A stretch of DNA of 64,000 bases from Paraflavitalea pollutisoli. Its GTDB lineage: Bacteria; Bacteroidota; Bacteroidia; Chitinophagales; Chitinophagaceae. The stretch is taken from positions 4,037,479 to 4,101,478 of the forward strand of contig NZ_JARKMX010000008.1 in assembly GCF_029360705.1 (NCBI RefSeq), read 5' to 3'. The position numbers and the translations under genes were made by a program. Positions within the stretch are counted from its first letter, which is position 1, and every line of letters starts with the position of its first letter. Below the pieces are notes generated by a model. That model was not told where the DNA came from, did not search any database, and saw nothing but the letters and a program-made list of their open reading frames with translations. Below are positions 1-64,000 of this stretch, piece after piece.

Positions 1-380
1 TCATACAGGTTAAGGAGCATTTCGGAAGTGATCATCAATGCCATGGTTCCCGTAGAACCATGAAACAACTCATCGAGCGTAAGCATATCTTTTTTCGAGG
101 GCCGGTCTTCAGCCGGACAGGAGAGATAATCATAACAGGCATTTCTGACCGTTATCAGCAGGAAGGCCTTGATATCCGCCATAGACTTAAAATTGCGGCG
201 CATGGCAATCAGCTTGATGAAGGTATTGACAGCAATCTCATTCGCTTCGGTCCCATGATTGATCAGCTGCCTCCCATACTCCACCATGGAAGGAAAATGT
301 TCGCGAACGATGACACGTAAGGCCTGGAGGTCATTCTGGTGAAAAGCGGGTATCAGGTTGTTATCTGCAGTGGCAGCCAT
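1..380 (-). CDS. ECF-type sigma-70 family RNA polymerase sigma factor (3' end missing)
   Basis: The minus-strand frame opens with ATG at 378-380 and runs without a stop off the left edge, giving about 126 residues. The visible part resembles region 2 of ECF sigma factors. A helix near residues 20-60 contains the segment EIAVNTFIKLIAMRRNF, which looks like the core-binding helix. It is followed by ADIKAFLLITVRNACYDYL, the usual region 2.3/2.4 pattern with conserved aromatic residues. Region 4 would lie outside the window. ECF factors direct RNA polymerase to dedicated promoters; in Bacteroidota they often control surface-nutrient systems, but no anti-sigma or SusCD pair is visible here. It is on the same strand as the polysaccharide operon but about 280 bp downstream, so a shared transcript is uncertain. 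The family assignment is moderately sure. Confidence 0.68.
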   Translation of the reverse strand, partial: MAATADNNLIPAFHQNDLQALRVIVREHFPSMVEYGRQLINHGTEANEIAVNTFIKLIAMRRNFKSMADIKAFLLITVRNACYDYLSCPAEDRPSKKDMLTLDELFHGSTGTMALMITSEMLLNLY

Positions 381-661
381 TGTAACAGGGATTTAAACCA
401 TTGTATAATTGAACCAACAACGATGGTCGCCGGATTCTCCGGAGAGCAGTAATGACAATTATTTACCTAGGATAAAGCCCGGTTTGGCAGACAGATATTG
501 GGATCGGTTGGGAAAGTTACAACGAGAGAGATGCTCACTATTAAAGTAAGCAATCCATAGTATTTATGGTATTATGTTCAAATTATTGGCAGCACAACTT
601 TACTTCCTTAAACAAAGTAAGGCGATACTGCAACCTGTAACAGCCATATCAGGCGCCCGGC

Positions 662-2263
662 CTATTCCACTACCACAATCTTGGCGGTAGCGTCTGGCAA
701 TACCCTTTGCCGGGTTGGGTATGCCTTCAGCAGCGAATCGATGTAAACAGTGCCCTGCGGCTGGTAATGGCTGGCCTCGGTGTAGATATAGATACGGCCA
801 CCCTGGACGATCGTTTGCCGCACCGCTTCGTCCGTAAGGTGCCGCAACGAATCGGCAGCAGGCACCTCAAAAGCCGTTTTATCGAGATAGTATTTGAAGA
901 AATCCCGCAATTGCCAACCATCCTGCAACAAGATCATATCCTTTTCCCTGATGACTTCTCGTACAGGTTTGATCTTGGCAAAGTATTGATCATTGTCAAG
1001 GTCGCGCAACCAACGGATACTACCAAAATAGTTGATGCAGAACAGAAGCAAGCTAATGATCGCGACTACGGTAGGTGGCTTCACCCGCCCAATACCATTG
1101 GCTGCGGGGATCCCCTGGCCACCATACAGAAAAGCTCCCAGCAGCAACAGCCACACGAGGTATACCTGGAATATCCAGAACTCGAGGATCTCGGGCATCC
1201 AGAAAGTAAAGAATACCGAATAGATAATGCCCGCCAGCATCAACGGTGTCACTACACCACCCAGAGTTGCGTTCAGCTTTCGGTAATTACGTACAAACCG
1301 GATCAGCAGCGAAAGTACCAGCAAACCGAAAAGCAGGGATAGAACGCCCAATACCATGGCCACTCCCTGCGACATGTTACGTACGAGGTACATTTCGTCG
1401 CCAAGCGAATGGGTAGATAAACTCGTCTTCAGGTATTGCTCCACGGGGGCGATGCGAAATACAAAGTGACCACCAACGAAGGCATGCGAATACCCCGTCG
1501 CCACGAGAAAAGGCGTTTTACTGTTCAACGGTTTCCAGTGTGCTTCCTGTTGGGCATAACCTTCCAGCCAGTTCATCCACAACGTGGTAGAATTTTGCTC
1601 CAGCACCACCCAGCCGATCAGGAAGTAAGCCCCTCCTACCAGTACAACTCCTGTAGCAGCATATTTCAGCAGATCGGGCAACATCGGGCACTTCTTCCTT
1701 TCCCGCCACAACTTGTACAACACAATCGGCGCAAATAATACATGCACCTGGTGAAAAAGGATCGCCAACACATGCAGCAGGCTCACCTTCCAGATATCTC
1801 CGCTGCGCCAATCCGGTCGGGTAAGGATATAGAGCGCCGCCAGTAACAGGCAGATTGGCGGCGCATATACTTCAATATTGGTACTGTAAAACCACGGGCC
1901 AAAGGAGAAAGCCACCACGGTGATACTGATCAGTGAATGCATCACCGGCATGCTGAACCGGTAGCGGAAAAAACTGTAGACAATGGTTAAACTGCCGGCT
2001 CCCCAAAGCGCCGTAAAAACTTCTACCAGGTAGTAGTCTTTTACAGCGGGCAGCAGCGCCTGTATGAATACCAGCCAGTAGTGAGTAACGTAATGATATA
2101 ATAAGTGATGGGGATGGAACAGCGGATCACCTTTCACCATACCATTCAGGTATCCGATAGAATCGTGCGGACCAGAGAAATTGGCCGCCAGGCTACAAAG
2201 AAAGAATAACAAAGACCCGGCAAAAACCAGAATCTGTTCAGATTTACTGACGCGTTGATTCAT
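662..2263 (-). CDS. Multi-pass membrane protein, probable GT-C type glycosyltransferase
   Basis: This 533-residue protein has about ten to twelve hydrophobic segments across its first 430 residues and a soluble C-terminal tail of about 110 residues. That is the layout of lipid-linked-sugar glycosyltransferases of the GT-C fold (ArnT/PMT/DUF2723-like). The first extracytoplasmic loop, near residues 30-60, holds acidic and histidine residues (GPHDSIGYL, then HPHH), consistent with the catalytic Asp of that fold. It is the last gene of the leftward polysaccharide operon, 94 bp after the TolC-like gene, so a role in decorating or extending the polymer from a polyprenyl-phosphate sugar is a reasonable inference. 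No close family name is certain from sequence alone. Confidence 0.6.
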   Translation of the reverse strand: MNQRVSKSEQILVFAGSLLFFLCSLAANFSGPHDSIGYLNGMVKGDPLFHPHHLLYHYVTHYWLVFIQALLPAVKDYYLVEVFTALWGAGSLTIVYSFFRYRFSMPVMHSLISITVVAFSFGPWFYSTNIEVYAPPICLLLAALYILTRPDWRSGDIWKVSLLHVLAILFHQVHVLFAPIVLYKLWRERKKCPMLPDLLKYAATGVVLVGGAYFLIGWVVLEQNSTTLWMNWLEGYAQQEAHWKPLNSKTPFLVATGYSHAFVGGHFVFRIAPVEQYLKTSLSTHSLGDEMYLVRNMSQGVAMVLGVLSLLFGLLVLSLLIRFVRNYRKLNATLGGVVTPLMLAGIIYSVFFTFWMPEILEFWIFQVYLVWLLLLGAFLYGGQGIPAANGIGRVKPPTVVAIISLLLFCINYFGSIRWLRDLDNDQYFAKIKPVREVIREKDMILLQDGWQLRDFFKYYLDKTAFEVPAADSLRHLTDEAVRQTIVQGGRIYIYTEASHYQPQGTVYIDSLLKAYPTRQRVLPDATAKIVVVE

Positions 2264-2357
2264 TACAACGGTTTAGGTTAGCTGTTATCTTGGATCCTTC
2301 GCTATAGCACGCAACCGTCATGGCCGGACCCTTTACCGGCACAATATACACGAGATT

Positions 2358-3095
2358 TTATTTTTTGCCCAGTACGTCGTCGATGCTAACGCCAATGATC
2401 TGCTCCAGCTCCAGGCGGGCCACATTGAAATTGCGTTGCTGATCGGCTTTACGCATCTGCTGCTCGTAGTAGGAGTTCTCGGCTTTCTTGAATACCTCAG
2501 GGGTGATGAGGCCGTCGGAGAAGTCTTTTTCGGCGAGTTTATATTCCGTGTATTCAGATTGCGCCATGCGAATCACCAGGTCCAATTTCTCTTTGTGCAT
2601 CAGGTAGTCTTCGTAGGCAGACAGTACCCGCTTGCGGATGGTCCGGTAACGTTCATTCTTTTCAGCATGGGCAATATAAAGGTTCTCCCGGGCGATCTTC
2701 ACATCATTGGACCGGGTAATAAAGAAGTCGAAAGGTAGGGTCAGACTGAAGTTGTATTTTGGATACAATGTAGCCTGGTTGGAAGGCGCACTTTTCGGAT
2801 TGATGGTGTATTCGTTAACGTTGCCCTGTCCTGCCAAACCATTGAGCCAAGTGCCCTTGGCACGACCCAGCGAATAGCGGGCTACGTTGATATTCCGATC
2901 GGCTATCTCGAACTCGGGATTCTGCAATGCCAGTTGTACCAGCTTTTCCCGGATGTCGGTGATCTGCGTGGTATCGTGATTGGCGTGGTAAGTAGACACA
3001 TTACGGCCAGTTGGTTGTTGGGCGTTCGAGACTACAGCAGTCAGCATCAGGATTCCAATGCCGGCGATCTTTCTATTCATGGTTACAAGGTTCAT
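2358..3095 (-). CDS. Half-length TolC-like outer-membrane efflux protein of the polysaccharide operon
   Basis: The 245-residue product begins with a signal peptide ending near AVVSNAQQ; ATG at 3093-3095 and a second ATG at 3078-3080 are both possible starts. The rest resembles one outer-membrane-efflux (OEP) repeat: a helix (REKLVQLALQNPEFEIADRN), a beta-hairpin-rich section (YPKYNFSLTLPFDFF) and two long helices rich in Arg, Lys and Glu. Canonical TolC proteins have two such repeats and 400-500 residues, so this is about half. It starts one base after the stop of the Wzy-like gene, implying translational coupling. It may form the outer-membrane channel of this export system as a higher oligomer, since no Wza-type exporter is visible; that is inference. 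Confidence 0.65.
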   Translation of the reverse strand: MNLVTMNRKIAGIGILMLTAVVSNAQQPTGRNVSTYHANHDTTQITDIREKLVQLALQNPEFEIADRNINVARYSLGRAKGTWLNGLAGQGNVNEYTINPKSAPSNQATLYPKYNFSLTLPFDFFITRSNDVKIARENLYIAHAEKNERYRTIRKRVLSAYEDYLMHKEKLDLVIRMAQSEYTEYKLAEKDFSDGLITPEVFKKAENSYYEQQMRKADQQRNFNVARLELEQIIGVSIDDVLGKK

Positions 3096-3096
3096 A

Positions 3097-4602
3097 TTAG
3101 TTGTTTGCTTCGTCAGCGTTGGCTGAGTCGAATTGGTGTAATTTCAGGAATATCGCCAACGCGGAATAAAAGTACAATACATTGGGATATTGACCGATAG
3201 CCATTTGAGAATACTGGGCCACCATCAGGCTAAAAACCGATACCAGGTTGGCCGCATACTGGGTCTTGATCTCGGGATCCCGCACCCGGTAAAACGGTTT
3301 GATGCCCGCCCGTAGGATCAAATAATAAAAAATCAACAACAATGCCAGCCCGATCGGCCCCTGTTCCATCATCGTTTGCATGTATGCACTATCCGGTGGG
3401 ATCATTGAGCAGAAATGCCCGGGATTGTAGATCGTTCCTACCAGGCCCGCCGTATTGAGCCCCCCCCCGATAGGATGGCTCCAGACGTAGGGTTGGGCGA
3501 TCGCCCGGTTGATGTCGCGCACCAGGTTGGAAGGGTCTTTGGACCCCTCAAAAGTAGAGCGCAACCTATTGATGATCATATTGTCATAAATCGGCGCGAC
3601 CATTAAACCCACGAACATCAGGGCAAAAACTCCGGAAAAAATAATGGTCCGGCGCTGGTACAGCGTCAGGATACAATAAAAGACAACACCCGCTACCACC
3701 ATCATGGTGGCCGTACGGGTACCGGAATAACTGGTGGCCATGAAGTGCATGGCTGCCAGCGCATAATACAATAATCGCAACCTGAAATTCTTCTCCTGTA
3801 GCGCCAAAACCAGCACAAATACCGTGGAAGAAGCGTAGAGGATACCAGCCGCCGCCGGATCCGATAACAGGCCAAACCGCCTTACAAAGCCCCCGTTCAC
3901 AAAAAGGTCCACCCGGTTGGCATCGGCCATCAGCCATGCCGTTTCCCACGAAGTATAGCCAAACCACTGCTGCTTACAGGCATACAAGGCCTCTATAGAA
4001 CTGAGCACCACCCAAAATTTGCTGAAGAACATGATGGCTTTCTTCGTATTGAAGAAGCAGTAACTCATGTAGAAAAAGGCAGCGAAGCTGACCTGCTTCC
4101 GGAAAAAGTTGAACCAGCCCATTTTACTGGCGCCCGAGGGGTTCACGATCTGCAGCAGGTAGTAGAACAACAAAACCCCGATCCAGACGGTAAGGGTATT
4201 GGTCCAGAACTTACTATCGACCTCCTTGGTATACTCCTGGCGGGTAATTACGCCCAGCAGGGTCAGGTAGGATAGGTATTCTGGTATCAGCCCCGTCGGT
4301 ATAAGGGCCTGTATATTAAACAACCGTACCGGTAACAGCAGAAAGAGACAGACCACATAGGAGGCATAATAACCCACCTTCGGGTACATCATGCAAAGAA
4401 TAAAGAACAGTATACCCGCCACGGCTCCTACGATGCCAATACTGGCGCCAGGACTCACGAAAACCGTCAGGTACGACATCCCAATGGCGATCAGCCCCAG
4501 GAGTGAAATACCCAACCCGGTCGTCAGTTTGCGCTCCAGGATATGGTAACGCAGCCAGCCGAGCACTGTTTCAGAGGTCTTATGTAGTAAATTTTTTACC
4601 AT
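3097..4602 (-). CDS. O-antigen polymerase/ligase-like membrane protein (Wzy family)
   Basis: The 501-residue protein has about twelve transmembrane segments with a large periplasmic loop between residues 335 and 405, the arrangement of Wzy/O-antigen ligase (Wzy_C) proteins. The loop contains the motif HPIGGGLNTAG followed by PDSAYMQTMMEQGPIG, typical of this family (the usual form is GxGxG, then H/DN and YLxxLxExGxxG). It would join repeat units of the surface polysaccharide in the periplasm. It lies between a 33-residue membrane peptide (6 bp upstream) and the TolC-like gene (1 bp downstream). Oddly, Gly379-381 in the active loop are encoded by a run of nine G (C9 on the plus strand, 3460-3468), a possible slippage tract. 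Confidence 0.8.
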   Translation of the reverse strand: MVKNLLHKTSETVLGWLRYHILERKLTTGLGISLLGLIAIGMSYLTVFVSPGASIGIVGAVAGILFFILCMMYPKVGYYASYVVCLFLLLPVRLFNIQALIPTGLIPEYLSYLTLLGVITRQEYTKEVDSKFWTNTLTVWIGVLLFYYLLQIVNPSGASKMGWFNFFRKQVSFAAFFYMSYCFFNTKKAIMFFSKFWVVLSSIEALYACKQQWFGYTSWETAWLMADANRVDLFVNGGFVRRFGLLSDPAAAGILYASSTVFVLVLALQEKNFRLRLLYYALAAMHFMATSYSGTRTATMMVVAGVVFYCILTLYQRRTIIFSGVFALMFVGLMVAPIYDNMIINRLRSTFEGSKDPSNLVRDINRAIAQPYVWSHPIGGGLNTAGLVGTIYNPGHFCSMIPPDSAYMQTMMEQGPIGLALLLIFYYLILRAGIKPFYRVRDPEIKTQYAANLVSVFSLMVAQYSQMAIGQYPNVLYFYSALAIFLKLHQFDSANADEANN

Positions 4603-4608
4603 GATGAT

Positions 4609-4710
4609 CTAAAAGAAGAGGAACTTGACAAACATGGTAATGCAGAAAATAGCTGCAAACAGCGTACTGATGATCTCAAACACCTGCATTTTGTTCTGTT
4701 CGTTTTCCAT
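4609..4710 (-). CDS. Small single-pass membrane protein, 33 residues
   Basis: A short frame from ATG at 4708-4710 to TAG at 4609-4611 fills the gap between the acyltransferase (21 bp upstream) and the wzy-like gene (6 bp downstream). The peptide starts with a polar segment, MENEQNKMQ, followed by one hydrophobic helix of about 22 residues ending KFLFF. Its spacing matches the rest of the tightly packed operon, which argues that it is a real gene. No family is recognised. It could be an accessory subunit of the polymerase, the acyltransferase or the chain-length protein. Confidence rests on context and on its clear membrane-peptide composition, not on homology. Confidence 0.55.
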   Translation of the reverse strand: MENEQNKMQVFEIISTLFAAIFCITMFVKFLFF

Positions 4711-4731
4711 ATTCCCTTATTATTAATGTGA

Positions 4732-5862
4732 TCAGTTACCCACCACCATTTTCTGGCTGGCTGGCACTGGCTTTACTACGGGGGGCGTGGGCTTTTTCAG
4801 CGTAAACAGCCACCAGGCCCCCATTTTCTCGAATAAATTATACAAAATGATGGGCAAAACTACCCCCATCGTAACACTAACGATCATTAACACCGGAATA
4901 TTCTCGATGCCAAACAGTTTTACCAGCCCGCTCCGGATCGCCGAAGTGATCATCAAATGCATCACATAAATATATAACGAATGATACCCGATCACCCGGA
5001 GAAACCGCAATACATTCAGCTTCTGCAATAAGAAAGAAACCTGGATCACATAGGCACCACCGATCAATGCGGTGACCGCAAAAATGACCGGCCGTTGAAA
5101 CTGCACGTAATAGTCGTCCTCATGCAACAGGTTCAGGTAGGTAAAATAGTGCTGTACCAACACAAAAAAAGGCAACGCGATCAGCGTAGTACGCCAGGAG
5201 GTCAGGATTGCATGATTTTTTGTATTCAATACCCAATCGGAAAACAAATGCCCGATCGCGAAAAACAGGTAAAAGAACAATATATCATTCAGCAATCCAA
5301 TATGAATCCGGTTAACCAGACAGTAGCCGGAGATGGAATACAGGATCAGCCCCAATACCACCTGTTGCCAGGCCCTCGCCTTGCCATAAAAATGCACCAG
5401 GGCATACAACACACTCACAAAAAACAAGGCATTCAGGTACCAAAATTGCTCGATCTTTCGCGGATCGATCAGCAGGTTCAGGTAATCGAAGGGACTGCGT
5501 GCGGCACTCGCATACCCGGCAAACAACAGTTGCAGCGTAATCTGGATCGATCCCCATACCATCAACGGATAGAAGATCGTCTGGAAACGATTGCCGATAT
5601 ACTCTCCGATGCCCTTCCGTGTAAGGCTGCTGCCGATAAAAATACCGGAAACGATAAAAAACAGGGGCATCCGGAAACTAAAGAAGAAAATATTGAGGTA
5701 TTTCAGGTTTTCGTAACTGCCAGACCCCTCCCCTACATTGGCCAGTCCCTCGAATACGTGCCGGTACACTACCAGCAGTATCGTGATCCCCCTCGCGTAG
5801 TCGATCCAGGGATACCGGCTCCTGTTCAGTATCTTTTGACTATTAAATAAAAAATTAAGCAT
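4732..5862 (-). CDS. Acyltransferase family 3 membrane protein (OafA-like)
   Basis: The 376-residue protein has about ten transmembrane segments. It opens with the family signature WIDYARGITILLVVYRHV, in which the conserved Arg and His sit in the first helix, and later has FFIVSGIFIG. Acyltransferase-3 proteins transfer acetyl or other acyl groups onto sugars of lipopolysaccharide or exopolysaccharide at the membrane. It lies 21 bp downstream of the chain-length gene in the same operon, so it probably O-acylates this locus's polymer. The esterase-like giant proteins encoded beside the locus could act on such groups (inference). The C-terminus is a short Pro/Val-rich cytoplasmic tail. Confidence 0.85.
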   Translation of the reverse strand: MLNFLFNSQKILNRSRYPWIDYARGITILLVVYRHVFEGLANVGEGSGSYENLKYLNIFFFSFRMPLFFIVSGIFIGSSLTRKGIGEYIGNRFQTIFYPLMVWGSIQITLQLLFAGYASAARSPFDYLNLLIDPRKIEQFWYLNALFFVSVLYALVHFYGKARAWQQVVLGLILYSISGYCLVNRIHIGLLNDILFFYLFFAIGHLFSDWVLNTKNHAILTSWRTTLIALPFFVLVQHYFTYLNLLHEDDYYVQFQRPVIFAVTALIGGAYVIQVSFLLQKLNVLRFLRVIGYHSLYIYVMHLMITSAIRSGLVKLFGIENIPVLMIVSVTMGVVLPIILYNLFEKMGAWWLFTLKKPTPPVVKPVPASQKMVVGN

Positions 5863-5883
5863 GACAAGGAATGAGGTTTGACC

Positions 5884-8100
5884 TTACAGGTCCATATTAT
5901 TAGCTTCTACATTGTTCAACACAACACCTACGAACTTGTCGCCTGTATTATTGAGGTACTGGATAGAGTCCTTATCGATCTGACCCAACGATGACTTGGC
6001 CGAAAACACAGCGATGATTCCGTCTACCCAGCCTGCCAGCTCCTTACTATCGGCATGCTTGTTGAGCGACGCCCCTTCGATGAATACGAAATCATAGCCC
6101 TCGGCGATCTTGGGCAGGTGATCCATCAGGTTGTTTTTAGGCAACACTTCCGAAGGGGTATGGTTTCCTTCCGTACAACCGATCAGGTCGGTATTGGGAA
6201 TAGTGGTCATACTGGTCGAGGCCAGAAACTTATCGACCACATTGCCATTTCCCGAATAACTGAATTGATCCAGGGCAGGCTTTGCTTCGAACTTGCGGGT
6301 CAACGTATTATTGGAGAAGTTGGCATCGATCAATAGCACTTTTTTCTTCGTCAGGCTCAGGCTATTGGCCAGGGCTTCGATCACCGTCGTTTTACCTTCC
6401 TGGGGCTTGGTACTCGTTACCAGGAATACTTTCTTGCCGCTATTGATCAGCTCAAAACGCAGCTTGCGCAGGTTTTCGATGAATACGGCCCCTTCACCCG
6501 CGCGGTCATCGTCTCCATCATTTTTGAAATACTCCTGGATCGTTTTCTTTTTCAAGTTGAGACGATTCAACGCCGTCAGCAATTTCAGCTTGGTCTGGCG
6601 CTGGAAGATGGTTGGCGTTTTATAGGAGGAGTCGAAGAACTCGAGCGCGATAACAATGAAGGCAGACAGGAACAACATCAGCATGCCGCAAAGGCCGAGC
6701 ACCAGCGAACGCTTGGAGGGCTCCGGTGCAAAAGCAGGCACCGCTATCAGGATCTGCTTGAAATTGTTTTGCGGATTCACATCCAAATCGAGGGTCGACT
6801 GCAAACTTCTTTTCATCGTCTCGTATTCAGTATTGGCAATACGCAGGTCACGCTCCTGGGCGTCGAGCAATACCTGGTCGCCGCCGCCGGTCATCGTGAT
6901 GGCATCATATTCCGCCTTTTGAGCGCCAAATAACTTTGCATTGGTTTCGGAAGCCAGGATCTGTTGCTGCAAGTCCATTTTCCGGGCAAGCAGCTCTTCC
7001 TGACGCACCTGTACCCGGTTGACGCGGCTTTGCCGGTCGGCGTTGGAACTACCACTGCCTTTCAGTTGACCTATCTTGCGCACGTTGGCCTCTATCTGGT
7101 CCTGCAACTTTTTGATCTCTTCTTCGGATTTGCCATTCTTCTGGAGCTCCAACCCCTCGTTCTCTTTTCCCAGGGCCAGGATAGCAGCATTGTTGTTTAC
7201 GAAACCACCACTGGTATTCTGGGTTCCCAGTTCCTGCAACTGCTCTTCTACCGATCTGAATTCACCCCGCAGGTTATTGAGTTTTGCCAGCTCTTGCTGG
7301 TAGTTGCTGGTCACGCTCTGTACTACCGACATGGCGGCCGAAGCGCGGGCGCCCACATCGGGAGTACCGATACGTTCTCTGAATAATTTCAAGCCTGCTG
7401 TCAGGCTATCGACGGTTCTTTTCTTGGAGGCAGCAAGGCTATCTAGCTTCGCAGCAGACTCCTGGTTACGCAGCCCATAAATACTATTAAAGAAACGGAT
7501 GAATTGCTGGCCAATGGTATTGGCTATAAACGCCGACATTTCGGGATTTTCGGAGCGGCAAAGAATGTTGAGGTAATCGGTGCGGTCGGCACGGGAGATC
7601 AACAGTTTTGCTTGCAGATATTCGGGAGCATACCCATAGAGATAAACGAGGTCGAATATCTTCTTTTCTTCAGGATCGGCGGGGCTGAGCAGCTCCATGT
7701 TGGCGATCTTACGCCGTAATATGATCTTGGCCTGTTCTCTGTCGAAGGCCTTATAAGTGGCGCTGTTCTTTTGTTCTTCGGTAAGATTGTGAAAGGGTTT
7801 CATATCCTCCAGGTCGTGCAGCAGCAACTTGTACGACAACATACCCATTACTTTGGGCGACTTGAAGGTCTCGATAACGTTGTTGAACCGGGTTTCGATC
7901 TCGTAAAAGTTGATTCCGGCTCCTTCTTTGATCGTTACTTTCTGCTCCATCGTAAAACCAGTGGAATATTGCGCGACAGAGCCATAGGTTTTAGGGAGGA
8001 AAAGTGTAAATACAAAACCCGCTACAACTCCTAGTACAGTACAACCGATAATGATCCATTTCTTACGTAGCAGCGAGTACAATAGATACAACAAATCCAT
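5884..8100 (-). CDS. Wzz/GumC-type chain-length protein fused to a BY-kinase-like ATPase domain
   Basis: The 738-residue protein has an N-terminal Wzz helix (residues about 12-36), a long periplasmic coiled-coil region (about 190-420), a second membrane helix near 470-490 and a C-terminal BY-kinase-like P-loop domain (about 545-738). The Walker A is TSTKPQEGKTT. Walker A' is LLIDANFSN instead of the usual DxDxR. The Walker B position reads FVFIEGAS instead of a hydrophobic run then DxxP. The C-terminus (NNVEANNMDL) lacks the autophosphorylated tyrosine cluster. Such proteins set polymer length and couple synthesis to export; here kinase activity may be reduced or lost. It is the first gene of the leftward operon. 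Confidence 0.82.
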   Translation of the reverse strand: MDLLYLLYSLLRKKWIIIGCTVLGVVAGFVFTLFLPKTYGSVAQYSTGFTMEQKVTIKEGAGINFYEIETRFNNVIETFKSPKVMGMLSYKLLLHDLEDMKPFHNLTEEQKNSATYKAFDREQAKIILRRKIANMELLSPADPEEKKIFDLVYLYGYAPEYLQAKLLISRADRTDYLNILCRSENPEMSAFIANTIGQQFIRFFNSIYGLRNQESAAKLDSLAASKKRTVDSLTAGLKLFRERIGTPDVGARASAAMSVVQSVTSNYQQELAKLNNLRGEFRSVEEQLQELGTQNTSGGFVNNNAAILALGKENEGLELQKNGKSEEEIKKLQDQIEANVRKIGQLKGSGSSNADRQSRVNRVQVRQEELLARKMDLQQQILASETNAKLFGAQKAEYDAITMTGGGDQVLLDAQERDLRIANTEYETMKRSLQSTLDLDVNPQNNFKQILIAVPAFAPEPSKRSLVLGLCGMLMLFLSAFIVIALEFFDSSYKTPTIFQRQTKLKLLTALNRLNLKKKTIQEYFKNDGDDDRAGEGAVFIENLRKLRFELINSGKKVFLVTSTKPQEGKTTVIEALANSLSLTKKKVLLIDANFSNNTLTRKFEAKPALDQFSYSGNGNVVDKFLASTSMTTIPNTDLIGCTEGNHTPSEVLPKNNLMDHLPKIAEGYDFVFIEGASLNKHADSKELAGWVDGIIAVFSAKSSLGQIDKDSIQYLNNTGDKFVGVVLNNVEANNMDL

Positions 8101-8129
8101 AAGGTTTCTTTTTTGTGTAATTCGAGGTG

Positions 8130-8160
8130 AAAAAGTAGCAAAAAAAACCGGGAGACCATA
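8130..8160 (-). promoter_or_regulatory. Weak candidate promoter of the polysaccharide operon
   Basis: On the minus strand TATG (8157-8160), a 19-base spacer and TACTTTTT (8130-8137) partly fit the Bacteroidota TTTG/TAnnTTTG pattern, about 30 bp upstream of the chain-length gene start. The -33 element overlaps the terminator hairpin of the preceding gene. This is a partial match only. Confidence 0.3.
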
Positions 8161-8177
8161 ATGGTTTCCCGGTTTTT
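8142..8177 (-). terminator. Rho-independent terminator after the 2387-residue protein gene
   Basis: A stem of about 15 bp pairs AAAAACCGGGAGACC with GGTTTCCCGGTTTTT around the loop ATAAT, flanked by A and T tracts so it could work in either direction. It separates the giant hydrolase gene from the polysaccharide operon. Confidence 0.8.
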
Positions 8178-8219
8178 GGAATAGTTCAGAGTTTTTTAAT
8201 TCGTTTTCCCGGAAGGGAA

Positions 8220-8253
8220 GGCGGTCCGTCCACCGAGGCTGGATGGACCGCCT
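8220..8253 (-). other. Stable hairpin just past the stop codon of the giant gene
   Basis: The arms read GGCGGTCCGTCCA and TGGATGGACCGCC and pair with a single G-T wobble around a short loop. No T tract follows on either side, so it may protect the 3' end of the mRNA or assist the true terminator 45 bp further downstream. Confidence 0.5.
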
Positions 8254-8265
8254 ATAGTAAGCAGG

Positions 8266-11200
8266 CTATTTGCTAGCCTTTACCAGTTTACTGACGTGAA
8301 CGGGTTTACCGTTTACATTCAAAGTTACCATGTACAGACCAGTGTTCAGGTTGGCTGCAGCAGTGTTCACACGCAGGGTGCTATAACCAGCTGCCAGTTT
8401 GCCAAAGTCTTTTCTGAACATCAGCTTTCCGCTCAGATCAAATACATCTACTGTCACGTGGTTGTTGGCAGCAGTGTTGTTGAAGTCCAGGTTGATCTGG
8501 TCAACGAACGGATTGGGGTACATTCTGCCTTCAGCGATCGTCCGGGTAGCGGCCGCAGCTGCTGCAGGAGAAGTTGCCTCGTTGGTCGCAACAGTAGGCT
8601 GTTCAGCACCAGTAGTTTCCACTTCTGTACGGTTCAATACTGTTCCGCCAGCTGCACCATCTTCATAAGCCTGGATGATGAGGCCACCATTGAAGCCGTA
8701 AGCCGCTTCCTGGGTTGTAGAGAAGTTGAGCATCAGCTCACCGTTTGCATCAGGCTGCAGGTCGCCGATGTAAACCACCTTCACCGAGTTCATCCAGCTG
8801 TTCAGGTATACTGTTTTACCATTTACGGTGTAGGTGCTGGTATAGTTACCTTCCCACCATCCGTTGGTACTCATACTACCGAAGAAGCCGATGCGGTAGC
8901 GCTTGCTTTGGTTCAAGCCAGAGAGTCTCATTTGCGCCAGCTGGGTATTATCGATCCAGTAGTTGGAACGCAATACTACATCAGGAGCAAAACCTGAGTT
9001 ATTACCGGTTATCACACCAAAGTTGTTATCTGCATTCATGAACCGCTCCCAGGCCAGTGTCATACCGGTCGGTTGTTTCGACTGGTTGGGCAGGTTCGGG
9101 AAGGTGAATGGCTCGCTTGGCAGAGCAGCCAGGTTGTACCAGGGTGCAGGTGCATTGTACTCTGTACCGAAGTTGAAGTTCACATAAGTGATCGCCTGTG
9201 GCGTGATCGTCTTCGTTACATTGCTCCAGTCGGTATATACACCACCTACTTTCGCACGAACACGGAACCAGTACTTGGTATTGGGGTTGAGGCCGGTTAC
9301 CTTGTACTCTGTCGTATTCGAAGGCAGATTGAAGGCTACTGTGCTGCTGAAGGCTGCATCGGTAGAACGCTCCACCTGGAAGCCACCCGCTGCATCTTCA
9401 TTGTTTGTTCTGTCGGACCAGATCAGGTAAACTGAATTTCTGTCAACAGGCTCAGAAGACAGGTTCACAGGGTTCAGGTTGAGGCCTGCAGTGAACTCTT
9501 CCAGTTGAACAGCATTGATGAACAGATAGTCTGAAGCCGGGAACTTCCGGAGGGAGAACTCGATAACGCCACCCACGGGTTGCAGGTTGTTCAGGTTGGC
9601 TGTTCTGTTGGTATTGTAGCTTGCGTTAAGCGTATCGGAAGTTGCTCCGGATGTATAGCGGGCATAGGTATGCCGTCCGTCATTGCTCGAAGCGAAGATC
9701 ACTACGTTGTAACGCTTGCTGTTATCCAGGTTAGAGAAACGCATCACTCTCAAAGAGTCGTTGATGACATGACCGCTCTTGATCACCTTATCATTGTACA
9801 CCCCGGTATTGCTGCCAGAATTGTGACCATTGTTCCAGGGGTTCCAGCCACCAACTGTAGTGATGCTGAACGGCGTAGTCGCATTGTTCTCATCTTTCAG
9901 GTTCGGCAGGGTATACTCGGCCCCGATATATCCTACGATATTGTTCCAGGGAGCAGCTGCTTCATCACCCCAATAAGCAAAGTTCACCAATACAGAACGG
10001 GTATTCTTATCGTTTACAGTTACAGTAACCGGTACAGTTGTTTCACCACCCTTGTCGTCCGCAGCTTTTACGGTGAAGTTGAAAGTACCCAGATCGCTGG
10101 CAGAAGGCGCTACGATCAGCCTGTAGTTGGTGCCACCCAGTTGTTGCAGGGTAACGAAACCAGGCTTGTCGACGATCGAAACGGTTACTACATCACCCGG
10201 ATCGGTCACGGTGAAGTCATCATTGACAACATCATCCACTTTCAGTGTGTGCGTGGCAATCACACCTGCCACCACTGGTTTGTTGTTGGCAGTAGTAGCA
10301 GAAGCGGTATCGATGCCAGCTCCAGTACCGTAATTGTTATTGGCTACTACATAGTAGAAGTATTGCGAGAATGGAGTCACAGCAGCGTCAGTATACGTAG
10401 TCACGTCAGCCGCCAGGGTTGTCAGCAGGGTATAAGGTCCCGCTTTCACATTGGCACGGAATACCTGGTAATTGTTCTCGTTGTAAGCTTTGTCAACCCA
10501 GGTCAGTTTCACACCAGCAGGTTCTGCAGCGGCTACCAGGTTGGTAGGTTTAGCAGGCACAGTGCTGTCATCGAAAGCAGCCTCAAGTACCAGGAAGTTC
10601 AGAGTACCACCTACAGCAGGGTTAGCATCACCGATCATAGAGATCAGTACTTCACCACCCGCACCGGGTTGCACCTGGTAAATGGTATCGGTCGTATTCG
10701 CATTGTTGTAGAACAGGATATCCGCAGTCTCGTTGCCGATCTTGAAGGTGGTCTTCGAAGTAACCTCGTTACCGCAGCCGCCACAATTGTTGCTGGCCAT
10801 GAAGATCACGTTGTACTTGCGTGCAACATCCAGACCATTCAGGCGTACGCGCAGGGTGTCGTTCTTGGTACCACCCTGGAAGCCATAGCCCCAATAGATA
10901 CCATCCACCATCACAGAGTTGGGCCATGCACCACCACCTTGTACACCGGCACTGGCAGTACCATACTCATTGCTCAGGAACGAGAAGCTTGCGCCGGTGT
11001 TAACACCTTTCACATTCTTCAGGTCGCTGAGGGTGATTGCTCCACCATAGGTAGCCACCACATCATTCCAACCGGTACCACCAGAGGTAGTATTCTTCAT
11101 ATTGATCTGTATCCGCTCTTTCGCTTCCTTATCAGCTACGGTCACCGTGATCGATTTTGTTTCGAAACCACCGAAGGAATCATCAGATTTCACCGTGATG

Positions 11201-14200
11201 GTGTAACTACCAGCATCAGCCAGGGTTGGTTTCAGCGTGATTGAACCGCGGCCATTGCCACTATCAACCAGCGTAACAAAAGAAGGCTTTTCAACCACCG
11301 ACCAGGTCAGTGTATTGTTGCCGTCGTCATCGCTGGCTTCAAGCGCCACGACACGGGTGTCCATTTCACTCAAGTTCACAGCAGGCACCGCCGTGATCAC
11401 CGGCAGGCTGTTATCGTTCACTACCATATTGTATTTCAGCGTGTCTTTGCCACCGAATACATCGGTTACATAAACCCTGAGCATATAAGAACCTTGTGCA
11501 GAGATGCCAGGTGCAGACCTCAGTTCGAGACCGTTGGCAGTAATATTCTGCACAGTCACGAACGAAGGCAAAGTACCGGTAGTAAAGGTCATCGCATCAC
11601 CGTCAGCATCCGTTGCCTTTACGGTCAACACATGAACTGAATTGTAACGTACGGTAAAGTTGCTTTGCGGCGTGAACTTGGGCGCATTGTTCAGGGAAGT
11701 TACAGACAGCTCGCTGCTATAACCAGAAGATGCAGCTGGACCGTTGGCCCTTACCTTATAATAATAGGTAACATTGGCGACAAGGCCGGTATCGGAAAAC
11801 GCTGTAGTATTCGCGGGCACAGTACCGATCACGAAATAACCAACACCACTTGTAGCAGAGCGTGACACTTCGTAGCCAGTTTCGTTGCTGGCGTTATCAG
11901 TCCATGTCAGGTTGATCACAGAGGAAGACACTGCAGTACCTGCCAGGTTGGTCGGAGTAGCCGGCGTAGCTGGCGTAGGCTGTGTAGTGGCAGCAGCTTG
12001 CTTATAGGTCAGGCTTACCAGGCTGGCGATCTCATCCAAAGTCAGCGCACCATTGATCACATAGATATCGTCCATCTGACCATTGAAATAATCGTTGCTG
12101 GTTGCAGCTGCATTGAAAGCAGATTCACCATTGGTATTACCGGAATATCCGAAACGTGCGTTGTTGCTGGCGGCAGCAGCAATGGTACTGAAGGGCAGCG
12201 CATTGTTGGCAGCGATCTCAACACCGTTCAGGAAGATCTTCAGAGAAGATACATTATATACAACAGTCACATGGTTCCAGCCACCAGTCACCCAATTTGC
12301 ATTGAAGGCGGTAGCAGTGGGCGCCAGGGTCAGGCGGTTGCTTGCACTGGCGATACCAGCTTGCAGCAGACCACCGGAGAAACGAAGCGCCAGACCATTG
12401 GTGCTGTTACCAAAGTCGAAGATCACTTTATTGTTGGTCAATGCGGTTGATTTCAACCAGATACCTACTGTACGTTGCGTGTAAGCACCTTCACTGGGGA
12501 AACCACCACTTGCTGCGCCATTGATCGTAGCATACTGATTGCTGCCCGTCATGTTCAGCGCATGAGTGCCTTCTTTAGGACCAGTCGTGCTATAGGTAGC
12601 ATTGGTCAGTGTCAGGTAACGGGTAGCGTTGCCATTAGAATCGACATTGCTGTTGTTCAGCTTCCAGTTCGCCTCAGTGTAGGTACCGGTATAATTAGAA
12701 GCATTGCTGTTTCCGATAGTACGTACTTTATAGAAGTACTTGGTATTGGCGAGCAAACCAGAATCGGTAAAGTTGGTAATATCAGCACCTACTGTAGCCA
12801 CCTGGCTGTAAGTACCGTTTGACGTGGTAGAACGCACGATCTCAAATCCGGTCTCGTTAGCGCTGTTATCAGTCCAGGTCAGGTTGATCTTGTTGTGCGA
12901 AACAGTAGTGGCAACAAGCTTGGAAGGAGCAGTCATGGTAGAACCTACTGCGCCTGCGGCAAACAATACATTGCTGGGGATAGCTTGTTTGGCCAGGCCA
13001 GCATCGTTTTGCCAGCTCCAGCTTACTGCATCCGAACCAGCACCGTCGAAATAGCCGAGGGCAATAGGATGCAGACCAGCAGTCAGTGCAATCGTAGCCG
13101 TTTTACATTGGTTACCGTGGCCACCATCATTGTTGATGAGCGGCGTCTTGGCGAAACCATAAGTCTGATCTACGTAGAGACGGCTACCGTCATCAGAGCA
13201 GATCTCGAAAGTATAATTTGCCGTAGTGGGCACATTAATATAACCTTCCCACAGGAATCCGAAGTAATCGGCCTGGTTGCGGGGAGTTACGGTGATATTC
13301 GGTGTAGAACCTGTTTTAACAGGGAACAGGTTATCGAAGTTGGGCAGATTGCTCCAGGATCCTTCGAAATACTTAAAGTTGATGTTGTTGCCGATCAAAC
13401 CGGTTGAAGCAGTCACCTGGTTGCTGGGCTGAGAGAAGTTGCCGGCAGCATCACGCGCCTTTACAATAATATTATATACCACACCACTGTCGAGGTTGGC
13501 AATGGTCAACGTCGTTTGGTCAGTAGTGTACATCTTCGCACCATTCACAAACACATCGTACTTGGCCACGCCTACGTCATCCGTAGAAGCAATCCAGCTG
13601 ATGTTGGCATAGTCGGTGAAAGCCCCAGTCAGGGTCAGGTTGGAAGGAGCCGTAGGAGCCGTATTGTCAGCATCGGTCTTAACACTAACTTCACTAGTTA
13701 CGGCAGCAGCACCGGAGGCGCCTATTGCACGTACGATATAATAGAATGAAGTATTGGGAGTAAGGTTGGTGTTGACATAAGAGGTCGCATTGGCCGGTGT
13801 GATCGCAATGAGTTTGTAAGGACCACCAGCCGTAGCAGCGCGGTAGACCTCATAACCAGTCTCGTTTTCGATCGCATTGGGATTGTCGGTCCAGTCAAGT
13901 TGAACACTGGTCAGCGACAATGTATGCGCCGACAAGTTCTTGGCAGGATCGGGCTTCGGATTGCCATTGGCATTCAACACCGTAAAAGGCGCAGAAGGCA
14001 ACGCACCGCAACCAAATTGCTCTACCACCGAGGCAGTATAAGTACCAACCGAAGCATTGTAGGTTGGTTGGTTGCCTTTTACCGTAGCCCCCTGCAACCA
14101 CTGATAAGATATATAACCAGCTGGTAAAGACAGGGTAACGGTAGATTTGCCATCGGGGGATGGTAATACATTACTTTGTAAACCCAGCACGGCTGGTGTG

Positions 14201-15429
14201 GGAGTTTGAGTGATCGGCTTGGGCTTGATCACGGCTGGCTTAGGAGACCATACGGACCAGGCACCGCCATTGGTTCTTTTAAAACGAACCTGGTAAGTAC
14301 CAAAAGAATCCACGGTGATCTCGTTCACATTGGCAGAATATCCTTTCACTACTCCAGCATTCTGGATAGTGACTACACCATTTATCTTTTGCGCGATCGT
14401 TACACCATTTCTTTGCCACTCATAAGACCAGCTGTTATTATTGGTAATACCCAACTTTGCGCTGATGGCAGCGTCGACGCACCACGCATCGCGCTGGAAG
14501 AAGATGAGGGGATTGGCCTTGTGATGGGCACTCATGAACTCGATATAGCCAGGCTCGCTCCAGTGATTAGTCCATATACTGTGACCGAGGTCGGGGTAAA
14601 GCGTGTACTTGATGTCGGAACCCAAAGCTTTAATATCATTATATACACCCTGCGCTATACTCTGGTTAGGGTTGGAATCTTTACCACCCGAAGCAAACCA
14701 GATAGGGATATGTACGAGGTTATTTAAGTTGTTCTCTCCACCGATGGCGGCAGCCGAAGGACCGGCAGCAGCAATACGGTCATTCTTGGCAAAAGCCATA
14801 TGCCAGGCAGCAGAACCACCATTGGAAAGACCATTTACAAATACGCGGTCAATGTCCGACCGAACATACTTGTTCATCGAATCCAGCAAGTTTAAAATCA
14901 CGTTGTAAACTGGCGTGTAAGAACCCCAGCTACTGTTACAGGTGCCGGTGGTCAACGCCTGTGGATACAGCAAAAATCCGTCGAAGGTCTGATTATCGAC
15001 CTTGTCGCGGAAAAATTTGGCGCCATGGGTAAGCTGGCGTTCGTTGTTGTAGATGCCTCCGTTCGAAGGACATCCGGGCTCACCGGCGCCATGGAAAAAC
15101 AGCATCACGGGGTACTTCTTATTCACGTCATCCGTTTTGTAGTTCTTGGGGAACTTCAAACGGAAACAGAATGACTGACCGCCGATGTTGATGTAATAAG
15201 CTTTGAACGAGGTGTTATCCCAGTTACCGCTTCCGGTACTGATCCCGTTGGAAGCCACACTCACCCATTTTTGCAAGCCCCCGATATTAGGGTTGGGATT
15301 GGTGGACGTACCCAACGTCGCAGCTGAATTCCAGCGTACGATCGGATCGTCTGGGTTAAAGACGTTTTGTGCCTGCATGGCAAGACACAACAACACAGTG
15401 GTTGTGGTTAGAAGTAGTAATCGCTTCAT
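8266..15429 (-). CDS. Giant T9SS-exported modular protein with N-terminal esterase-like domain
   Basis: This 2387-residue protein starts with a signal peptide (MKRLLLLTTTTVLLCLAMQA). Residues about 30-310 form an alpha/beta-hydrolase domain of the PHB-depolymerase/feruloyl-esterase type: oxyanion region FFHGAGEPGC, nucleophile motif GLSNGG near residue 200, and a late His in DLGHSIW. Then come FN3 domains (from about 495), a PA14-like domain (about 680-820), FN3, a LamG-like domain (about 945-1145), FN3, and two cadherin/Ig-like domains (about 1250-1425). Three copies of a malectin-like module follow, starting near 1436, 1808 and 2080, separated by FN3 and Ig domains. A T9SS sorting domain (YPNPFVDQ, about 2300-2387) ends the protein. 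It is probably a secreted or surface-anchored carbohydrate-active esterase or adhesin; the substrate is unknown. Confidence 0.85.
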   Translation of the reverse strand: MKRLLLLTTTTVLLCLAMQAQNVFNPDDPIVRWNSAATLGTSTNPNPNIGGLQKWVSVASNGISTGSGNWDNTSFKAYYINIGGQSFCFRLKFPKNYKTDDVNKKYPVMLFFHGAGEPGCPSNGGIYNNERQLTHGAKFFRDKVDNQTFDGFLLYPQALTTGTCNSSWGSYTPVYNVILNLLDSMNKYVRSDIDRVFVNGLSNGGSAAWHMAFAKNDRIAAAGPSAAAIGGENNLNNLVHIPIWFASGGKDSNPNQSIAQGVYNDIKALGSDIKYTLYPDLGHSIWTNHWSEPGYIEFMSAHHKANPLIFFQRDAWCVDAAISAKLGITNNNSWSYEWQRNGVTIAQKINGVVTIQNAGVVKGYSANVNEITVDSFGTYQVRFKRTNGGAWSVWSPKPAVIKPKPITQTPTPAVLGLQSNVLPSPDGKSTVTLSLPAGYISYQWLQGATVKGNQPTYNASVGTYTASVVEQFGCGALPSAPFTVLNANGNPKPDPAKNLSAHTLSLTSVQLDWTDNPNAIENETGYEVYRAATAGGPYKLIAITPANATSYVNTNLTPNTSFYYIVRAIGASGAAAVTSEVSVKTDADNTAPTAPSNLTLTGAFTDYANISWIASTDDVGVAKYDVFVNGAKMYTTDQTTLTIANLDSGVVYNIIVKARDAAGNFSQPSNQVTASTGLIGNNINFKYFEGSWSNLPNFDNLFPVKTGSTPNITVTPRNQADYFGFLWEGYINVPTTANYTFEICSDDGSRLYVDQTYGFAKTPLINNDGGHGNQCKTATIALTAGLHPIALGYFDGAGSDAVSWSWQNDAGLAKQAIPSNVLFAAGAVGSTMTAPSKLVATTVSHNKINLTWTDNSANETGFEIVRSTTSNGTYSQVATVGADITNFTDSGLLANTKYFYKVRTIGNSNASNYTGTYTEANWKLNNSNVDSNGNATRYLTLTNATYSTTGPKEGTHALNMTGSNQYATINGAASGGFPSEGAYTQRTVGIWLKSTALTNNKVIFDFGNSTNGLALRFSGGLLQAGIASASNRLTLAPTATAFNANWVTGGWNHVTVVYNVSSLKIFLNGVEIAANNALPFSTIAAAASNNARFGYSGNTNGESAFNAAATSNDYFNGQMDDIYVINGALTLDEIASLVSLTYKQAAATTQPTPATPATPTNLAGTAVSSSVINLTWTDNASNETGYEVSRSATSGVGYFVIGTVPANTTAFSDTGLVANVTYYYKVRANGPAASSGYSSELSVTSLNNAPKFTPQSNFTVRYNSVHVLTVKATDADGDAMTFTTGTLPSFVTVQNITANGLELRSAPGISAQGSYMLRVYVTDVFGGKDTLKYNMVVNDNSLPVITAVPAVNLSEMDTRVVALEASDDDGNNTLTWSVVEKPSFVTLVDSGNGRGSITLKPTLADAGSYTITVKSDDSFGGFETKSITVTVADKEAKERIQINMKNTTSGGTGWNDVVATYGGAITLSDLKNVKGVNTGASFSFLSNEYGTASAGVQGGGAWPNSVMVDGIYWGYGFQGGTKNDTLRVRLNGLDVARKYNVIFMASNNCGGCGNEVTSKTTFKIGNETADILFYNNANTTDTIYQVQPGAGGEVLISMIGDANPAVGGTLNFLVLEAAFDDSTVPAKPTNLVAAAEPAGVKLTWVDKAYNENNYQVFRANVKAGPYTLLTTLAADVTTYTDAAVTPFSQYFYYVVANNNYGTGAGIDTASATTANNKPVVAGVIATHTLKVDDVVNDDFTVTDPGDVVTVSIVDKPGFVTLQQLGGTNYRLIVAPSASDLGTFNFTVKAADDKGGETTVPVTVTVNDKNTRSVLVNFAYWGDEAAAPWNNIVGYIGAEYTLPNLKDENNATTPFSITTVGGWNPWNNGHNSGSNTGVYNDKVIKSGHVINDSLRVMRFSNLDNSKRYNVVIFASSNDGRHTYARYTSGATSDTLNASYNTNRTANLNNLQPVGGVIEFSLRKFPASDYLFINAVQLEEFTAGLNLNPVNLSSEPVDRNSVYLIWSDRTNNEDAAGGFQVERSTDAAFSSTVAFNLPSNTTEYKVTGLNPNTKYWFRVRAKVGGVYTDWSNVTKTITPQAITYVNFNFGTEYNAPAPWYNLAALPSEPFTFPNLPNQSKQPTGMTLAWERFMNADNNFGVITGNNSGFAPDVVLRSNYWIDNTQLAQMRLSGLNQSKRYRIGFFGSMSTNGWWEGNYTSTYTVNGKTVYLNSWMNSVKVVYIGDLQPDANGELMLNFSTTQEAAYGFNGGLIIQAYEDGAAGGTVLNRTEVETTGAEQPTVATNEATSPAAAAAATRTIAEGRMYPNPFVDQINLDFNNTAANNHVTVDVFDLSGKLMFRKDFGKLAAGYSTLRVNTAAANLNTGLYMVTLNVNGKPVHVSKLVKASK

Positions 15430-15912
15430 ATTACGCTATATGGTTAAAAACGTTATTTCAGTTTGTAAAAAACCTGAGCAACGGCTTTAAATGAGGATAT
15501 GTTTCCCGGACTTGTTAAAGCAAAGGAGGCATATTGGAGTGGACTATTAGGATGGTTTTATCTAAGAATATGAGGTAAAAGCACTGTGTACGTCTTCCTA
15601 TGGGATATTGATGTGAGGCTTATTGGAGGTAAGCAAAAGTAATACTCTTTTCCAAAAAGCGAAATTATTTAAACAATAAAAACACGACAATAACCACTTT
15701 GAGGTATTTTTGATAATTGTCAGGGGATACGATAAAGATCAATACTGCGTTGAGTTTGACTGATTAACAACAACCGCATTCCCACACGCGGACACAAACT
15801 CCCAACCCGGGTTAACCAACCCATAACACCCACTCACCTTGTTTCATGATTTAGTTACCGAGACTTAAGAGCAATTTGGAAAAAACGGAATAATATTGCG
15901 CCCTGATCGTTT
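15430..15912. other. Intergenic region between divergent genes
   Basis: These 483 bases separate the giant minus-strand gene from the rightward glycosyltransferase gene and must hold both promoters. A TAATATTG element at 15891-15898 is a partial -7 match for the rightward gene with no good -33 partner. No RNA gene or convincing small frame is seen. Confidence 0.5.
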
Positions 15913-17124
15913 ATGATCATTTATAATAGTGTGGCAAATACAATCATCATCATCTTCTGGGTTAGCCTGTTTCTGATCTTCTACAGTTATGTGGGCTACG
16001 GTATCCTCGTCTGGATCCTGGTTAAAATAAAATCATTGTTAGGTGGCCCTAAAGCCCCTGCCATTCCCCATGATGCCGATTGGCCGGCTGTAGCCCTCGT
16101 AGTGGCTGCTTATAATGAAGAAGACTTTATCGAAGAAAAGATCCGCAACACCTTTGCCCTCGATTACCCAAAAGATAAGCTGGAACTGATTTTCATCACC
16201 GATGGGTCCAGCGATGGCACCACGGATATCATACGTCAACACCCCTCCATCCACTTGCTGCACCAACCCGAGAGAAGGGGGAAAGTAGCGGCTATGAACC
16301 GGGCCATTCAACAGGTACAATCGCCCCTGGTCATCTTTTGCGATGCCAATACCCTGCTCAATACAGGCTGTATAAAGGAGATCGTAAAACACTACGCAGA
16401 CCCCAAAGTAGGCGGTGTGGCCGGTGAGAAAAAGATCATGCAACAGGGCAAAGATGCAGCCGCCGCTGCCGGAGAAGGCCTGTACTGGAAATATGAATCT
16501 TTCCTGAAAAAACTGGATTCGGACCTATTTACCACCGTAGGAGCCGCCGGCGAATTGTTTTCCGTACGCAAGGCGCTCTTTGAAAAAGCACCCGAAGGCA
16601 CCATCATCGAAGACTTTGTACAATCGCTGAAGCTGGTCATCAACGGTTATGTAGTACGCTACGAACCCAACGCCTACGCGGCCGAAGCACCTTCCGCCAG
16701 CATCAAGGATGAAATGAAACGAAAAGTGCGGATTTGTGCGGGCGCCTTCCAGGCAATGCTCCTGTTGAAACCACTCTTCAACCCATTCGTGCATCCCGTG
16801 GCCTCCTTCCAGTTCGTCTCCCACCGCATCCTTCGCTGGACCGCCTGCCCCGTAGCCCTGATACTCCTCCTGATCGCCAATATCGGCATCGTGCTCATGG
16901 GTGGAGGACCTTTCTACCAACTCATACTGGTATTGCAAGCCATATTCTATGCACTCGGGATTACCGGTTGGATCTATGCCAGCAGGAATATCCGCCTGAA
17001 AGCAGTATATATCCCCTTCTATTTTCTCTTCATGAACCTGTCGGTATTCATCGGTTTCAACCGGTTTATTCGCAATAAGCAAACGGTATTGTGGGAAAAA
17101 GCAGCCAGGCAGAAAGCCGCGTAG
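15913..17124 (+). CDS. Membrane-anchored GT2 family glycosyltransferase
   Basis: This 403-residue processive-type GT2 protein has one N-terminal membrane helix (about 10-35), a GT-A domain and three C-terminal helices (about 305-385). Visible motifs are VVAAYNEE (nucleotide binding), ITDGSSDGT, FCDANT as the DxD-like metal site, IIEDF matching the TED/base motif, and RKVRICAGAFQ at the position of the acceptor-site Q/RxxRW region. It would polymerise or add sugars from a UDP-sugar on the cytoplasmic face of the membrane. It is the first rightward gene of the polysaccharide locus, 415 bp before the receiver gene, so it may be transcribed separately. Confidence 0.82.
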   Translation: MIIYNSVANTIIIIFWVSLFLIFYSYVGYGILVWILVKIKSLLGGPKAPAIPHDADWPAVALVVAAYNEEDFIEEKIRNTFALDYPKDKLELIFITDGSSDGTTDIIRQHPSIHLLHQPERRGKVAAMNRAIQQVQSPLVIFCDANTLLNTGCIKEIVKHYADPKVGGVAGEKKIMQQGKDAAAAAGEGLYWKYESFLKKLDSDLFTTVGAAGELFSVRKALFEKAPEGTIIEDFVQSLKLVINGYVVRYEPNAYAAEAPSASIKDEMKRKVRICAGAFQAMLLLKPLFNPFVHPVASFQFVSHRILRWTACPVALILLLIANIGIVLMGGGPFYQLILVLQAIFYALGITGWIYASRNIRLKAVYIPFYFLFMNLSVFIGFNRFIRNKQTVLWEKAARQKAA

Positions 17125-17539
17125 TACTACGCAATTATACTTAATACCACTCTTAGGGTATTTGAATTTCAGCGGTAAATAAGGATTTTTGCCATATAAT
17201 AATAAGATAATAAGCAGAGAAATTTGGTTTATTAATAATTGTTATTACTTTTACCGGCGAATAGTAAACCACTCCCTCTTAGTTCAACTATCCTTTTGGA
17301 AACGGCGACCAGCCAAAATGAAAAGATAGCAGCTTATTCTCGATACCACGAATCCTTGAAATTCCCCTGTAACCTGATTTCACATCAGTATAATCCACAT
17401 TCCATCCTGTTTACGCCATACGATTGCGTTCGGCCTGTCACTGTATTAATGTTTGTTCAATACCTCTGTAAGCCATGTTAGTCCATAAACATGCCTGTTG
17501 AAAAATTGCGATTTTTCTAAAGCTTAACTTATTCCCTGC
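17125..17539 (+). other. Intergenic region holding a long leader
   Basis: These 415 bases contain a good promoter match near the left end (17223-17253), which implies an untranslated leader of about 280 nt before the receiver gene. The leader has no clear terminator or known riboswitch motif. An 80-codon frame in it has no coding character. A small A/T-rich hairpin (AAAAATTGCGATTTTT) lies about 25 bp before the start codon. Confidence 0.45.
17223..17253 (+). promoter_or_regulatory. Promoter candidate for the receiver/sugar-transferase operon
   Basis: TTTG at 17223-17226, a 19-base spacer and TACTTTTA at 17246-17253 match the Bacteroidota consensus at all but the last -7 base. Transcription would start near 17260. 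Confidence 0.5.
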
Positions 17540-17947
17540 ATGAAAAAGCAAATACTCGCAATTGATGACAGTAAGGCGATACGGTTTTTGTTGCAAACTG
17601 TGCTCAGCAAAGATTACACGGTAGTAACAGCCCCGGATGGTTGCTCTGCTATGTATTATTTATCGAAAAGAAATTTACCAGACCTGATTATCACGGACGC
17701 TCAGCTTCCCGATATGCAGGACTGGGAACTTATAGAACAACTTTCTACCAGCGGCATCTACAGGGATATCCCGGTTATGGTGATTTCTTCCCTCGAAAAA
17801 GGCCAGGTAGAAGCAAAGTGCCAGGAATTTGGCGTGGCACAACATTTTACAAAGCCTTTCAACCCTGTCGACCTCATTAAAGCGGTAGAACAGGTTGTCA
17901 ATACAGAATCAAAAGTGGCACCAGCGTACGTAGCGCATGCCAGTTAA
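17540..17947 (+). CDS. Stand-alone CheY-like response regulator receiver domain
   Basis: The 135-residue protein is a single receiver domain with no output domain. All key residues are visible: the acidic pair in LAIDDSKA (Asp9-Asp10), the phosphoacceptor Asp in LIITDAQLPD (about residue 53), the switch Ser/Thr in VMVISS and the conserved Lys in FTKPF. It should be phosphorylated by a histidine kinase encoded elsewhere. It lies 37 bp upstream of the initiating sugar transferase, whose N-terminus looks like a degenerate receiver, so it may control polysaccharide initiation by protein contact rather than transcription (inference). Confidence 0.85.
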   Translation: MKKQILAIDDSKAIRFLLQTVLSKDYTVVTAPDGCSAMYYLSKRNLPDLIITDAQLPDMQDWELIEQLSTSGIYRDIPVMVISSLEKGQVEAKCQEFGVAQHFTKPFNPVDLIKAVEQVVNTESKVAPAYVAHAS

Positions 17948-17984
17948 TTCGAAGTCCAGCGTAATAAATATATAACCTTACTTT

Positions 17985-19157
17985 ATGGAGCTAACATTTT
18001 TACACGGCGAAAAGACATCGAAGAGGGTTTACAAGCATTTTACCATCAACTCCCAGACCACCGGATCTGAAACAACAGAACAACCTAAGCTGGAGTTTTT
18101 CTACATCGGTAAGCAAGCCGACAACATCGGCAACCTGATCAATGCTTTTGAGAGCGGTTATGCCGCCGAGTCGGTAATCAATGCCAAATCCATGCTACGC
18201 CGTTTGATCGCCAACGCGAAGCATACACAGCTGCCCGATATCATTATCGTGGAAGCACCCGTGACCGTCGAGCAATTACGCGACCTGCACCTGTTCCTGC
18301 TCCTGCACAAGCCCCTGCTGTCGATCCCCGTCGTAGTAGAAGCTTCACAGGCGACTCCCGCAGAGATCGACCGGTTCAAAAACTTCAGCTTTGTAGACGA
18401 GATCATTTTCCTGCAAGACTACAACCGCCAGCGTCTGCTGCGCAAAGTAGCCTTCCTGAAAAGATTGAAGCTCAAAATGGCACTGGAAAGCAATACCCGC
18501 GCTTTGGAATCAGCCCTGCAGATCTCTTCACCCGCCAGCCCGGTACTGAAGCGCGCTTTCGACATCCTGATCTCCGGAACCCTGTTGTTGCTCCTGACCC
18601 CGTTGTTCCTCCTCATCGCCCTGGCCATCCGCCTGGAATCTAAAGGATCCATCTTTTACATCGCTAAAAGAGCCGGACGCGGATATAAAATATTTGACTT
18701 TTATAAGTTCAGGACCATGTTCGTAGGCGCCGACGCCAGGATCAAAGAACTCGCTCACCTCAACCAATACAGTGGCGGTGATGCAGCCGGCGCCCAGTTC
18801 TTCAAGATCAGCAACGACCCCCGGATCACCAAAGTAGGCTTGTTCCTCCGTAACACCAGCCTTGATGAACTTCCCCAGCTGGTCAACGTGCTGATCGGAG
18901 ATATGTCGCTCGTAGGAAACAGGCCTTTACCCTTGTATGAAGCCGCTTCCCTCACCACCGACGAATGGGCAAAACGCTTTATGGCACCCGCGGGTATGAC
19001 AGGTCTCTGGCAGATCAAGAAAAGAGGCAAAGAAGATATGTCGATCGAAGAACGCCTCAACCTCGATATCGATTACGCAGACCGTTTTAGCTTTACGTAC
19101 GATCTTTGGATCATGGCCAACACACCGTCAGCCCTGATCCAGCGTACCAATGCCTGA
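17985..19157 (+). CDS. Initiating polyprenyl-phosphate sugar-1-phosphate transferase with N-terminal receiver-like domain
   Basis: Residues about 195-390 are the bacterial sugar transferase domain: a membrane hairpin after VLKRAFDILISG, then RAGRGYKIFDFYKFRTM, LDELPQLVNVLIGDMSLVG and the Arg-Pro motif NRPLP. It transfers a sugar phosphate from a UDP-sugar to undecaprenyl phosphate, the first step of polymer assembly. The four N-terminal membrane helices of WbaP/WcaJ-type enzymes are absent. Instead residues about 35-160 have alternating alpha/beta segments like a receiver domain, with IIIVEAP where the phosphoacceptor Asp would be, so it is probably not phosphorylated. It is co-transcribed with the CheY-like gene and followed by a terminator. 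Confidence 0.85.
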   Translation: MELTFLHGEKTSKRVYKHFTINSQTTGSETTEQPKLEFFYIGKQADNIGNLINAFESGYAAESVINAKSMLRRLIANAKHTQLPDIIIVEAPVTVEQLRDLHLFLLLHKPLLSIPVVVEASQATPAEIDRFKNFSFVDEIIFLQDYNRQRLLRKVAFLKRLKLKMALESNTRALESALQISSPASPVLKRAFDILISGTLLLLLTPLFLLIALAIRLESKGSIFYIAKRAGRGYKIFDFYKFRTMFVGADARIKELAHLNQYSGGDAAGAQFFKISNDPRITKVGLFLRNTSLDELPQLVNVLIGDMSLVGNRPLPLYEAASLTTDEWAKRFMAPAGMTGLWQIKKRGKEDMSIEERLNLDIDYADRFSFTYDLWIMANTPSALIQRTNA

Positions 19158-19192
19158 TGTGCTTTTTTATAGACAGATGATTTTTTTGTAAG

Positions 19193-19259
19193 CCGGAAAG
19201 GAAAAAGGCGGCCAGTAACCTACACGATGCTAGCGCCTTCCACCTTTCCGGTTTTTTTT
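19193..19259 (+). terminator. Rho-independent terminator after the sugar transferase
   Basis: CCGGAAAGG (19193-19201) pairs with CCTTTCCGG (19243-19251), with an inner AAGGCG/CGCCTT pairing (19205-19210 with 19234-19239), followed by a run of eight T. Confidence 0.8.
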
Positions 19260-19288
19260 ATAGCTTACCACACAAAAAGAGACCCACT

Positions 19289-20194
19289 ATGAGAAAGGAA
19301 CAGCCTTTCATCTCTATCATTACCCTGAATTACAACCAGACCGATGTCACCTGCGACTTCCTGGCATCGACCCGCCATCTCAAGTACCGCAATTTTGAGA
19401 TCCTGGTCTGCGATATGGACTCGACCATAGACCCCACCGAACAGATCAATGCAGGCAATTATCCCAACACCCGGCTCCTGCTCGCCAAAGCCAACCTCGG
19501 CTTCGCCGGTGGCAACAACTGGGGCATGCGCCAGGCCAAAGGAGATTTCATGTTCATCGTCAACAACGATACCGAAGTAACCGATAACCTCCTCGACGAA
19601 TTACTCAAGCCCTTCTACCAGGATGAGACCATCGGTGTCACCTGCCCCAAGATCAAATATTTCGACCAGCCCAATACCATACAATATGCCGGCTTCAACC
19701 CCATGAACAATTTCACGGGCCGCACCACCGGCGTAGGTGTACAGGAAGAAGACAAAGGCCAGCACGATGTGCCCGGCACCACCTTCGGCGCCCACGGATG
19801 CGCCATGCTGGTCAAAAAAGAAGTGATCGATAAAGTAGGCATGTTCCCCGAGAAATTCTTCCTCTACTACGAAGAATGGGACTGGTCTGCCCGGATCCTG
19901 AAAGCAGGCTTCAAGATCTGGTACACGCCACAGGCAGTCATATATCATAAAGAATCCCTCAGTGTCGGTAAGGCTAACCCCATGAAGGTCTACTACCACA
20001 CCCGCAACCGTATATTATATATACGTCGCAATGCAGGGATCCTGCCCCTCCTGGTATTTACCGCCTACTTCAGCCTGTTCGCATTGCCGAAAAACTCCCT
20101 GGGATATGTGGCCCGCCGTCAGTTCAAGCACCTGAAGAATCTCTGGAAAGGCGCTGCCTGGAACCTGTATTCCTCCAGCCACTCTGCCGTATGA
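19289..20194 (+). CDS. GT2 family glycosyltransferase (rhamnosyltransferase-like)
   Basis: This 301-residue soluble GT-A enzyme has the family motifs SIITLNYNQ, ANLGFAGGNNWGM and VNNDTEV (DxD-like), then the acceptor-side motif FLYYEEWDWSARI, as in WbbL/RfbF-type rhamnosyltransferases. A hydrophobic stretch near residues 250-272 suggests membrane association. It would add a sugar to the lipid-linked repeat unit in the cytoplasm. It begins 30 bp after a terminator, so it probably has its own promoter. The donor sugar cannot be told from sequence. Confidence 0.83.
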   Translation: MRKEQPFISIITLNYNQTDVTCDFLASTRHLKYRNFEILVCDMDSTIDPTEQINAGNYPNTRLLLAKANLGFAGGNNWGMRQAKGDFMFIVNNDTEVTDNLLDELLKPFYQDETIGVTCPKIKYFDQPNTIQYAGFNPMNNFTGRTTGVGVQEEDKGQHDVPGTTFGAHGCAMLVKKEVIDKVGMFPEKFFLYYEEWDWSARILKAGFKIWYTPQAVIYHKESLSVGKANPMKVYYHTRNRILYIRRNAGILPLLVFTAYFSLFALPKNSLGYVARRQFKHLKNLWKGAAWNLYSSSHSAV

Positions 20195-20200
20195 GCCAGC

Positions 20201-20231
20201 TTGTGCAAACCGATTCCCGGCAGTAGCTTTG
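20201..20231 (+). promoter_or_regulatory. Promoter for the second membrane GT2 gene
   Basis: TTG at 20201-20203, a 20-base spacer and a perfect TAnnTTTG element (TAGCTTTG, 20224-20231) lie between the two glycosyltransferase genes, giving a leader of about 16 nt. Confidence 0.6.
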
Positions 20232-20253
20232 CAGTATCATAATTTAGTATAAC

Positions 20254-21462
20254 ATGATCCAACAGATATTACATATTATTTTTTTCCTCCTGTTCCTGTA
20301 CCTCGCAGCGTACACCTGCTACTTCTTTTTTGTAGCAGTCGTGGGCAAGCTGTACAAACCCAGGAAATACCAACCGCATGCTTCGAAAAAAAGCATCGCC
20401 GTGCTGATCCCCTCTTACAAAGAAGATCATATCATCGTCAACACCGCCCGCAAGGCTGCCGGCCACGATTATCCCGCGGATAAGTTCAAGGTATATATCG
20501 CCGCCGACAGGCTGCAACCCGCCACCGTAGCGGAATTGAGGACCATTCCCAATGTAGAGGTGCTGGAAGTGTTCTTTGAACTCGGCTCCAAAGCCCGTTC
20601 ACTCAATAAACTGTTTCACTGGATCCCCGCCGATCGCCACGACGTAGCCATCATCCTCGATGCCGACAACGTCATGATGCCCGGTGTGCTGGAGAAAGTG
20701 AATGCCGCCTTCCAGGCAGGCTTCCGGGCCGTACAAAGCCATCGTATAGCTAAAAACCTCAATACGCCGGTAGCCATCCTGGACGCCATCAGCGAAGAAG
20801 GCAACAACCACCTCTTCCGCCGCGGACAAAGGGCCCTGGGCTTCTCATCCACCACCATCGGCTCGGGCATGGCATTCGAGTTTCATAAGATCAAAGAGAT
20901 CTATGATATCCCCGATATCCTTGGCAACCCCGCCTGCGACCGCGTGGTAGACTTCGAGATCATGAAAGCAGATATCTGCATCGAGTTTATCGACGACGCC
21001 TATGTTCAGGATGAAAAAGTAGGCAACAAGCAGGTATTCGAAAACCAGCGCACCCGTTGGATCGAGTCACAGATCATTCACCTGCGCCTCTTCTTCGACA
21101 AGAAAAGCGGTCACCTGCCCAAAACCAAGGACTATTTCAACAAGCTGTTTTGTAACCTGGCAGCACCACGCCTCATCTTCCTGATGAGCTACTTCCTGGT
21201 GTTTGCCATCATCATCTTACAATACTTCACTGGGTACAGCATTTTGTGGCCCCAATATACTTGGTGGCTCGGGCTGATGCTCCTGTATGGCGCCACCTTT
21301 ATTATTGCCATTCCCAACAAATTCTATTCGAAACAGACCATCGGAGCCGTGCTCCATATTCCCGTACTGGTATGGTCCATCGTGCGCGCCCTCTTCAAAC
21401 TGAACGTAGACCGCAAAGAATTTGTGCATACGCCCAAGGCATTTACCCAGCAGGACAATTGA
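20254..21462 (+). CDS. Processive GT2 glycosyltransferase (cellulose-synthase-like)
   Basis: The 402-residue protein has an N-terminal membrane helix (about 5-30), a GT-A domain and three or four C-terminal helices (about 300-385). Motifs include IPSYKED, IILDADN (DxD) and a full QxxRW motif (QRTRW, near residue 268), diagnostic of processive beta-glycosyltransferases such as cellulose or hyaluronan synthases. The base Asp is probably in CDRVVDFEIM or VQDEK. It likely extends the polysaccharide at the inner membrane. A strong terminator follows, closing the locus on the right. Confidence 0.82.
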   Translation: MIQQILHIIFFLLFLYLAAYTCYFFFVAVVGKLYKPRKYQPHASKKSIAVLIPSYKEDHIIVNTARKAAGHDYPADKFKVYIAADRLQPATVAELRTIPNVEVLEVFFELGSKARSLNKLFHWIPADRHDVAIILDADNVMMPGVLEKVNAAFQAGFRAVQSHRIAKNLNTPVAILDAISEEGNNHLFRRGQRALGFSSTTIGSGMAFEFHKIKEIYDIPDILGNPACDRVVDFEIMKADICIEFIDDAYVQDEKVGNKQVFENQRTRWIESQIIHLRLFFDKKSGHLPKTKDYFNKLFCNLAAPRLIFLMSYFLVFAIIILQYFTGYSILWPQYTWWLGLMLLYGATFIIAIPNKFYSKQTIGAVLHIPVLVWSIVRALFKLNVDRKEFVHTPKAFTQQDN

Positions 21463-21486
21463 TCACTCCCCTGCCGGCTACACGCT

Positions 21487-21525
21487 AAAAAGAACAGCCG
21501 CCCCGTCTGGGCGGCTGTTCTTTTT
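21487..21525 (+). terminator. Strong Rho-independent terminator closing the glycosyltransferase genes
   Basis: A perfect 17-bp stem (21487-21503 with 21509-21525, core GAACAGCCGCCC) around the loop CGTCT, flanked by A5 and T5. It can act in both directions. Confidence 0.9.
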
Positions 21526-21965
21526 AGACAAAACGGTCAAAGTGGCCACCAGCGACCGTTCCAGGCCAGGCAGCCCTGCATTTGAGATATGTCAACCCCG
21601 ATAAGGCCCAATAATGGTTGATATATGTCAAAAACTACCGTTCCCGGCAAAACCTTATCTGGTGCGGGTTTCACGGCGTTTCAATCCATGCTGTCTTTTC
21701 CACATTTTATGCGCGAGATCGGCTGAAATCCACGTTTGGCCTTTATTTTGCGTGATTAAGCTACCTAACTTACCCACCCCTTATCCGGCTCCCGGTTAAA
21801 CTACTCCTACGAATTCTGTTGCTCGTCGACTCGTTAAAAAAGACGTTGTATTATGGACACATTGTTCCGCCGCTCTTGCATGGCTGTAGGATTATTGTAT
21901 ATTGTTATTCGTAATCCGGAAAGATCAGATAGTTCTAAGTATCCTAAATCTGAAAAATCGACCTC
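21526..21965 (+). other. Intergenic region upstream of the 17-repeat PKD protein
   Basis: The region has no convincing gene or RNA. A weak promoter candidate is TTG (21876-21878), 19 bases, TATATTG (21898-21904), which would give a leader of about 55 nt. Confidence 0.4.
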
Positions 21966-24900
21966 ATGAAAAACTGTACCCGTCAACGGAGTAGGTGGCA
22001 TGCGCCTATACCACTATTGCTCCTATTCTTTTCCCTACTATCATTTACTGGTTCAGCACAGCTCGTCGCCAAAAGCCTGAAGGCAGCGAACGGTGAATCT
22101 ATTGGCTTTTATGAATACAAGCCATACGATTACAACCCGAGCCTGAACCCCAAGTACCCGGTCATCATCTTCCTGCACGGGATCGGTGAACGTGGCAACG
22201 GTACGACCGATCTGCCATCCGTACTGGGCAACGGTACCCCTGCAGTCATCAAAGCAGGCCATTCCATGCGATTCTTCTGGAATGGTAAATGGGAAACCTT
22301 CCTGGTCCTCATCCCCCAGCTCAGCAAAAACTATGGCTGGTGGCAAAACTTCTACGTCGATGAGATGATCAAGTACGCCAAAGAGAACCTCAATGTAGAC
22401 CCAAATCGCATTACCCTCACCGGGCTTAGTCTCGGTGGCGGAGGCGTTTGGGGCTGGGCTGGTGCATCAACCGCCAATGCCTCTACCTTGAACTGTATCG
22501 GCCTCTGCTGCGCAACCTGCCCCAACATTAACTTCTCTAACCTTACCAATACTAACACACCGGTATGGGCCTTCCACGCGAAGGACGACCCTACGGTAGG
22601 GGAAGGTTGTACAGGTGCTTCCATCCAGGCCATCGAAAAACTGAACCCGGCCGTGAAGCCCTACTACACCATGTACGCCACCGGTGGACACTCCATCTGG
22701 GGCGCCGTATTCGATCCCGGTTACGATAAGCAGAATCCCAATATCTATGAATGGTTCTTAGGACAAAACAAAAGTCTTCCGGTCAATAAACGCCCTGTAG
22801 CCAATGCAGGTGCCGCACAAACAGTTACCATTAATTCAACAGTTACACTCAATGCCTCCGGCTCTACCGATGCCGATGGCAAACTCGTACGATACATTTG
22901 GACTAAAAAATCTGGCCCCGGATTCGGCACGATCACAACCCCCGTTTCGACAGACGGTAAAACCACAGTAACCGGACTGATATCAGCCGGTACCTATGTA
23001 TATGAAGTAAAAGTAGTAGACGATCGTTGCGACTGGACTTTCGCCACGGTCACCATTACCGTAGTTCCCGGTGCAGGCCCCAACCAGGCGCCTACTGCCA
23101 AAGCAGGTAATGACTATGGCATCAACCAACCAACCAGTTCCATTACCCTCAACGGTAGTGCCTCGGTAGACCCCGAAGGTCAGATGGCCTCTTACACCTG
23201 GACGCAGGTCAGTGGTCCAACTACCGCTACTATCGCCAATGCTGCAGCAGCCACCACGACGGCCAGCAACCTGACCGCCCTCGGTACCTACACCTTCCGC
23301 CTCGTTGTAAAAGACAAAGAAGGATTGAGTGGAACCGATGAGATCTCAGTAACCGTCAACGGGCCCAATAAACTTGCTATTCCCAATGCAGGTCCCGATA
23401 TCGTGATCACCCTGCCCAATAATACAGTAACACTTGATGGTACCGCTTCGGTAGACCCCGACGGTCCCATTAGCATGTATGGCTGGGCCAAAATGACCGG
23501 CCCGCCCGACTTTACCATCGTTAGCCCCAACGGATCAAAGACACAGGTCACCGGACTGGTACAAGGGGTATATACTTTCAAATTAACGGTGCTGGATAAC
23601 CTCTGGGTACCAGCCACCGATGAGGTACAGGTAACTGTACTGGCGGCCAGCGGTAACCTCGCTCCCACTGCCAATGCAGGAGCAGACATCACCATTACCC
23701 TGCCCACCAACAGTACCACCCTCAATGGCCTGGGCTCCACGGATCCCAATGGCAACAACACCATCACCACCTACAAGTGGAGCTGGGTAAGCGGACCAAC
23801 ACAATATACCATCGCCAATGCCAATACAGGGTCTACCGCCCTGACCAACCTGGCTGCAGGCACCTATGTTTTCAAACTGCAGGTTACCGACAACGGCGGC
23901 CTCAGCAGTGAAGACCAGGTAACCGTAGTAGTGAAAGGCCCGGCCAACCAGGCGCCCGTAGCCAGTGCCGGAGCGGCACAAACCCTGACCTTGCCCAACA
24001 ACAGCCTTACCCTCGATGGCAGTGGCTCTGCCGATGGTGACGGTTCCATCACCGGTTATAGCTGGGCATGGGTAAGCGGACCAACACAATACAACCTGGC
24101 CAATGCAACAGCTGCCACCACACAGCTCAGCAACCTGGCAGCAGGTACTTATGTATTTAAACTGACCGTGACCGACAACGGTGGATTAACCGGCAGCTCA
24201 ACCATTACCATCACCGTGAAAGCCGCTCCTGTCAACCAGGCGCCGGTAGCTAAGGTGGGCACCGATATCACTTTGACACTGCCCACCAACAGCGCAACAC
24301 TTGATGGAACTGCCTCTACCGATCCCGACGGCACCATCTCCGGATATGCCTGGAGCTGGGTAAGCGGACCAACACAATACAACTTATCCAATGCAGGAGC
24401 AGCCACTACCCAGGTGAGCAACCTGGTAGCAGGCACCTACTCCTTCAACCTGACAGTAACCGATAACGAGGGCAAAACGGCCAGCGCCACCATCAAAGTA
24501 GTGGTGAACAACGCAGCGCCGGTCAACAAAGCCCCCATTGCCAATGCAGGTGCAGATATCGCCATCACCCTACCCACCAACAGTACCGCACTCAATGGTT
24601 CCGCTTCGTCGGATCCGGATGGCACGATTACCGGCTGGTCCTGGAAAAAACTGACCGGCCCTACCAACTTCACACTCTCGGCCACCAACATTGCGTCACC
24701 TGCGCTGACCGGGCTTGAACTGGGCACCTATACCTTCGAATTAACCGTGACCGATAATGAAGGGGCAACTGCCAAAGACGAAGTAACAATCATTGTTAAA
24801 CCCGAACCACCCGCCACCAACAAACCTGCAGTAGCAGCAGCCGGTGCGGATATCATCATCACCCTGCCCACCAACAGCGTAACCCTCGACGGCTCTGGCT

Positions 24901-27900
24901 CTTCCGATCCAGACGGCCCCCTGAGTGGTTATTCCTGGACCAGGGTATCGGGACCAACCCAGTTTACACTGGCCAATCCTGGTGCAGCCATCACGCAACT
25001 CACCAACCTCGTAGCAGGAACCTATAAATTCAATCTGCGTGTTTGGGACAACGTATGGGTGCCGGCCGATGATCAGATCGTGATCGTCGTAAACCCCGAG
25101 CCCAATGTGGCACCAGTAGCCAATGCAGGTGCTGATATTGTGATCACCCTGCCCACCAACAGTACCGTACTGAACGGTTCTGCGTCTACCGATCCCAATG
25201 GCAACAACACCATTGCTTCTTACAAATGGACCCGCACCAGCGGAACCGGACAGTTTACCCTGGCCAATGCCAATGCAGCGACCACGGCCCTGACCGACCT
25301 GGTAGAAGGTATCTATACATTCCAGCTGGAGGTAACGGACAACGGCGGCCTCAAGCATACGGATGAAGTAGAAGTTCTGGTAAAACCAATTCCGAACAGG
25401 GCGCCCCTGGCCAATGCAGGCAGCGATATTAATATCACCTTGCCTGTCAACAGCACCACACTCAACGGTTCCGGATCGACAGATCCCGATGGCAACAATA
25501 CCATCGCATACCGTTGGGCAAAAACAGGCGGTCCGGCTCAGTCGACGCTCTCGAATCCTACTGCAGCATCGACACCGTTGACCAACCTGGTAGCAGGTAC
25601 CTATACCTTCGAACTGACCGTGACTGATAACTTTGGCCTGACCTCCAAAGACGTCGTTACCGTTACTGTAAACCCCAGGCCCAACCAGGCACCAGTGGCC
25701 AATGCAGGGACAAATGTGAACATCCCGCTGCCCAACAACAGCACTACGCTGAATGGTAGCGGTTCTACCGACCCGGATGGCAACAACACCATCACTGGTT
25801 GGTCATGGACACTCCTCAGCGGACCGGCGCAGTATACCCTGGCCAACCCCAATGCAGCTACCACTGCCTTGACCAACCTGGCAGCAGGTACGTATACCTT
25901 CCAGCTGAAAGTGACCGACAATGGTGGCCTCAGCTCGACCGATGTAGTTGTTATTACAGTAAGCCCCATCCCCAACAGAGCACCGGTGGCCAACGCAGGT
26001 AGCGATATCGTGATCGCGTTGCCGACCAACAGTGTGACACTCGATGGTACCGCGTCTACCGATGAGGATGGAGACAACACCATCGCGTCCTACTACTGGA
26101 CACGCGTCAGCGGACCAGCTCAGTACACCCTGACAGATCCTTATGCAGCCACCACTTCACTCACCAACCTGGCAGCAGGTACCTATACGTTCAAACTGGA
26201 AGTGACCGACAATGGTGGTCTTACCGCAGAAGACCTGGTAGTAATTACAGTAAGCCCGATCGTCAACAGTGCACCGGTCGCCAACGCAGGTACCGAGGTG
26301 GTACTGACACTGCCGGTGAACAGCACAACGCTCAACGGCTCGGCTTCCAATGACCCCGATGGCAACAATACCCTCACCTACGCCTGGACCAAGGTATCGG
26401 GCCCCGGTCAGTTCACGATCGTCAACGCTACTGCAGCTACGACAGCCCTGAATGACCTAGTAGAAGGAGAGTATGTATTTGCCCTGACAGTAAAGGACAA
26501 CTACAACCTGACGGACAAAGCAACGGTGAAAATAACGGTGAAAGCGGGCACCAACCAGGCCCCTGTGGCCAATGCCGGTGCAGACATCGCCGTAACCCTG
26601 CCGTTCACGACCATTCAGCTCGATGGCAGCAAGTCGAACGACCCCGATGGAACGATCGTGTCGTATGCCTGGTTGAAAATAGCCGGCACAGGTGACTTGA
26701 CAATTGTCAACGCCACCTCCAGCAAGCCGGTGATCATCGAAGCAGAAGCAGGTGAATATGAATTCGAATTGACAGTAACCGATAACAAGGGCGCTACTGC
26801 CAAAGACCGCGTGAAGGTCACCATCAGCACAACCCCCATCACCAACAAGGCGCCAGTGGCCAATGCAGGGGCAGATATTAACGTGACGTTACCGATCACT
26901 ACCATCCAACTTGACGGTAGCGGTTCCAGTGACCCCGATGGTACGATAGCTGCTTATGCCTGGGTAAAGGTTGCAGGCACCGGCAACTTGACAATTGTCA
27001 ATGCCACCTCCAGCAAGCCCATCATCACCGAAGCAGAAGCAGGCGTGTATGAATTTGAATTGACAGTGACCGATAACAAGGGAGCAACAGCTACCGACCG
27101 CGTAAAGATCACCATCAATGCAGCACCGGTAGCCAACAAAGCACCGATCGCTCATGCCGGTGACGACATTGAAGTCACCTTGCCGATCACCACCATCCAA
27201 CTCGACGGTAGCAAGTCTACCGATCCAGATGGCACCATCGCAACCTATGCGTGGGTGAAAGTAGCAGGCAGTGGCAATTTGACAATTGTCAACGCTACAT
27301 CCAGTAAGCCCATCATCACCGAAGCAGAAGCAGGCGTGTATGAATTTGAATTGACAGTGACCGATAACAAGGGGGCTACCGCCAAAGACCGTGTCAGCAT
27401 CACCATCAATGCCGCTCCCGTACCGGTCAACAAGAAACCGGTAGCAGTGGCAGGTAAAGACACCACCCTGGCAGTACCGAATACAGCGATCACCCTCAAT
27501 GGCCAGGCATCGTACGACGAAGACGGCACCATCGCCAAATACAGCTGGAAACAACTGAGCGGACCTACGAAAGTCAGGCTGGAAGACAACGCCATGATCG
27601 CGAAACTCGGCAAGCTCGAAACAGGCGTGTACGTGTTCCAACTGACCGTTACAGACGACAAAGGCGCGGAAAGCACGGCTGAACGGAAAGTGACCGTCGT
27701 CAACAACATGCGGTACGACGACAATATCAGTGTCTATCCCAACCCAACTTCGGGCGTCAACACCATCAACATCCGTTGTATCACCGACGCACTGGGCTGG
27801 GCCACCTTGACAGTGATGGACCAGTTTGGTCGACCCATAGCCATCTATCGTCGTAATAAAACACAGGCTTATCAGGAATTCCAACTCCCGGTAACCAACC

Positions 27901-27977
27901 TGAAAAACGGTAATTATTATGTCGAGGTACAGATTGAAAGGAAGAAACGAATGGTCGTCAAGTTCATTAAGCAATAA
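21966..27977 (+). CDS. Giant T9SS-exported esterase-like protein with 17 PKD-like repeats
   Basis: The 2003-residue protein has a signal peptide (about residues 1-32, after a basic start). An alpha/beta-hydrolase domain spans residues about 35-275: oxyanion region IIFLHGIGERGNG, nucleophile motif GLSLGG near residue 155, acid in HAKDD and His in GGHSIWG. Then come 17 PKD-like Ig repeats of about 95 residues (about 275-1915), each opening like VANAGADITITLPTNS and ending in TYTFELTVTDN. A T9SS sorting domain (VYPNPTSG, about 1918-2003) ends the protein. It is probably a long surface-displayed stalk carrying an esterase. It is paralogous to the next gene and related in plan to the 2387-residue protein. 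Repeats 14-16 are nearly identical, showing recent duplication. Confidence 0.87.
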   Translation: MKNCTRQRSRWHAPIPLLLLFFSLLSFTGSAQLVAKSLKAANGESIGFYEYKPYDYNPSLNPKYPVIIFLHGIGERGNGTTDLPSVLGNGTPAVIKAGHSMRFFWNGKWETFLVLIPQLSKNYGWWQNFYVDEMIKYAKENLNVDPNRITLTGLSLGGGGVWGWAGASTANASTLNCIGLCCATCPNINFSNLTNTNTPVWAFHAKDDPTVGEGCTGASIQAIEKLNPAVKPYYTMYATGGHSIWGAVFDPGYDKQNPNIYEWFLGQNKSLPVNKRPVANAGAAQTVTINSTVTLNASGSTDADGKLVRYIWTKKSGPGFGTITTPVSTDGKTTVTGLISAGTYVYEVKVVDDRCDWTFATVTITVVPGAGPNQAPTAKAGNDYGINQPTSSITLNGSASVDPEGQMASYTWTQVSGPTTATIANAAAATTTASNLTALGTYTFRLVVKDKEGLSGTDEISVTVNGPNKLAIPNAGPDIVITLPNNTVTLDGTASVDPDGPISMYGWAKMTGPPDFTIVSPNGSKTQVTGLVQGVYTFKLTVLDNLWVPATDEVQVTVLAASGNLAPTANAGADITITLPTNSTTLNGLGSTDPNGNNTITTYKWSWVSGPTQYTIANANTGSTALTNLAAGTYVFKLQVTDNGGLSSEDQVTVVVKGPANQAPVASAGAAQTLTLPNNSLTLDGSGSADGDGSITGYSWAWVSGPTQYNLANATAATTQLSNLAAGTYVFKLTVTDNGGLTGSSTITITVKAAPVNQAPVAKVGTDITLTLPTNSATLDGTASTDPDGTISGYAWSWVSGPTQYNLSNAGAATTQVSNLVAGTYSFNLTVTDNEGKTASATIKVVVNNAAPVNKAPIANAGADIAITLPTNSTALNGSASSDPDGTITGWSWKKLTGPTNFTLSATNIASPALTGLELGTYTFELTVTDNEGATAKDEVTIIVKPEPPATNKPAVAAAGADIIITLPTNSVTLDGSGSSDPDGPLSGYSWTRVSGPTQFTLANPGAAITQLTNLVAGTYKFNLRVWDNVWVPADDQIVIVVNPEPNVAPVANAGADIVITLPTNSTVLNGSASTDPNGNNTIASYKWTRTSGTGQFTLANANAATTALTDLVEGIYTFQLEVTDNGGLKHTDEVEVLVKPIPNRAPLANAGSDINITLPVNSTTLNGSGSTDPDGNNTIAYRWAKTGGPAQSTLSNPTAASTPLTNLVAGTYTFELTVTDNFGLTSKDVVTVTVNPRPNQAPVANAGTNVNIPLPNNSTTLNGSGSTDPDGNNTITGWSWTLLSGPAQYTLANPNAATTALTNLAAGTYTFQLKVTDNGGLSSTDVVVITVSPIPNRAPVANAGSDIVIALPTNSVTLDGTASTDEDGDNTIASYYWTRVSGPAQYTLTDPYAATTSLTNLAAGTYTFKLEVTDNGGLTAEDLVVITVSPIVNSAPVANAGTEVVLTLPVNSTTLNGSASNDPDGNNTLTYAWTKVSGPGQFTIVNATAATTALNDLVEGEYVFALTVKDNYNLTDKATVKITVKAGTNQAPVANAGADIAVTLPFTTIQLDGSKSNDPDGTIVSYAWLKIAGTGDLTIVNATSSKPVIIEAEAGEYEFELTVTDNKGATAKDRVKVTISTTPITNKAPVANAGADINVTLPITTIQLDGSGSSDPDGTIAAYAWVKVAGTGNLTIVNATSSKPIITEAEAGVYEFELTVTDNKGATATDRVKITINAAPVANKAPIAHAGDDIEVTLPITTIQLDGSKSTDPDGTIATYAWVKVAGSGNLTIVNATSSKPIITEAEAGVYEFELTVTDNKGATAKDRVSITINAAPVPVNKKPVAVAGKDTTLAVPNTAITLNGQASYDEDGTIAKYSWKQLSGPTKVRLEDNAMIAKLGKLETGVYVFQLTVTDDKGAESTAERKVTVVNNMRYDDNISVYPNPTSGVNTINIRCITDALGWATLTVMDQFGRPIAIYRRNKTQAYQEFQLPVTNLKNGNYYVEVQIERKKRMVVKFIKQ
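26565..27440 (+). repeat. Three near-identical 291-bp coding repeats in the PKD array
   Basis: Units begin at 26565, 26856 and 27147, exactly 291 bp (97 codons) apart. Each carries the same 14-bp palindrome TTGACAATTGTCAA (26697, 26988, 27279) encoding LTIV and the same phrase NATSSKP. Older repeats in the gene differ much more, so these arose by recent tandem duplication. Confidence 0.85.
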
Positions 27978-28016
27978 TGAACAACTAGGAAAAAACCCTT
28001 ATCTGGCATAAGTATT

Positions 28017-28052
28017 GACCGGGATGATTTCGAATCATCCCGGTCTTTTTTT
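28017..28052 (+). terminator. Rho-independent terminator after the 17-repeat gene
   Basis: Perfect 13-bp stem GACCGGGATGATT/AATCATCCCGGTC with the loop TCG, followed by seven T. Confidence 0.9.
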
Positions 28053-28531
28053 GGGCCTCAGTGATGCATGAGCGAACTTCGCAGGCATACAAAAATCACG
28101 ACCTATTTATGAAAAGCCACACCCAACAAGGGTTTCCAACTACACCCTGCAAAATCGAGTTAGAACAAGCGTTTGTAGAAACACATACTCACCATTTTTT
28201 TACCATGCTTGTGAATTATAATTCCGTTAAAAATAACCTAAGGTTTTAGGCAGATTGGTATAGTAATTGCGATTTTCTAGCGGTTCAATCTTTCCCTATT
28301 TAAGCTCGGTAAGTCCAATAATAAGGCTCTGTAATTTCACAATGGTACTTTCCCTCAGAGTGAAGCTGGAGTAATTATAGCTAACCGACCGCCATTTTTC
28401 CTTATTGCCTAAAGTTTGGAATTGCAAGCGTGATGATGCGTGTCATCATGATGGCTGGATAACCGACCTATCCAGTCAAGCGGGGATCTTATTTTTTTAA
28501 CCAATGTGCTAATTTTTTTGAAGAACTCTCT
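28053..28531 (+). other. Intergenic region upstream of the 9-repeat PKD protein
   Basis: These 479 bases are A/T-rich near the gene. The 62-codon frame at 28061-28249 has no coding features. No complete promoter match was found; there are partial TAnnTTTG-like elements only. Confidence 0.4.
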
Positions 28532-31500
28532 ATGAAAAAACTATTACTCCTGTGCCTGAGTGCGTTGATCGTCCTTAGCGTATCTGCTCAGCATGTGCCC
28601 AAAAGCCTCACGGCAGCCAATGGTCAATTCATTGGATTTTACCAGTACACACCTACCGATTACAGCTCGAAGCCCGACACGAAGTATCCGCTGATCATCT
28701 TCCTGCACGGGATCGGGGAAAGAGGGAATGGAACCACAGACCTCAAAAACATTCTCGGACTCGGTGTGCCCGGCGCCATCAATGCTGGTCATAACATGAC
28801 CTTCACCTGGAATGGCAAAACAGAAACCTTCCTCGTTCTCTCTCCACAACTGTCAGGTGCCTATGGTGGCTGGCAGAATTTTTACGTGGATGAAATGATC
28901 GAGTACGCCAAGAAGAACCTTCGCATCGACGAGAACCGCATCTTCCTCACCGGCCTTAGCCTTGGCGGTGGTGGTGTATGGCAGTATGCCGGTGCTACCC
29001 TCGACAATGCCAAGAAGTTTGCCGGCATCGGCCTTTGCTGCGCCGTTTGTCCTTACATCAATTTCTCCAACCTCACCAATGCGAACCTCCCCATCTGGGC
29101 TTTCCACGCACAGGATGATTACACAGTAGGTGTAGGCTGTACCACCAATGGTATCGCCAGCATCAACAAACTCAATCCTGCCGTAAAGCCCTACATGACC
29201 ATCTGGCCCGACGGCGGTCACTGGATCTGGGGCCGCGTTTTTGACGTTGCTTATAATTCACAAAACCCGAACCTCTATGAGTGGTTCCTCGGACAAAATA
29301 AAAGCCTGCCCGTTAACAAACGACCGGTAGCCAATGCAGGTGCCGACCTGGCCACCTCGCCCAGTACCGGTATCGTCACGTTGAGCGGCAGCAAGTCGAC
29401 CGATGCCGACGGTAAACTCGTCAGGTATATATGGACTAAGATATCAGGACCCGGTGCCGGCACCATCGCCACCCCGGTATCCACCAATGGTACTACCCTG
29501 GTAACCGGACTCTCCGTGGCCGGTACCTACCAATATGAACTGAAAGTAGTAGATGATCGTTGCGACTGGACCATGGATACGGTAAATGTAGTCGTTTCAG
29601 CAGGTCCTCCCCCAGCCGGTAACAAAGCACCGGTTGTGAATGCAGGCAACGACATCACCGTGATGCAGCCGCAAAACCAGGTCACCCTGAATGGTTCCGC
29701 TACCGATGCGGATGGCTCCATCATCAGTTACTCCTGGATCAAGACCAGCGGCCCCGAAGGCAACCAGATCGTAAATCCCAACAGCGCTTCTACACAAGTA
29801 ACCGGCCTGCTAGTTGGTACGTATATATTCAAACTCGTAGCAGTCGACAACCAGAACGTAGCCGCAGGCGATGATGTAACCGTGGTGATCCTTCCTTCCG
29901 ACGGTCGTAACAATACCGGCGTAGATCCCGGTCCCAATGTCACCATCACTCTGCCCACCAGCACCATCACCCTCGACGGTACTGCTTCTTACGATCCATA
30001 TGGAGGTAAGATCAACGGATGGCGCTGGACAAAACTCAGCGGACCTACCGGCGGCACCGTAGCCAATGCCGGCGTATCCGTCACCACCGCTTCCGGCCTT
30101 ACCGAAGGTGTATATGTATTCCAGCTGACCACCTGGAACAGCCAGTGGGTGCCACAGTCTGCCAACAAGATCGTAACCGTGATCAAAGGCAGTACCAACC
30201 CGGTACCACCTACGCAGATCGCTAATGCGGGTGCAGACCAAACCATTACCCTGCCCACCAATAGCGTTACCTTAAATGGTTCCGGCTCTGTTGATCCCTA
30301 TGGACCAGTAACAGGCATCGGCTGGACAAAAGTAAGCGGCCCGGCTGCCACCATCACCACTGCATCGGCACTGACGACAACCGTGACCGGACTGGTAGAA
30401 GGCACTTACACTTTCCGCCTCCAGGTTACCAATACAGCGGGTGTTAATTCCACCGACGACGTAGTGATCACCGTGAAAGCAGCTACCAAACCAGTACCGC
30501 CCACACAGATCGCCAACGCCGGTGTAGACCAAACCATTACCCTGCCCACCAGCAGCGTAACCCTCAACGGTTCCGGTTCGGTAGATCCTTATGGCGCAGT
30601 AACTGGTATTGGCTGGACGAAGGTTAGCGGCCCCGCTGCAACCATCACCACCGCTTCTGCCCTGACAACGACCGCTACCAGCCTGGTAGAAGGCACTTAC
30701 ACCTTCCGCCTGCAGGTAACCAATACAGCCGGTGTGGTTTCTACAGACGATGTAGTGATCACCGTAAAAGCAGCCACCAAGCCCGAAAGCCCCCGCAATG
30801 TGGCCAACGCCGGTGCAGACCAAACCATTACCCTGCCTACCAACAGCGTTACGCTGAATGGTTCGCAAAGCATCGATCCCAACGGAGCGCTACTGGGTAT
30901 TGGCTGGACGAAGATCAGCGGTCCTGCTGCCTTTACCATCGCCAATACAGCCGCCCTCACCACGACCGCTACCGGTCTGGTAGAAGGAACCTACAAGTTC
31001 CGTTTAACAGTATACAATACCCAGTGGGTACCTTCATCTGATACCGTAATGATCACCGTGAAAGCAGGCACCAAGCCTGTACCACCAGCACAGATCGCCA
31101 ACGCCGGTGCAGACCAAACCATTACCCTGCCCACCAACAGCGTAACCCTCAACGGTTCCGGTTCTGTTGATCCTTATGGTGCAGTAACAGGTATTGGCTG
31201 GACGAAAGTGAGCGGTCCTGCTGCCACCATCACCAGCGGTTCCTCTCTGACCACTACGGCTACCAGCCTGGTAGAAGGTACTTACACCTTCCGCCTGCAG
31301 GTAACCAACACAGCGGGTGTGGTTTCTACAGACGATGTAGTGATCACCGTAAAAGCAGCTGTGAAACCAGAAACACCCCGCAATGTGGCCAATGCAGGTG
31401 CCGACCAAACCATCACCCTGCCTATCAGCAGCGTTACCCTGAATGGTTCCGGATCAGTAGATCCTACGGGTAACCTCGCAGCAGTGGGTTGGTTCAAGAT

Positions 31501-32299
31501 CAGCGGCCCTGCCGGTGAAACCATCACCAATTCGAAAGTACTGACCACCACCGTTACCGGTCTGGTAGCAGGTACTTATCAGTTCCGCCTGTTGGTGTAC
31601 AACTCCCAGTGGGTACCTTCTTCCGATACCATGATCGTGATAGTGAAGCCAGGTTCTTCCGACAACAGCAACAGCGGTAACAACCCATCAGGTCCTTCCG
31701 GCAATGGATCAATTGCCAATGCAGGTCCCGACAGAACAGTTACACTGCCGGTTGCCAGCGTGATCATCGATGGCACAGCGTCCAAAGATCCTAAGGGCAG
31801 CATCGTAAACTGGTTCTGGAGAAAGATGAGTGGCCCTGCCGGTGATGTACTCGCCAACGAAGGCACCTCCAAACTGACAGTTAGCAACCTCGTGGCTGGC
31901 ACCTACAGCTACCGCCTCACTTGCTGGGGTCAGGATTGGGTACCGGCTGCTGACACGATGGTGTTGACCGTACTGCCTTCCGGCGCAGCCACCATGGCCA
32001 GCACCCGTACAGCTACAGCCGCAATCACCGAAGAAGTAAAAGTGGAAAACAAACTGGTACTGTATCCCAACCCTGCACAAGCGCAGATAACGGTGCAAAC
32101 CAGCAGTGCAACCACCGGTGCTGCTTATGTGAATGTGTATGACATGACCGGCAAGCTGGTTCAGAAAGTAGCCTTCCAGAAACTGGTTCCTTTCCACCAG
32201 CAGGTACTGAACATCACATCACTGGTTCCCGGACTTTATCAGGTAGAAGTGATCATCAGCGGAGAAACCCGCCTCACGTCCAAGTTCATCAAGCAATAA
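28532..32299 (+). CDS. T9SS-exported esterase-like protein with 9 PKD-like repeats
   Basis: The 1255-residue protein is a shorter paralogue of the gene upstream. It has a signal peptide (MKKLLLLCLSALIVLSVSA), a hydrolase domain at residues about 20-260 with IIFLHGIGERGNG, nucleophile motif GLSLGG near residue 144, the acid in HAQDD and His in GGHWIWG. Nine PKD-like repeats follow (about 265-1150), five of them with the same opening NAGADQTITLP or one change from it. A low-complexity Ser/Asn/Gly linker lies near residue 1050, and a T9SS sorting domain (LYPNPAQAQ, about 1173-1255) ends the protein. It is likely surface-exposed. The repeat homogeneity points to recent expansion, often as two-repeat blocks. 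Confidence 0.87.
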   Translation: MKKLLLLCLSALIVLSVSAQHVPKSLTAANGQFIGFYQYTPTDYSSKPDTKYPLIIFLHGIGERGNGTTDLKNILGLGVPGAINAGHNMTFTWNGKTETFLVLSPQLSGAYGGWQNFYVDEMIEYAKKNLRIDENRIFLTGLSLGGGGVWQYAGATLDNAKKFAGIGLCCAVCPYINFSNLTNANLPIWAFHAQDDYTVGVGCTTNGIASINKLNPAVKPYMTIWPDGGHWIWGRVFDVAYNSQNPNLYEWFLGQNKSLPVNKRPVANAGADLATSPSTGIVTLSGSKSTDADGKLVRYIWTKISGPGAGTIATPVSTNGTTLVTGLSVAGTYQYELKVVDDRCDWTMDTVNVVVSAGPPPAGNKAPVVNAGNDITVMQPQNQVTLNGSATDADGSIISYSWIKTSGPEGNQIVNPNSASTQVTGLLVGTYIFKLVAVDNQNVAAGDDVTVVILPSDGRNNTGVDPGPNVTITLPTSTITLDGTASYDPYGGKINGWRWTKLSGPTGGTVANAGVSVTTASGLTEGVYVFQLTTWNSQWVPQSANKIVTVIKGSTNPVPPTQIANAGADQTITLPTNSVTLNGSGSVDPYGPVTGIGWTKVSGPAATITTASALTTTVTGLVEGTYTFRLQVTNTAGVNSTDDVVITVKAATKPVPPTQIANAGVDQTITLPTSSVTLNGSGSVDPYGAVTGIGWTKVSGPAATITTASALTTTATSLVEGTYTFRLQVTNTAGVVSTDDVVITVKAATKPESPRNVANAGADQTITLPTNSVTLNGSQSIDPNGALLGIGWTKISGPAAFTIANTAALTTTATGLVEGTYKFRLTVYNTQWVPSSDTVMITVKAGTKPVPPAQIANAGADQTITLPTNSVTLNGSGSVDPYGAVTGIGWTKVSGPAATITSGSSLTTTATSLVEGTYTFRLQVTNTAGVVSTDDVVITVKAAVKPETPRNVANAGADQTITLPISSVTLNGSGSVDPTGNLAAVGWFKISGPAGETITNSKVLTTTVTGLVAGTYQFRLLVYNSQWVPSSDTMIVIVKPGSSDNSNSGNNPSGPSGNGSIANAGPDRTVTLPVASVIIDGTASKDPKGSIVNWFWRKMSGPAGDVLANEGTSKLTVSNLVAGTYSYRLTCWGQDWVPAADTMVLTVLPSGAATMASTRTATAAITEEVKVENKLVLYPNPAQAQITVQTSSATTGAAYVNVYDMTGKLVQKVAFQKLVPFHQQVLNITSLVPGLYQVEVIISGETRLTSKFIKQ

Positions 32300-32330
32300 G
32301 ATTAACATAGATCCAATATCTTTCGAAAGC

Positions 32331-32370
32331 AAAAAAGACCGCCACGATGTTATCGTGGCGGTCTTTTTTT
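32331..32370 (+). terminator. Strong Rho-independent terminator after the 9-repeat gene
   Basis: Perfect 18-bp stem (32331-32348 with 32352-32369, core GACCGCCACGAT) with the loop GTT, ending in a T8 run. Confidence 0.92.
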
Positions 32371-32424
32371 TGATCTCGACCTGTCATACCCAAAAGCAAC
32401 CATCGTCGTTGAATGACAATTGCG

Positions 32425-32440
32425 AAATGTCATGACATTT
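32425..32440. promoter_or_regulatory. 16-bp perfect palindrome upstream of an orphan promoter
   Basis: AAATGTCATGACATTT is perfectly symmetric and lies about 20 bp upstream of the -33 element, centred near -65 relative to the likely start site. That is a typical position for a class I activator such as a CRP-like protein. A further TGACA half site lies at 32414-32418. The binding protein is unknown. Confidence 0.5.
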
Positions 32441-32460
32441 ATTTAACGGTAACCCTAAAA

Positions 32461-32493
32461 TTTGGAAAACGCATGGCTGCAAACGTATATTTG
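32461..32493 (+). promoter_or_regulatory. Consensus Bacteroidota promoter with no gene downstream
   Basis: TTTG at 32461-32464, a 21-base spacer and TATATTTG at 32486-32493 match the consensus completely. Transcription should start near 32500 and run rightward into about 380 bases with no convincing frame, toward the 3' end of the opposing atpC gene. Confidence 0.65.
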
Positions 32494-32499
32494 AGTAGT

Positions 32500-32849
32500 T
32501 CTTATGCATTGAAGGCCGCCTACAGTCGCTGGATTAGCCTGAAAAAAGGCACCTGAACCATACCGGTTCCTACTCGCTTCCGTACCGCTCCCTACCCGCT
32601 CCCATGGAAGTGTAATGAAAATAGCACAACTTTTCTAAATCAATCTCTTACATCAAAAGCGATAGGGCCTCTCGTATGTGAACGTAAAGCCCACCCCATT
32701 CGCCCGTTTCACAGACGCCTCATGGCCGTTATTGGTTGCCCGCTTGCACCTACACCTTGATGCCGGAGCCTGTCCCTCCGCATGTCGGGATTGCCTTTCC
32801 CCCTCGAGGCCTTTTTGCCTCGTCGTCCCGCCGGCTTTCCCCCATACAC
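32500..32849 (+). ncRNA. Candidate non-coding RNA from the orphan promoter
   Basis: The interval between the orphan promoter and the atpC terminator has only very short frames (such as ATG-GAA-GTG-stop). It contains four tandem CU-rich 11-mers (32559-32602) and a small hairpin with arms GAGGC and GCCTC near 32804-32818. No match to tmRNA, RNase P RNA or 6S RNA motifs was recognised. The right end is a guess: no T-tract terminator is seen on this strand. It could instead be read-through antisense to atpC. Confidence 0.25.
32559..32602 (+). repeat. Four tandem 11-bp CU-rich repeats
   Basis: Consecutive degenerate units CATACCGGTTC, CTACTCGCTTC, CGTACCGCTCC and CTACCCGCTCC lie about 60 nt into the proposed transcript. 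The shared core is a C at both ends with CG near the middle. Confidence 0.5.
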
Positions 32850-32880
32850 AAAAAAAATCCCGCGCCTTTCGACGCGGGAC
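32850..32880 (-). terminator. Terminator of atpDC
   Basis: On the minus strand TCCCGCG and CGCGGGA pair around an eight-base loop and are followed by eight or nine T, 35 bp past the atpC stop codon. Confidence 0.85.
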
Positions 32881-32914
32881 CTATCATTGGGTTACTTTAA
32901 TTCTGAGCGACTCC

Positions 32915-33172
32915 TTATTCTACAACGGTAGCACCTTCCACCAGCACGGTTACCTTGTTGTCCAGTACTTCAACAAAACCACTTTGGATATCGTAGTACA
33001 ACGTATCGTTGGTTTTGTCTTTCAATACCTTCAACCGGCCGGCCTTCAGTGCACTCACCAATGGAGCGTGTCTGTTCAGCACTTCAAACAGACCCGAGAT
33101 GCCTGGCAACTGAACACCATACACATCGCCACTGAAGAGCTTACGTTCGGGAGTTAATATTTCGAGATTCAT
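32915..33172 (-). CDS. atpC: ATP synthase F1 subunit epsilon (short form)
   Basis: The 85-residue protein matches the N-terminal beta-sandwich domain of F1 epsilon: MNLEILTPERKLFSGDVYGVQ at the start, then LPGISGLFEVLNRHAPLV and FVEVLDNKVTVLVEGA. The C-terminal helical hairpin of the roughly 135-residue proteobacterial subunit is absent, as is usual in Bacteroidota, so inhibition of ATP hydrolysis by that hairpin should be lacking. It connects the gamma subunit to the c-ring in the central stalk. It follows atpD by 103 bp on the same strand and ends at a terminator. Confidence 0.93.
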   Translation of the reverse strand: MNLEILTPERKLFSGDVYGVQLPGISGLFEVLNRHAPLVSALKAGRLKVLKDKTNDTLYYDIQSGFVEVLDNKVTVLVEGATVVE

Positions 33173-33275
33173 ACTGCTGATTTGTGTTTAGTCAATCTGA
33201 GAACTTGAAAACTGTGTTGACGAACTTGTCAGATGTGCCGGCCCTTTCAGATCAGCCCATCTTCAAATTATCAAA

Positions 33276-34811
<1,536 letters not shown>

Positions 34812-34835
34812 TTAACAGGGGGTCTTTTCAGGCCG

Positions 34836-34843
34836 CAAAGGTA
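34836..34843 (-). promoter_or_regulatory. -7 element of the atpDC promoter
   Basis: TACCTTTG on the minus strand is a perfect TAnnTTTG match and would give a leader of about 53 nt before atpD. No clear TTTG lies at the expected -33 position. Confidence 0.5.
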
Positions 34844-35253
34844 AGGGACGGAAGGAATACTTGTATATAGAAAGCAAGAAATAAAAAGCAGTGGGGATAA
34901 CCGGCGGACAACCAGCGTCCAATAAGCCTATAAATAACTGATAATAAACACCTTACCGAAGCACCCAACAGCCAGGGGAAAAGCAGTCCGACCACCGCAA
35001 TGCGGAAATTCTCGGCTCCCGGCACGCCGGCTACGCATAAAACCACCCTTTTAGCCCCATAGCGCACCTCCACCAACGCCCCACCCCAATCATCGGACAC
35101 CTCACCGATCGCCCCCAGAAGGCCGTCACCAGCCCCGCTGGATCATCACAACGCCACCTCCGGCCAACGACCGATGGTACCCCTCTTCCGAAATCCCCAA
35201 ACCCCTTTATGCAAAAAGACCAAACCCGGCATCCATATGGAAACGTCGCTTTT
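34844..35253. other. Intergenic region between divergent atpD and the VIT/vWA gene
   Basis: About 410 bases without a convincing gene. Minus-strand frames of 63-90 codons here (for example at 34828-35100) overlap the atpD promoter and have cysteine/arginine-rich compositions unlike real neighbours. The stretch near 35040-35200 is unusually C-rich on the plus strand. No consensus promoter for the rightward gene was found. Confidence 0.4.
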
Positions 35254-38200
35254 ATGAAACCAAGAACACGCTCCGGCGTGGTCATGCTGATCCTCTGCAT
35301 GGCATGCCATTCCCTTGTCTACGCTCAACTGCCGCAACTCAAGATCAACGACAAAGAAGATCCCAATGTATACCTCAGTAAGCTGACTATCGATGTAAAG
35401 GTCGCCGGCACCATCGCCACCACCACCATGGAAATGACCTTCACCAACAAGAACAATACCCTGCTCGAAGGGGAACTCATCTTTCCGCTGCCCGCCGGCA
35501 TTTCCGTTAGCCGCTATGCCCTCGACCTCAATGGCAAAATGCGCGAAGCCGTACCCGTCGAAAAAGAAAAAGCCACCCAGGTTTTTGAAGAGATCGAGCG
35601 ACGCCGCGTTGATCCCGGCCTGCTCGAACGCGTGGAAGGCAACAACTTCCGCACCCGCATCTACCCCATCCCCGCCCGTGGCTCACGCACCGTGTTGATC
35701 GCCTATGAAGAAGAGCTGACCGTATCGGACAAAAGTGCTTTGCGATACCACCTGCCCATGGATTACAAACGCCCCATCGATCAGTTTGACCTCGATATAT
35801 CCGTACTGCAACAGGCCGTGCAACCCGATCTGGAAGAAGAACCCGGCAACGGCCTCCAGTTCAAAGGCTGGAACAACAATTACACCGCATCGCTCCATAA
35901 ACAACACTTTCTACCCGAAAACCCATTAACCATCAGCATTCCCCAGCCTGCCGACTTCACCGGCGTCATCATGCAGGAAACAGGCGGCAACTATTATTTC
36001 CTCGCCACCTGCTTTCCCAAACAGGCACCCCGCCCCAAACCGCGTGTCAACGAAGTAACCATCATTTGGGACGCTTCGCTCAGTGGCCTCAACCGGGATA
36101 CCAAAAAAGAACTGGCCCTGCTCGATGCCTATATCCGGCACAACGATCACCTCACCATACACCTCACCACCGTCAACAACGGATACCGCAAGGCAGGCAG
36201 CTTCCCGATCAGGGAAGGCAACTGGGCTTCGCTCCGCAAAGCGATCGAAGCACTCACCTACGATGGTGGCACCAACTTCAGCCGTATCAGCTACCCGGCC
36301 AGCGACGAATACCTGTTCTTCACAGACGGACTTTCTTCGCTGAGCCGGGAGGAAATGCTGCTGCCCGGCAACCCGGTATATACCATCAACACGGCACCGC
36401 GGGCCGATTACGCCCAACTGCAATACATCGCTCAAAAGACCGGTGGTGCCTTTGTGAACCTCGGCGCCCTCAAAACGGCCGATGCCGCACAGTTGCTCAC
36501 ACAGCAAACATTCCAGTTCATCGGCATCAAACCCAACCGGGCCATCAGCGAAACCTATCCCTCCATCCCTACCCCGGTCATCAACCAGTTCTCCCTCGCC
36601 GGCATGATCACCAGTGCCACCGGTTCTGTCACCCTGCAATTCGGTTATGGGAAATCGGTAACGGAGGAGAAGACCATCGTGCTTGACTTTAGCAAGCAGG
36701 GCACCAACCAGGTCAACCTCGGTCGCGTATGGGCCCAGAAAAAGATCGGCGAACTCGATGTGCAGTATGATGTCAACAAACAACTCATCAGCTTTCTCGG
36801 CAAGCAGCATGCCATCGTTACCCGCAATACCTCGCTCATTGTACTGGAGATGGTAGATGATTATGTGCGCTATGAAATAGAACCACCGGCCGAGCTGCGT
36901 GACCAATACGATCGCATCATCAAACAACAACTGGCCATACGCGAAAACCAGCAGCAGATCACCCTGTCCAATGCCCTAGCGCAATTCAACAACCTGGTGA
37001 ACTGGTGGAACAGGAGCTTCGTGGTACAAAAAGCACCTAAGCCGGAGCCCGGTCAGCCGGCCACCGTCCGCAACAGAAACAACGGCACTCCTGTTGCCAG
37101 CGATACGATCGCCGAAGGGGATGTCCGGTTCAACTACACGGCCGATGCGCCACGCCCCAATACGCAAAACCGCAATGGGGCTGTTGTTGCAACGCCCGAA
37201 GAACGCGAGGCAACACCTGCCCGCGACCGGCTCGAAGAAGTGGCCGTAACAGGTTATGGCACGCAGAAAAGGAAAGCAATAGTCGCCAGCGCATCAGTCG
37301 AAAACAAGGATCTCGATGCAATGATACAGGGCCGCATACCGGGTGTAGCTGTAAAAAGAAGCCTGCGCAACGACAAAGCCATCGAACAGAACCTGGCCAA
37401 AGAAAATGCGATGATCGCCGGAAATACTGGTAACGATTGGGGCTCCATCGACATCAAACAATGGACACCCGAACGCCCCTACCTGCAAACCATTGCGAAG
37501 GAAAAAGCAGGCAACCGGTACAGCACCTACTTAACCCTGCGGAAGGAATACCTCTATACACCTACCTTCTACTACGACATGGCCAATTTCTTCTTCCGCG
37601 AACAGGATACCACCCTGGCCCTGCAGATACTGACCAATATGGCCGAGATAGACCTCGAAAACCACGAGCTCTACAAATTACTCGGCTATAAACTGCGCGA
37701 AGCCGGCGCCTTTGAAGAAGCCCTGGCCGTATTCCGCAAAGTGCTGGAATGGCGTCCGCAGGAACCCCATAGCTATCGCGATTACGGGCTGGCACTGGCA
37801 GATGCCGGGTACTACCAGCAGGCGCTGGATACCCTGTACACCGCCCTCCAAAAGAATTATAATGAAACCGCCACTGCCATGTACCGAGGTATCGAAGAGA
37901 TCATCGTAACAGAGATCAACCAGCTCGTGAGTCTCCACCCCCAACTCGATTTCTCCCTCATCGATGCCAAACTGATCCATGCCATGCCCACCGACATCCG
38001 GGTGGTACTTAACTGGAACAAGAACGACACCGATATGGACCTTTGGGTGACCGACCCCAATAAAGAAACCTGTTATTACAGCCACAAGCAAACCCTCATC
38101 GGCGGTCGCCTCTCCAACGACTTTACCCGCGGCTACGGTCCGGAGCAATTCATGCTGAAGAAAGCCATCAACGGTAAATACCAGGTTAAGGTCAATTACT

Positions 38201-38403
38201 ATGGCGACCAGCAGTTCAAATTCAGCGGTCCAACAACAGTTATGGCCGAGATTTTTACTTACTACGCCGACGGAAAGCAGGAACGAAAACTGATCACCCT
38301 GCAAATGGAAAAAGGGGGCAGACAGGAAGGCTTGCTGATCGGTGAATTCCAGTTTGGCCAACCCCGTCCGGGCGACAGCCAGGCCGCCCGTATTAAGAAA
38401 TAG
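35254..38403 (+). CDS. Secreted VIT/vWA protein with SusC-plug-like segment, TPR-like repeats and DUF2135
   Basis: The 1049-residue protein has a signal peptide (MKPRTRSGVVMLILCMACHS); this ATG at 35254 fits better than one 15 codons upstream. A VIT domain (about 25-160) is followed by a vWA-like domain (about 265-430) with a full metal site: DASLS, the Thr in DGGTNFS and the Asp in FFTDGLS. Near residues 660-705 is a short segment like the plug of SusC/RagA TonB-dependent transporters (EEVAVTGYGTQKRK, then IQGRIPGVAVKR), with no beta-barrel. TPR-like helices (about 800-885) and a DUF2135 domain (about 915-1035, TDMDLWVTDPN) end the protein. It probably acts in periplasmic or surface protein contacts. 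The function is unknown. Confidence 0.75.
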   Translation: MKPRTRSGVVMLILCMACHSLVYAQLPQLKINDKEDPNVYLSKLTIDVKVAGTIATTTMEMTFTNKNNTLLEGELIFPLPAGISVSRYALDLNGKMREAVPVEKEKATQVFEEIERRRVDPGLLERVEGNNFRTRIYPIPARGSRTVLIAYEEELTVSDKSALRYHLPMDYKRPIDQFDLDISVLQQAVQPDLEEEPGNGLQFKGWNNNYTASLHKQHFLPENPLTISIPQPADFTGVIMQETGGNYYFLATCFPKQAPRPKPRVNEVTIIWDASLSGLNRDTKKELALLDAYIRHNDHLTIHLTTVNNGYRKAGSFPIREGNWASLRKAIEALTYDGGTNFSRISYPASDEYLFFTDGLSSLSREEMLLPGNPVYTINTAPRADYAQLQYIAQKTGGAFVNLGALKTADAAQLLTQQTFQFIGIKPNRAISETYPSIPTPVINQFSLAGMITSATGSVTLQFGYGKSVTEEKTIVLDFSKQGTNQVNLGRVWAQKKIGELDVQYDVNKQLISFLGKQHAIVTRNTSLIVLEMVDDYVRYEIEPPAELRDQYDRIIKQQLAIRENQQQITLSNALAQFNNLVNWWNRSFVVQKAPKPEPGQPATVRNRNNGTPVASDTIAEGDVRFNYTADAPRPNTQNRNGAVVATPEEREATPARDRLEEVAVTGYGTQKRKAIVASASVENKDLDAMIQGRIPGVAVKRSLRNDKAIEQNLAKENAMIAGNTGNDWGSIDIKQWTPERPYLQTIAKEKAGNRYSTYLTLRKEYLYTPTFYYDMANFFFREQDTTLALQILTNMAEIDLENHELYKLLGYKLREAGAFEEALAVFRKVLEWRPQEPHSYRDYGLALADAGYYQQALDTLYTALQKNYNETATAMYRGIEEIIVTEINQLVSLHPQLDFSLIDAKLIHAMPTDIRVVLNWNKNDTDMDLWVTDPNKETCYYSHKQTLIGGRLSNDFTRGYGPEQFMLKKAINGKYQVKVNYYGDQQFKFSGPTTVMAEIFTYYADGKQERKLITLQMEKGGRQEGLLIGEFQFGQPRPGDSQAARIKK

Positions 38404-38481
38404 AAAATATTCGGTGTTCCGCAATCCAGGCGCATCACCATACCGTATATTACCGTAGAGTCAAGTGCTTACCTTTACCAG

Positions 38482-38512
38482 GGGAGGTCCGTCCAGGCCT
38501 CCCTTATTTTTT
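38482..38512 (+). terminator. Probable terminator after the VIT/vWA gene
   Basis: GGGAGG (38482-38487) pairs with CCTCCC (38498-38503), followed by TTATTTTTTG. Confidence 0.6.
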
Positions 38513-38583
38513 GCCACCCCTCCAACAGTCAGCTGCCAACCGGCTTTAATTCGGTATCTTCTCCTTCCAAAACCTTCACGCAT

Positions 38584-40509
38584 ATGAAAAGAACCATGCT
38601 CCTGGCAGCCTTTGCCGGCGGCCTCTTCGCCTGTAACGACCAACCCACCAAAACCGAAGAACCCCAGGCCCGACAGGTGGCCCAGTACAGCATCGAACAG
38701 TTTTACAAGAGTACCAATGTAGGCGGCGGCGCCATCTCGTCCGACGACAAAAAACTACTCGTATCCAGCAATGAAAGCGGCATCTACAATGCCTACGAAA
38801 TAGACATCACCTCCGGCAGCCAGAAAGCATTGACCAGCTCCACCAAAGAAAGTGTGTTTGGCAATGACTATGTGCCCGGCGGCACCAGCTTCATCTACAG
38901 CTCCGATAAAGGCGGCAATGAGAATGACCACCTCTTTCTGCAACGGCCCGATGGCACCACCAAAGACCTTACCCCCGGCGCCAAAGAGAAAGCCATCTTC
39001 TTCGGCTGGAGCCGCGACAACAAGTCGATGTACTACCAGAGCAACAAACGCGATCCCCGCTTCTTCGACCTCTACAAAATGGACACCACCACCTGGAAAC
39101 CCAATCTGCTCTATAAGAACGACAATGGCTACGACGTCGGCGCCCTCTCAGACAATGAACGCTACCTCGCCCTCGTGCAAACCATCACCACCTCCTCCAC
39201 CAACCTCTACCTCGCCGACCAGCAGACCAAACAAACCAAACTGATCAACAACGACAGTACCCCCAGCAGCAATGCACCCCTACAGTTTTCCCTCGACAAC
39301 AACACCCTGTACTACCTCACCGACGATGGCAGCGAATACCAGTACGTCGTGAAATACGATATCCCCACCGGCAAGAAAGAAAAGCTGTACAGCACCAATT
39401 GGGATGTCATGTACATGTACCTTTCTTACAACGAAAAATACCGGGTCATCGGCGTCAACGAAGATGGCAAGAACAAGATCTACATCTTCGACCACAAGAC
39501 CGGCGCCGCCGTCGACTTCCCCAAGCTCGATGATGGCGACGTACAAGGCGTGAACATCTCCCGCAGCGAAAACAAAATGCGCCTCACCGTCGGCAACTCC
39601 AAATCGCCCAACAACATTTACGTATACGACTTCGGTACCAAGGAACTCAAGAAGCTGACCAACACCCTCACCCCAGAGATAAAGGAAGAAGACCTCGTGC
39701 CGGCAGAGATCGTACGCTACAAATCGTTCGACGGCCTCGATATTCCGGCCATCTATTACAAACCCCAGCAGGCCAGTGCCAATAACAAAGTACCCGCCCT
39801 GGTATGGGTGCATGGCGGTCCCGGCGGACAATCAAGAGCCGGTTATTTCTCGCTGATACAATACCTGGTCAACCACGGATACGCCGTCTTGGCCGTCAAC
39901 AACCGCGGCAGCAGCGGATATGGAAAAACATTCTATAAGATGGACAACCGCAACCACGGCGAGAAGGACCTGCAGGATTGCGTGTGGGGTAAAAAGTACC
40001 TCGCCTCCCTGCCCTATATCGATTCTACGAAGATCGGTATCATCGGCGGCTCCTATGGCGGCTATATGACACTGGCCGCGCTCAGCTTTCAGCCCGATGA
40101 GTTCAAAGTAGGTGTAGACATTTTTGGCGTGGCCAACTGGTTGCGTACCCTCAAAGAAATACCGCCCTACTGGGAGTCGTTCAGGAAAGCACTGTACGAG
40201 GAAATCGGCGATCCCAACACCACCGATACCGTACGCCTCAAACAGTTCTCCCCGCTCCTGCATGCCTCCAATATCAAAAAACCATTGATGGTATTGCAAG
40301 GCGCCAACGACCCCCGGGTGTTGAAGATTGAAAGCGATGAGGTCGTAGAAGCAGTGAAGAAGAACAATGTACCGGTCGACTATGTCGTCTTCCCCGATGA
40401 AGGCCATGGCTTCCTCAAAAAGGAAAATGAGATCAAAGGATATGGACAAATCCTCTCCTTCCTCGATAAACACCTGAAGGGTGATACCACGAAAGCCAAA
40501 CTGAATTAG
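38584..40509 (+). CDS. S9 family prolyl-oligopeptidase-type peptidase, lipoprotein
   Basis: The 641-residue protein starts with a lipoprotein signal (lipobox GLFAC, Cys17). Residues about 40-370 form a WD40/TolB-like beta-propeller. Residues about 385-635 are an alpha/beta-hydrolase peptidase domain: VWVHGGPGGQ (oxyanion), GGSYGGYM (nucleophile Ser), GANDPRV (Asp) and DEGHGF (His). This is the S9C acyl-aminoacyl-peptidase-like layout. It would cleave short peptides in the periplasm or at the outer membrane. It stands alone, with terminators on both sides. Confidence 0.9.
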   Translation: MKRTMLLAAFAGGLFACNDQPTKTEEPQARQVAQYSIEQFYKSTNVGGGAISSDDKKLLVSSNESGIYNAYEIDITSGSQKALTSSTKESVFGNDYVPGGTSFIYSSDKGGNENDHLFLQRPDGTTKDLTPGAKEKAIFFGWSRDNKSMYYQSNKRDPRFFDLYKMDTTTWKPNLLYKNDNGYDVGALSDNERYLALVQTITTSSTNLYLADQQTKQTKLINNDSTPSSNAPLQFSLDNNTLYYLTDDGSEYQYVVKYDIPTGKKEKLYSTNWDVMYMYLSYNEKYRVIGVNEDGKNKIYIFDHKTGAAVDFPKLDDGDVQGVNISRSENKMRLTVGNSKSPNNIYVYDFGTKELKKLTNTLTPEIKEEDLVPAEIVRYKSFDGLDIPAIYYKPQQASANNKVPALVWVHGGPGGQSRAGYFSLIQYLVNHGYAVLAVNNRGSSGYGKTFYKMDNRNHGEKDLQDCVWGKKYLASLPYIDSTKIGIIGGSYGGYMTLAALSFQPDEFKVGVDIFGVANWLRTLKEIPPYWESFRKALYEEIGDPNTTDTVRLKQFSPLLHASNIKKPLMVLQGANDPRVLKIESDEVVEAVKKNNVPVDYVVFPDEGHGFLKKENEIKGYGQILSFLDKHLKGDTTKAKLN

Positions 40510-40556
40510 CGCCGGTCGGCACCGGAGCGGCTGCCAGACATAGCCGTGCACAACAA

Positions 40557-40597
40557 AAAGGTCAATCGCGACAGCACAGCTATTACGATTGACCTTT
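40557..40597. terminator. Hairpin terminator between convergent genes
   Basis: AAAGGTCAATCG (40557-40568) pairs perfectly with CGATTGACCTTT (40586-40597), between the S9 peptidase gene and the RND pump gene that converge on it. Confidence 0.7.
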
Positions 40598-40641
40598 GTT
40601 TATGTTGATAAGACCTGGAGCACTTTGCCAGCCACGGGCTA

Positions 40642-43600
40642 TCAGCCCTTCGTCTCCTCAGAAGTCACTTCCTCCACTGCTATCTTAGGTGCCAGCAGCT
40701 TGTACAATACCGGCGTTACCACACGGGTAAGCAAGGTAGAGCTGATCAACCCGCCAATGATCACCAGCGCCAGCGGCGTGTACAGCGGATTGTTCTCGAT
40801 CACCAGGGGCATCAGACCACCAATAGCCGTCAGCGTCGTCAGGATGATGGGTACAAAACGCGTCTCCCCCGCCTCCTGGATCGCATCGTCCAGGCTCATA
40901 CCCTGCTTGCGCAGCTGGTCGGTATAATCCACCAGTAGTATGGAGTTCTTGACCTCGATACCGATCAAGGCTATCAACCCGATCACCGCTACAAAGGAGA
41001 ACGTATTACCCGTCGCCAGCAGGATCAACACCGCACCGATGATACCCAAAGGCACCACCGACAACACGATCAGCGTACCCCTAAAGGTCTTGAACTCCAG
41101 CACCAGGATACCAAGAATACCAAAGATGGTGATCAGCACGATGGTGCCCAGGCCACCGAAACTCTCCTGTTTGCTCTCGATCTCCCCTGCGGCCACATAA
41201 TGTGCCTCCTTGGGGAAAGCCATACCATTCAGCTCCTTCAATACCCCTTCGGTTACTTTCGTAGTATTGAATCCACTTTGCACAAAAGCCGTCACCACCG
41301 TATACCGGTCTTTATCGTAGTGGTTGATACTGGTAGGAGAAGCCTGAAACTGAATATCGGCCAGCTGCCCCAAAGGCACTGGTGTATTGGTTGTAGTAGT
41401 GACATACACCTTTTGAAGGGCATCGATGGTCTGGTGTTCGCCCCGCGGCAACGTTACATTGATATTGTATTCGTCACCATTCTCTTTGCGGAAGGTGCCG
41501 ATGTTCAATCCAGCAATAGCCATCCGCACCGACCGGTCGATCTCATGCACCGGCACACCCAGCATACCCGCTTTTTCTTTGTTCACCTTGATCTTGATAT
41601 CCGTCTTCAGTGTCGTCAGTTCATTCTTCACATACATGGTACCCGGCGTCCGCTTCAGCAGGTCCTCCACCCGGAACGACAGCGCCCGCAGCGTATCGAG
41701 GTCTTCACTGAACAGGCGGATCGCAATTGGCGCTTCCACCGGTGGCCCCTGTTCAAAATCCTTCACTTCGATCTTGGCATTGGGATATCCCTTGAACCGC
41801 TTCCGCAACTCATCGATCAACTGGATCTTTTTCTTGGGTGGCGTTTCCCGCAATTGCACAAAGAGCTGCGCGTAATTACTCGCCTCGTTCTGTGGGATCA
41901 CGTTGTAATAGATACGCGGATTACCGTGCCCCACATTCGTCGCATAGTTCTTCAAATCGGGCACTTTTTTGATCTCTTCTTCTACATAGCGCGCCACCTT
42001 ATCGGTAGCGGCCAGGCTCGTCCCCAACGGCGTCTCGATATTCACCAGGAACATCGGCTTTTCCGAAGCAGGAAACACACTGAACCCTACCGCTGGCACC
42101 AGGGCCAGACTGCCTACAAAAACCAGCAAAGCGATGATCAATGTAATGATGGGGTGGGCGATCGCACTGTGCAACAGGCGGCGGTAAGAGCCACCAATAA
42201 AACGTTTCAGTCCACGCAGAAACCAGTTGCCCTCGGGATTGTGATGCGGGCTCAATATCCTGCTCGACAGGAAAGGCACGATCGTCAGCGACACGAACAG
42301 CGAAGCCAATACCGTCGTCACCACCGCCGCCGGCAGGCTGCGGATAAAATCACCGGCCCCTTCCGGCAGGAACATCAGCGGCAGGAACGCAAAGATGAGC
42401 GTAGCCGTACAACCCAATACCGCCAGCCCGATCTGTTTCGTGGCCTTCATAGCGGCATCCTTACGACTGTACCCCATCCGCAGGTAACGCTCGATATTCT
42501 CCACCACCACAATGCTGTCATCCACCAGCAGGCCCAGCGCTACGATCAGCCCCACAATACTCAGCTGATTGATGGTAATGCCAAACATATCGAGCAGGAA
42601 CAATCCGATGGCCAGCGACAGGGGGATCGAGATCATCACCACCAGCGAGGCCCGGACACCCAGGGGCAGCAAGGTCAGCAACACGAGGAAGATCGCAATC
42701 GCAAAATCCTTCGAGAAGCCACCCAGCCGCTTGCGCACACTTTCTGCATTGTCGAAGCTTTGATCGAAAGCAATGCTCTTCGGCAGGTCCTTTTTGAATT
42801 GCTCCAGTACCGGCTTCACCTGCTCTTCTACTGAAAAGATATTGGTACCCGTTTTACGACTGGCTACCACAAACACACCCCGCTTACCATTGAGGCGACC
42901 AATATAACTCTGCTCCTCGTAATCGAAAGCCACATCAGCGATATCCCGCACATACAATAGCTTACCATCCACATTGCTCACGATGGTATTCTTGATCTCA
43001 TCCACCGACTTGTAGTTACCACTTGTCTTCACGTTGAACTTCTTCGCCCCCATCTCGATGCTGCCCCCAGGAATGTTCACGTTCTCATTTTGGATGGCCC
43101 CCATCACTTTGTTGAGCGGTATCTTGTACTGGGCCAGCTTTTCCAGGTGCAGCGATATGCGCACCTGCTGTGGCGGGAAAGCCCAGTTCTCCACGTTCTT
43201 CAGCGTCTTGATCTTCTCCAGCCTTTCCTTCAGTTCCTTGCTCCACTCTTCCAGGTCCTTGTAAGGAGCCGTTTCACTCATCAGAGCGATCTGAATAATA
43301 TTCACATCAGAAGGGGTAAACTTCTGCACTTCCATGCTCAGGATATCCTGTGGCAGCTTGGGACGTAGCCCATCCAGCTCCCGCACCACATCCTGGTACT
43401 TCCTTTCCGGATCGGTTTCATATTTGAATTCGATGCGTACCACTGCCAGGCCGTCATCGATACGCGTTACGATCTTCTTGATATCGTCCAGCTCATTCAG
43501 TTTCTTTTCGATGGGGTCTACCACCAGCTCCTCCATATCCCGCGGGCTGGTACCGGGATAAATGATAATAGCCGAGAACTGAGGTGCCTCCAGATCGGGG

Positions 43601-43710
43601 TCTTCCCCCCGGGGCATATTGAACAAAGAGTTGAGGCCAATCGCGATCATCATCACAAACACAATGAGTGTGAACTGATAGTTCTTGACCGAGAAGTCAG
43701 TTATTTTCAT
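40642..43710 (-). CDS. RND family efflux transporter, inner-membrane permease
   Basis: This 1022-residue protein has the RND layout: a first helix near the N-terminus, two large periplasmic loops and two groups of helices. TM4 carries the proton-relay pair in GLIVALGLLVDDSIVVVENI, and other family phrases are GEDPDLEAP and GVRASLVVMISIPLSLAIG. The early porter-domain motifs look closest to the cation/multidrug AcrB/MdtB-like group rather than CzcA. It pumps substrates from the periplasm or membrane out through the adaptor and TolC partners encoded just upstream. It is the last gene of a three-gene operon whose promoter carries a TetR-type operator half. Confidence 0.93.
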   Translation of the reverse strand: MKITDFSVKNYQFTLIVFVMMIAIGLNSLFNMPRGEDPDLEAPQFSAIIIYPGTSPRDMEELVVDPIEKKLNELDDIKKIVTRIDDGLAVVRIEFKYETDPERKYQDVVRELDGLRPKLPQDILSMEVQKFTPSDVNIIQIALMSETAPYKDLEEWSKELKERLEKIKTLKNVENWAFPPQQVRISLHLEKLAQYKIPLNKVMGAIQNENVNIPGGSIEMGAKKFNVKTSGNYKSVDEIKNTIVSNVDGKLLYVRDIADVAFDYEEQSYIGRLNGKRGVFVVASRKTGTNIFSVEEQVKPVLEQFKKDLPKSIAFDQSFDNAESVRKRLGGFSKDFAIAIFLVLLTLLPLGVRASLVVMISIPLSLAIGLFLLDMFGITINQLSIVGLIVALGLLVDDSIVVVENIERYLRMGYSRKDAAMKATKQIGLAVLGCTATLIFAFLPLMFLPEGAGDFIRSLPAAVVTTVLASLFVSLTIVPFLSSRILSPHHNPEGNWFLRGLKRFIGGSYRRLLHSAIAHPIITLIIALLVFVGSLALVPAVGFSVFPASEKPMFLVNIETPLGTSLAATDKVARYVEEEIKKVPDLKNYATNVGHGNPRIYYNVIPQNEASNYAQLFVQLRETPPKKKIQLIDELRKRFKGYPNAKIEVKDFEQGPPVEAPIAIRLFSEDLDTLRALSFRVEDLLKRTPGTMYVKNELTTLKTDIKIKVNKEKAGMLGVPVHEIDRSVRMAIAGLNIGTFRKENGDEYNINVTLPRGEHQTIDALQKVYVTTTTNTPVPLGQLADIQFQASPTSINHYDKDRYTVVTAFVQSGFNTTKVTEGVLKELNGMAFPKEAHYVAAGEIESKQESFGGLGTIVLITIFGILGILVLEFKTFRGTLIVLSVVPLGIIGAVLILLATGNTFSFVAVIGLIALIGIEVKNSILLVDYTDQLRKQGMSLDDAIQEAGETRFVPIILTTLTAIGGLMPLVIENNPLYTPLALVIIGGLISSTLLTRVVTPVLYKLLAPKIAVEEVTSEETKG

Positions 43711-43813
43711 AATACACTTTTAAGAGTTGACAGGTCGGTGCGGGTGTAAGGCAGGTGAGGACATCGAATGTATTACCCGCCGGACAATGTACCACCGCTT
43801 GTTGGCGATTGAG

Positions 43814-44875
43814 TTATTGGGCAAGTTTAACGGTGGCGCTTTCGGTGAGGTAACCTACGCCGTCAGTGATAACCTGCTGTACACCGTCGAGTCCGGCAAC
43901 GATCGCCGCCTTGTCTTTTTCCAGGAAGGCAATCGTGACGGTATGGCGCTTCACCGTTCGTTGATCGGGGTTCAGCGAATACACGAAACCCGTCTTCTCA
44001 TTGGCCTCTGCCAGCGCCTCGATGGGGATCAGCCTTACTTGTTGTAAGGAAGACGGTTGTAATTGAACAGTACCAAACAGTCCTGCGGCAAACCGCAACC
44101 CACCCGGCAACACCTGTACTTCGATCTGGTAGGTACCGTTGGATACATCGGCGCCTTCGGCAATCTGGGTGATCACACCGGTAAAGGTTTTCATTGGGTA
44201 AGCATCCAGCGATACGATCGCTTTGTTGCCTTTGCGCAGTACCGCCCAGTCTTTGTCCGATACGCCAAAGCGCATCACCCAGTCACTACCCGCATTGCCA
44301 TTGATATAGAAAACCGGTGAGCCAGGTGCCGCCAGTTCTCCTTCGTGCATGAGCTTCTTCAGCACCGTGCCATTTTCCGTAGCCCTGATCTGCGCATATT
44401 GCTGATTGAAACGCGCAATGCGCAACCCTTCGGTAGCCACCTGGTGTTGTGTCGTGGCATTCTGCAATTGCTCGAGCGTAGCCACGGTATCGTTGTAGAG
44501 ATTCTTTACGCGATTCACATCACGTTGTGCCTTCTCCGTTTGCTGGGATGCCTGCTGCACCTGCGCATTGATCTCCGTGAGGTCAAGTGTGGCCAGCAAT
44601 TGTCCTTTGGCCACCACATCACCTTCTTTCACAAAGATGCGCTGAATGATGCCGCCTGTTTTGAAAGAGAGTGTTGCTTCTGTCGTAGAAGCAATGGTAC
44701 CCGAGTAGCGCAGTACCGGCGCATAGGCGGTATCGACTACAGAGTGCTGCTTTACGGTGATGGCATTGTCGTCGGCTGCTTGCTGGATAGCCGGAGCCTT
44801 TTCACCACAAGCCACCAGCGACAGGGAACCTGCCAGTAAGACGCGAAAGCGGAAGGAGAACCATATCTTATTCAT
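43814..44875 (-). CDS. RND efflux periplasmic adaptor (membrane fusion protein), lipoprotein
   Basis: The 353-residue protein starts at ATG 44873-44875; the longer frame upstream lacks a signal. The lipobox LSLVAC puts the lipid-anchored Cys at residue 23. It has the HlyD/AcrA order: a half-motif (FVKEGDVVAKGQLLATLD, lipoyl-like), an alpha-helical hairpin (INAQVQQASQQTEKAQRDVN), a second lipoyl half (IRATENGTVLKKLMHEGE) and a beta-barrel domain. It bridges the RND pump and the TolC channel in the periplasm. It lies 90 bp after the TolC-like gene and 103 bp before the pump gene. Confidence 0.93.
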   Translation of the reverse strand: MNKIWFSFRFRVLLAGSLSLVACGEKAPAIQQAADDNAITVKQHSVVDTAYAPVLRYSGTIASTTEATLSFKTGGIIQRIFVKEGDVVAKGQLLATLDLTEINAQVQQASQQTEKAQRDVNRVKNLYNDTVATLEQLQNATTQHQVATEGLRIARFNQQYAQIRATENGTVLKKLMHEGELAAPGSPVFYINGNAGSDWVMRFGVSDKDWAVLRKGNKAIVSLDAYPMKTFTGVITQIAEGADVSNGTYQIEVQVLPGGLRFAAGLFGTVQLQPSSLQQVRLIPIEALAEANEKTGFVYSLNPDQRTVKRHTVTIAFLEKDKAAIVAGLDGVQQVITDGVGYLTESATVKLAQ

Positions 44876-44965
44876 TTCAGTGCTATTTAAGTTGTATGGG
44901 AAATTGGGGTGGATGGCAGGTTCGCTTCTTCTAAAGACAGCCCGACATCCCATCCCGGTATTTGA

Positions 44966-46321
44966 TTAATAAGTATAGGAAGCGGTGGCGCGTTCCACCT
45001 CGGCAGCGCGGGTCAGTACCGCCAGCTGGGCCAGTGAGTAGCGCAACTGCGCATTGGTGAGTTGGGTGCGTATATCGATCAGCTCTATTTGCAGCGCCTG
45101 TCCTTCGCGGAATCTTCTTTCCGTCAGCCGATAAGTTTCCTGTGCACTGTATACTTCATCACCCAGCGATTGCAGGCTCCGCATGGAAGAATAATAATTG
45201 TTGAAAGCCGTACGCACTTCCAGGCTCAGTTGCTGCTCCACTTCTTTGTAGCGGTTGTCGAGTGCATCCAGGTCGATCTGCGCCTGCTGGATCTTGTATT
45301 TGTTGTCATTGGCTTTGAACAGGTCCCACTTGAACTGCAGTCCGCCCAGTTGATAGAACTGGTCGCTGTTGAACTTAAGTTGAAACCCCTGGAAACCGAT
45401 ATTGTAAAAGGCATTGAGCGTGGGCACCAGGTACGATTTGTTCAGGCGCAGATTAGTGTGCAACACTTTTTCCGTGCTCTTCAATTGCGCCAGCTCTTCT
45501 CTCCCTGTCGGTACTCCGGTAGTAACCGGGATTTGTTGACTAAGCTGCTGAATGACCGAACTATCGATGACGATGGGTGTTTCTAGTGGTTGGTTGAGTA
45601 GGAAGTTAAAATAGGCCGACGCATTCTGCCGGTTGTTGGCGGCCTCGATCTGCGACGCCTGTACCTGGCTCACCTGGGCTTTGGCGCGCAGGGTGGCTTC
45701 CTTGGTAGCCGTACCATTGGCCACCATCTTTTCACTCACCCGCAGGTTTTCCGATACCAATTGCAGGGCGTTGTTGTAAATAGCCACCGATTTATCGGCT
45801 TGCAGGAATTGGTAGTAAGCCAGCTTGATGGTCTTCACCAGTTCCCGCCGGTACACCTCGATGGCCGCCTGGCGGGTACGGATCTGTTCGTCGGCGATCT
45901 GCTTGTTGTACCGGATATTCATATTCACCACCGGGACCGACACTTCCAGCCGGGTATCGTGAAAATCGTTGGGCAGAAACGCGATGGCCTGGTTTTGTAC
46001 CTGGGGAAACTTGCCAGAGGAAGTCAGTTCGTTCAAGGTGGAGTACACATTGTTGAGCAGGTCGCCGATGGGAATGTCCTGCGTACGCCCCCCATTGGCC
46101 AGGGTATACTGCGATTGCAGGCTGGCCTGGGGGTAAAACAAGGAGCGGGCGCGCTTGAGATCGACCTGTGCTTTTTGCAAGCTGAAGGATTGTTGCCGGA
46201 GGGCAAGGTTGCTGTCTAACCCCTGCCTCACATAGCCGTCCAGCGTCGACTGGGCGAGGGATGGTAGGGCAAAAAGCGTCCCTGCCACCAACACATACAT
46301 GCGGATGATTGTCCAAAACAT
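44966..46321 (-). CDS. TolC family outer-membrane efflux protein
   Basis: This 451-residue full-length TolC-type channel has a signal peptide ending near LPSLAQS and two OEP repeats (about residues 30-230 and 245-445) of long alternating helices. Typical phrases are QKAQVDLKRARSLFYPQASL and RFREGQALQIELIDIRTQL. It forms the outer-membrane duct of the RND pump encoded downstream. It is the first gene of the operon; an operator-like sequence lies 26 bp upstream of its start. The two-repeat build contrasts with the half-length relative in the polysaccharide operon. Confidence 0.93.
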   Translation of the reverse strand: MFWTIIRMYVLVAGTLFALPSLAQSTLDGYVRQGLDSNLALRQQSFSLQKAQVDLKRARSLFYPQASLQSQYTLANGGRTQDIPIGDLLNNVYSTLNELTSSGKFPQVQNQAIAFLPNDFHDTRLEVSVPVVNMNIRYNKQIADEQIRTRQAAIEVYRRELVKTIKLAYYQFLQADKSVAIYNNALQLVSENLRVSEKMVANGTATKEATLRAKAQVSQVQASQIEAANNRQNASAYFNFLLNQPLETPIVIDSSVIQQLSQQIPVTTGVPTGREELAQLKSTEKVLHTNLRLNKSYLVPTLNAFYNIGFQGFQLKFNSDQFYQLGGLQFKWDLFKANDNKYKIQQAQIDLDALDNRYKEVEQQLSLEVRTAFNNYYSSMRSLQSLGDEVYSAQETYRLTERRFREGQALQIELIDIRTQLTNAQLRYSLAQLAVLTRAAEVERATASYTY

Positions 46322-46346
46322 GGCTAATTGTTTATGTTGTAAAGAT

Positions 46347-46363
46347 TATTTACACTGTTAAGT
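46347..46363. promoter_or_regulatory. TetR-type operator copy upstream of the efflux operon
   Basis: TATTTACACTGTTAAGT matches the 17-bp palindrome at the regulator's own promoter at 14 of 17 positions and keeps the right half perfectly. It lies 26-42 bp upstream of the TolC start codon. Confidence 0.65.
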
Positions 46364-46522
46364 GACTGGCCTTAAAAAAAGGACTAAGTCCTTGAATACT
46401 GATTGGCCAACGCAAGTCCGGTGCAGAAACTCCCTTGCCGGGCCATCCCTCGAATCAAAGCGTCGCAACGTGGCACCGTCAAAGCTCGTCCCTTACTCCG
46501 TATAGGCAGGCTGCAACCATGC

Positions 46523-47152
46523 TTATTTCCGCAGGGTCAGATCGATGGTCTCTACCAGCCAGTTCAGCGCCTGGGTCATCATCGGCAGGATCGCCTCCTG
46601 TGGCACCAGCTTATCAAACCGGTCGCGGATCGCCAGCGATACCAGGCCGTGTACCATACTCCAGATGGCCATGGATACGGCATCCACATCTCCCTTCACG
46701 ATCAATCCTTTATCCATCCCTTCCCGCACAGTATCTTTCAAGCGGCCCAACGCCACATCACCACTTTTCCACTCGCAGTTGTCGATCTGCTCCACCTTCT
46801 GCATGGGCGCCCGCTGGATAAACATCAGGTCGTAGAACTCGGGATTGCTCAGGCCAAAGCGGATATAGTTTTCGCCCATCTTGTGCAGCCGCAGCAAAGG
46901 ATTCTTGATATCCCAGAGTCCCTCATTGTATTCCTGCATTTTCTGGAATCCCAGCTCATGCAGGCTGAAGAGGATATCATCTTTATCCTTAAAATATAGG
47001 TATATAGTGGTCGGGCTGTACTCGATCAGATCAGCGATCTTCCGGATAGATACATTCTCAAAGCCCTGATCCACAAATAGTTTCATAGAGGCATCGAGAA
47101 TCATGCGCCGGATCTCTGCTTTCTGTTTTTCCTTCCTGTCCGTTATACCCAT
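46523..47152 (-). CDS. TetR/AcrR family transcriptional repressor of the efflux operon
   Basis: The 209-residue protein has an N-terminal TetR helix-turn-helix (about residues 8-55: RMILDASMKLFVDQGFENV, then IRKIADLIEYSPTTIYLYF) and a ligand-binding helical C-terminal part. The start chosen, ATG at 47150-47152, lies about 11 nt after the predicted transcription start; upstream frame extensions would cross the promoter. It lies just upstream of, and on the same strand as, the RND operon, and is divergent from dnaX. A perfect palindrome sits in its own promoter spacer with a related site before the TolC gene, so it probably represses both. Confidence 0.9.
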   Translation of the reverse strand: MGITDRKEKQKAEIRRMILDASMKLFVDQGFENVSIRKIADLIEYSPTTIYLYFKDKDDILFSLHELGFQKMQEYNEGLWDIKNPLLRLHKMGENYIRFGLSNPEFYDLMFIQRAPMQKVEQIDNCEWKSGDVALGRLKDTVREGMDKGLIVKGDVDAVSMAIWSMVHGLVSLAIRDRFDKLVPQEAILPMMTQALNWLVETIDLTLRK

Positions 47153-47169
47153 AGTTCGAATTAACAGCA

Positions 47170-47200
47170 CAAATATACTTAACACTGTTAAGTTGCCAAA
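47170..47200 (-). promoter_or_regulatory. TetR gene promoter with palindromic operator filling the spacer
   Basis: On the minus strand TTTG (47197-47200), 19 bases and TATATTTG (47170-47177) match the Bacteroidota consensus fully. The 17-bp perfect palindrome ACTTAACACTGTTAAGT (47177-47193) lies between the two elements, so bound repressor would block RNA polymerase. Confidence 0.8.
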
Positions 47201-47279
47201 TATTTGGGACGTTTTTTTGCTGCTCTCCACAAGTTGTTCCCACCCCGCCCCTTCTCCCGAGCAGATGGGAATGAACAAG

Positions 47280-47310
47280 TTCGCTGGCCACCTGTTATTC
47301 CTTACATTTG
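47280..47310 (+). promoter_or_regulatory. dnaX promoter
   Basis: TTCG (47280-47283), 19 bases and a perfect TAnnTTTG element (TACATTTG, 47303-47310) predict a start near 47317, about 11 nt before the dnaX ATG. Confidence 0.55.
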
Positions 47311-47327
47311 CCGCAAGAGGGATATTC

Positions 47328-49190
47328 ATGGATAAGTTCATCGTTTCAGCCAGAAAATACAGGCCACAGCTTTTCGATACCGTTGTAGGGCAGAGTCATA
47401 TCACGACCACCCTGAAAAATGCCATCAAGAACCAGCAGTTGGCGCATGCCTTCCTGTTTTGTGGTCCCAGGGGCGTGGGTAAAACCACCTGCGCGCGTAT
47501 CCTGGCCAAGACCATCAACTGCGAGCATCCAACGCCCGAGGGAGAAGCCTGCAACGAATGCCACTCCTGCCAGTCATTCAACGACGGTATTTCGATGAAC
47601 ATCCACGAGCTCGATGCGGCCAGTAACAACTCGGTCGATGATATCCGTACCTTGGTAGAGCAGGTGCGTTTTGCACCACAGGCCGGCCGGTACAAGGTGT
47701 ACATCATCGATGAGGTGCACATGCTCAGTTCTTCGGCCTTCAACGCATTCCTGAAGACCCTCGAAGAGCCGCCACCCTACGCCATCTTCATCCTGGCTAC
47801 CACCGAAAAGCACAAGATCCTGCCAACGATCCTGAGCCGATGCCAGATATTCGACTTTAAGCGCATCACCCCCAACGATACCGTTGAGCATTTACAGGAT
47901 ATCTGTAAAAAAGAAGAGATCGACGCTGAAAAAGCAGCCCTGCACCTCATCGCCCAAAAGAGCGAAGGTTGTATGCGCGACGCCCTCAGTATCATGGACA
48001 AGATCGTCAGCTTCACCAATGGCGTAGTCAGTTACTCAAATACCCTCGAGCACCTCAACATCCTCGACGCCGATTACTATTTCAAGCTGATGCAATGTAT
48101 GCAGTCGCAAGACCTCGGTGGCGCGATGTTGCTCTATGATGATATCGACCGCAAAGGCTTCGAAGGTGACCTCGTACTGAACGGTTTTGCCGAATTCATG
48201 CGCAACCTGCTCGTTTGTAAAGACGAGAAAGTAGCCAACCTGCTGCAGGTGGTGGAAAGCTTCAAAGACCGCTACATCGCTACCTCGAAGCAGGTATCGG
48301 TCGCTTATATCATCAGCGCCCTGAACATCCTCAACGAAACGGAGATCAATTATAAAGGAGCCCGTAACAAACGACTACACGTTGAACTGGCCCTCATCAA
48401 ACTCACTTACCTGCAACAAGCGGTAGACCTCGCCTCCGGAAGCGACGGTCTAAGTAAAAAAAAACTGATTGAAGAAGCAAAACCGGTGGCTTTCCGCAGC
48501 CTGAACCCGGTAGCTGAGCCCAAAGCAGCCAAAACAGCTGCTGCAACAGCTACGCCACCCGCTACCACAGCGCAGCCGGCAGCCAATACACAGGCGCCTC
48601 AGCAGGAAGCTAAACTGATCATCGAGACCAAAAAGCCGTTGATCATCCCCGACCAGCAGCCGCCAGCCACCGCCGCCCAAAAGGCGCAGGCCATCATCAA
48701 TACACCACCCGCTATTCCCAAACAGGAAAGCTCGGGTGGCAAGCTGGGATCGCTCAATTCCCTCCGCAAGCAGTTTATCGGTAAGCCCATCGAAAGTGCC
48801 GGCGCCCCGATTCCCCTGGGAGAAATGAGGCTTCAGGAAGCCTGGCAACAGTTTGCCATGCAGTTGAAGGAGAATAAGAACCCGGCCAACCAGTCCTTCC
48901 TCATGGCCAACCTGATCATCAAGGACCACCAGAACTTTGAGGTGTCGACCAACAACAACCTCGAGCAGAAATTCATCGAAGGCGAGCGCCGGGTGTTGTC
49001 GGAATACCTGCAACAGATATTCAACAACCGCATGCTGATGTTCACCATCACCGTCAACGAAGCCGCGGTGCAATCATTCGAACCGGTGGAAAGAACGGTT
49101 ACACTCAAAGAGAAATATCAGCATATTATCGATCATTATCCGCTGGTAAAGGAGTTGCGCGACCGCCTCAACCTTGAAGTGGACAATTAA
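47328..49190 (+). CDS. dnaX: DNA polymerase III subunits gamma/tau
   Basis: The 620-residue clamp-loader ATPase opens MDKFIVSARKYRPQLFDTVVGQ; ATG at 47328 is chosen because it matches the family start and follows the promoter. Motifs are the P-loop GPRGVGKTT, the zinc-binding cysteines in CEHPTPEGEACNECHSC, Walker B IIDEVHML, and the SRC sensor ILSRCQIF. Domain III ends near residue 375 and is followed by an Ala/Pro/Gln-rich linker (about 385-510) and a C-terminal domain like that of tau, which would bind polymerase and helicase. At codons 377-379 there is a run of nine A with stop codons close by in both other frames, suggesting a programmed shorter gamma form. Confidence 0.95.
   Translation: MDKFIVSARKYRPQLFDTVVGQSHITTTLKNAIKNQQLAHAFLFCGPRGVGKTTCARILAKTINCEHPTPEGEACNECHSCQSFNDGISMNIHELDAASNNSVDDIRTLVEQVRFAPQAGRYKVYIIDEVHMLSSSAFNAFLKTLEEPPPYAIFILATTEKHKILPTILSRCQIFDFKRITPNDTVEHLQDICKKEEIDAEKAALHLIAQKSEGCMRDALSIMDKIVSFTNGVVSYSNTLEHLNILDADYYFKLMQCMQSQDLGGAMLLYDDIDRKGFEGDLVLNGFAEFMRNLLVCKDEKVANLLQVVESFKDRYIATSKQVSVAYIISALNILNETEINYKGARNKRLHVELALIKLTYLQQAVDLASGSDGLSKKKLIEEAKPVAFRSLNPVAEPKAAKTAAATATPPATTAQPAANTQAPQQEAKLIIETKKPLIIPDQQPPATAAQKAQAIINTPPAIPKQESSGGKLGSLNSLRKQFIGKPIESAGAPIPLGEMRLQEAWQQFAMQLKENKNPANQSFLMANLIIKDHQNFEVSTNNNLEQKFIEGERRVLSEYLQQIFNNRMLMFTITVNEAAVQSFEPVERTVTLKEKYQHIIDHYPLVKELRDRLNLEVDN
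48456..48511 (+). promoter_or_regulatory. Candidate slippage/frameshift site producing a short DnaX form
   Basis: Nine A occupy 48456-48464 (codons AAA-AAA-AAA). A shift of -1 reads ACT-GAT-TGA and stops at 48470-48472 (381 residues). A shift of +1 reads AAC-TGA and stops at once (379 residues). A nested hairpin follows 17 nt later (ACCGG/CCGGT outside, GGCT/AGCC inside, 48482-48511). The site lies exactly between domain III and the linker. Confidence 0.6.
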
Positions 49191-49212
49191 AGAAATCATT
49201 CATACACAAGTA

Positions 49213-49243
49213 GAAAGGGCAAGTTTGACCACTTGCCCTTTTC
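49213..49243 (+). terminator. dnaX terminator
   Basis: Perfect 11-bp stem AAAGGGCAAGT/ACTTGCCCTTT (49214-49224 with 49231-49241), ending in a short T run. It ends two bases before the -33 element of the next promoter. Confidence 0.75.
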
Positions 49244-49244
49244 T

Positions 49245-49275
49245 ATTGCATATTCCCGGTTTTGCCGTAATTTCG
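49245..49275 (+). promoter_or_regulatory. Promoter of the pyruvate dehydrogenase E2 gene
   Basis: TATTG (its TTG at 49246-49248), 19 bases and TAATTTCG (49268-49275) fit the Bacteroidota pattern with one -7 mismatch, giving a leader of about 45 nt. Confidence 0.55.
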
Positions 49276-49325
49276 GCCCTCAATTACAACCTGACGTATT
49301 AACTTTCAAATTATTAATAAAGATT

Positions 49326-51002
49326 ATGGCTGAAGTGATCTTAATGCCCCGCCTGAGTGACACCATGACTGAAGGCGTGATTGCGGCCTGGCATAAAAAG
49401 GTAGGGGATTCCGTAAAGAAAGGCGACCTGTTAGCGGAAGTTGAGACAGACAAAGCTACTATGGAGCTGGAAAGTTATAAAGATGGCACCCTGTTACATA
49501 TTGGAACGGAGAAAGGTGGTAAACTGCAGGTAAACGACCTGCTGGCTATTATCGGTGCTCCCGGCGAAGATATCAGTGCCCTCCTGTCTGGTGGTGCACA
49601 AGCTGCTGCGGCTCCCCAGGCCGAAGCGCCCAAGCAAGAAGCTGCCCAACCTGCTCCTGCTCCTGCTGCTGCACCCGCACAGCCTGCCGCAGAAGCTGCT
49701 CCTTCACTCGACCTCGCCAATATGCAAGAGGTGATCCTGATGCCCCGTCTCAGCGATACCATGACAGAAGGTGTGATCGCTGCCTGGCACAAGAAGGTAG
49801 GAGACCAGGTAAACAAGGGCGACCTGCTCGCCGATGTGGAGACCGACAAGGCAACCATGGAACTCGAAAGCTACAAAACCGGTAAATTATTATACATCGG
49901 TGCTAACCAGGGCGACAAAGTTCCTGTCAACGCACTGCTCTGCATCATCGGAGAAGAAGGTAAAGTAGATGTAGACAAGATCGTTGCTGCTGCCAAAGGT
50001 GGTGGTACCGCTCCGGCTGCCGCTGCACAACCTGCACAAGGCCAGCCAGCCGCTGCTGCACAACCTGCCGCCGCTGCTACTGCTACCGCTCAACCGGCTG
50101 CTGCCGCCACTACCGAAAATGGTCGTGTGAAAGCATCACCACTCGCCCGCAAACTCGCCAGCGAAAAAGGCATCGACATCAACCAGGTTGCTGGTTCCGG
50201 TGACGGTGGCCGTATCGTGAAGAAAGATGTGGACGATTTCAAACAAGGTGCTGCTACCGCCGCTCCTGCCGCCAAACAAGGTGGCGCTGCTGCTCCTGCA
50301 CAAACAGCTCCTGCCGGTCAGGTCAGCTACGACGATGTGCCTGTATCGCAAATGCGCAAGGTCATCGCCCGTCGCCTGGCAGACGTGAAATTCTCTGCGC
50401 CTGAGTTCTACCTCACCATGGAGATCAACATGGACAAGGCAGTAGCCAGCCGCGGAAAGCTTAATGAAATTGCTACCAACAAAATATCCTTCAATGACAT
50501 GGTGCTGAAAGCATGCGCCCTGGCATTGAAGAAACACCCAGCTATCAACAGCAGCTGGCAAGGTGACACCATCCGCGTTAACCACCACGTGAGCATCGGT
50601 GTAGCCGTAGCCGTAGAAGAAGGATTGCTGGTACCAGTAGTACGCTTCGCCGACACCAAGTCGCTGTCGCAGATCGCCGGAGAAGTGAAAGACTTCGCTA
50701 CCCGCGCCAAGGCCAAGAAACTGCAACCTGCAGAGTGGGAAGGCAACACCTTCACCATCTCCAACCTGGGTATGTTTGGTATTGAAGAATTCACCGCCAT
50801 CATCAACCCGCCTGCATCCTGTATCCTTGCTATCGGCGCCATCAACCAGGTACCAGTAGTAAGAAACGGACAGATCGTTGTAGGCAACGTGATGAAAGTG
50901 ACCCTCACCTGCGACCACCGTGTTGCAGACGGAGCCACCGGTGCCGCCTTCCTGCAAACCCTGCAAGGGTTCCTCGAAGAGCCACTCACCATGCTCGTTT
51001 AA
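49326..51002 (+). CDS. Dihydrolipoamide acetyltransferase, E2 of pyruvate dehydrogenase
   Basis: The 558-residue E2 has two lipoyl domains (residues about 2-77 and 137-212), each with the lipoylated Lys in ETDKATMELES, then Ala/Pro/Gln-rich linkers and a peripheral subunit-binding domain (VKASPLARKLASEKGI, about 265-300). The catalytic acetyltransferase domain (about 330-558) ends with the active-site motif DHRVADG. It moves the acetyl group from E1 to CoA, making acetyl-CoA. ATG at 49326 is chosen because it begins the lipoyl domain (MAEVILMPRLSDTMTEG); the 31 codons upstream are leader sequence. It stands alone between terminators, so E1 and E3 are encoded elsewhere. A two-lipoyl E2 is usual for Bacteroidota. 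Confidence 0.93.
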   Translation: MAEVILMPRLSDTMTEGVIAAWHKKVGDSVKKGDLLAEVETDKATMELESYKDGTLLHIGTEKGGKLQVNDLLAIIGAPGEDISALLSGGAQAAAAPQAEAPKQEAAQPAPAPAAAPAQPAAEAAPSLDLANMQEVILMPRLSDTMTEGVIAAWHKKVGDQVNKGDLLADVETDKATMELESYKTGKLLYIGANQGDKVPVNALLCIIGEEGKVDVDKIVAAAKGGGTAPAAAAQPAQGQPAAAAQPAAAATATAQPAAAATTENGRVKASPLARKLASEKGIDINQVAGSGDGGRIVKKDVDDFKQGAATAAPAAKQGGAAAPAQTAPAGQVSYDDVPVSQMRKVIARRLADVKFSAPEFYLTMEINMDKAVASRGKLNEIATNKISFNDMVLKACALALKKHPAINSSWQGDTIRVNHHVSIGVAVAVEEGLLVPVVRFADTKSLSQIAGEVKDFATRAKAKKLQPAEWEGNTFTISNLGMFGIEEFTAIINPPASCILAIGAINQVPVVRNGQIVVGNVMKVTLTCDHRVADGATGAAFLQTLQGFLEEPLTMLV

Positions 51003-51024
51003 TCGTCAACTTATTGATACGACA

Positions 51025-51051
51025 AACGCCGGCAATCGCCGGCGTTTTTTT
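51025..51051. terminator. Terminator between convergent E2 and phosphoesterase genes
   Basis: AACGCCGGC (51025-51033) and GCCGGCGTT (51038-51046) form a 9-bp stem with the loop AATC, followed by a T7 run. Confidence 0.85.
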
Positions 51052-51080
51052 ATGCCCATTACCACCCGGGGCCAATCCTG

Positions 51081-52931
51081 CTATTTCACTTCCAGCAAGG
51101 CTACTTTGCCGTCCATCGTCGAGGCGAGTACCTTTTTGCTGTTGATCACCCGCACCGTATTGACCATCGAATTATCGATCTTATGGGTCCAGATCACCTT
51201 ACGCTGTTGGGGATCGATCGCGTACACCACGCCATTGCGCGTACCAAAGAATACCTGCCCCTCCTGCTCGATCAGCATGGAAGGCACATGCTCATAACCA
51301 AAGCCGGCGTTCATCACCCAGGCCGGCCGCTGAGGCTCCCGGCTGGTAGCATACGCTACAACAGTGTCCTGCATCGTCTTGCCATACACCCATTTTCCGT
51401 CTTTTGAGATGCCGATCGACTCACGCACCCGCGTTTCCTTATTGCGCCATAAAGCGGTACCCTGTTGCGCGTCGAGGGCCGTGATCGTCCGGTCTGGCGC
51501 CACTACATACACCACACCATTGACCGCCACTGGAATACAGGCAGCTGGTGAGAAATTGATGACAGACGAACCATTGTTCCATTTCCACAAGAGTTGGCCA
51601 TCTTTGCTATTCAGCGCATACAGGTGACGGTCCCAGGCACCAAAGATCACCTTTCCCTCATAGAGCAAAGGCGTGCTCACCACAGGCCCTTCCAATCCAT
51701 CAAACTTCCAGCGCAGTTGCCCATCCTGCAGGCCAAGCGCCAGGAAGCTGTGGTCACTACCACCTATAAAAACGGTATCACCGGCGATGATCGGACAACC
51801 CAGTACCGAAGCACCCGTCGTATAGGCCCATTGTTGTTTGCCACTCTTCGCATTCAGACAATATACTTTTCCATCGCCTGAGCCAAACACGACCAGGTCA
51901 CCCTGCACGGCTGGCGTAGAAAAGATAGAACCCTTCGTAGCAAAAGACCATTGGCGCTTTCCGTTCTTCATCGACACAGCGACCACCTCTCCATTCTGGT
52001 TGCCGAAGATGGCCGACTCCTTATAGATTGCTGGCGTAGAGATCACGTTGGCATCGGAGGTGTAAGTCCAGGTCGCCTTCACCTGCGCGTATTGCTTGTT
52101 GGCCGCATACTCCGGCCGGTCGAATGTTTTGGAAGAATGCGCATAGTCATGCGCTTTGACTGCCACCTTGGTCCAGATCTTCTCGTATTGGGTACCAGGC
52201 CTTCGTTCAGTATACGTGATGGTATCTGGCCGTACATCCACCAGGCAATAACCACCTACGGAATCTTTGGCCCGCAGGTTCGAGCGTCCCATCACACCAG
52301 GAATGTCTTCAAAGTTCATAGCCCGGTTGCTATGGCCGTGCCCGCAGATCGCCAGGATGGTATTGTACTGCTTGAGCCGGTCGATCGCCTCATACCAGTT
52401 ATCGAGTCCATTATCGAGCGGATAGTGGTTACAGAAAATGATGGGCTGCTTTTTGTCGGTCTTCTTCAGCACTTCATCCAGCCACACCACGGCATTGCGT
52501 GGCACATGACCATCACTCATGCGCACATACGGTCCCGAGGCACACCCAATAAACCGGACGCCGTTGTAGTCGAACGTAAATTTGTCGTACCCAAACGTCG
52601 TAGTAAAACTGACACCACCGCTTTCGCTCCAGCCGCTGTCGTGGTTGCCGGGAATGATATAGTATTTGATCTGCAGGCTGTCGAGGATCTCTTTGGCCAG
52701 CTTCAACTGGCTATTGGTACCCAACTCGGTGATATCACCGGTAAGGATGACGAATGCTACATCCTTCATCGCATTGATATCGCGTACGGTACGGCGCAGG
52801 TCTTCTTCAGCGCACCCATTGGGCGATCCGATATGTGTATCACTGATATGAATAAAGCGGAATGGTTTGATCTGCGCTTCCACGCGAAGCAGCCAACACA
52901 CCAGGAAGAATAGCAGGGTAATCTTTTTCAT
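51081..52931 (-). CDS. Secreted calcineurin-like metallophosphoesterase fused to a PQQ-like beta-propeller
   Basis: The 616-residue protein has a signal peptide (MKKITLLFFLVCWLLRVEA). A calcineurin-type phosphoesterase domain (about 22-240) has every metal-binding motif: ISDTHIG, TGDIT, PGNHD, CNHYP and GHGH. Residues about 290-615 are a PQQ-like beta-propeller of seven or eight blades with repeats such as VYCLNAKSGKQQWAY and LYALNSKDGQLLWKW; true PQQ binding is not implied. It probably hydrolyses a phosphoester in the periplasm, with the propeller as a binding scaffold. The substrate is unknown. It is a single gene converging on the E2 gene. Confidence 0.87.
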   Translation of the reverse strand: MKKITLLFFLVCWLLRVEAQIKPFRFIHISDTHIGSPNGCAEEDLRRTVRDINAMKDVAFVILTGDITELGTNSQLKLAKEILDSLQIKYYIIPGNHDSGWSESGGVSFTTTFGYDKFTFDYNGVRFIGCASGPYVRMSDGHVPRNAVVWLDEVLKKTDKKQPIIFCNHYPLDNGLDNWYEAIDRLKQYNTILAICGHGHSNRAMNFEDIPGVMGRSNLRAKDSVGGYCLVDVRPDTITYTERRPGTQYEKIWTKVAVKAHDYAHSSKTFDRPEYAANKQYAQVKATWTYTSDANVISTPAIYKESAIFGNQNGEVVAVSMKNGKRQWSFATKGSIFSTPAVQGDLVVFGSGDGKVYCLNAKSGKQQWAYTTGASVLGCPIIAGDTVFIGGSDHSFLALGLQDGQLRWKFDGLEGPVVSTPLLYEGKVIFGAWDRHLYALNSKDGQLLWKWNNGSSVINFSPAACIPVAVNGVVYVVAPDRTITALDAQQGTALWRNKETRVRESIGISKDGKWVYGKTMQDTVVAYATSREPQRPAWVMNAGFGYEHVPSMLIEQEGQVFFGTRNGVVYAIDPQQRKVIWTHKIDNSMVNTVRVINSKKVLASTMDGKVALLEVK

Positions 52932-53111
52932 GGGGCCAATTTAGTGTTTTTTATAAGCGGGCTTCGTGTAGGCAGCGTCTATAAACCGTCGATTAACAAT
53001 TAAATTTTACAACCTGCGGGTTTGTGCACGACACGATAATTCACCCTGCCCAACACCAGCCAATGCAGGCAAAAACACCCATTGTTCAGGTATTCGTATC
53101 TTGCACCCATC

Positions 53112-53780
53112 ATGATCATTAAAACAGCGAAATACCTGATCAGCAGCCCGGACTATACTTTATGTCCCAAAGCAGATCGTCCGGAATACGCCTTCATCGG
53201 TCGCAGTAATGTGGGCAAATCTTCCCTCATCAATATGCTGAGCGATAACCAGAAACTGGCCAAGACCTCCGGATCACCTGGCAAAACGCAGCTCATCAAC
53301 CATTTCGAAATGGAGAGCCTGCCCGATAAATATGTACAAGGCAAAACGCCGGCATCGCCCTGGTACCTCGTCGACTTACCAGGATACGGCTTTGCCAAAG
53401 TATCACAAACGCAACGTAAGCAGTGGGAAACCATGATCGAAAACTACCTGCGCAAGCGGGAGAACCTTGTGAATATTTTCGTGCTGATCGATAGCCGGCA
53501 CGAACCACAAAAGGTAGACCTGGACTTTGTGAACCAGCTGGGTGAATGGGAGCTACCCTTCTGCCTCGTATTTACCAAGGCGGATAAAGAAACGCAGAAA
53601 GAAGTCAGTAAGAACGTCAAGTCATTCCTCGATGCCATGCGCAAGACCTGGCAGTTCCTGCCACAAAGTTTTGTAACGAGCGCCGTTAAGAAAATGGGAA
53701 GAGACAAAATGCTGCAATTCATCGAAAATTGCAACCAGGAAATCGCAGCGGCAGAGAAAGAGAACAACGAACAGCGATAA
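53112..53780 (+). CDS. engB: Ribosome biogenesis GTP-binding protein EngB (YihA/YsxC)
   Basis: This 222-residue GTPase has all G motifs: G1 GRSNVGKSS, G2 around SGSPGKTQ, G3 DLPGYGFAKV and G4 TKAD. The start chosen is ATG at 53112 (MIIKTAKYL), because the ten residues encoded upstream are not part of the family. EngB assists assembly of the large ribosomal subunit in the cytoplasm. It is a single gene ending at a terminator shared with the convergent YkuK-like gene. The C-terminal tail is Glu/Asn-rich. Confidence 0.95.
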   Translation: MIIKTAKYLISSPDYTLCPKADRPEYAFIGRSNVGKSSLINMLSDNQKLAKTSGSPGKTQLINHFEMESLPDKYVQGKTPASPWYLVDLPGYGFAKVSQTQRKQWETMIENYLRKRENLVNIFVLIDSRHEPQKVDLDFVNQLGEWELPFCLVFTKADKETQKEVSKNVKSFLDAMRKTWQFLPQSFVTSAVKKMGRDKMLQFIENCNQEIAAAEKENNEQR

Positions 53781-53868
53781 TCCCCGGCATACTGAACAGT
53801 AGTGCATTAATCCGACTTCAATAAGGTGACGAAGCCCTGAGTTGTGAATGGATCACAACTGTACAATA

Positions 53869-53900
53869 AAAAACCCTCGTTGATATCAGCGAGGGTTTTT
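53869..53900. terminator. Bidirectional terminator between engB and the YkuK-like gene
   Basis: AAAAACCCTCG (53869-53879) pairs with CGAGGGTTTTT (53890-53900) around a loop containing TGATATCA. It works on both strands, and its right end overlaps the stop codon of the YkuK-like gene. Confidence 0.85.
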
Positions 53901-54372
53901 AGTTCACTACCTTATTGGCACAGCTGCTGCTGGCAAAGGCTTCCGGTTTGGCTTTGAAGGCAAAGCCCATCCCCAGTATATAGCCCATCGCCTCTTTCAG
54001 TGCATCATTACTTTTAAAGTGCGGATTGGTGTTGATGTCCGCGTGCACTTCCATATCCACATCATAGATGGTGAACAGGTTGCAGAGCTCGTAAGCGATC
54101 TCTATGCTTTTGGCCACTTCTACCAGCATACGCTCCTTGATAGAATACTGCTGCCGGGTCTTCTCGTTGTGGATGAACATGAAACCGCCATGTCCTTCAC
54201 GCAGGAAAACAATTACCGTAGCAAATTCAGTTTCGGGACCTTTTACCTGGGAGTCTGTGCCTATGCATACCTTGAGATGGTAGCCTTTGTCGCTTTCGCG
54301 TTTGATGGCTGCTTCTACAGCATCAAAAATGGGTAGATCGATCGGATCACCATTAAACTTTCTCCATATCAT
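53899..54372 (-). CDS. YkuK-like (DUF458) RNase H-like protein
   Basis: The 157-residue protein resembles the DUF458/YkuK family, which has an RNase H-like fold: KVCIGTDSQVKG near residue 38, then ATVIVFLREGHGG and VHADINTNPHFKSN. The acidic residues in those segments match the expected metal-binding positions, but activity has not been shown for the family as far as is known. The N-terminal MIWRKFNGDPIDLPIFDAV is typical. The C-terminal tail (SSSCANKVVN) is short. It is a single gene with its own promoter. Confidence 0.75.
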   Translation of the reverse strand: MIWRKFNGDPIDLPIFDAVEAAIKRESDKGYHLKVCIGTDSQVKGPETEFATVIVFLREGHGGFMFIHNEKTRQQYSIKERMLVEVAKSIEIAYELCNLFTIYDVDMEVHADINTNPHFKSNDALKEAMGYILGMGFAFKAKPEAFASSSCANKVVN

Positions 54373-54388
54373 ATTGAAATGGGTTTTC

Positions 54389-54420
54389 CGAATTTACCGA
54401 AAAAATGATACGCTACCAAA
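54389..54420 (-). promoter_or_regulatory. Promoter of the YkuK-like gene
   Basis: On the minus strand TTTG (54417-54420), 20 bases and TAAATTCG (54389-54396) fit the Bacteroidota pattern with one -7 mismatch. The leader is about 10 nt. Confidence 0.55.
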
Positions 54421-55018
54421 AAGATAGGGTGTTAATAGCATGTTACCATTATGACTGCAAAGTCCGTCACAGCTGCATTGCTGCTGAGATCAGCATTCGA
54501 CACGAAGTAGCGCAATGCAAAAAAATAGGTGGGCCATACTGCCAGGGCAGCACGACCCACCACGCGCAGGGTAGGGATCTGAGTCTATTCGAAAATAGTG
54601 ACGATGCATCTCCAGGCTATGCCAGGCCAATCATACGATTGGCACTGTACAGGCAGGCCTGTTATGGGTTAAGGGGTTAGTAAACAATAAGATCACGGGA
54701 ATAAATGAACACCTTGGAGCGTACAGTTTCTTCATATAGCTTGTTTATTGGCATGCTTCAAGGGGTACGATCAACAAAGAACAATAGGTAGGGGTCGGTT
54801 ATTAAAACGACATTAAAACGGGGATATTTTGCGGCAGTAGAAATATTTGTTGGATGAGCAAAGGCATGCTCCACATCGCACGCTGATCTGAACAGGATGA
54901 CGAAGCCTCCACCCATCGGCATAGCCGGGCAGGCAATCTAAGTTCACTGGTTATAAAGTTGAAATCACCGATACAACCCAAACGCCATCGTAGCCAGGCT
55001 TCAGTGAAAGGCTTGCCG
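54421..55018. other. Long intergenic region with no recognised feature
   Basis: About 600 bases separate two minus-strand units. A plus-strand frame of 91 codons (54405-54680) starts inside the YkuK-like promoter and has no family or membrane features, so it is probably chance. No tRNA, known RNA motif, terminator or consensus promoter was found. It may be remnant sequence or hold an unrecognised RNA. Confidence 0.4.
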
Positions 55019-55384
55019 TTAATATTGTCCGGTGCTCAGCAATACCAGTGTACAGGCTTCCATCGGTACAATGCCCTTTTCTTCAGCCATGGCGGCCAGT
55101 TCCTCATTCTCCGCGCCGGGATTGAAGATGATGCGTTTCGGGTGCAACGAAAGAATATAATCGTAGTACTGCTTCTGGTGGGCAGGGTTGAGGTACAGCG
55201 TCACGGTGTCTACCCCTTCTTCAGCCGCTTGTTCCGTACCGATCTGCACGTCGGCGGCCTGGCCTGCTTTACGGCCGATCGCTACTACCGGGTGTTGGTA
55301 GGCCCTTAGCTTGTTGATCGCAAGAAAGCTATAGCGCGCAGGATTGTCGGAAGCACCCAATACGACGGTCTTTTTAGTAGCCAT
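55019..55384 (-). CDS. CoA-binding domain protein (YccU-like)
   Basis: The 121-residue protein is a single Rossmann-type CoA-binding domain: TVVLGASDNPARYSFLAINKL at the start, then HPVVAIGRK and RIIFNPGAENEELAAMAEEKG, as in YccU-like proteins and the N-terminus of ADP-forming acyl-CoA synthetases. The catalytic ligase parts are absent. Its role is unknown. It is the last gene of the GbsR-led operon, 44 bp after the epimerase gene. Confidence 0.82.
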   Translation of the reverse strand: MATKKTVVLGASDNPARYSFLAINKLRAYQHPVVAIGRKAGQAADVQIGTEQAAEEGVDTVTLYLNPAHQKQYYDYILSLHPKRIIFNPGAENEELAAMAEEKGIVPMEACTLVLLSTGQY

Positions 55385-55428
55385 GGTAGAGCATTTAATA
55401 GTATAACGAATATCGCCCTATTTGGTTG

Positions 55429-56532
55429 TTAAAACAGGTGATAGCGTTTGCGGGGTGTGCGGGCGACGATATTGCCGATCGCCTCCCGGGCGGTGCTATA
55501 CCGGAACCGGAAACCCTCCCGCAACAACCGTCCAGGCGCTACCCACCGGCTTTTAAGGATCAGTTCCGTTTCTGTCCCGATCATGGCGGCGCCCAGTTCC
55601 AGCATCCAGGTAAAGGCAGGTAAACCAAAACGGTGGCCAGTAGCTGCCCGTAGCATATCCATAAATGTTTTATTGGTGACGGCATTAGGCGCCACACAAT
55701 TGTATATCCCATTCGCCGTCCCGTGCTCGTAGCACCATTCAACGATGCGGCAAAGATCCTCTTCATGGATCCAGCTGTACATTTGCCGCCCATCGCCCTG
55801 ATGACCACCCAACCCTGCTTTCAGCAGGTTGAAGTAAGGTACCATGACACCACCTGCCCCCAGGGTGATCGCAGTACGCAACGCCACCTTCCGGGTGTCG
55901 GGGGTATTTTCATCCAGGAAAGCTTGCTCCCACTGCCGGCAGATACCCACAGAGAAATCTTTTGCCAGCGCCTGGTATTGCTCCGATCGTTTACCATGCA
56001 ATAATGCTGCCTTCAACCGCTTGCCGGCAAACCGTACCCTGTCGAGCAACGACCAGGGCATGTTGTCATTTTTGAGGTCACTGATCACCCCATGCTCTTC
56101 GTCCTGAGGCCGGTCGGTAGCATGGTGATAGATGGTGGCGGAAGCCGCATTGATCCAGAGGGCGGGCGCTTGTTTTACCTGCCGGATGGCTTCGCCGATC
56201 GTACGGGTAGCGTCGATACGGCTATCGAGTACCTCTTTTTTATTGCGGTCATTGTACCGGCAGTTGACCGATTTACCGGCCAGGTTGATCACGATGTCGG
56301 CGCCTTCAATATCATGGAGCCAATGACGCTCCACATGCTTGCCGTCCCAGCGCCAGTAAGTGATATTGTAGCCATCAGCTGCTTTGAGCAGCGCACTACC
56401 GTAAGTATTGTTGTGGCCGGTCACCGATTGGCGGGTCAGGATCACCACATGGTTGTTCTTTCCGAAATAACGCGCCATTGCCTGACCGATAAAACCGGTT
56501 CCGCCGGCAATGACTATTTTCTTGTTTTCCAT
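55429..56532 (-). CDS. TIGR01777 family NAD-dependent epimerase-like protein (YfcH-like)
   Basis: This 367-residue SDR-type protein has an N-terminal Rossmann motif GGTGFIGQAM, IVINLAGKSVN, the central SATIYHHATDRPQDE and a C-terminal DUF1731-like end (SRWVAPGRLLREGFRFRY). ATG at 56530-56532 (MENKKIVIAGG) is chosen; another ATG nine codons upstream gives a poor N-terminus. The family is linked to sugar-nucleotide or cell-division roles but has no firm reaction. It is the third gene of the GbsR-led operon. Confidence 0.85.
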   Translation of the reverse strand: MENKKIVIAGGTGFIGQAMARYFGKNNHVVILTRQSVTGHNNTYGSALLKAADGYNITYWRWDGKHVERHWLHDIEGADIVINLAGKSVNCRYNDRNKKEVLDSRIDATRTIGEAIRQVKQAPALWINAASATIYHHATDRPQDEEHGVISDLKNDNMPWSLLDRVRFAGKRLKAALLHGKRSEQYQALAKDFSVGICRQWEQAFLDENTPDTRKVALRTAITLGAGGVMVPYFNLLKAGLGGHQGDGRQMYSWIHEEDLCRIVEWCYEHGTANGIYNCVAPNAVTNKTFMDMLRAATGHRFGLPAFTWMLELGAAMIGTETELILKSRWVAPGRLLREGFRFRYSTAREAIGNIVARTPRKRYHLF

Positions 56533-56595
56533 ATTTTCAGGAATTTGTGAAAGATACATACTAAAAGAAAGCCGGTTATCCGGCCAGTTTGTTTT

Positions 56596-56976
56596 TTATT
56601 CTGCACTTGTTTCTTTTCGCTCTCGCATCAATTGCTCTGTTTCAGCGATACATGTCCCCAGGTATAGAAATGCCAGCCCGGTACTCCCCATCAATAAACC
56701 CATGAGCGCCAGCAGCACCATGTCCGTCATCAGCAGGGGCACTACGATCGCCGTCAGGATGGCTAACGATACAAGGTAGATCCTTCGCGCCCGGTATTTG
56801 ACAGCAGGGCGGTAGTTAACCGCATGAACCCATACATTGATCAGCTGCCAACTCCCAACAACGATATACGCACCGATACATTCTGTCGACAGCATTTTAA
56901 AACTGCAACAGACCACCACGCCGCCCAGGATAAGGATGCCCTGCACCAGGCAATCTATCAGCTTGAATAAATACAT
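56596..56976 (-). CDS. Small four-helix integral membrane protein
   Basis: The 126-residue protein has four hydrophobic segments (about residues 8-28, 35-53, 65-83 and 86-108), a basic loop YRPAVKYRARR and a charged C-terminal tail. It starts one base after the stop codon of the GbsR/MarR-type regulator, so translation is probably coupled. No family is recognised. Its position suggests an envelope function under that regulator's control. Confidence 0.72.
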   Translation of the reverse strand: MYLFKLIDCLVQGILILGGVVVCCSFKMLSTECIGAYIVVGSWQLINVWVHAVNYRPAVKYRARRIYLVSLAILTAIVVPLLMTDMVLLALMGLLMGSTGLAFLYLGTCIAETEQLMRERKETSAE

Positions 56977-56977
56977 A

Positions 56978-57484
56978 CTACTTAAAGAACTTCATCAGGC
57001 TGCCCACAAACCAGCTCTCTTCCGCCTTTACCAATACATCGAGCATCCTGTCGGCTTGACCGCCGAAACGTTTAATGTTCTGCATCGTATCGATGAACTG
57101 CTTGGTCTCTTTGTCTTTCTTATCCCCTTCGATCGCCGACAGCTGGTCCATCAGCTTCAGCATGGGGTCCAGCTCACGGCGTTTCCGCTCTTTGATGATG
57201 GTGGTAGCCACTTTCCAGATATCCTTCTCCGCCACGAAAAACTCCTTACGCTCTCCCGGAATACTTCTGCGCTCCACCAGCGCCCAATCGATCAGGTCGC
57301 GAATGTTCATGTTCACATTACCCCGGCTTACGCTCAACAGCTCCATAATATCGTCCTGGCTCAGCGGGTCAGGACTAACCAGCAATAGCGCATGGATCTG
57401 CGCCATCGTCCGGTTGATGCCCCAATGGGTGCCGAAATTGCCCCAGGATTCGATAAACTTCTGTTTGGCTTCACTCAACTTCAT
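56978..57484 (-). CDS. GbsR/MarR family transcriptional regulator
   Basis: The 168-residue protein has a winged helix-turn-helix (about residues 25-95: GINRTMAQIHALLLVSPDPL, LSVSRGNVNMNIRDLIDW, then the wing VERRSIPGERKEFFVA) and a helical C-terminal half. This is the GbsR-like branch of the MarR superfamily, whose better-known members control osmoprotectant genes in Bacillus. It is the first gene of a four-gene operon (regulator, membrane protein, epimerase, CoA-binding protein). An 18-bp inverted repeat overlaps its promoter, so it may regulate itself. Confidence 0.88.
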   Translation of the reverse strand: MKLSEAKQKFIESWGNFGTHWGINRTMAQIHALLLVSPDPLSQDDIMELLSVSRGNVNMNIRDLIDWALVERRSIPGERKEFFVAEKDIWKVATTIIKERKRRELDPMLKLMDQLSAIEGDKKDKETKQFIDTMQNIKRFGGQADRMLDVLVKAEESWFVGSLMKFFK

Positions 57485-57501
57485 AACATTCGTTTCAGGT
57501 A

Positions 57502-57543
57502 TAAAGGTAGAAACGATTTCTGTATTTTCAAGACTTTTTGAAA
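57502..57543 (-). promoter_or_regulatory. Promoter of the GbsR-led operon with overlapping inverted repeat
   Basis: On the minus strand TTG (57529-57531), 19 bases and TACCTTTA (57502-57509) fit the Bacteroidota pattern. The inverted repeat TTTCAAGACTTTTTGAAA (57526-57543, arms TTTCAA and TTGAAA) covers the -33 element and is a candidate autoregulatory operator. Confidence 0.55.
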
Positions 57544-57544
57544 G

Positions 57545-58297
57545 TTAATCTTGCAAACGATAGCTTATGGGCTGGAGCATAAAACTTTTGATGGCCTTTC
57601 CGTCCTTTTCGGCCGGTATCCAGGCTGGTGTTAGTTTAATAATACGCAGCGATTCATCGTCCAGCGAAATATCCACCGATTTCTGGATCCAGGGCTCTGT
57701 TACCTGGCCATTTTCGTCCAGCACAAAACGCAGGTAGACATTCCCCTGAATATTGTTTTTGATCGCCACCGCCGGATAGCGCAGGGTTTTGTTCAGAAAA
57801 ACGCCCCAGCTGCCGGGCACGTCATCAAAACGGGCAGCCACCGCGGTAGGGTCTTTTTGCCTGGGTAGGTTACGCTCAGCCCGATAGTCTTTGGAATCCA
57901 CGAGCAGGCCATTGGCATAACGATTCTTCCGATCGACCTTGAAGGAGTCGTTATAATAATACCAGTCACCTTCCCTGAGTCCATTGATATAATTACCCAT
58001 CGAGTCGGCATGGCCCCGATTGTCGTACCAAACAAAAGGGCCATTAGGTACACCTTGGTCATTGTTTGTTTCAATTCTGATCAGGGGACCATAAGCTTTG
58101 TAAAAACAGGTCTGCGTGGTCTGCTTGTCGAGCTTGCGCTTGCGTACCTGAAACTGCGCGAGCTTTTCATCGGAAATAGGCTGCCATTGACCATCAAACA
58201 ACTCGATTCCCCGCCCGTGCAATTGGGCGATAGCGGATCGGTTGGAAAATGTACAGGCAATAACAAGTAAAAGAGAGACGATTAAAAGGCGGTTCAT
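57545..58297 (-). CDS. Periplasmic MORN-repeat/TonB C-terminal-like protein
   Basis: The 250-residue protein starts at ATG 58295-58297 (MNRLLIVSLLLVIACTFSN, a signal peptide or lipoprotein-like leader). Residues about 75-140 hold MORN-like toxin-antitoxin-type repeats (GPFVWYDNRGHADSMGNYI, GLREGDWYYYND). Residues about 160-250 look like a TonB C-terminal domain (VYLRFVLDENGQVTEPWI, then a conserved Pro-rich end). It has no TonB N-terminal anchor, so it is not a standard energy transducer. It follows the DUF5723-like gene by 87 bp. Confidence 0.72.
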   Translation of the reverse strand: MNRLLIVSLLLVIACTFSNRSAIAQLHGRGIELFDGQWQPISDEKLAQFQVRKRKLDKQTTQTCFYKAYGPLIRIETNNDQGVPNGPFVWYDNRGHADSMGNYINGLREGDWYYYNDSFKVDRKNRYANGLLVDSKDYRAERNLPRQKDPTAVAARFDDVPGSWGVFLNKTLRYPAVAIKNNIQGNVYLRFVLDENGQVTEPWIQKSVDISLDDESLRIIKLTPAWIPAEKDGKAIKSFMLQPISYRLQD

Positions 58298-58384
58298 GAC
58301 AGGGGTTTGATGCCCCAAATTCGCAAAAATCAGGAAATACAGAAATTATTAATTCTTTACCTAACCACTCCCGTTGCTATTACC

Positions 58385-59827
58385 CTACAGCGGTGGACAG
58401 TCAGCCCCCTTGTAGCGTTTTTCACCGGTGTTCCTGAACGCGCGGATCACGAGGGCAATATACCCGCCCCCACTCTGCATTTTGTTCTTGGCAAACACCG
58501 TCCCCCAATTGTGTATACCCAGCAACAAAGGGCCGGCTTTGAATGCACCACCTACCCGCAGCTGATTTTCGGTGTTGTACATGATCGGCAGGTAAACGCC
58601 CCACCGGCGTGTTTCCCACCGTGGCGTCACCGTCAGCAGGTTGGTTTCCCGTACATACAGGCGCTGATCACCTGCCAGTGAAGACAGATTGAGCGAAAGA
58701 TCGGCATTGACATAAAAGGCATGGAATAAATAGCGGTCTACATTGATCACGAGTCGCGTTGGATTGATCACATTAAAATTACCCCGCAGCGTGCTCATCG
58801 AACGAACGATGGTAGCCAGGCTGTCATTGAACCCTTCCACCCCATCGATATTCGTAAACTTCTCATCCAGCTGGGCGTCACGGATATCATCTTTTATACC
58901 AGCCACCGATCGGCTGTTATTACTATGCTTGTACTGATTGAATCCGATATCGAGAATGGAGATACCCACCTTCCAGTCATAATCGTAATACCTGTCTTCC
59001 TGGTCATTGAAGTCGGGCACCAGGTAAGGTCGCAGCAGGTATTCAACACCAATGTCCAGGGAAGCGCCACCCTGGGAGTTCCGCAAAAAATCGTTGAGAT
59101 TCTGGCTGGAGCTTTTTTCACTTTTCCACCCATCGAAATTGGAGGAATAGCCATACCGTGCGGACACATCCTTCAGCACGTATACGTCTTTTCCATTCTC
59201 GACGGTACGTTCTACCTCCCCACTCAGCAAGCGGGCATGCGCACCAGCCAACCCACGTGATACTTTAAGCGTACCACCCACATTGAGCCGCGACTTGTCA
59301 TCATCGAAGATCGTTTGCGCATAGGTACCGAAAATCTCCACCCAGTTACTACTGGTGGCATCCGCGGTATATTTGGTGTTGCCGCCATTCATCATCAGAA
59401 AGGAGGTAGCAGACGATATCGTATCGGCAAAATTGTAAGGGCTGGTCTTCGCGCTGGTATAACTACGAAAGTTGATGCCAGCGGCAAAAGCTGCCCGGCG
59501 GCTGAGGGCCACCCGGGTATTCAGCAGGTTTACATTGGTGTTGGCATGCGCATAGCGGCTATAGTTACCCCAATTGAACTGGTATTCCGAATTGGCCGGC
59601 GACGATAACAGCGAATAATTATGCACGGTCACCGCATTGGTATTGGGCTTGCCCTGCACCCCGAATACCGTGATATCCCAGGCAAAAGGCGTGTTGACAA
59701 TGGCAGCAGGGTTATTGCCTACGCCCAGGCTTCCTCCATAAGAAGAGCCATTGATGGCATGGTAGTTCTGAGCAATAACCACTGAATGGGCTACCAGTAG
59801 CCCCAACAAAAAAGGTAAGGTCTTCAT
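58385..59827 (-). CDS. Outer-membrane beta-barrel protein (DUF5723-like)
   Basis: The 480-residue protein has a signal peptide (MKTLPFLLGLLVAHSVVIAQ) and then alternating amphipathic beta-strands with aromatic girdles over its full length, e.g. VALSRRAAFAAGINFRSYTS and ADLSLNLSSLAGDQRLYV. The start YHAINGSSYGGSLGVGNNPA is typical of DUF5723/PorV-like barrel proteins of Bacteroidota. It starts 21 bp after the FAD oxidoreductase gene and may be co-transcribed with the lipid operon, for example as an outer-membrane partner or lipid handler (inference). Confidence 0.72.
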   Translation of the reverse strand: MKTLPFLLGLLVAHSVVIAQNYHAINGSSYGGSLGVGNNPAAIVNTPFAWDITVFGVQGKPNTNAVTVHNYSLLSSPANSEYQFNWGNYSRYAHANTNVNLLNTRVALSRRAAFAAGINFRSYTSAKTSPYNFADTISSATSFLMMNGGNTKYTADATSSNWVEIFGTYAQTIFDDDKSRLNVGGTLKVSRGLAGAHARLLSGEVERTVENGKDVYVLKDVSARYGYSSNFDGWKSEKSSSQNLNDFLRNSQGGASLDIGVEYLLRPYLVPDFNDQEDRYYDYDWKVGISILDIGFNQYKHSNNSRSVAGIKDDIRDAQLDEKFTNIDGVEGFNDSLATIVRSMSTLRGNFNVINPTRLVINVDRYLFHAFYVNADLSLNLSSLAGDQRLYVRETNLLTVTPRWETRRWGVYLPIMYNTENQLRVGGAFKAGPLLLGIHNWGTVFAKNKMQSGGGYIALVIRAFRNTGEKRYKGADCPPL

Positions 59828-59848
59828 TAACTCGAATTCGATTAGCTA

Positions 59849-60988
59849 CTAAAAAGGTTTACCGTGTGTTTGTCCGATGAGCCAGGCGACAAACCGCGGA
59901 AAAGGTTTAAGGGTGGTTATCAAAAAATTGGATAATGAAGCATTGCCGAAAAATCGTTGTATCAGGCGACCCGCCTGCAGCCGACGTCCAAATTGCCGTT
60001 CCCATTGCTGCGTATACTGCAGCTCCATTTCGTAACGGGTAATTTGGCCATTCATGAACTGCCTGATCTCTTCAAATGCCAGTTTACTACCATGTAAAGC
60101 CATACTCATGCCATTTCCGCAAAGCGGCGTGATCATGCCGGCCGCATCGCCTATCAACAGCACATGATTTTCAACCTGGTTTTTTCTGTTAAAGGATATT
60201 CTTGATACCGTAAGTGGTTCTTTGTATAAGAAAGTGGACTGCGTGAAGATCTTTTGTAGGAATGGATTCTTTTGAAGTATTTGTTGTTCCATTGCCTGGA
60301 TATCGTTGTGGCACTTTCGCAAATTGCGCGCCGTGGTCAGATAACACAGACAATAATGGTTGTTTTCAATCCGGGATATACCGCAATATCCGTCAATAAA
60401 ATTATGCAGCGCTATTAAATCTTCCGGAAAATTGGTTTCAATATGGTACTTGACACCCACATAGTGATTCAACTTGTTGGGCTTCACCTGGGTGAAGGGT
60501 CGCTTCCATTTAGCATCCAGATTACTCCTTTTACCAAAAGCGCCCGCCACCACCGCAGCTTCCGTTTCGCCCTTTGAGCTGAACACCACAAAACCGTTGT
60601 TCCGGTACACCACATTCGTGACTTTGGTGTTCTCCATCAGTTCTACCCCTTCTTTTCGGGCAATACCCGCCAGCAAATGATCGAGGGTATAGCGACTGAT
60701 GCCAAAGCCTCCCAGGGGTAGGTTGGCCTCCAGGTGCTTGCCGTTGGGTGCACTCACCACGAGGCGATTGATCACCGGCAGTTGCATATCGCTGAGCGGC
60801 ACCCCCATTTCCTCCAGGAAATTCCAGCTTTCGAGGCTTACGTACTCACCACACACTTTGTGAAAAGGATATTGTTCCCGCTCAAAAACGATGGTTCGGT
60901 AGCCAGCCCTCACACATTGTATCGACAATGCCAGCCCCGCCAGGCCGCCACCAATGATGACAATATCGTATTTTGGATGCAGACTCAA
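59849..60988 (-). CDS. FAD-dependent oxidoreductase, geranylgeranyl-reductase-like
   Basis: This 379-residue flavoprotein has the dinucleotide motif VIIGGGLAGLALSIQ, the family motif FHKVCGEYVS and the second FAD motif LLIGDAAGMITPLCGNGM. It resembles geranylgeranyl-reductase-type and aromatic-hydroxylase-type enzymes. In this operon it may reduce a prenyl chain or oxidise the polyketide ring. The start is TTG at 60986-60988: the codons just upstream are TAG-CAC-GGG, so no ATG or GTG is possible without losing the FAD motif. It is the last of four TTG-initiated genes. Confidence 0.87.
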   Translation of the reverse strand: MSLHPKYDIVIIGGGLAGLALSIQCVRAGYRTIVFEREQYPFHKVCGEYVSLESWNFLEEMGVPLSDMQLPVINRLVVSAPNGKHLEANLPLGGFGISRYTLDHLLAGIARKEGVELMENTKVTNVVYRNNGFVVFSSKGETEAAVVAGAFGKRSNLDAKWKRPFTQVKPNKLNHYVGVKYHIETNFPEDLIALHNFIDGYCGISRIENNHYCLCYLTTARNLRKCHNDIQAMEQQILQKNPFLQKIFTQSTFLYKEPLTVSRISFNRKNQVENHVLLIGDAAGMITPLCGNGMSMALHGSKLAFEEIRQFMNGQITRYEMELQYTQQWERQFGRRLQAGRLIQRFFGNASLSNFLITTLKPFPRFVAWLIGQTHGKPF

Positions 60989-61036
60989 CCCGTGCTATTG
61001 ATGATATGTTATTATTTCCGCATGACCTGCCGGTTA

Positions 61037-61726
61037 TCATAGGCTGTTCACTACAACCAGCCACCTGAAAGCCCACTTCCATTCGACGGAAAAGGTAGTA
61101 ATTCCTGCGCTATTCAGGAGTTCATGCCAATCTTTTTTAACAAATCCTCTCGCTACAGATAAAGGTGCATCATTTTTCACCAGGTAACTGTTGGAAAAGA
61201 GTCGTGTCAGCAGCCGTATCGAATGCCAGGCAATGGTATGCCGATGTAGATCATTGATAAAAAATCCCAACTTCGCATGCGCCTTCATCCACTGAAGCTG
61301 GGGGATTAATTCCCGTTCGTGGAAATGATGACAAAACAGGGAAGAAAAAATAATATCCGGCGGTTGGGTAAAGTGTACATCCCGGTAATCCGAAACAATC
61401 CAGTTACAAGGTAAATTACGCTCCGCCTGCGCCACCCGTATGCAATCGGGGTTGATATCGATTCCAATAAAGGACACCGCTATCCCTTGCTTTTTACACC
61501 AACGATGTATAGCTGCGAGGTTGTCTCCCCCACCACAACCGATCTCACAAACGGTAAGTTGTTGCCGGTCCCCCACCAACCGCCGAAGCCCTGCCAGCGT
61601 GATCCGATGACCACCCAGCCAGGTATTGATGACATTCAACTCCTGCATATTCCGTCGGATATCCTCAAAGGGGATATCGTCCCTGTCCAGCAATTCGGTT
61701 TGATATGAACGTGCACGAATATTCAA
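61037..61726 (-). CDS. Class I SAM-dependent methyltransferase of the polyketide operon
   Basis: The 229-residue methyltransferase has motif I VCEIGCGGGDN, motif II FIGIDINPDC and the downstream IIFSSLFCHHF. It would methylate a hydroxyl or carbon of the polyketide product. The start is uncertain: TTG at 61724-61726 (MNIRARSYQTELLD) fits the usual N-terminus of such proteins and avoids overlap; a TTG at 61781-61783 overlaps the PKS gene by 17 bp. The first ATG (residue 27 on the chosen start) would cut a conserved region. It lies between the PKS and FAD genes on the same strand. Confidence 0.83.
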   Translation of the reverse strand: MNIRARSYQTELLDRDDIPFEDIRRNMQELNVINTWLGGHRITLAGLRRLVGDRQQLTVCEIGCGGGDNLAAIHRWCKKQGIAVSFIGIDINPDCIRVAQAERNLPCNWIVSDYRDVHFTQPPDIIFSSLFCHHFHERELIPQLQWMKAHAKLGFFINDLHRHTIAWHSIRLLTRLFSNSYLVKNDAPLSVARGFVKKDWHELLNSAGITTFSVEWKWAFRWLVVVNSL

Positions 61727-61766
61727 AAGGTAAAAAGGTTGTCGATCGGTTACACAACAAGCGGGC

Positions 61767-62861
61767 TCACTGTATACGCCCAATGAAAGTTTCCATGGTA
61801 AGCCCCGGACCGAAGGCAGCCCCCAGGATGGTAGCGCCTGATTTTGTCGTCAGCGCACGATCCAGCATGCGCTTCAGTACAAACAAGATCGTCGGCGACG
61901 ACATATTGCCATACCCGCGCAAAACCGCTGCCGCATCCTCCAACCCATCTGCCGGCAATTGCAAACACTGCGCAATCGCTTCCAGGATCTTTTTGCCCCC
62001 GGGATGGATACACCAATGCGTTACATCCTCTCTGGTAAGCTGGCATTGCTGTAAGGCGCGATCTGCCAGCTCGCCAAAATCGGCACCAATCAGGTCCGGA
62101 ATATAGCTGCTCAGTGTCATCTGAAATCCGGTTGACGACAACTCCCAGCTCATGTCCTTTTTACCACCTGGTATCACTTCGGCATAAAAGCCTGTCAGCT
62201 CCATACCCTGCTGAGCGGCCTCCGAATGTACGACCAGGGCTGCTGCACTGCCATCGGCAAACAACAAGCTCGACGCGATATTATCGACGGTAGCCGCCCG
62301 TTGAAAATGCAGCGTACATAATTCGGTGGATACGATCAGCACTTTTGCCTGCCGGTCGGCTTTACAAATAACATCGGCAATCTTCAGGGCATGCAGCGCT
62401 GCATAACAACCCATGAAATTGATGGAACTTCGCCAGCTATTGCGCGGCAGCCCCAGCATGTCTACCAACTGCAGATCCAGTCCCGGGGCGCTCATGCCCG
62501 TACAACTCACGGTAATCAAATGGGTGATCTCAGCAGCCGGCATCTTGCCTTCGAGGCAATCCCGCACCGCCTCCACCGACAGCGGAGCCGCATATCGCTG
62601 GTACCAGGCCATGCGTTGCTCGAGTGCAGGAAATGGTTCGAGGTTTTCCGTGGCGGGATAGAATTCCCAGCCCCCTGCCGTACGACTGTAATCTGGTATC
62701 ACGGAATAACGTGTATCGATATCGCTTTGCCGGTACAGGAACCTGATCTTTCGCTTGCCTGCTTCCGTCAGGGCATACACATCCTGCATGAAATTCATGA
62801 TGTCCTGCTGACGGTGTTGGTGAGCAGGTACTGCCTTGCCAATAGCGATAATTTTACTCAA
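61767..62861 (-). CDS. Type III polyketide synthase (chalcone/stilbene synthase-like)
   Basis: This 364-residue homodimer-type ketosynthase has the full catalytic triad: the nucleophilic Cys in NFMGCYAALHA, His in CIHPGGKK and Asn in YGNMSSPT. Other family motifs are SCTGMSAPGLD and GAAFGPGLTME. Such enzymes condense an acyl-CoA starter with malonyl-CoA into resorcinols, pyrones or phloroglucinols. The start chosen is TTG at 62859-62861 (MSKIIAIGKAVP), three bases past the UbiA stop and matching the usual N-terminus. Another TTG at 62904-62906 adds 15 residues and overlaps UbiA. No ATG is available before residue 22 of the protein. Confidence 0.92.
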   Translation of the reverse strand: MSKIIAIGKAVPAHQHRQQDIMNFMQDVYALTEAGKRKIRFLYRQSDIDTRYSVIPDYSRTAGGWEFYPATENLEPFPALEQRMAWYQRYAAPLSVEAVRDCLEGKMPAAEITHLITVSCTGMSAPGLDLQLVDMLGLPRNSWRSSINFMGCYAALHALKIADVICKADRQAKVLIVSTELCTLHFQRAATVDNIASSLLFADGSAAALVVHSEAAQQGMELTGFYAEVIPGGKKDMSWELSSTGFQMTLSSYIPDLIGADFGELADRALQQCQLTREDVTHWCIHPGGKKILEAIAQCLQLPADGLEDAAAVLRGYGNMSSPTILFVLKRMLDRALTTKSGATILGAAFGPGLTMETFIGRIQ

Positions 62862-62863
62862 TC

Positions 62864-63718
62864 TTATTTCCAGATTAACAGGATGAGGAAAGCTATATTG
62901 GTACAAACTGATGCCAATAGATTCATGCGCATGGTATGGGTAAAATCGGCTACGTTTTCATGCTTCCATACTTTCGCAGACCAGCTAAAGAAATATACGA
63001 GAATTGGAAGCATACAAGTTGCCAGCACGAAGAATTTAGTCCCTTCCTGCCGGCTGAAGAACAGGTAGCTCAATACGCCCATGGCCAATGTGTAAATGAT
63101 TGCCGTAAAGATGAAGGTACCGCGAATACCGAGCCTGGCACTAATGGTACGCACCCCATCCCGCCAATCGGCCTCGTGCTGGTAAATTTGTGTCAGCGGA
63201 TAAAAACCACCGATCAGCAGACTTGCTGCCACCATGCCAGCCACCGGCACGGCCACCGTTTTATCGACACTGCAACCGTGGTAAACCATAAAAAAAGTAA
63301 CCGCTCCCTGAAAAAGCACCACTGTCAAATAGCCAATAACCGGGTATTGCTTGAGCCGGATACCGCGGAAGCTATAGGCCCTTGAAGCGAGGATATAAGC
63401 CACTATACTGGCCGCAAAGACCATACTGATCAGCAGACTGAGCAATACCGCGAGCAGGTCCATGACCACACTCACCTGGAATAACTGACGGGTAGGCTGC
63501 AGCGGCTGCCGAACGCCTCCAATACTTCCTTCGTCGCGATCCATATACGAGTTGTAGCCATTGCTGGAAGGATATACCAGGCCATGCAGGATGACAAAGA
63601 TCAACAGGGCATGCCCTGCCGCCACCTCCGGCACCTGACCGAGCGCAAACAGGTATACCGGCAGCAGAAAAAAGGAGAAATGAAAGCGAAGTAGTTGTAT
63701 GGTAGATCGTTGCAACAA
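62864..63718 (-). CDS. UbiA family prenyltransferase
   Basis: The 284-residue protein has about eight transmembrane helices and both Asp-rich prenyl-diphosphate motifs: NGYNSYMDRDEG near residue 55 and YQHEADWRDGVRT near residue 185. It attaches a prenyl chain to an aromatic acceptor in the membrane, here probably the product of the adjacent type III PKS. The start must be TTG at 63716-63718 or the next codon (also TTG): an in-frame stop lies 36 bases upstream with no ATG or GTG between. A TATATTTA element (63740-63747) could be its -7 box. It is the first gene of the operon. Confidence 0.87.
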   Translation of the reverse strand: MLQRSTIQLLRFHFSFFLLPVYLFALGQVPEVAAGHALLIFVILHGLVYPSSNGYNSYMDRDEGSIGGVRQPLQPTRQLFQVSVVMDLLAVLLSLLISMVFAASIVAYILASRAYSFRGIRLKQYPVIGYLTVVLFQGAVTFFMVYHGCSVDKTVAVPVAGMVAASLLIGGFYPLTQIYQHEADWRDGVRTISARLGIRGTFIFTAIIYTLAMGVLSYLFFSRQEGTKFFVLATCMLPILVYFFSWSAKVWKHENVADFTHTMRMNLLASVCTNIAFLILLIWK

Positions 63719-63874
63719 GCTATACGGATGGATGATCTTTAAATATACCGATTACCGCGCGATCCTGTTCTCCCCACTTTCCATCCGCCATTTAACGGAA
63801 AGTCCCCGAAGTAGGGCATAAAAACCGCCGGAATAGCAACCCTTATCTGGTCTTTACTGGTCGGCAAATTGTAA

Positions 63875-64000
63875 GATAAGCCGTAGATAACCCGTATATA
63901 AGCTGTAGATAAGCCGTAGATAAGCTGTCCTTATATAGAGACGGCTTATCTACAGGTTATTGCTGAGTTATTATCGGGTTATTATCAGCTTATCTGGATA
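63875..64000. repeat. 11-bp tandem repeats arranged as an inverted array
   Basis: Five direct 11-bp units (consensus GATAAGCCGTA, 63875-63929) are followed by a 10-base centre and five units of the reverse complement (consensus TACGGCTTATC, 63940-63994), continuing to the window edge. About 38 of 55 positions pair between arms, so a large imperfect hairpin or cruciform is possible. Several units contain TTATCTACA-like sequence, one base from a DnaA box. A further CTTATCTGG copy lies at 63842-63850. Confidence 0.8.

What the first reader, a model, noticed from the sequence alone, without database searches (positions are those of the whole stretch)
59849..63718. Type III PKS, UbiA, methyltransferase and FAD enzyme in one operon
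Seen: four genes on one strand, with 2 to 48 bp between them. Known: Streptomyces SrsA-SrsB-SrsC (type III PKS, methyltransferase, FAD hydroxylase) make methylated phenolic lipids and quinones. Here a UbiA prenyltransferase is added and the flavoprotein resembles geranylgeranyl reductases. The inferred product is a prenylated, methylated alkylresorcinol, alkylpyrone or quinone-like membrane lipid not covered by a known product I can name. An outer-membrane DUF5723-like protein follows 21 bp later and may belong to the unit.
Basis: partly seen in the sequence, partly recalled or inferred. Interest (0 to 1): 0.78.

Follow-up and report, generated by a model that had tools for sequence, protein, structure and literature searches.

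The report
Four-gene phenolic lipid operon with UbiA
A Bacteroidota bacterium carries a four-gene unit, shared with many relatives, that probably builds a fatty phenol or quinone and hands it to a membrane enzyme of the ubiquinone-making family, pointing to a membrane lipid that may not have been isolated yet.

Summary
In detail: UbiA, type III PKS, class I methyltransferase and flavoprotein genes lie on the minus strand, 2, 40 and 48 bp apart. UbiA and PKS form a real unit. In 194 genomes of the family, 80 of 82 with this PKS type carry this UbiA, each within 100 bp; UbiA occurs in 1 of the other 112 genomes, and in 0 of the 13 of those that have only a second PKS type. Adjacent pairs recur in five more families of the phylum, divergent in four of them.

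PKS, methyltransferase and flavoprotein resemble the known planctomycetal/hierridin-type alkylresorcinol triad. The PKS has the Cys-His-Asn triad and Trp at the position that, by CHS numbering and spacing, equals ArsB-281 and favours resorcinol over pyrone. UbiA has the UbiA fold (TM up to 0.74 to a DMAPP-bound archaeal homologue), but Gln replaces the first Asp of its DxxxD motif in 30 of 30 clade members.

Best reading: a prenylated (or otherwise UbiA-modified), methylated, oxidised alkylresorcinol or quinone lipid. The prenyl step and the starter length are inferred, not shown. DUF5723 is not a conserved part. New variant of a known kind.

The parts
62864..63718 (-). UbiA-superfamily membrane protein, 284 aa, first gene of the unit; motif 1 N56-S57-x-x-D60-x-D62-x-G64, motif 2 Q180-H181-x-x-D184
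   Evidence: PF01040 65.5 bits; AlphaFold2 pLDDT 96.4; Foldseek to 4tq4 chains, TM (query) 0.68-0.74; motifs
61767..62861 (-). Type III polyketide synthase; in the 379-residue ORF numbering (start 62906) Cys167, His301, Asn334, Trp254
   Evidence: Pfam, PDB homologues, catalytic triad in 88 of 88 rows, Trp254 in 81 of 88; start codon
61037..61726 (-). Class I SAM methyltransferase, PRK06202-like
   Evidence: Pfam; NF004851 119 bits, below its cut-off of 243; start codon
59849..60988 (-). FAD-dependent oxidoreductase of the geranylgeranyl-reductase/halogenase/hydroxylase superfamily, probable ring oxygenase
   Evidence: FAD_binding_3, TIGR02032 112 bits, below cut-off 158.8, and QhpG 75 bits, below 240; AlphaFold2 pLDDT 90.0; fold neighbours
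63740..63754 (-). Promoter-like element TAATCGGTATATTTA, 21 bp before the UbiA start; genus level only
   Evidence: Same or near-same element in L118, L119, L120, not L117; a loose pattern is found in 2 of 79 named loci
58385..59827 (-). DUF5723 protein, 21 bp downstream; may be co-transcribed here, not a conserved part
   Evidence: PF18990 78.1 bits; presence

Best explanation
The four genes make one membrane-lipid pathway. Step 1 (inferred from family and residues): the PKS primes with an acyl thioester, adds malonyl units and closes the ring by aldol condensation to a 5-alkylresorcinol. Steps 2 and 3 (inferred from the resembling planctomycetal/hierridin triad): the methyltransferase methylates the ring carbon or a hydroxyl, and the flavoprotein oxidises the ring to a hydroxy-phenol, hydroquinone or quinone. 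Step 4 (inferred, least certain): the UbiA protein transfers a prenyl group from a prenyl diphosphate to the electron-rich ring inside the membrane, with an altered metal site. The order of steps 2 to 4 is unknown. The lipid would serve as a redox carrier, antioxidant or structural membrane lipid (inference). Shown: the gene unit, its conservation, the PKS catalytic residues, the predicted UbiA fold. Not shown: any reaction or product.
For: Linkage: 80 of 82 family genomes with this PKS type have this UbiA, 76 on the same strand and 4 divergent, gaps -39 to 100 bp. In the phylum sample the 26 genomes of 395 with this UbiA all carry the PKS; 20 linked, 6 at another place (compared by eye). In families f3 and f10 the genomes with only a low-scoring second PKS type have no UbiA match. 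PKS tree: the 30 rows from UbiA genomes need 2 label changes, shuffled mean 25 (quick method). Resorcinol chemistry: Trp254 aligns with CHS position 256, with Met nine residues on as in ArsC; passages in PMC6274091 and section 8 of PMC5916927 tie Trp there to resorcinol formation. Triad resemblance: Paludisphaera plasmid methyltransferase-flavoprotein-PKS (25, 24 and 37% identity); 4 of 6 planctomycetal PKSs tested made alkylresorcinols in C. glutamicum (PMC10896814 section 12 part 1). UbiA fold matches DMAPP- and GPP-bound homologues.
Against: UbiA has Gln180 for the first Asp of DxxxD in 30 of 30 clade members, and Gly64 for the last Asp of motif 1 in the window, though an acid stands there in 5 of 30, so diphosphate use is unproven. 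The planctomycetal methyltransferase added a probable C-methyl, but the flavoprotein's role stayed unresolved. Tunnel residues compared with PKS18 are mixed (C135 and C197 small; I36 and F201 larger), so a long acyl starter is not predicted. Two family genomes have the PKS without UbiA (G445, G452) and one UbiA without PKS, near a contig start (G524). Triads without UbiA are common in the phylum maps, so UbiA is an add-on to the triad.
Confidence: 0.6

Rival explanations
1. A polyketide-derived isoprenoid quinone: the PKS uses a short starter and makes an orcinol-like head group, UbiA attaches the long isoprenoid tail, and the methyltransferase and flavoprotein decorate the ring, as in ubiquinone synthesis but with the ring from a type III PKS instead of chorismate.
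For: The gene set mirrors UbiA, UbiG/E and UbiH chemistry (recalled); UbiA is first in the unit and nearly always present with this PKS type in the family. PKS tunnel positions F201 and I36 are bulkier than in PKS18. DpgA, a small-starter enzyme (recalled), is the best NCBIfam hit, 171 bits, below its cut-off 425.
Against: Planctomycetal PKSs of the resembling triad used C16-C18 starters. Gln180 in the UbiA metal site. Many triads occur without such a UbiA.
Confidence: 0.18
2. The UbiA-family protein no longer uses prenyl diphosphate: it catalyses another intramembrane step on the alkylresorcinol or acts as a membrane scaffold for the other three enzymes.
For: Gln180 replaces the first Asp of DxxxD in 30 of 30 clade members and 10 of 10 of a distant group in family f24. 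N56, S57, D60, D62, Q177, Y179, Q180 and D184 are invariant in the 78 sequences of A2.
Against: The fold is closest to DMAPP- and GPP-bound UbiA structures. N56, D60, D62, R121, K123 and D184 are kept in 30 of 30. Chlorobium-type UbiA proteins also lack an Asp at the 180 position, having Ser there and Asp at 177, so this position alone does not rule out prenyl transfer.
Confidence: 0.14
3. The PKS makes an alkylpyrone (lactonised) lipid and not a resorcinol.
For: PKS18, a pyrone producer (recalled), aligns over residues 33-374; PKS11 is called a pyrone maker in PMC10896814.
Against: Trp254 sits where CHS has Gly256 and PKS18 Leu266, the position given as Trp281 in ArsB and Gly284 in ArsC. UbiA and a ring oxygenase fit a phenol better than a pyrone (inference). 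Against this: PMC5916927 says PKS11 also has this Trp and groups it with resorcinol formers, so the rule is not strict.
Confidence: 0.07
4. The four genes are neighbours by chance or by lineage only.
For: Conservation of gene order could be vertical inheritance in a family.
Against: Adjacency survives strand rearrangement: 4 divergent pairs in the family and divergent pairs in f3, f8, f10 and f13; co-occurrence holds in six genomes where UbiA is unlinked.
Confidence: 0.01

Closest known systems
Hierridin-type (hidABC) and planctomycetal methyltransferase-oxidoreductase-type III PKS operons (PMC10896814: abstract, sections 12 part 1, 13, 15 and passages; PMC8086630: passages)
   Same: Same three activities in one operon; methyltransferase and flavoprotein have the same best NCBIfam profiles as those of a planctomycete triad; PKS 37% identical to it with the same catalytic residues and Trp
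   Different: A UbiA gene is added and nearly fixed in the family; gene order is PKS-methyltransferase-flavoprotein; identities to the planctomycete proteins are only 24-37%
SrsABC of Streptomyces griseus and PkqABC polyketide-quinone operons of mycobacteria and Streptomyces (PMC9927152: part 1 of 6 of the text and passages)
   Same: PKS, methyltransferase and oxidoreductase/hydroxylase that turn an alkylresorcinol into a benzoquinone; Trp at ArsB position 281 in the PkqA-type enzymes
   Different: No prenyl gene is mentioned (0 occurrences of 'prenyl'); homology of SrsB and SrsC to the genes here was not tested
losA locus of Micromonospora endolithica (PMC7587189, one passage with Table 1)
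   Same: UbiA-family prenyltransferase, methyltransferase and type III PKS genes close together
   Different: Actinobacterial; an acyl-CoA dehydrogenase gene lies between methyltransferase and PKS; UbiA is mentioned only in the table
Raphidiopsis mediterranea hierridin-like cluster with a prenyltransferase (PMC8086630 passages)
   Same: Hierridin-like type III PKS cluster with a prenyltransferase, also predicted to give a new compound
   Different: Single cyanobacterial case; the type of prenyltransferase is not stated in the passages read
UbiA superfamily (ApUbiA, AfUbiA, DGGGP synthase, UBIAD1)
   Same: Fold, most of motif 1 and the last Asp of motif 2
   Different: Gln180 for the first Asp of DxxxD throughout the clade; the last Asp of motif 1 is replaced in 25 of 30

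Membership tests
Type III PKS | N- and C-terminal chalcone/stilbene synthase domains over the Pfam cut-off | tested here: met
   91.9 and 81.2 bits against 27
Type III PKS | Cys-His-Asn catalytic triad | tested here: met
   Cys167, His301, Asn334; 88 of 88 rows
Alkylresorcinol-forming type III PKS | Trp at ArsB position 281 | tested here: met
   Trp254 aligns with CHS 256 through stilbenecarboxylate synthase; equivalence to ArsB 281 rests on spacing and literature, ArsB itself was not aligned
Alkylresorcinol-forming type III PKS | Long-chain acyl tunnel | tested here: inconclusive
   Against PKS18 positions: C135, C197 small, I36 and F201 larger
Hierridin/planctomycetal triad | PKS, methyltransferase and FAD oxidoreductase adjacent | tested here: met
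Hierridin/planctomycetal triad | Methyltransferase and flavoprotein of the same families | tested here: inconclusive
   Same best profiles as a Paludisphaera triad but under curated cut-offs (PRK06202 119 of 243; TIGR02032 112 of 158.8), 24-25% identity
Hierridin/planctomycetal triad | PKS groups with HidC | not tested
   HidC sequence not available; the one planctomycete PKS in the tree has a long branch and falls outside the UbiA rows
SrsABC / PkqABC | Homologous SrsB-type methyltransferase and SrsC-type hydroxylase | not tested
   Sequences not available here
UbiA prenyltransferase | PF01040 over cut-off and UbiA fold | tested here: met
   65.5 bits against 34.2; predicted model TM up to 0.74 to 4tq4
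UbiA prenyltransferase | NDxxDxxxD motif | tested here: not met
   N56-S57-x-x-D60-x-D62-x-G64; ApUbiA has N-N-x-x-D-x-D-x-D; an acid at 64 in 5 of 30 relatives
UbiA prenyltransferase | DxxxD motif | tested here: not met
   Q180-x-x-x-D184, Q180 in 30 of 30
UbiA prenyltransferase | Prenyl transfer from a prenyl diphosphate | not testable with these tools
   -
Geranylgeranyl reductase family | TIGR02032 curated cut-off | tested here: not met
   112.4 bits against 158.8
Flavin-dependent halogenase | WxWxIP motif (motif recalled) | tested here: not met
   Halogenase segment TWVWQIPI aligns with GYCGISRI

The most novel reading that the evidence does not exclude
Bacteroidota hold an undescribed class of membrane redox lipid in which the aromatic head is built by a type III PKS and an isoprenoid tail is added by a UbiA-family enzyme with a rebuilt metal site: a polyketide-derived isoprenoid quinone, or a two-tailed alkyl-prenyl quinone, made beside or instead of menaquinone under some conditions.
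Probability: 0.22. Interest if true: 0.82.

Novelty: new variant of a known kind. Interest (0 to 1): 0.55.

Why it matters
If the reading holds, a lipid pathway whose PKS-UbiA pair is present in 80 of 194 family genomes sampled and in genomes of six other families (linked in five of them) has no product that I could find in print. Polyketide quinones are alternative electron carriers in actinobacteria (PMC9927152, abstract), so a UbiA-modified counterpart in Bacteroidota would extend that idea to another phylum and is directly testable. The UbiA clade with Gln for Asp at its metal site is also a good subject for how intramembrane prenyltransferases change chemistry.

Tried and rejected
Flavoprotein as prenyl reductase: rejected as main reading because homologues of 400 bits or more stand in loci of genomes without a match to this UbiA. 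The fold search could not separate hydroxylase, halogenase and reductase. Halogenase rejected for lack of the tryptophan motif. My first guess, that Gly260 was CHS position 256 (tabulated), was wrong; one search showed it is Trp254. No tRNA and no Rfam match at the gathering threshold in the window. No plasmid match to this UbiA at E 1e-5. The Psychrobacter plasmid PKS falls among the UbiA-type PKS rows but its stretch L226 has no UbiA: read as horizontal transfer. The promoter-like element does not extend beyond the genus. Neighbours of the unlinked UbiA genes gave no partner common to all of them. Paper searches listed no description that I recognised of this four-gene unit in Bacteroidota; I saw listings, not every listed paper, and the library lacks most subscription journals.

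Rows dropped or assigned by hand: one extra PKS-like ORF in L113 (57 bits) was left out of the tree. In one search the window PKS type was set as over 200 bits, and G423, whose PKS is in two short pieces of 87 and 76 bits, was added to it by hand because its UbiA lies beside one piece; without it the count is 79 of 81. Loci were fetched for 79 of the 178 other PKS-positive phylum genomes, best scores first with some spread, so one search is not an even sample. The structure models used only the window and the named loci (77 of 80 UbiA, 64 of 69 flavoproteins listed).


Full report
The finding. That is correct. The genes lie on the minus strand in the order UbiA, PKS, methyltransferase, flavoprotein, then DUF5723. 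With the likely TTG starts the gaps are 2, 40, 48 and 21 bp. The likely starts of all four genes are TTG; in the four genus mates the first start codon of the open frame is TTG in 13 of 16 of these genes.

Where it comes from. The window is part of an 8.76 Mb genome in 16 contigs.

Conservation in the phylum. The PKS protein matches 179 of 395 genomes drawn across the phylum. I mapped 80 loci from 79 of these, plus four genus mates and the window. PKS, methyltransferase and flavoprotein recur together widely, though not in every map. A UbiA of the same type lies near the PKS in 24 of the 85 maps: same strand in families f1 and f2, divergent in f3, f8, f10 and f13. A profile of these UbiA proteins, run on a phylum sample of 395 genomes, finds 26 genomes at 336 bits or more. 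All 26 also have the PKS; in 20 the two are neighbours, in 6 they are apart (G146, G387, G072, G166, G190, G158, compared by eye). A weaker group at 121-161 bits lies in family f24, at other places than the PKS, and Chlorobium-like pigment synthase-type proteins of family f18 score under 50 bits (the type is inferred).

Conservation in the family. In 194 genomes of the family 95 have a PKS match and 81 the UbiA. I counted 82 as the window's PKS type (over 200 bits, plus G423, whose PKS is in two short pieces) and 13 as a second type (85-142 bits). Of the 82, 80 have the UbiA, with gaps of -39 to 100 bp, 76 on the same strand and 4 divergent. Two have PKS only (G445, G452); one has UbiA only, near a contig start (G524). 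None of the 13 with only the second type has it. The Fisher value printed ignores relatedness and is not quoted as a probability. A PKS tree of 88 rows (quick method) gives the same picture: the 30 rows from UbiA genomes need two label changes against a shuffled mean of 25. They stand on two branches of one unresolved fork, and the one intruder is a Psychrobacter plasmid PKS. Among the 80 named loci closest to the window's UbiA all have UbiA followed by PKS, and 65 of 80 show all four genes; several loci are cut by contig ends.

The PKS. Catalytic Cys167, His301 and Asn334 are present in 88 of 88 rows. An alignment to stilbenecarboxylate synthase places Trp254 at CHS position 256 and Met263 at position 265. 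Passages of a review (PMC6274091) say that Trp281 of ArsB, Gly284 in ArsC, decides between resorcinol and pyrone and mention ArsC Met293; the nine-residue spacing fits. Section 8 of PMC5916927 and passages of PMC9927152 use the same residue, although PKS11, called a pyrone maker elsewhere, is also said to have it. Trp is present in 30 of 30 rows from UbiA genomes, 48 of 55 other Bacteroidota rows and 3 of 3 from other phyla; the seven exceptions have Phe and lie in families f5, f3 and f10. I therefore expect a resorcinol. The starter length is open: positions compared with the PKS18 tunnel are mixed.

Methyltransferase and flavoprotein. Best NCBIfam hits are PRK06202 (119 bits) and the geranylgeranyl reductase superfamily (112 bits), followed by QhpG, a flavin monooxygenase; all below the curated cut-offs. 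A planctomycete plasmid carries a methyltransferase-flavoprotein-PKS triad whose first two proteins hit the same profiles (232 and 116 bits); identities to the window are 25, 24 and 37%. PMC10896814 (abstract, sections 12 part 1, 13 and 15, and passages) reports that 58 of 96 planctomycetal PKS genes lie in such operons, that 4 of 6 PKSs tested made C15 or C17 alkylresorcinols in C. glutamicum while two without the operon gave no product, that one methyltransferase probably adds a C-methyl, and that the flavoprotein's role remained open. The AlphaFold2 model of the flavoprotein (pLDDT 90.0) is closest to halogenases, 3-hydroxybenzoate 6-hydroxylase, a Cytophaga flavoprotein and a geranylgeranyl reductase-like protein, which does not decide the reaction. 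The halogenase tryptophan motif (recalled) is missing. As homologues occur beside the PKS in genomes without this UbiA, ring oxidation is the more likely task.

The UbiA protein. The model (78 sequences, pLDDT 96.4) matches AfUbiA with DMAPP and Mg at TM 0.68-0.74, DGGGP synthase, ApUbiA and UBIAD1. Phmmer with the single sequence found nothing in the PDB at E 1; the profile found ApUbiA and chlorophyll a synthase. Against ApUbiA, motif 1 keeps N56, D60 and D62 but has Gly64 for the last Asp; motif 2 has Gln180 for the first Asp of DxxxD and keeps D184. E. coli UbiA has N-D-x-x-D-x-x-x-D and D-x-x-x-D. Gln180 is found in 30 of 30 clade members and in 10 of 10 of the weaker f24 group; position 64 varies and is an acid in 5 of 30. 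Chlorobium-type proteins have Ser at 180 but Asp at 177, where this clade has Gln. A passage of PMC7839719 gives NDxxDxxxD and DxxxD as the two motifs. So the protein belongs to the superfamily by fold and profile but fails these sequence features. It may still prenylate with a changed metal site, or do something else. Passages of PMC12172877 show that plant members have varied prenylation chemistry; they do not report altered motifs.

How it most likely works. See the best explanation. I give 0.60 to a UbiA-modified, methylated and oxidised alkylresorcinol or quinone lipid. The coupling of UbiA to the PKS I hold nearly certain; the prenyl step is the weakest link.

Known or new. The triad is known. 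UbiA or a prenyltransferase beside a type III PKS has two partial precedents: the losA locus of Micromonospora (Table 1 passage) and one cyanobacterial cluster (passages). I found no report of the Bacteroidota unit in the held papers (searches, listings). I file it as a new variant of a known kind, with interest 0.55.

Noticed in passing
window 63874-63995: 11-bp tandem repeat (AGATAAGCCGT, 4.7 copies) followed by inverted copies, 156-277 bp before the UbiA start; 4 matches in the window where 100 shuffles give none, and 18 matches at five places of the genome. L118 and L119 have like arrays before the same operon, L120 a diverged unit, L117 a weak one.
   Followed up: partly
L110-L116 (for example L115:5431-10804): A second type III PKS clade with Phe at the cyclisation position; in L115 it sits with flavoprotein, methyltransferase, FabA-like, ketosynthase and phosphopantetheinyl transferase genes, and in L111 also a short-chain dehydrogenase, as if the acyl starter were made on a dedicated carrier.
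   Followed up: partly
L069:2206-8816; similar gene sizes in other loci of families f24 and f22: In L069 the PKS-methyltransferase-flavoprotein triad follows a MATE transporter gene and a 1288-residue sensor kinase gene (Pfam run on L069 only).
   Followed up: partly
L223:3119-8128: A Hymenobacter plasmid carries a 44% identical flavoprotein beside an isonitrile synthase and a TauD-like dioxygenase, so this flavoprotein family may also serve another pathway.
   Followed up: no
L226:4995-7818: A Psychrobacter plasmid holds a PKS that falls among the Bacteroidota UbiA-type rows, with flavoprotein and methyltransferase but no UbiA in the stretch.
   Followed up: partly
L201-L210: Family f24 has a distant UbiA with the same Gln180 and NSxxDxD motifs, not beside the PKS, in most of these loci followed by a protein of about 205 residues; the one tested had no NCBIfam match.
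   Followed up: partly
L211:7083-7889, L213:5370-6155: Two unlinked UbiA genes of the main clade have another methyltransferase-like gene just upstream; L214 has a similar-looking neighbour.
   Followed up: no
L150, L194: Public MAG records titled Williamsia and Flavobacterium carry Chitinophagaceae-like copies of the UbiA, perhaps mislabelled or mixed bins.
   Followed up: no
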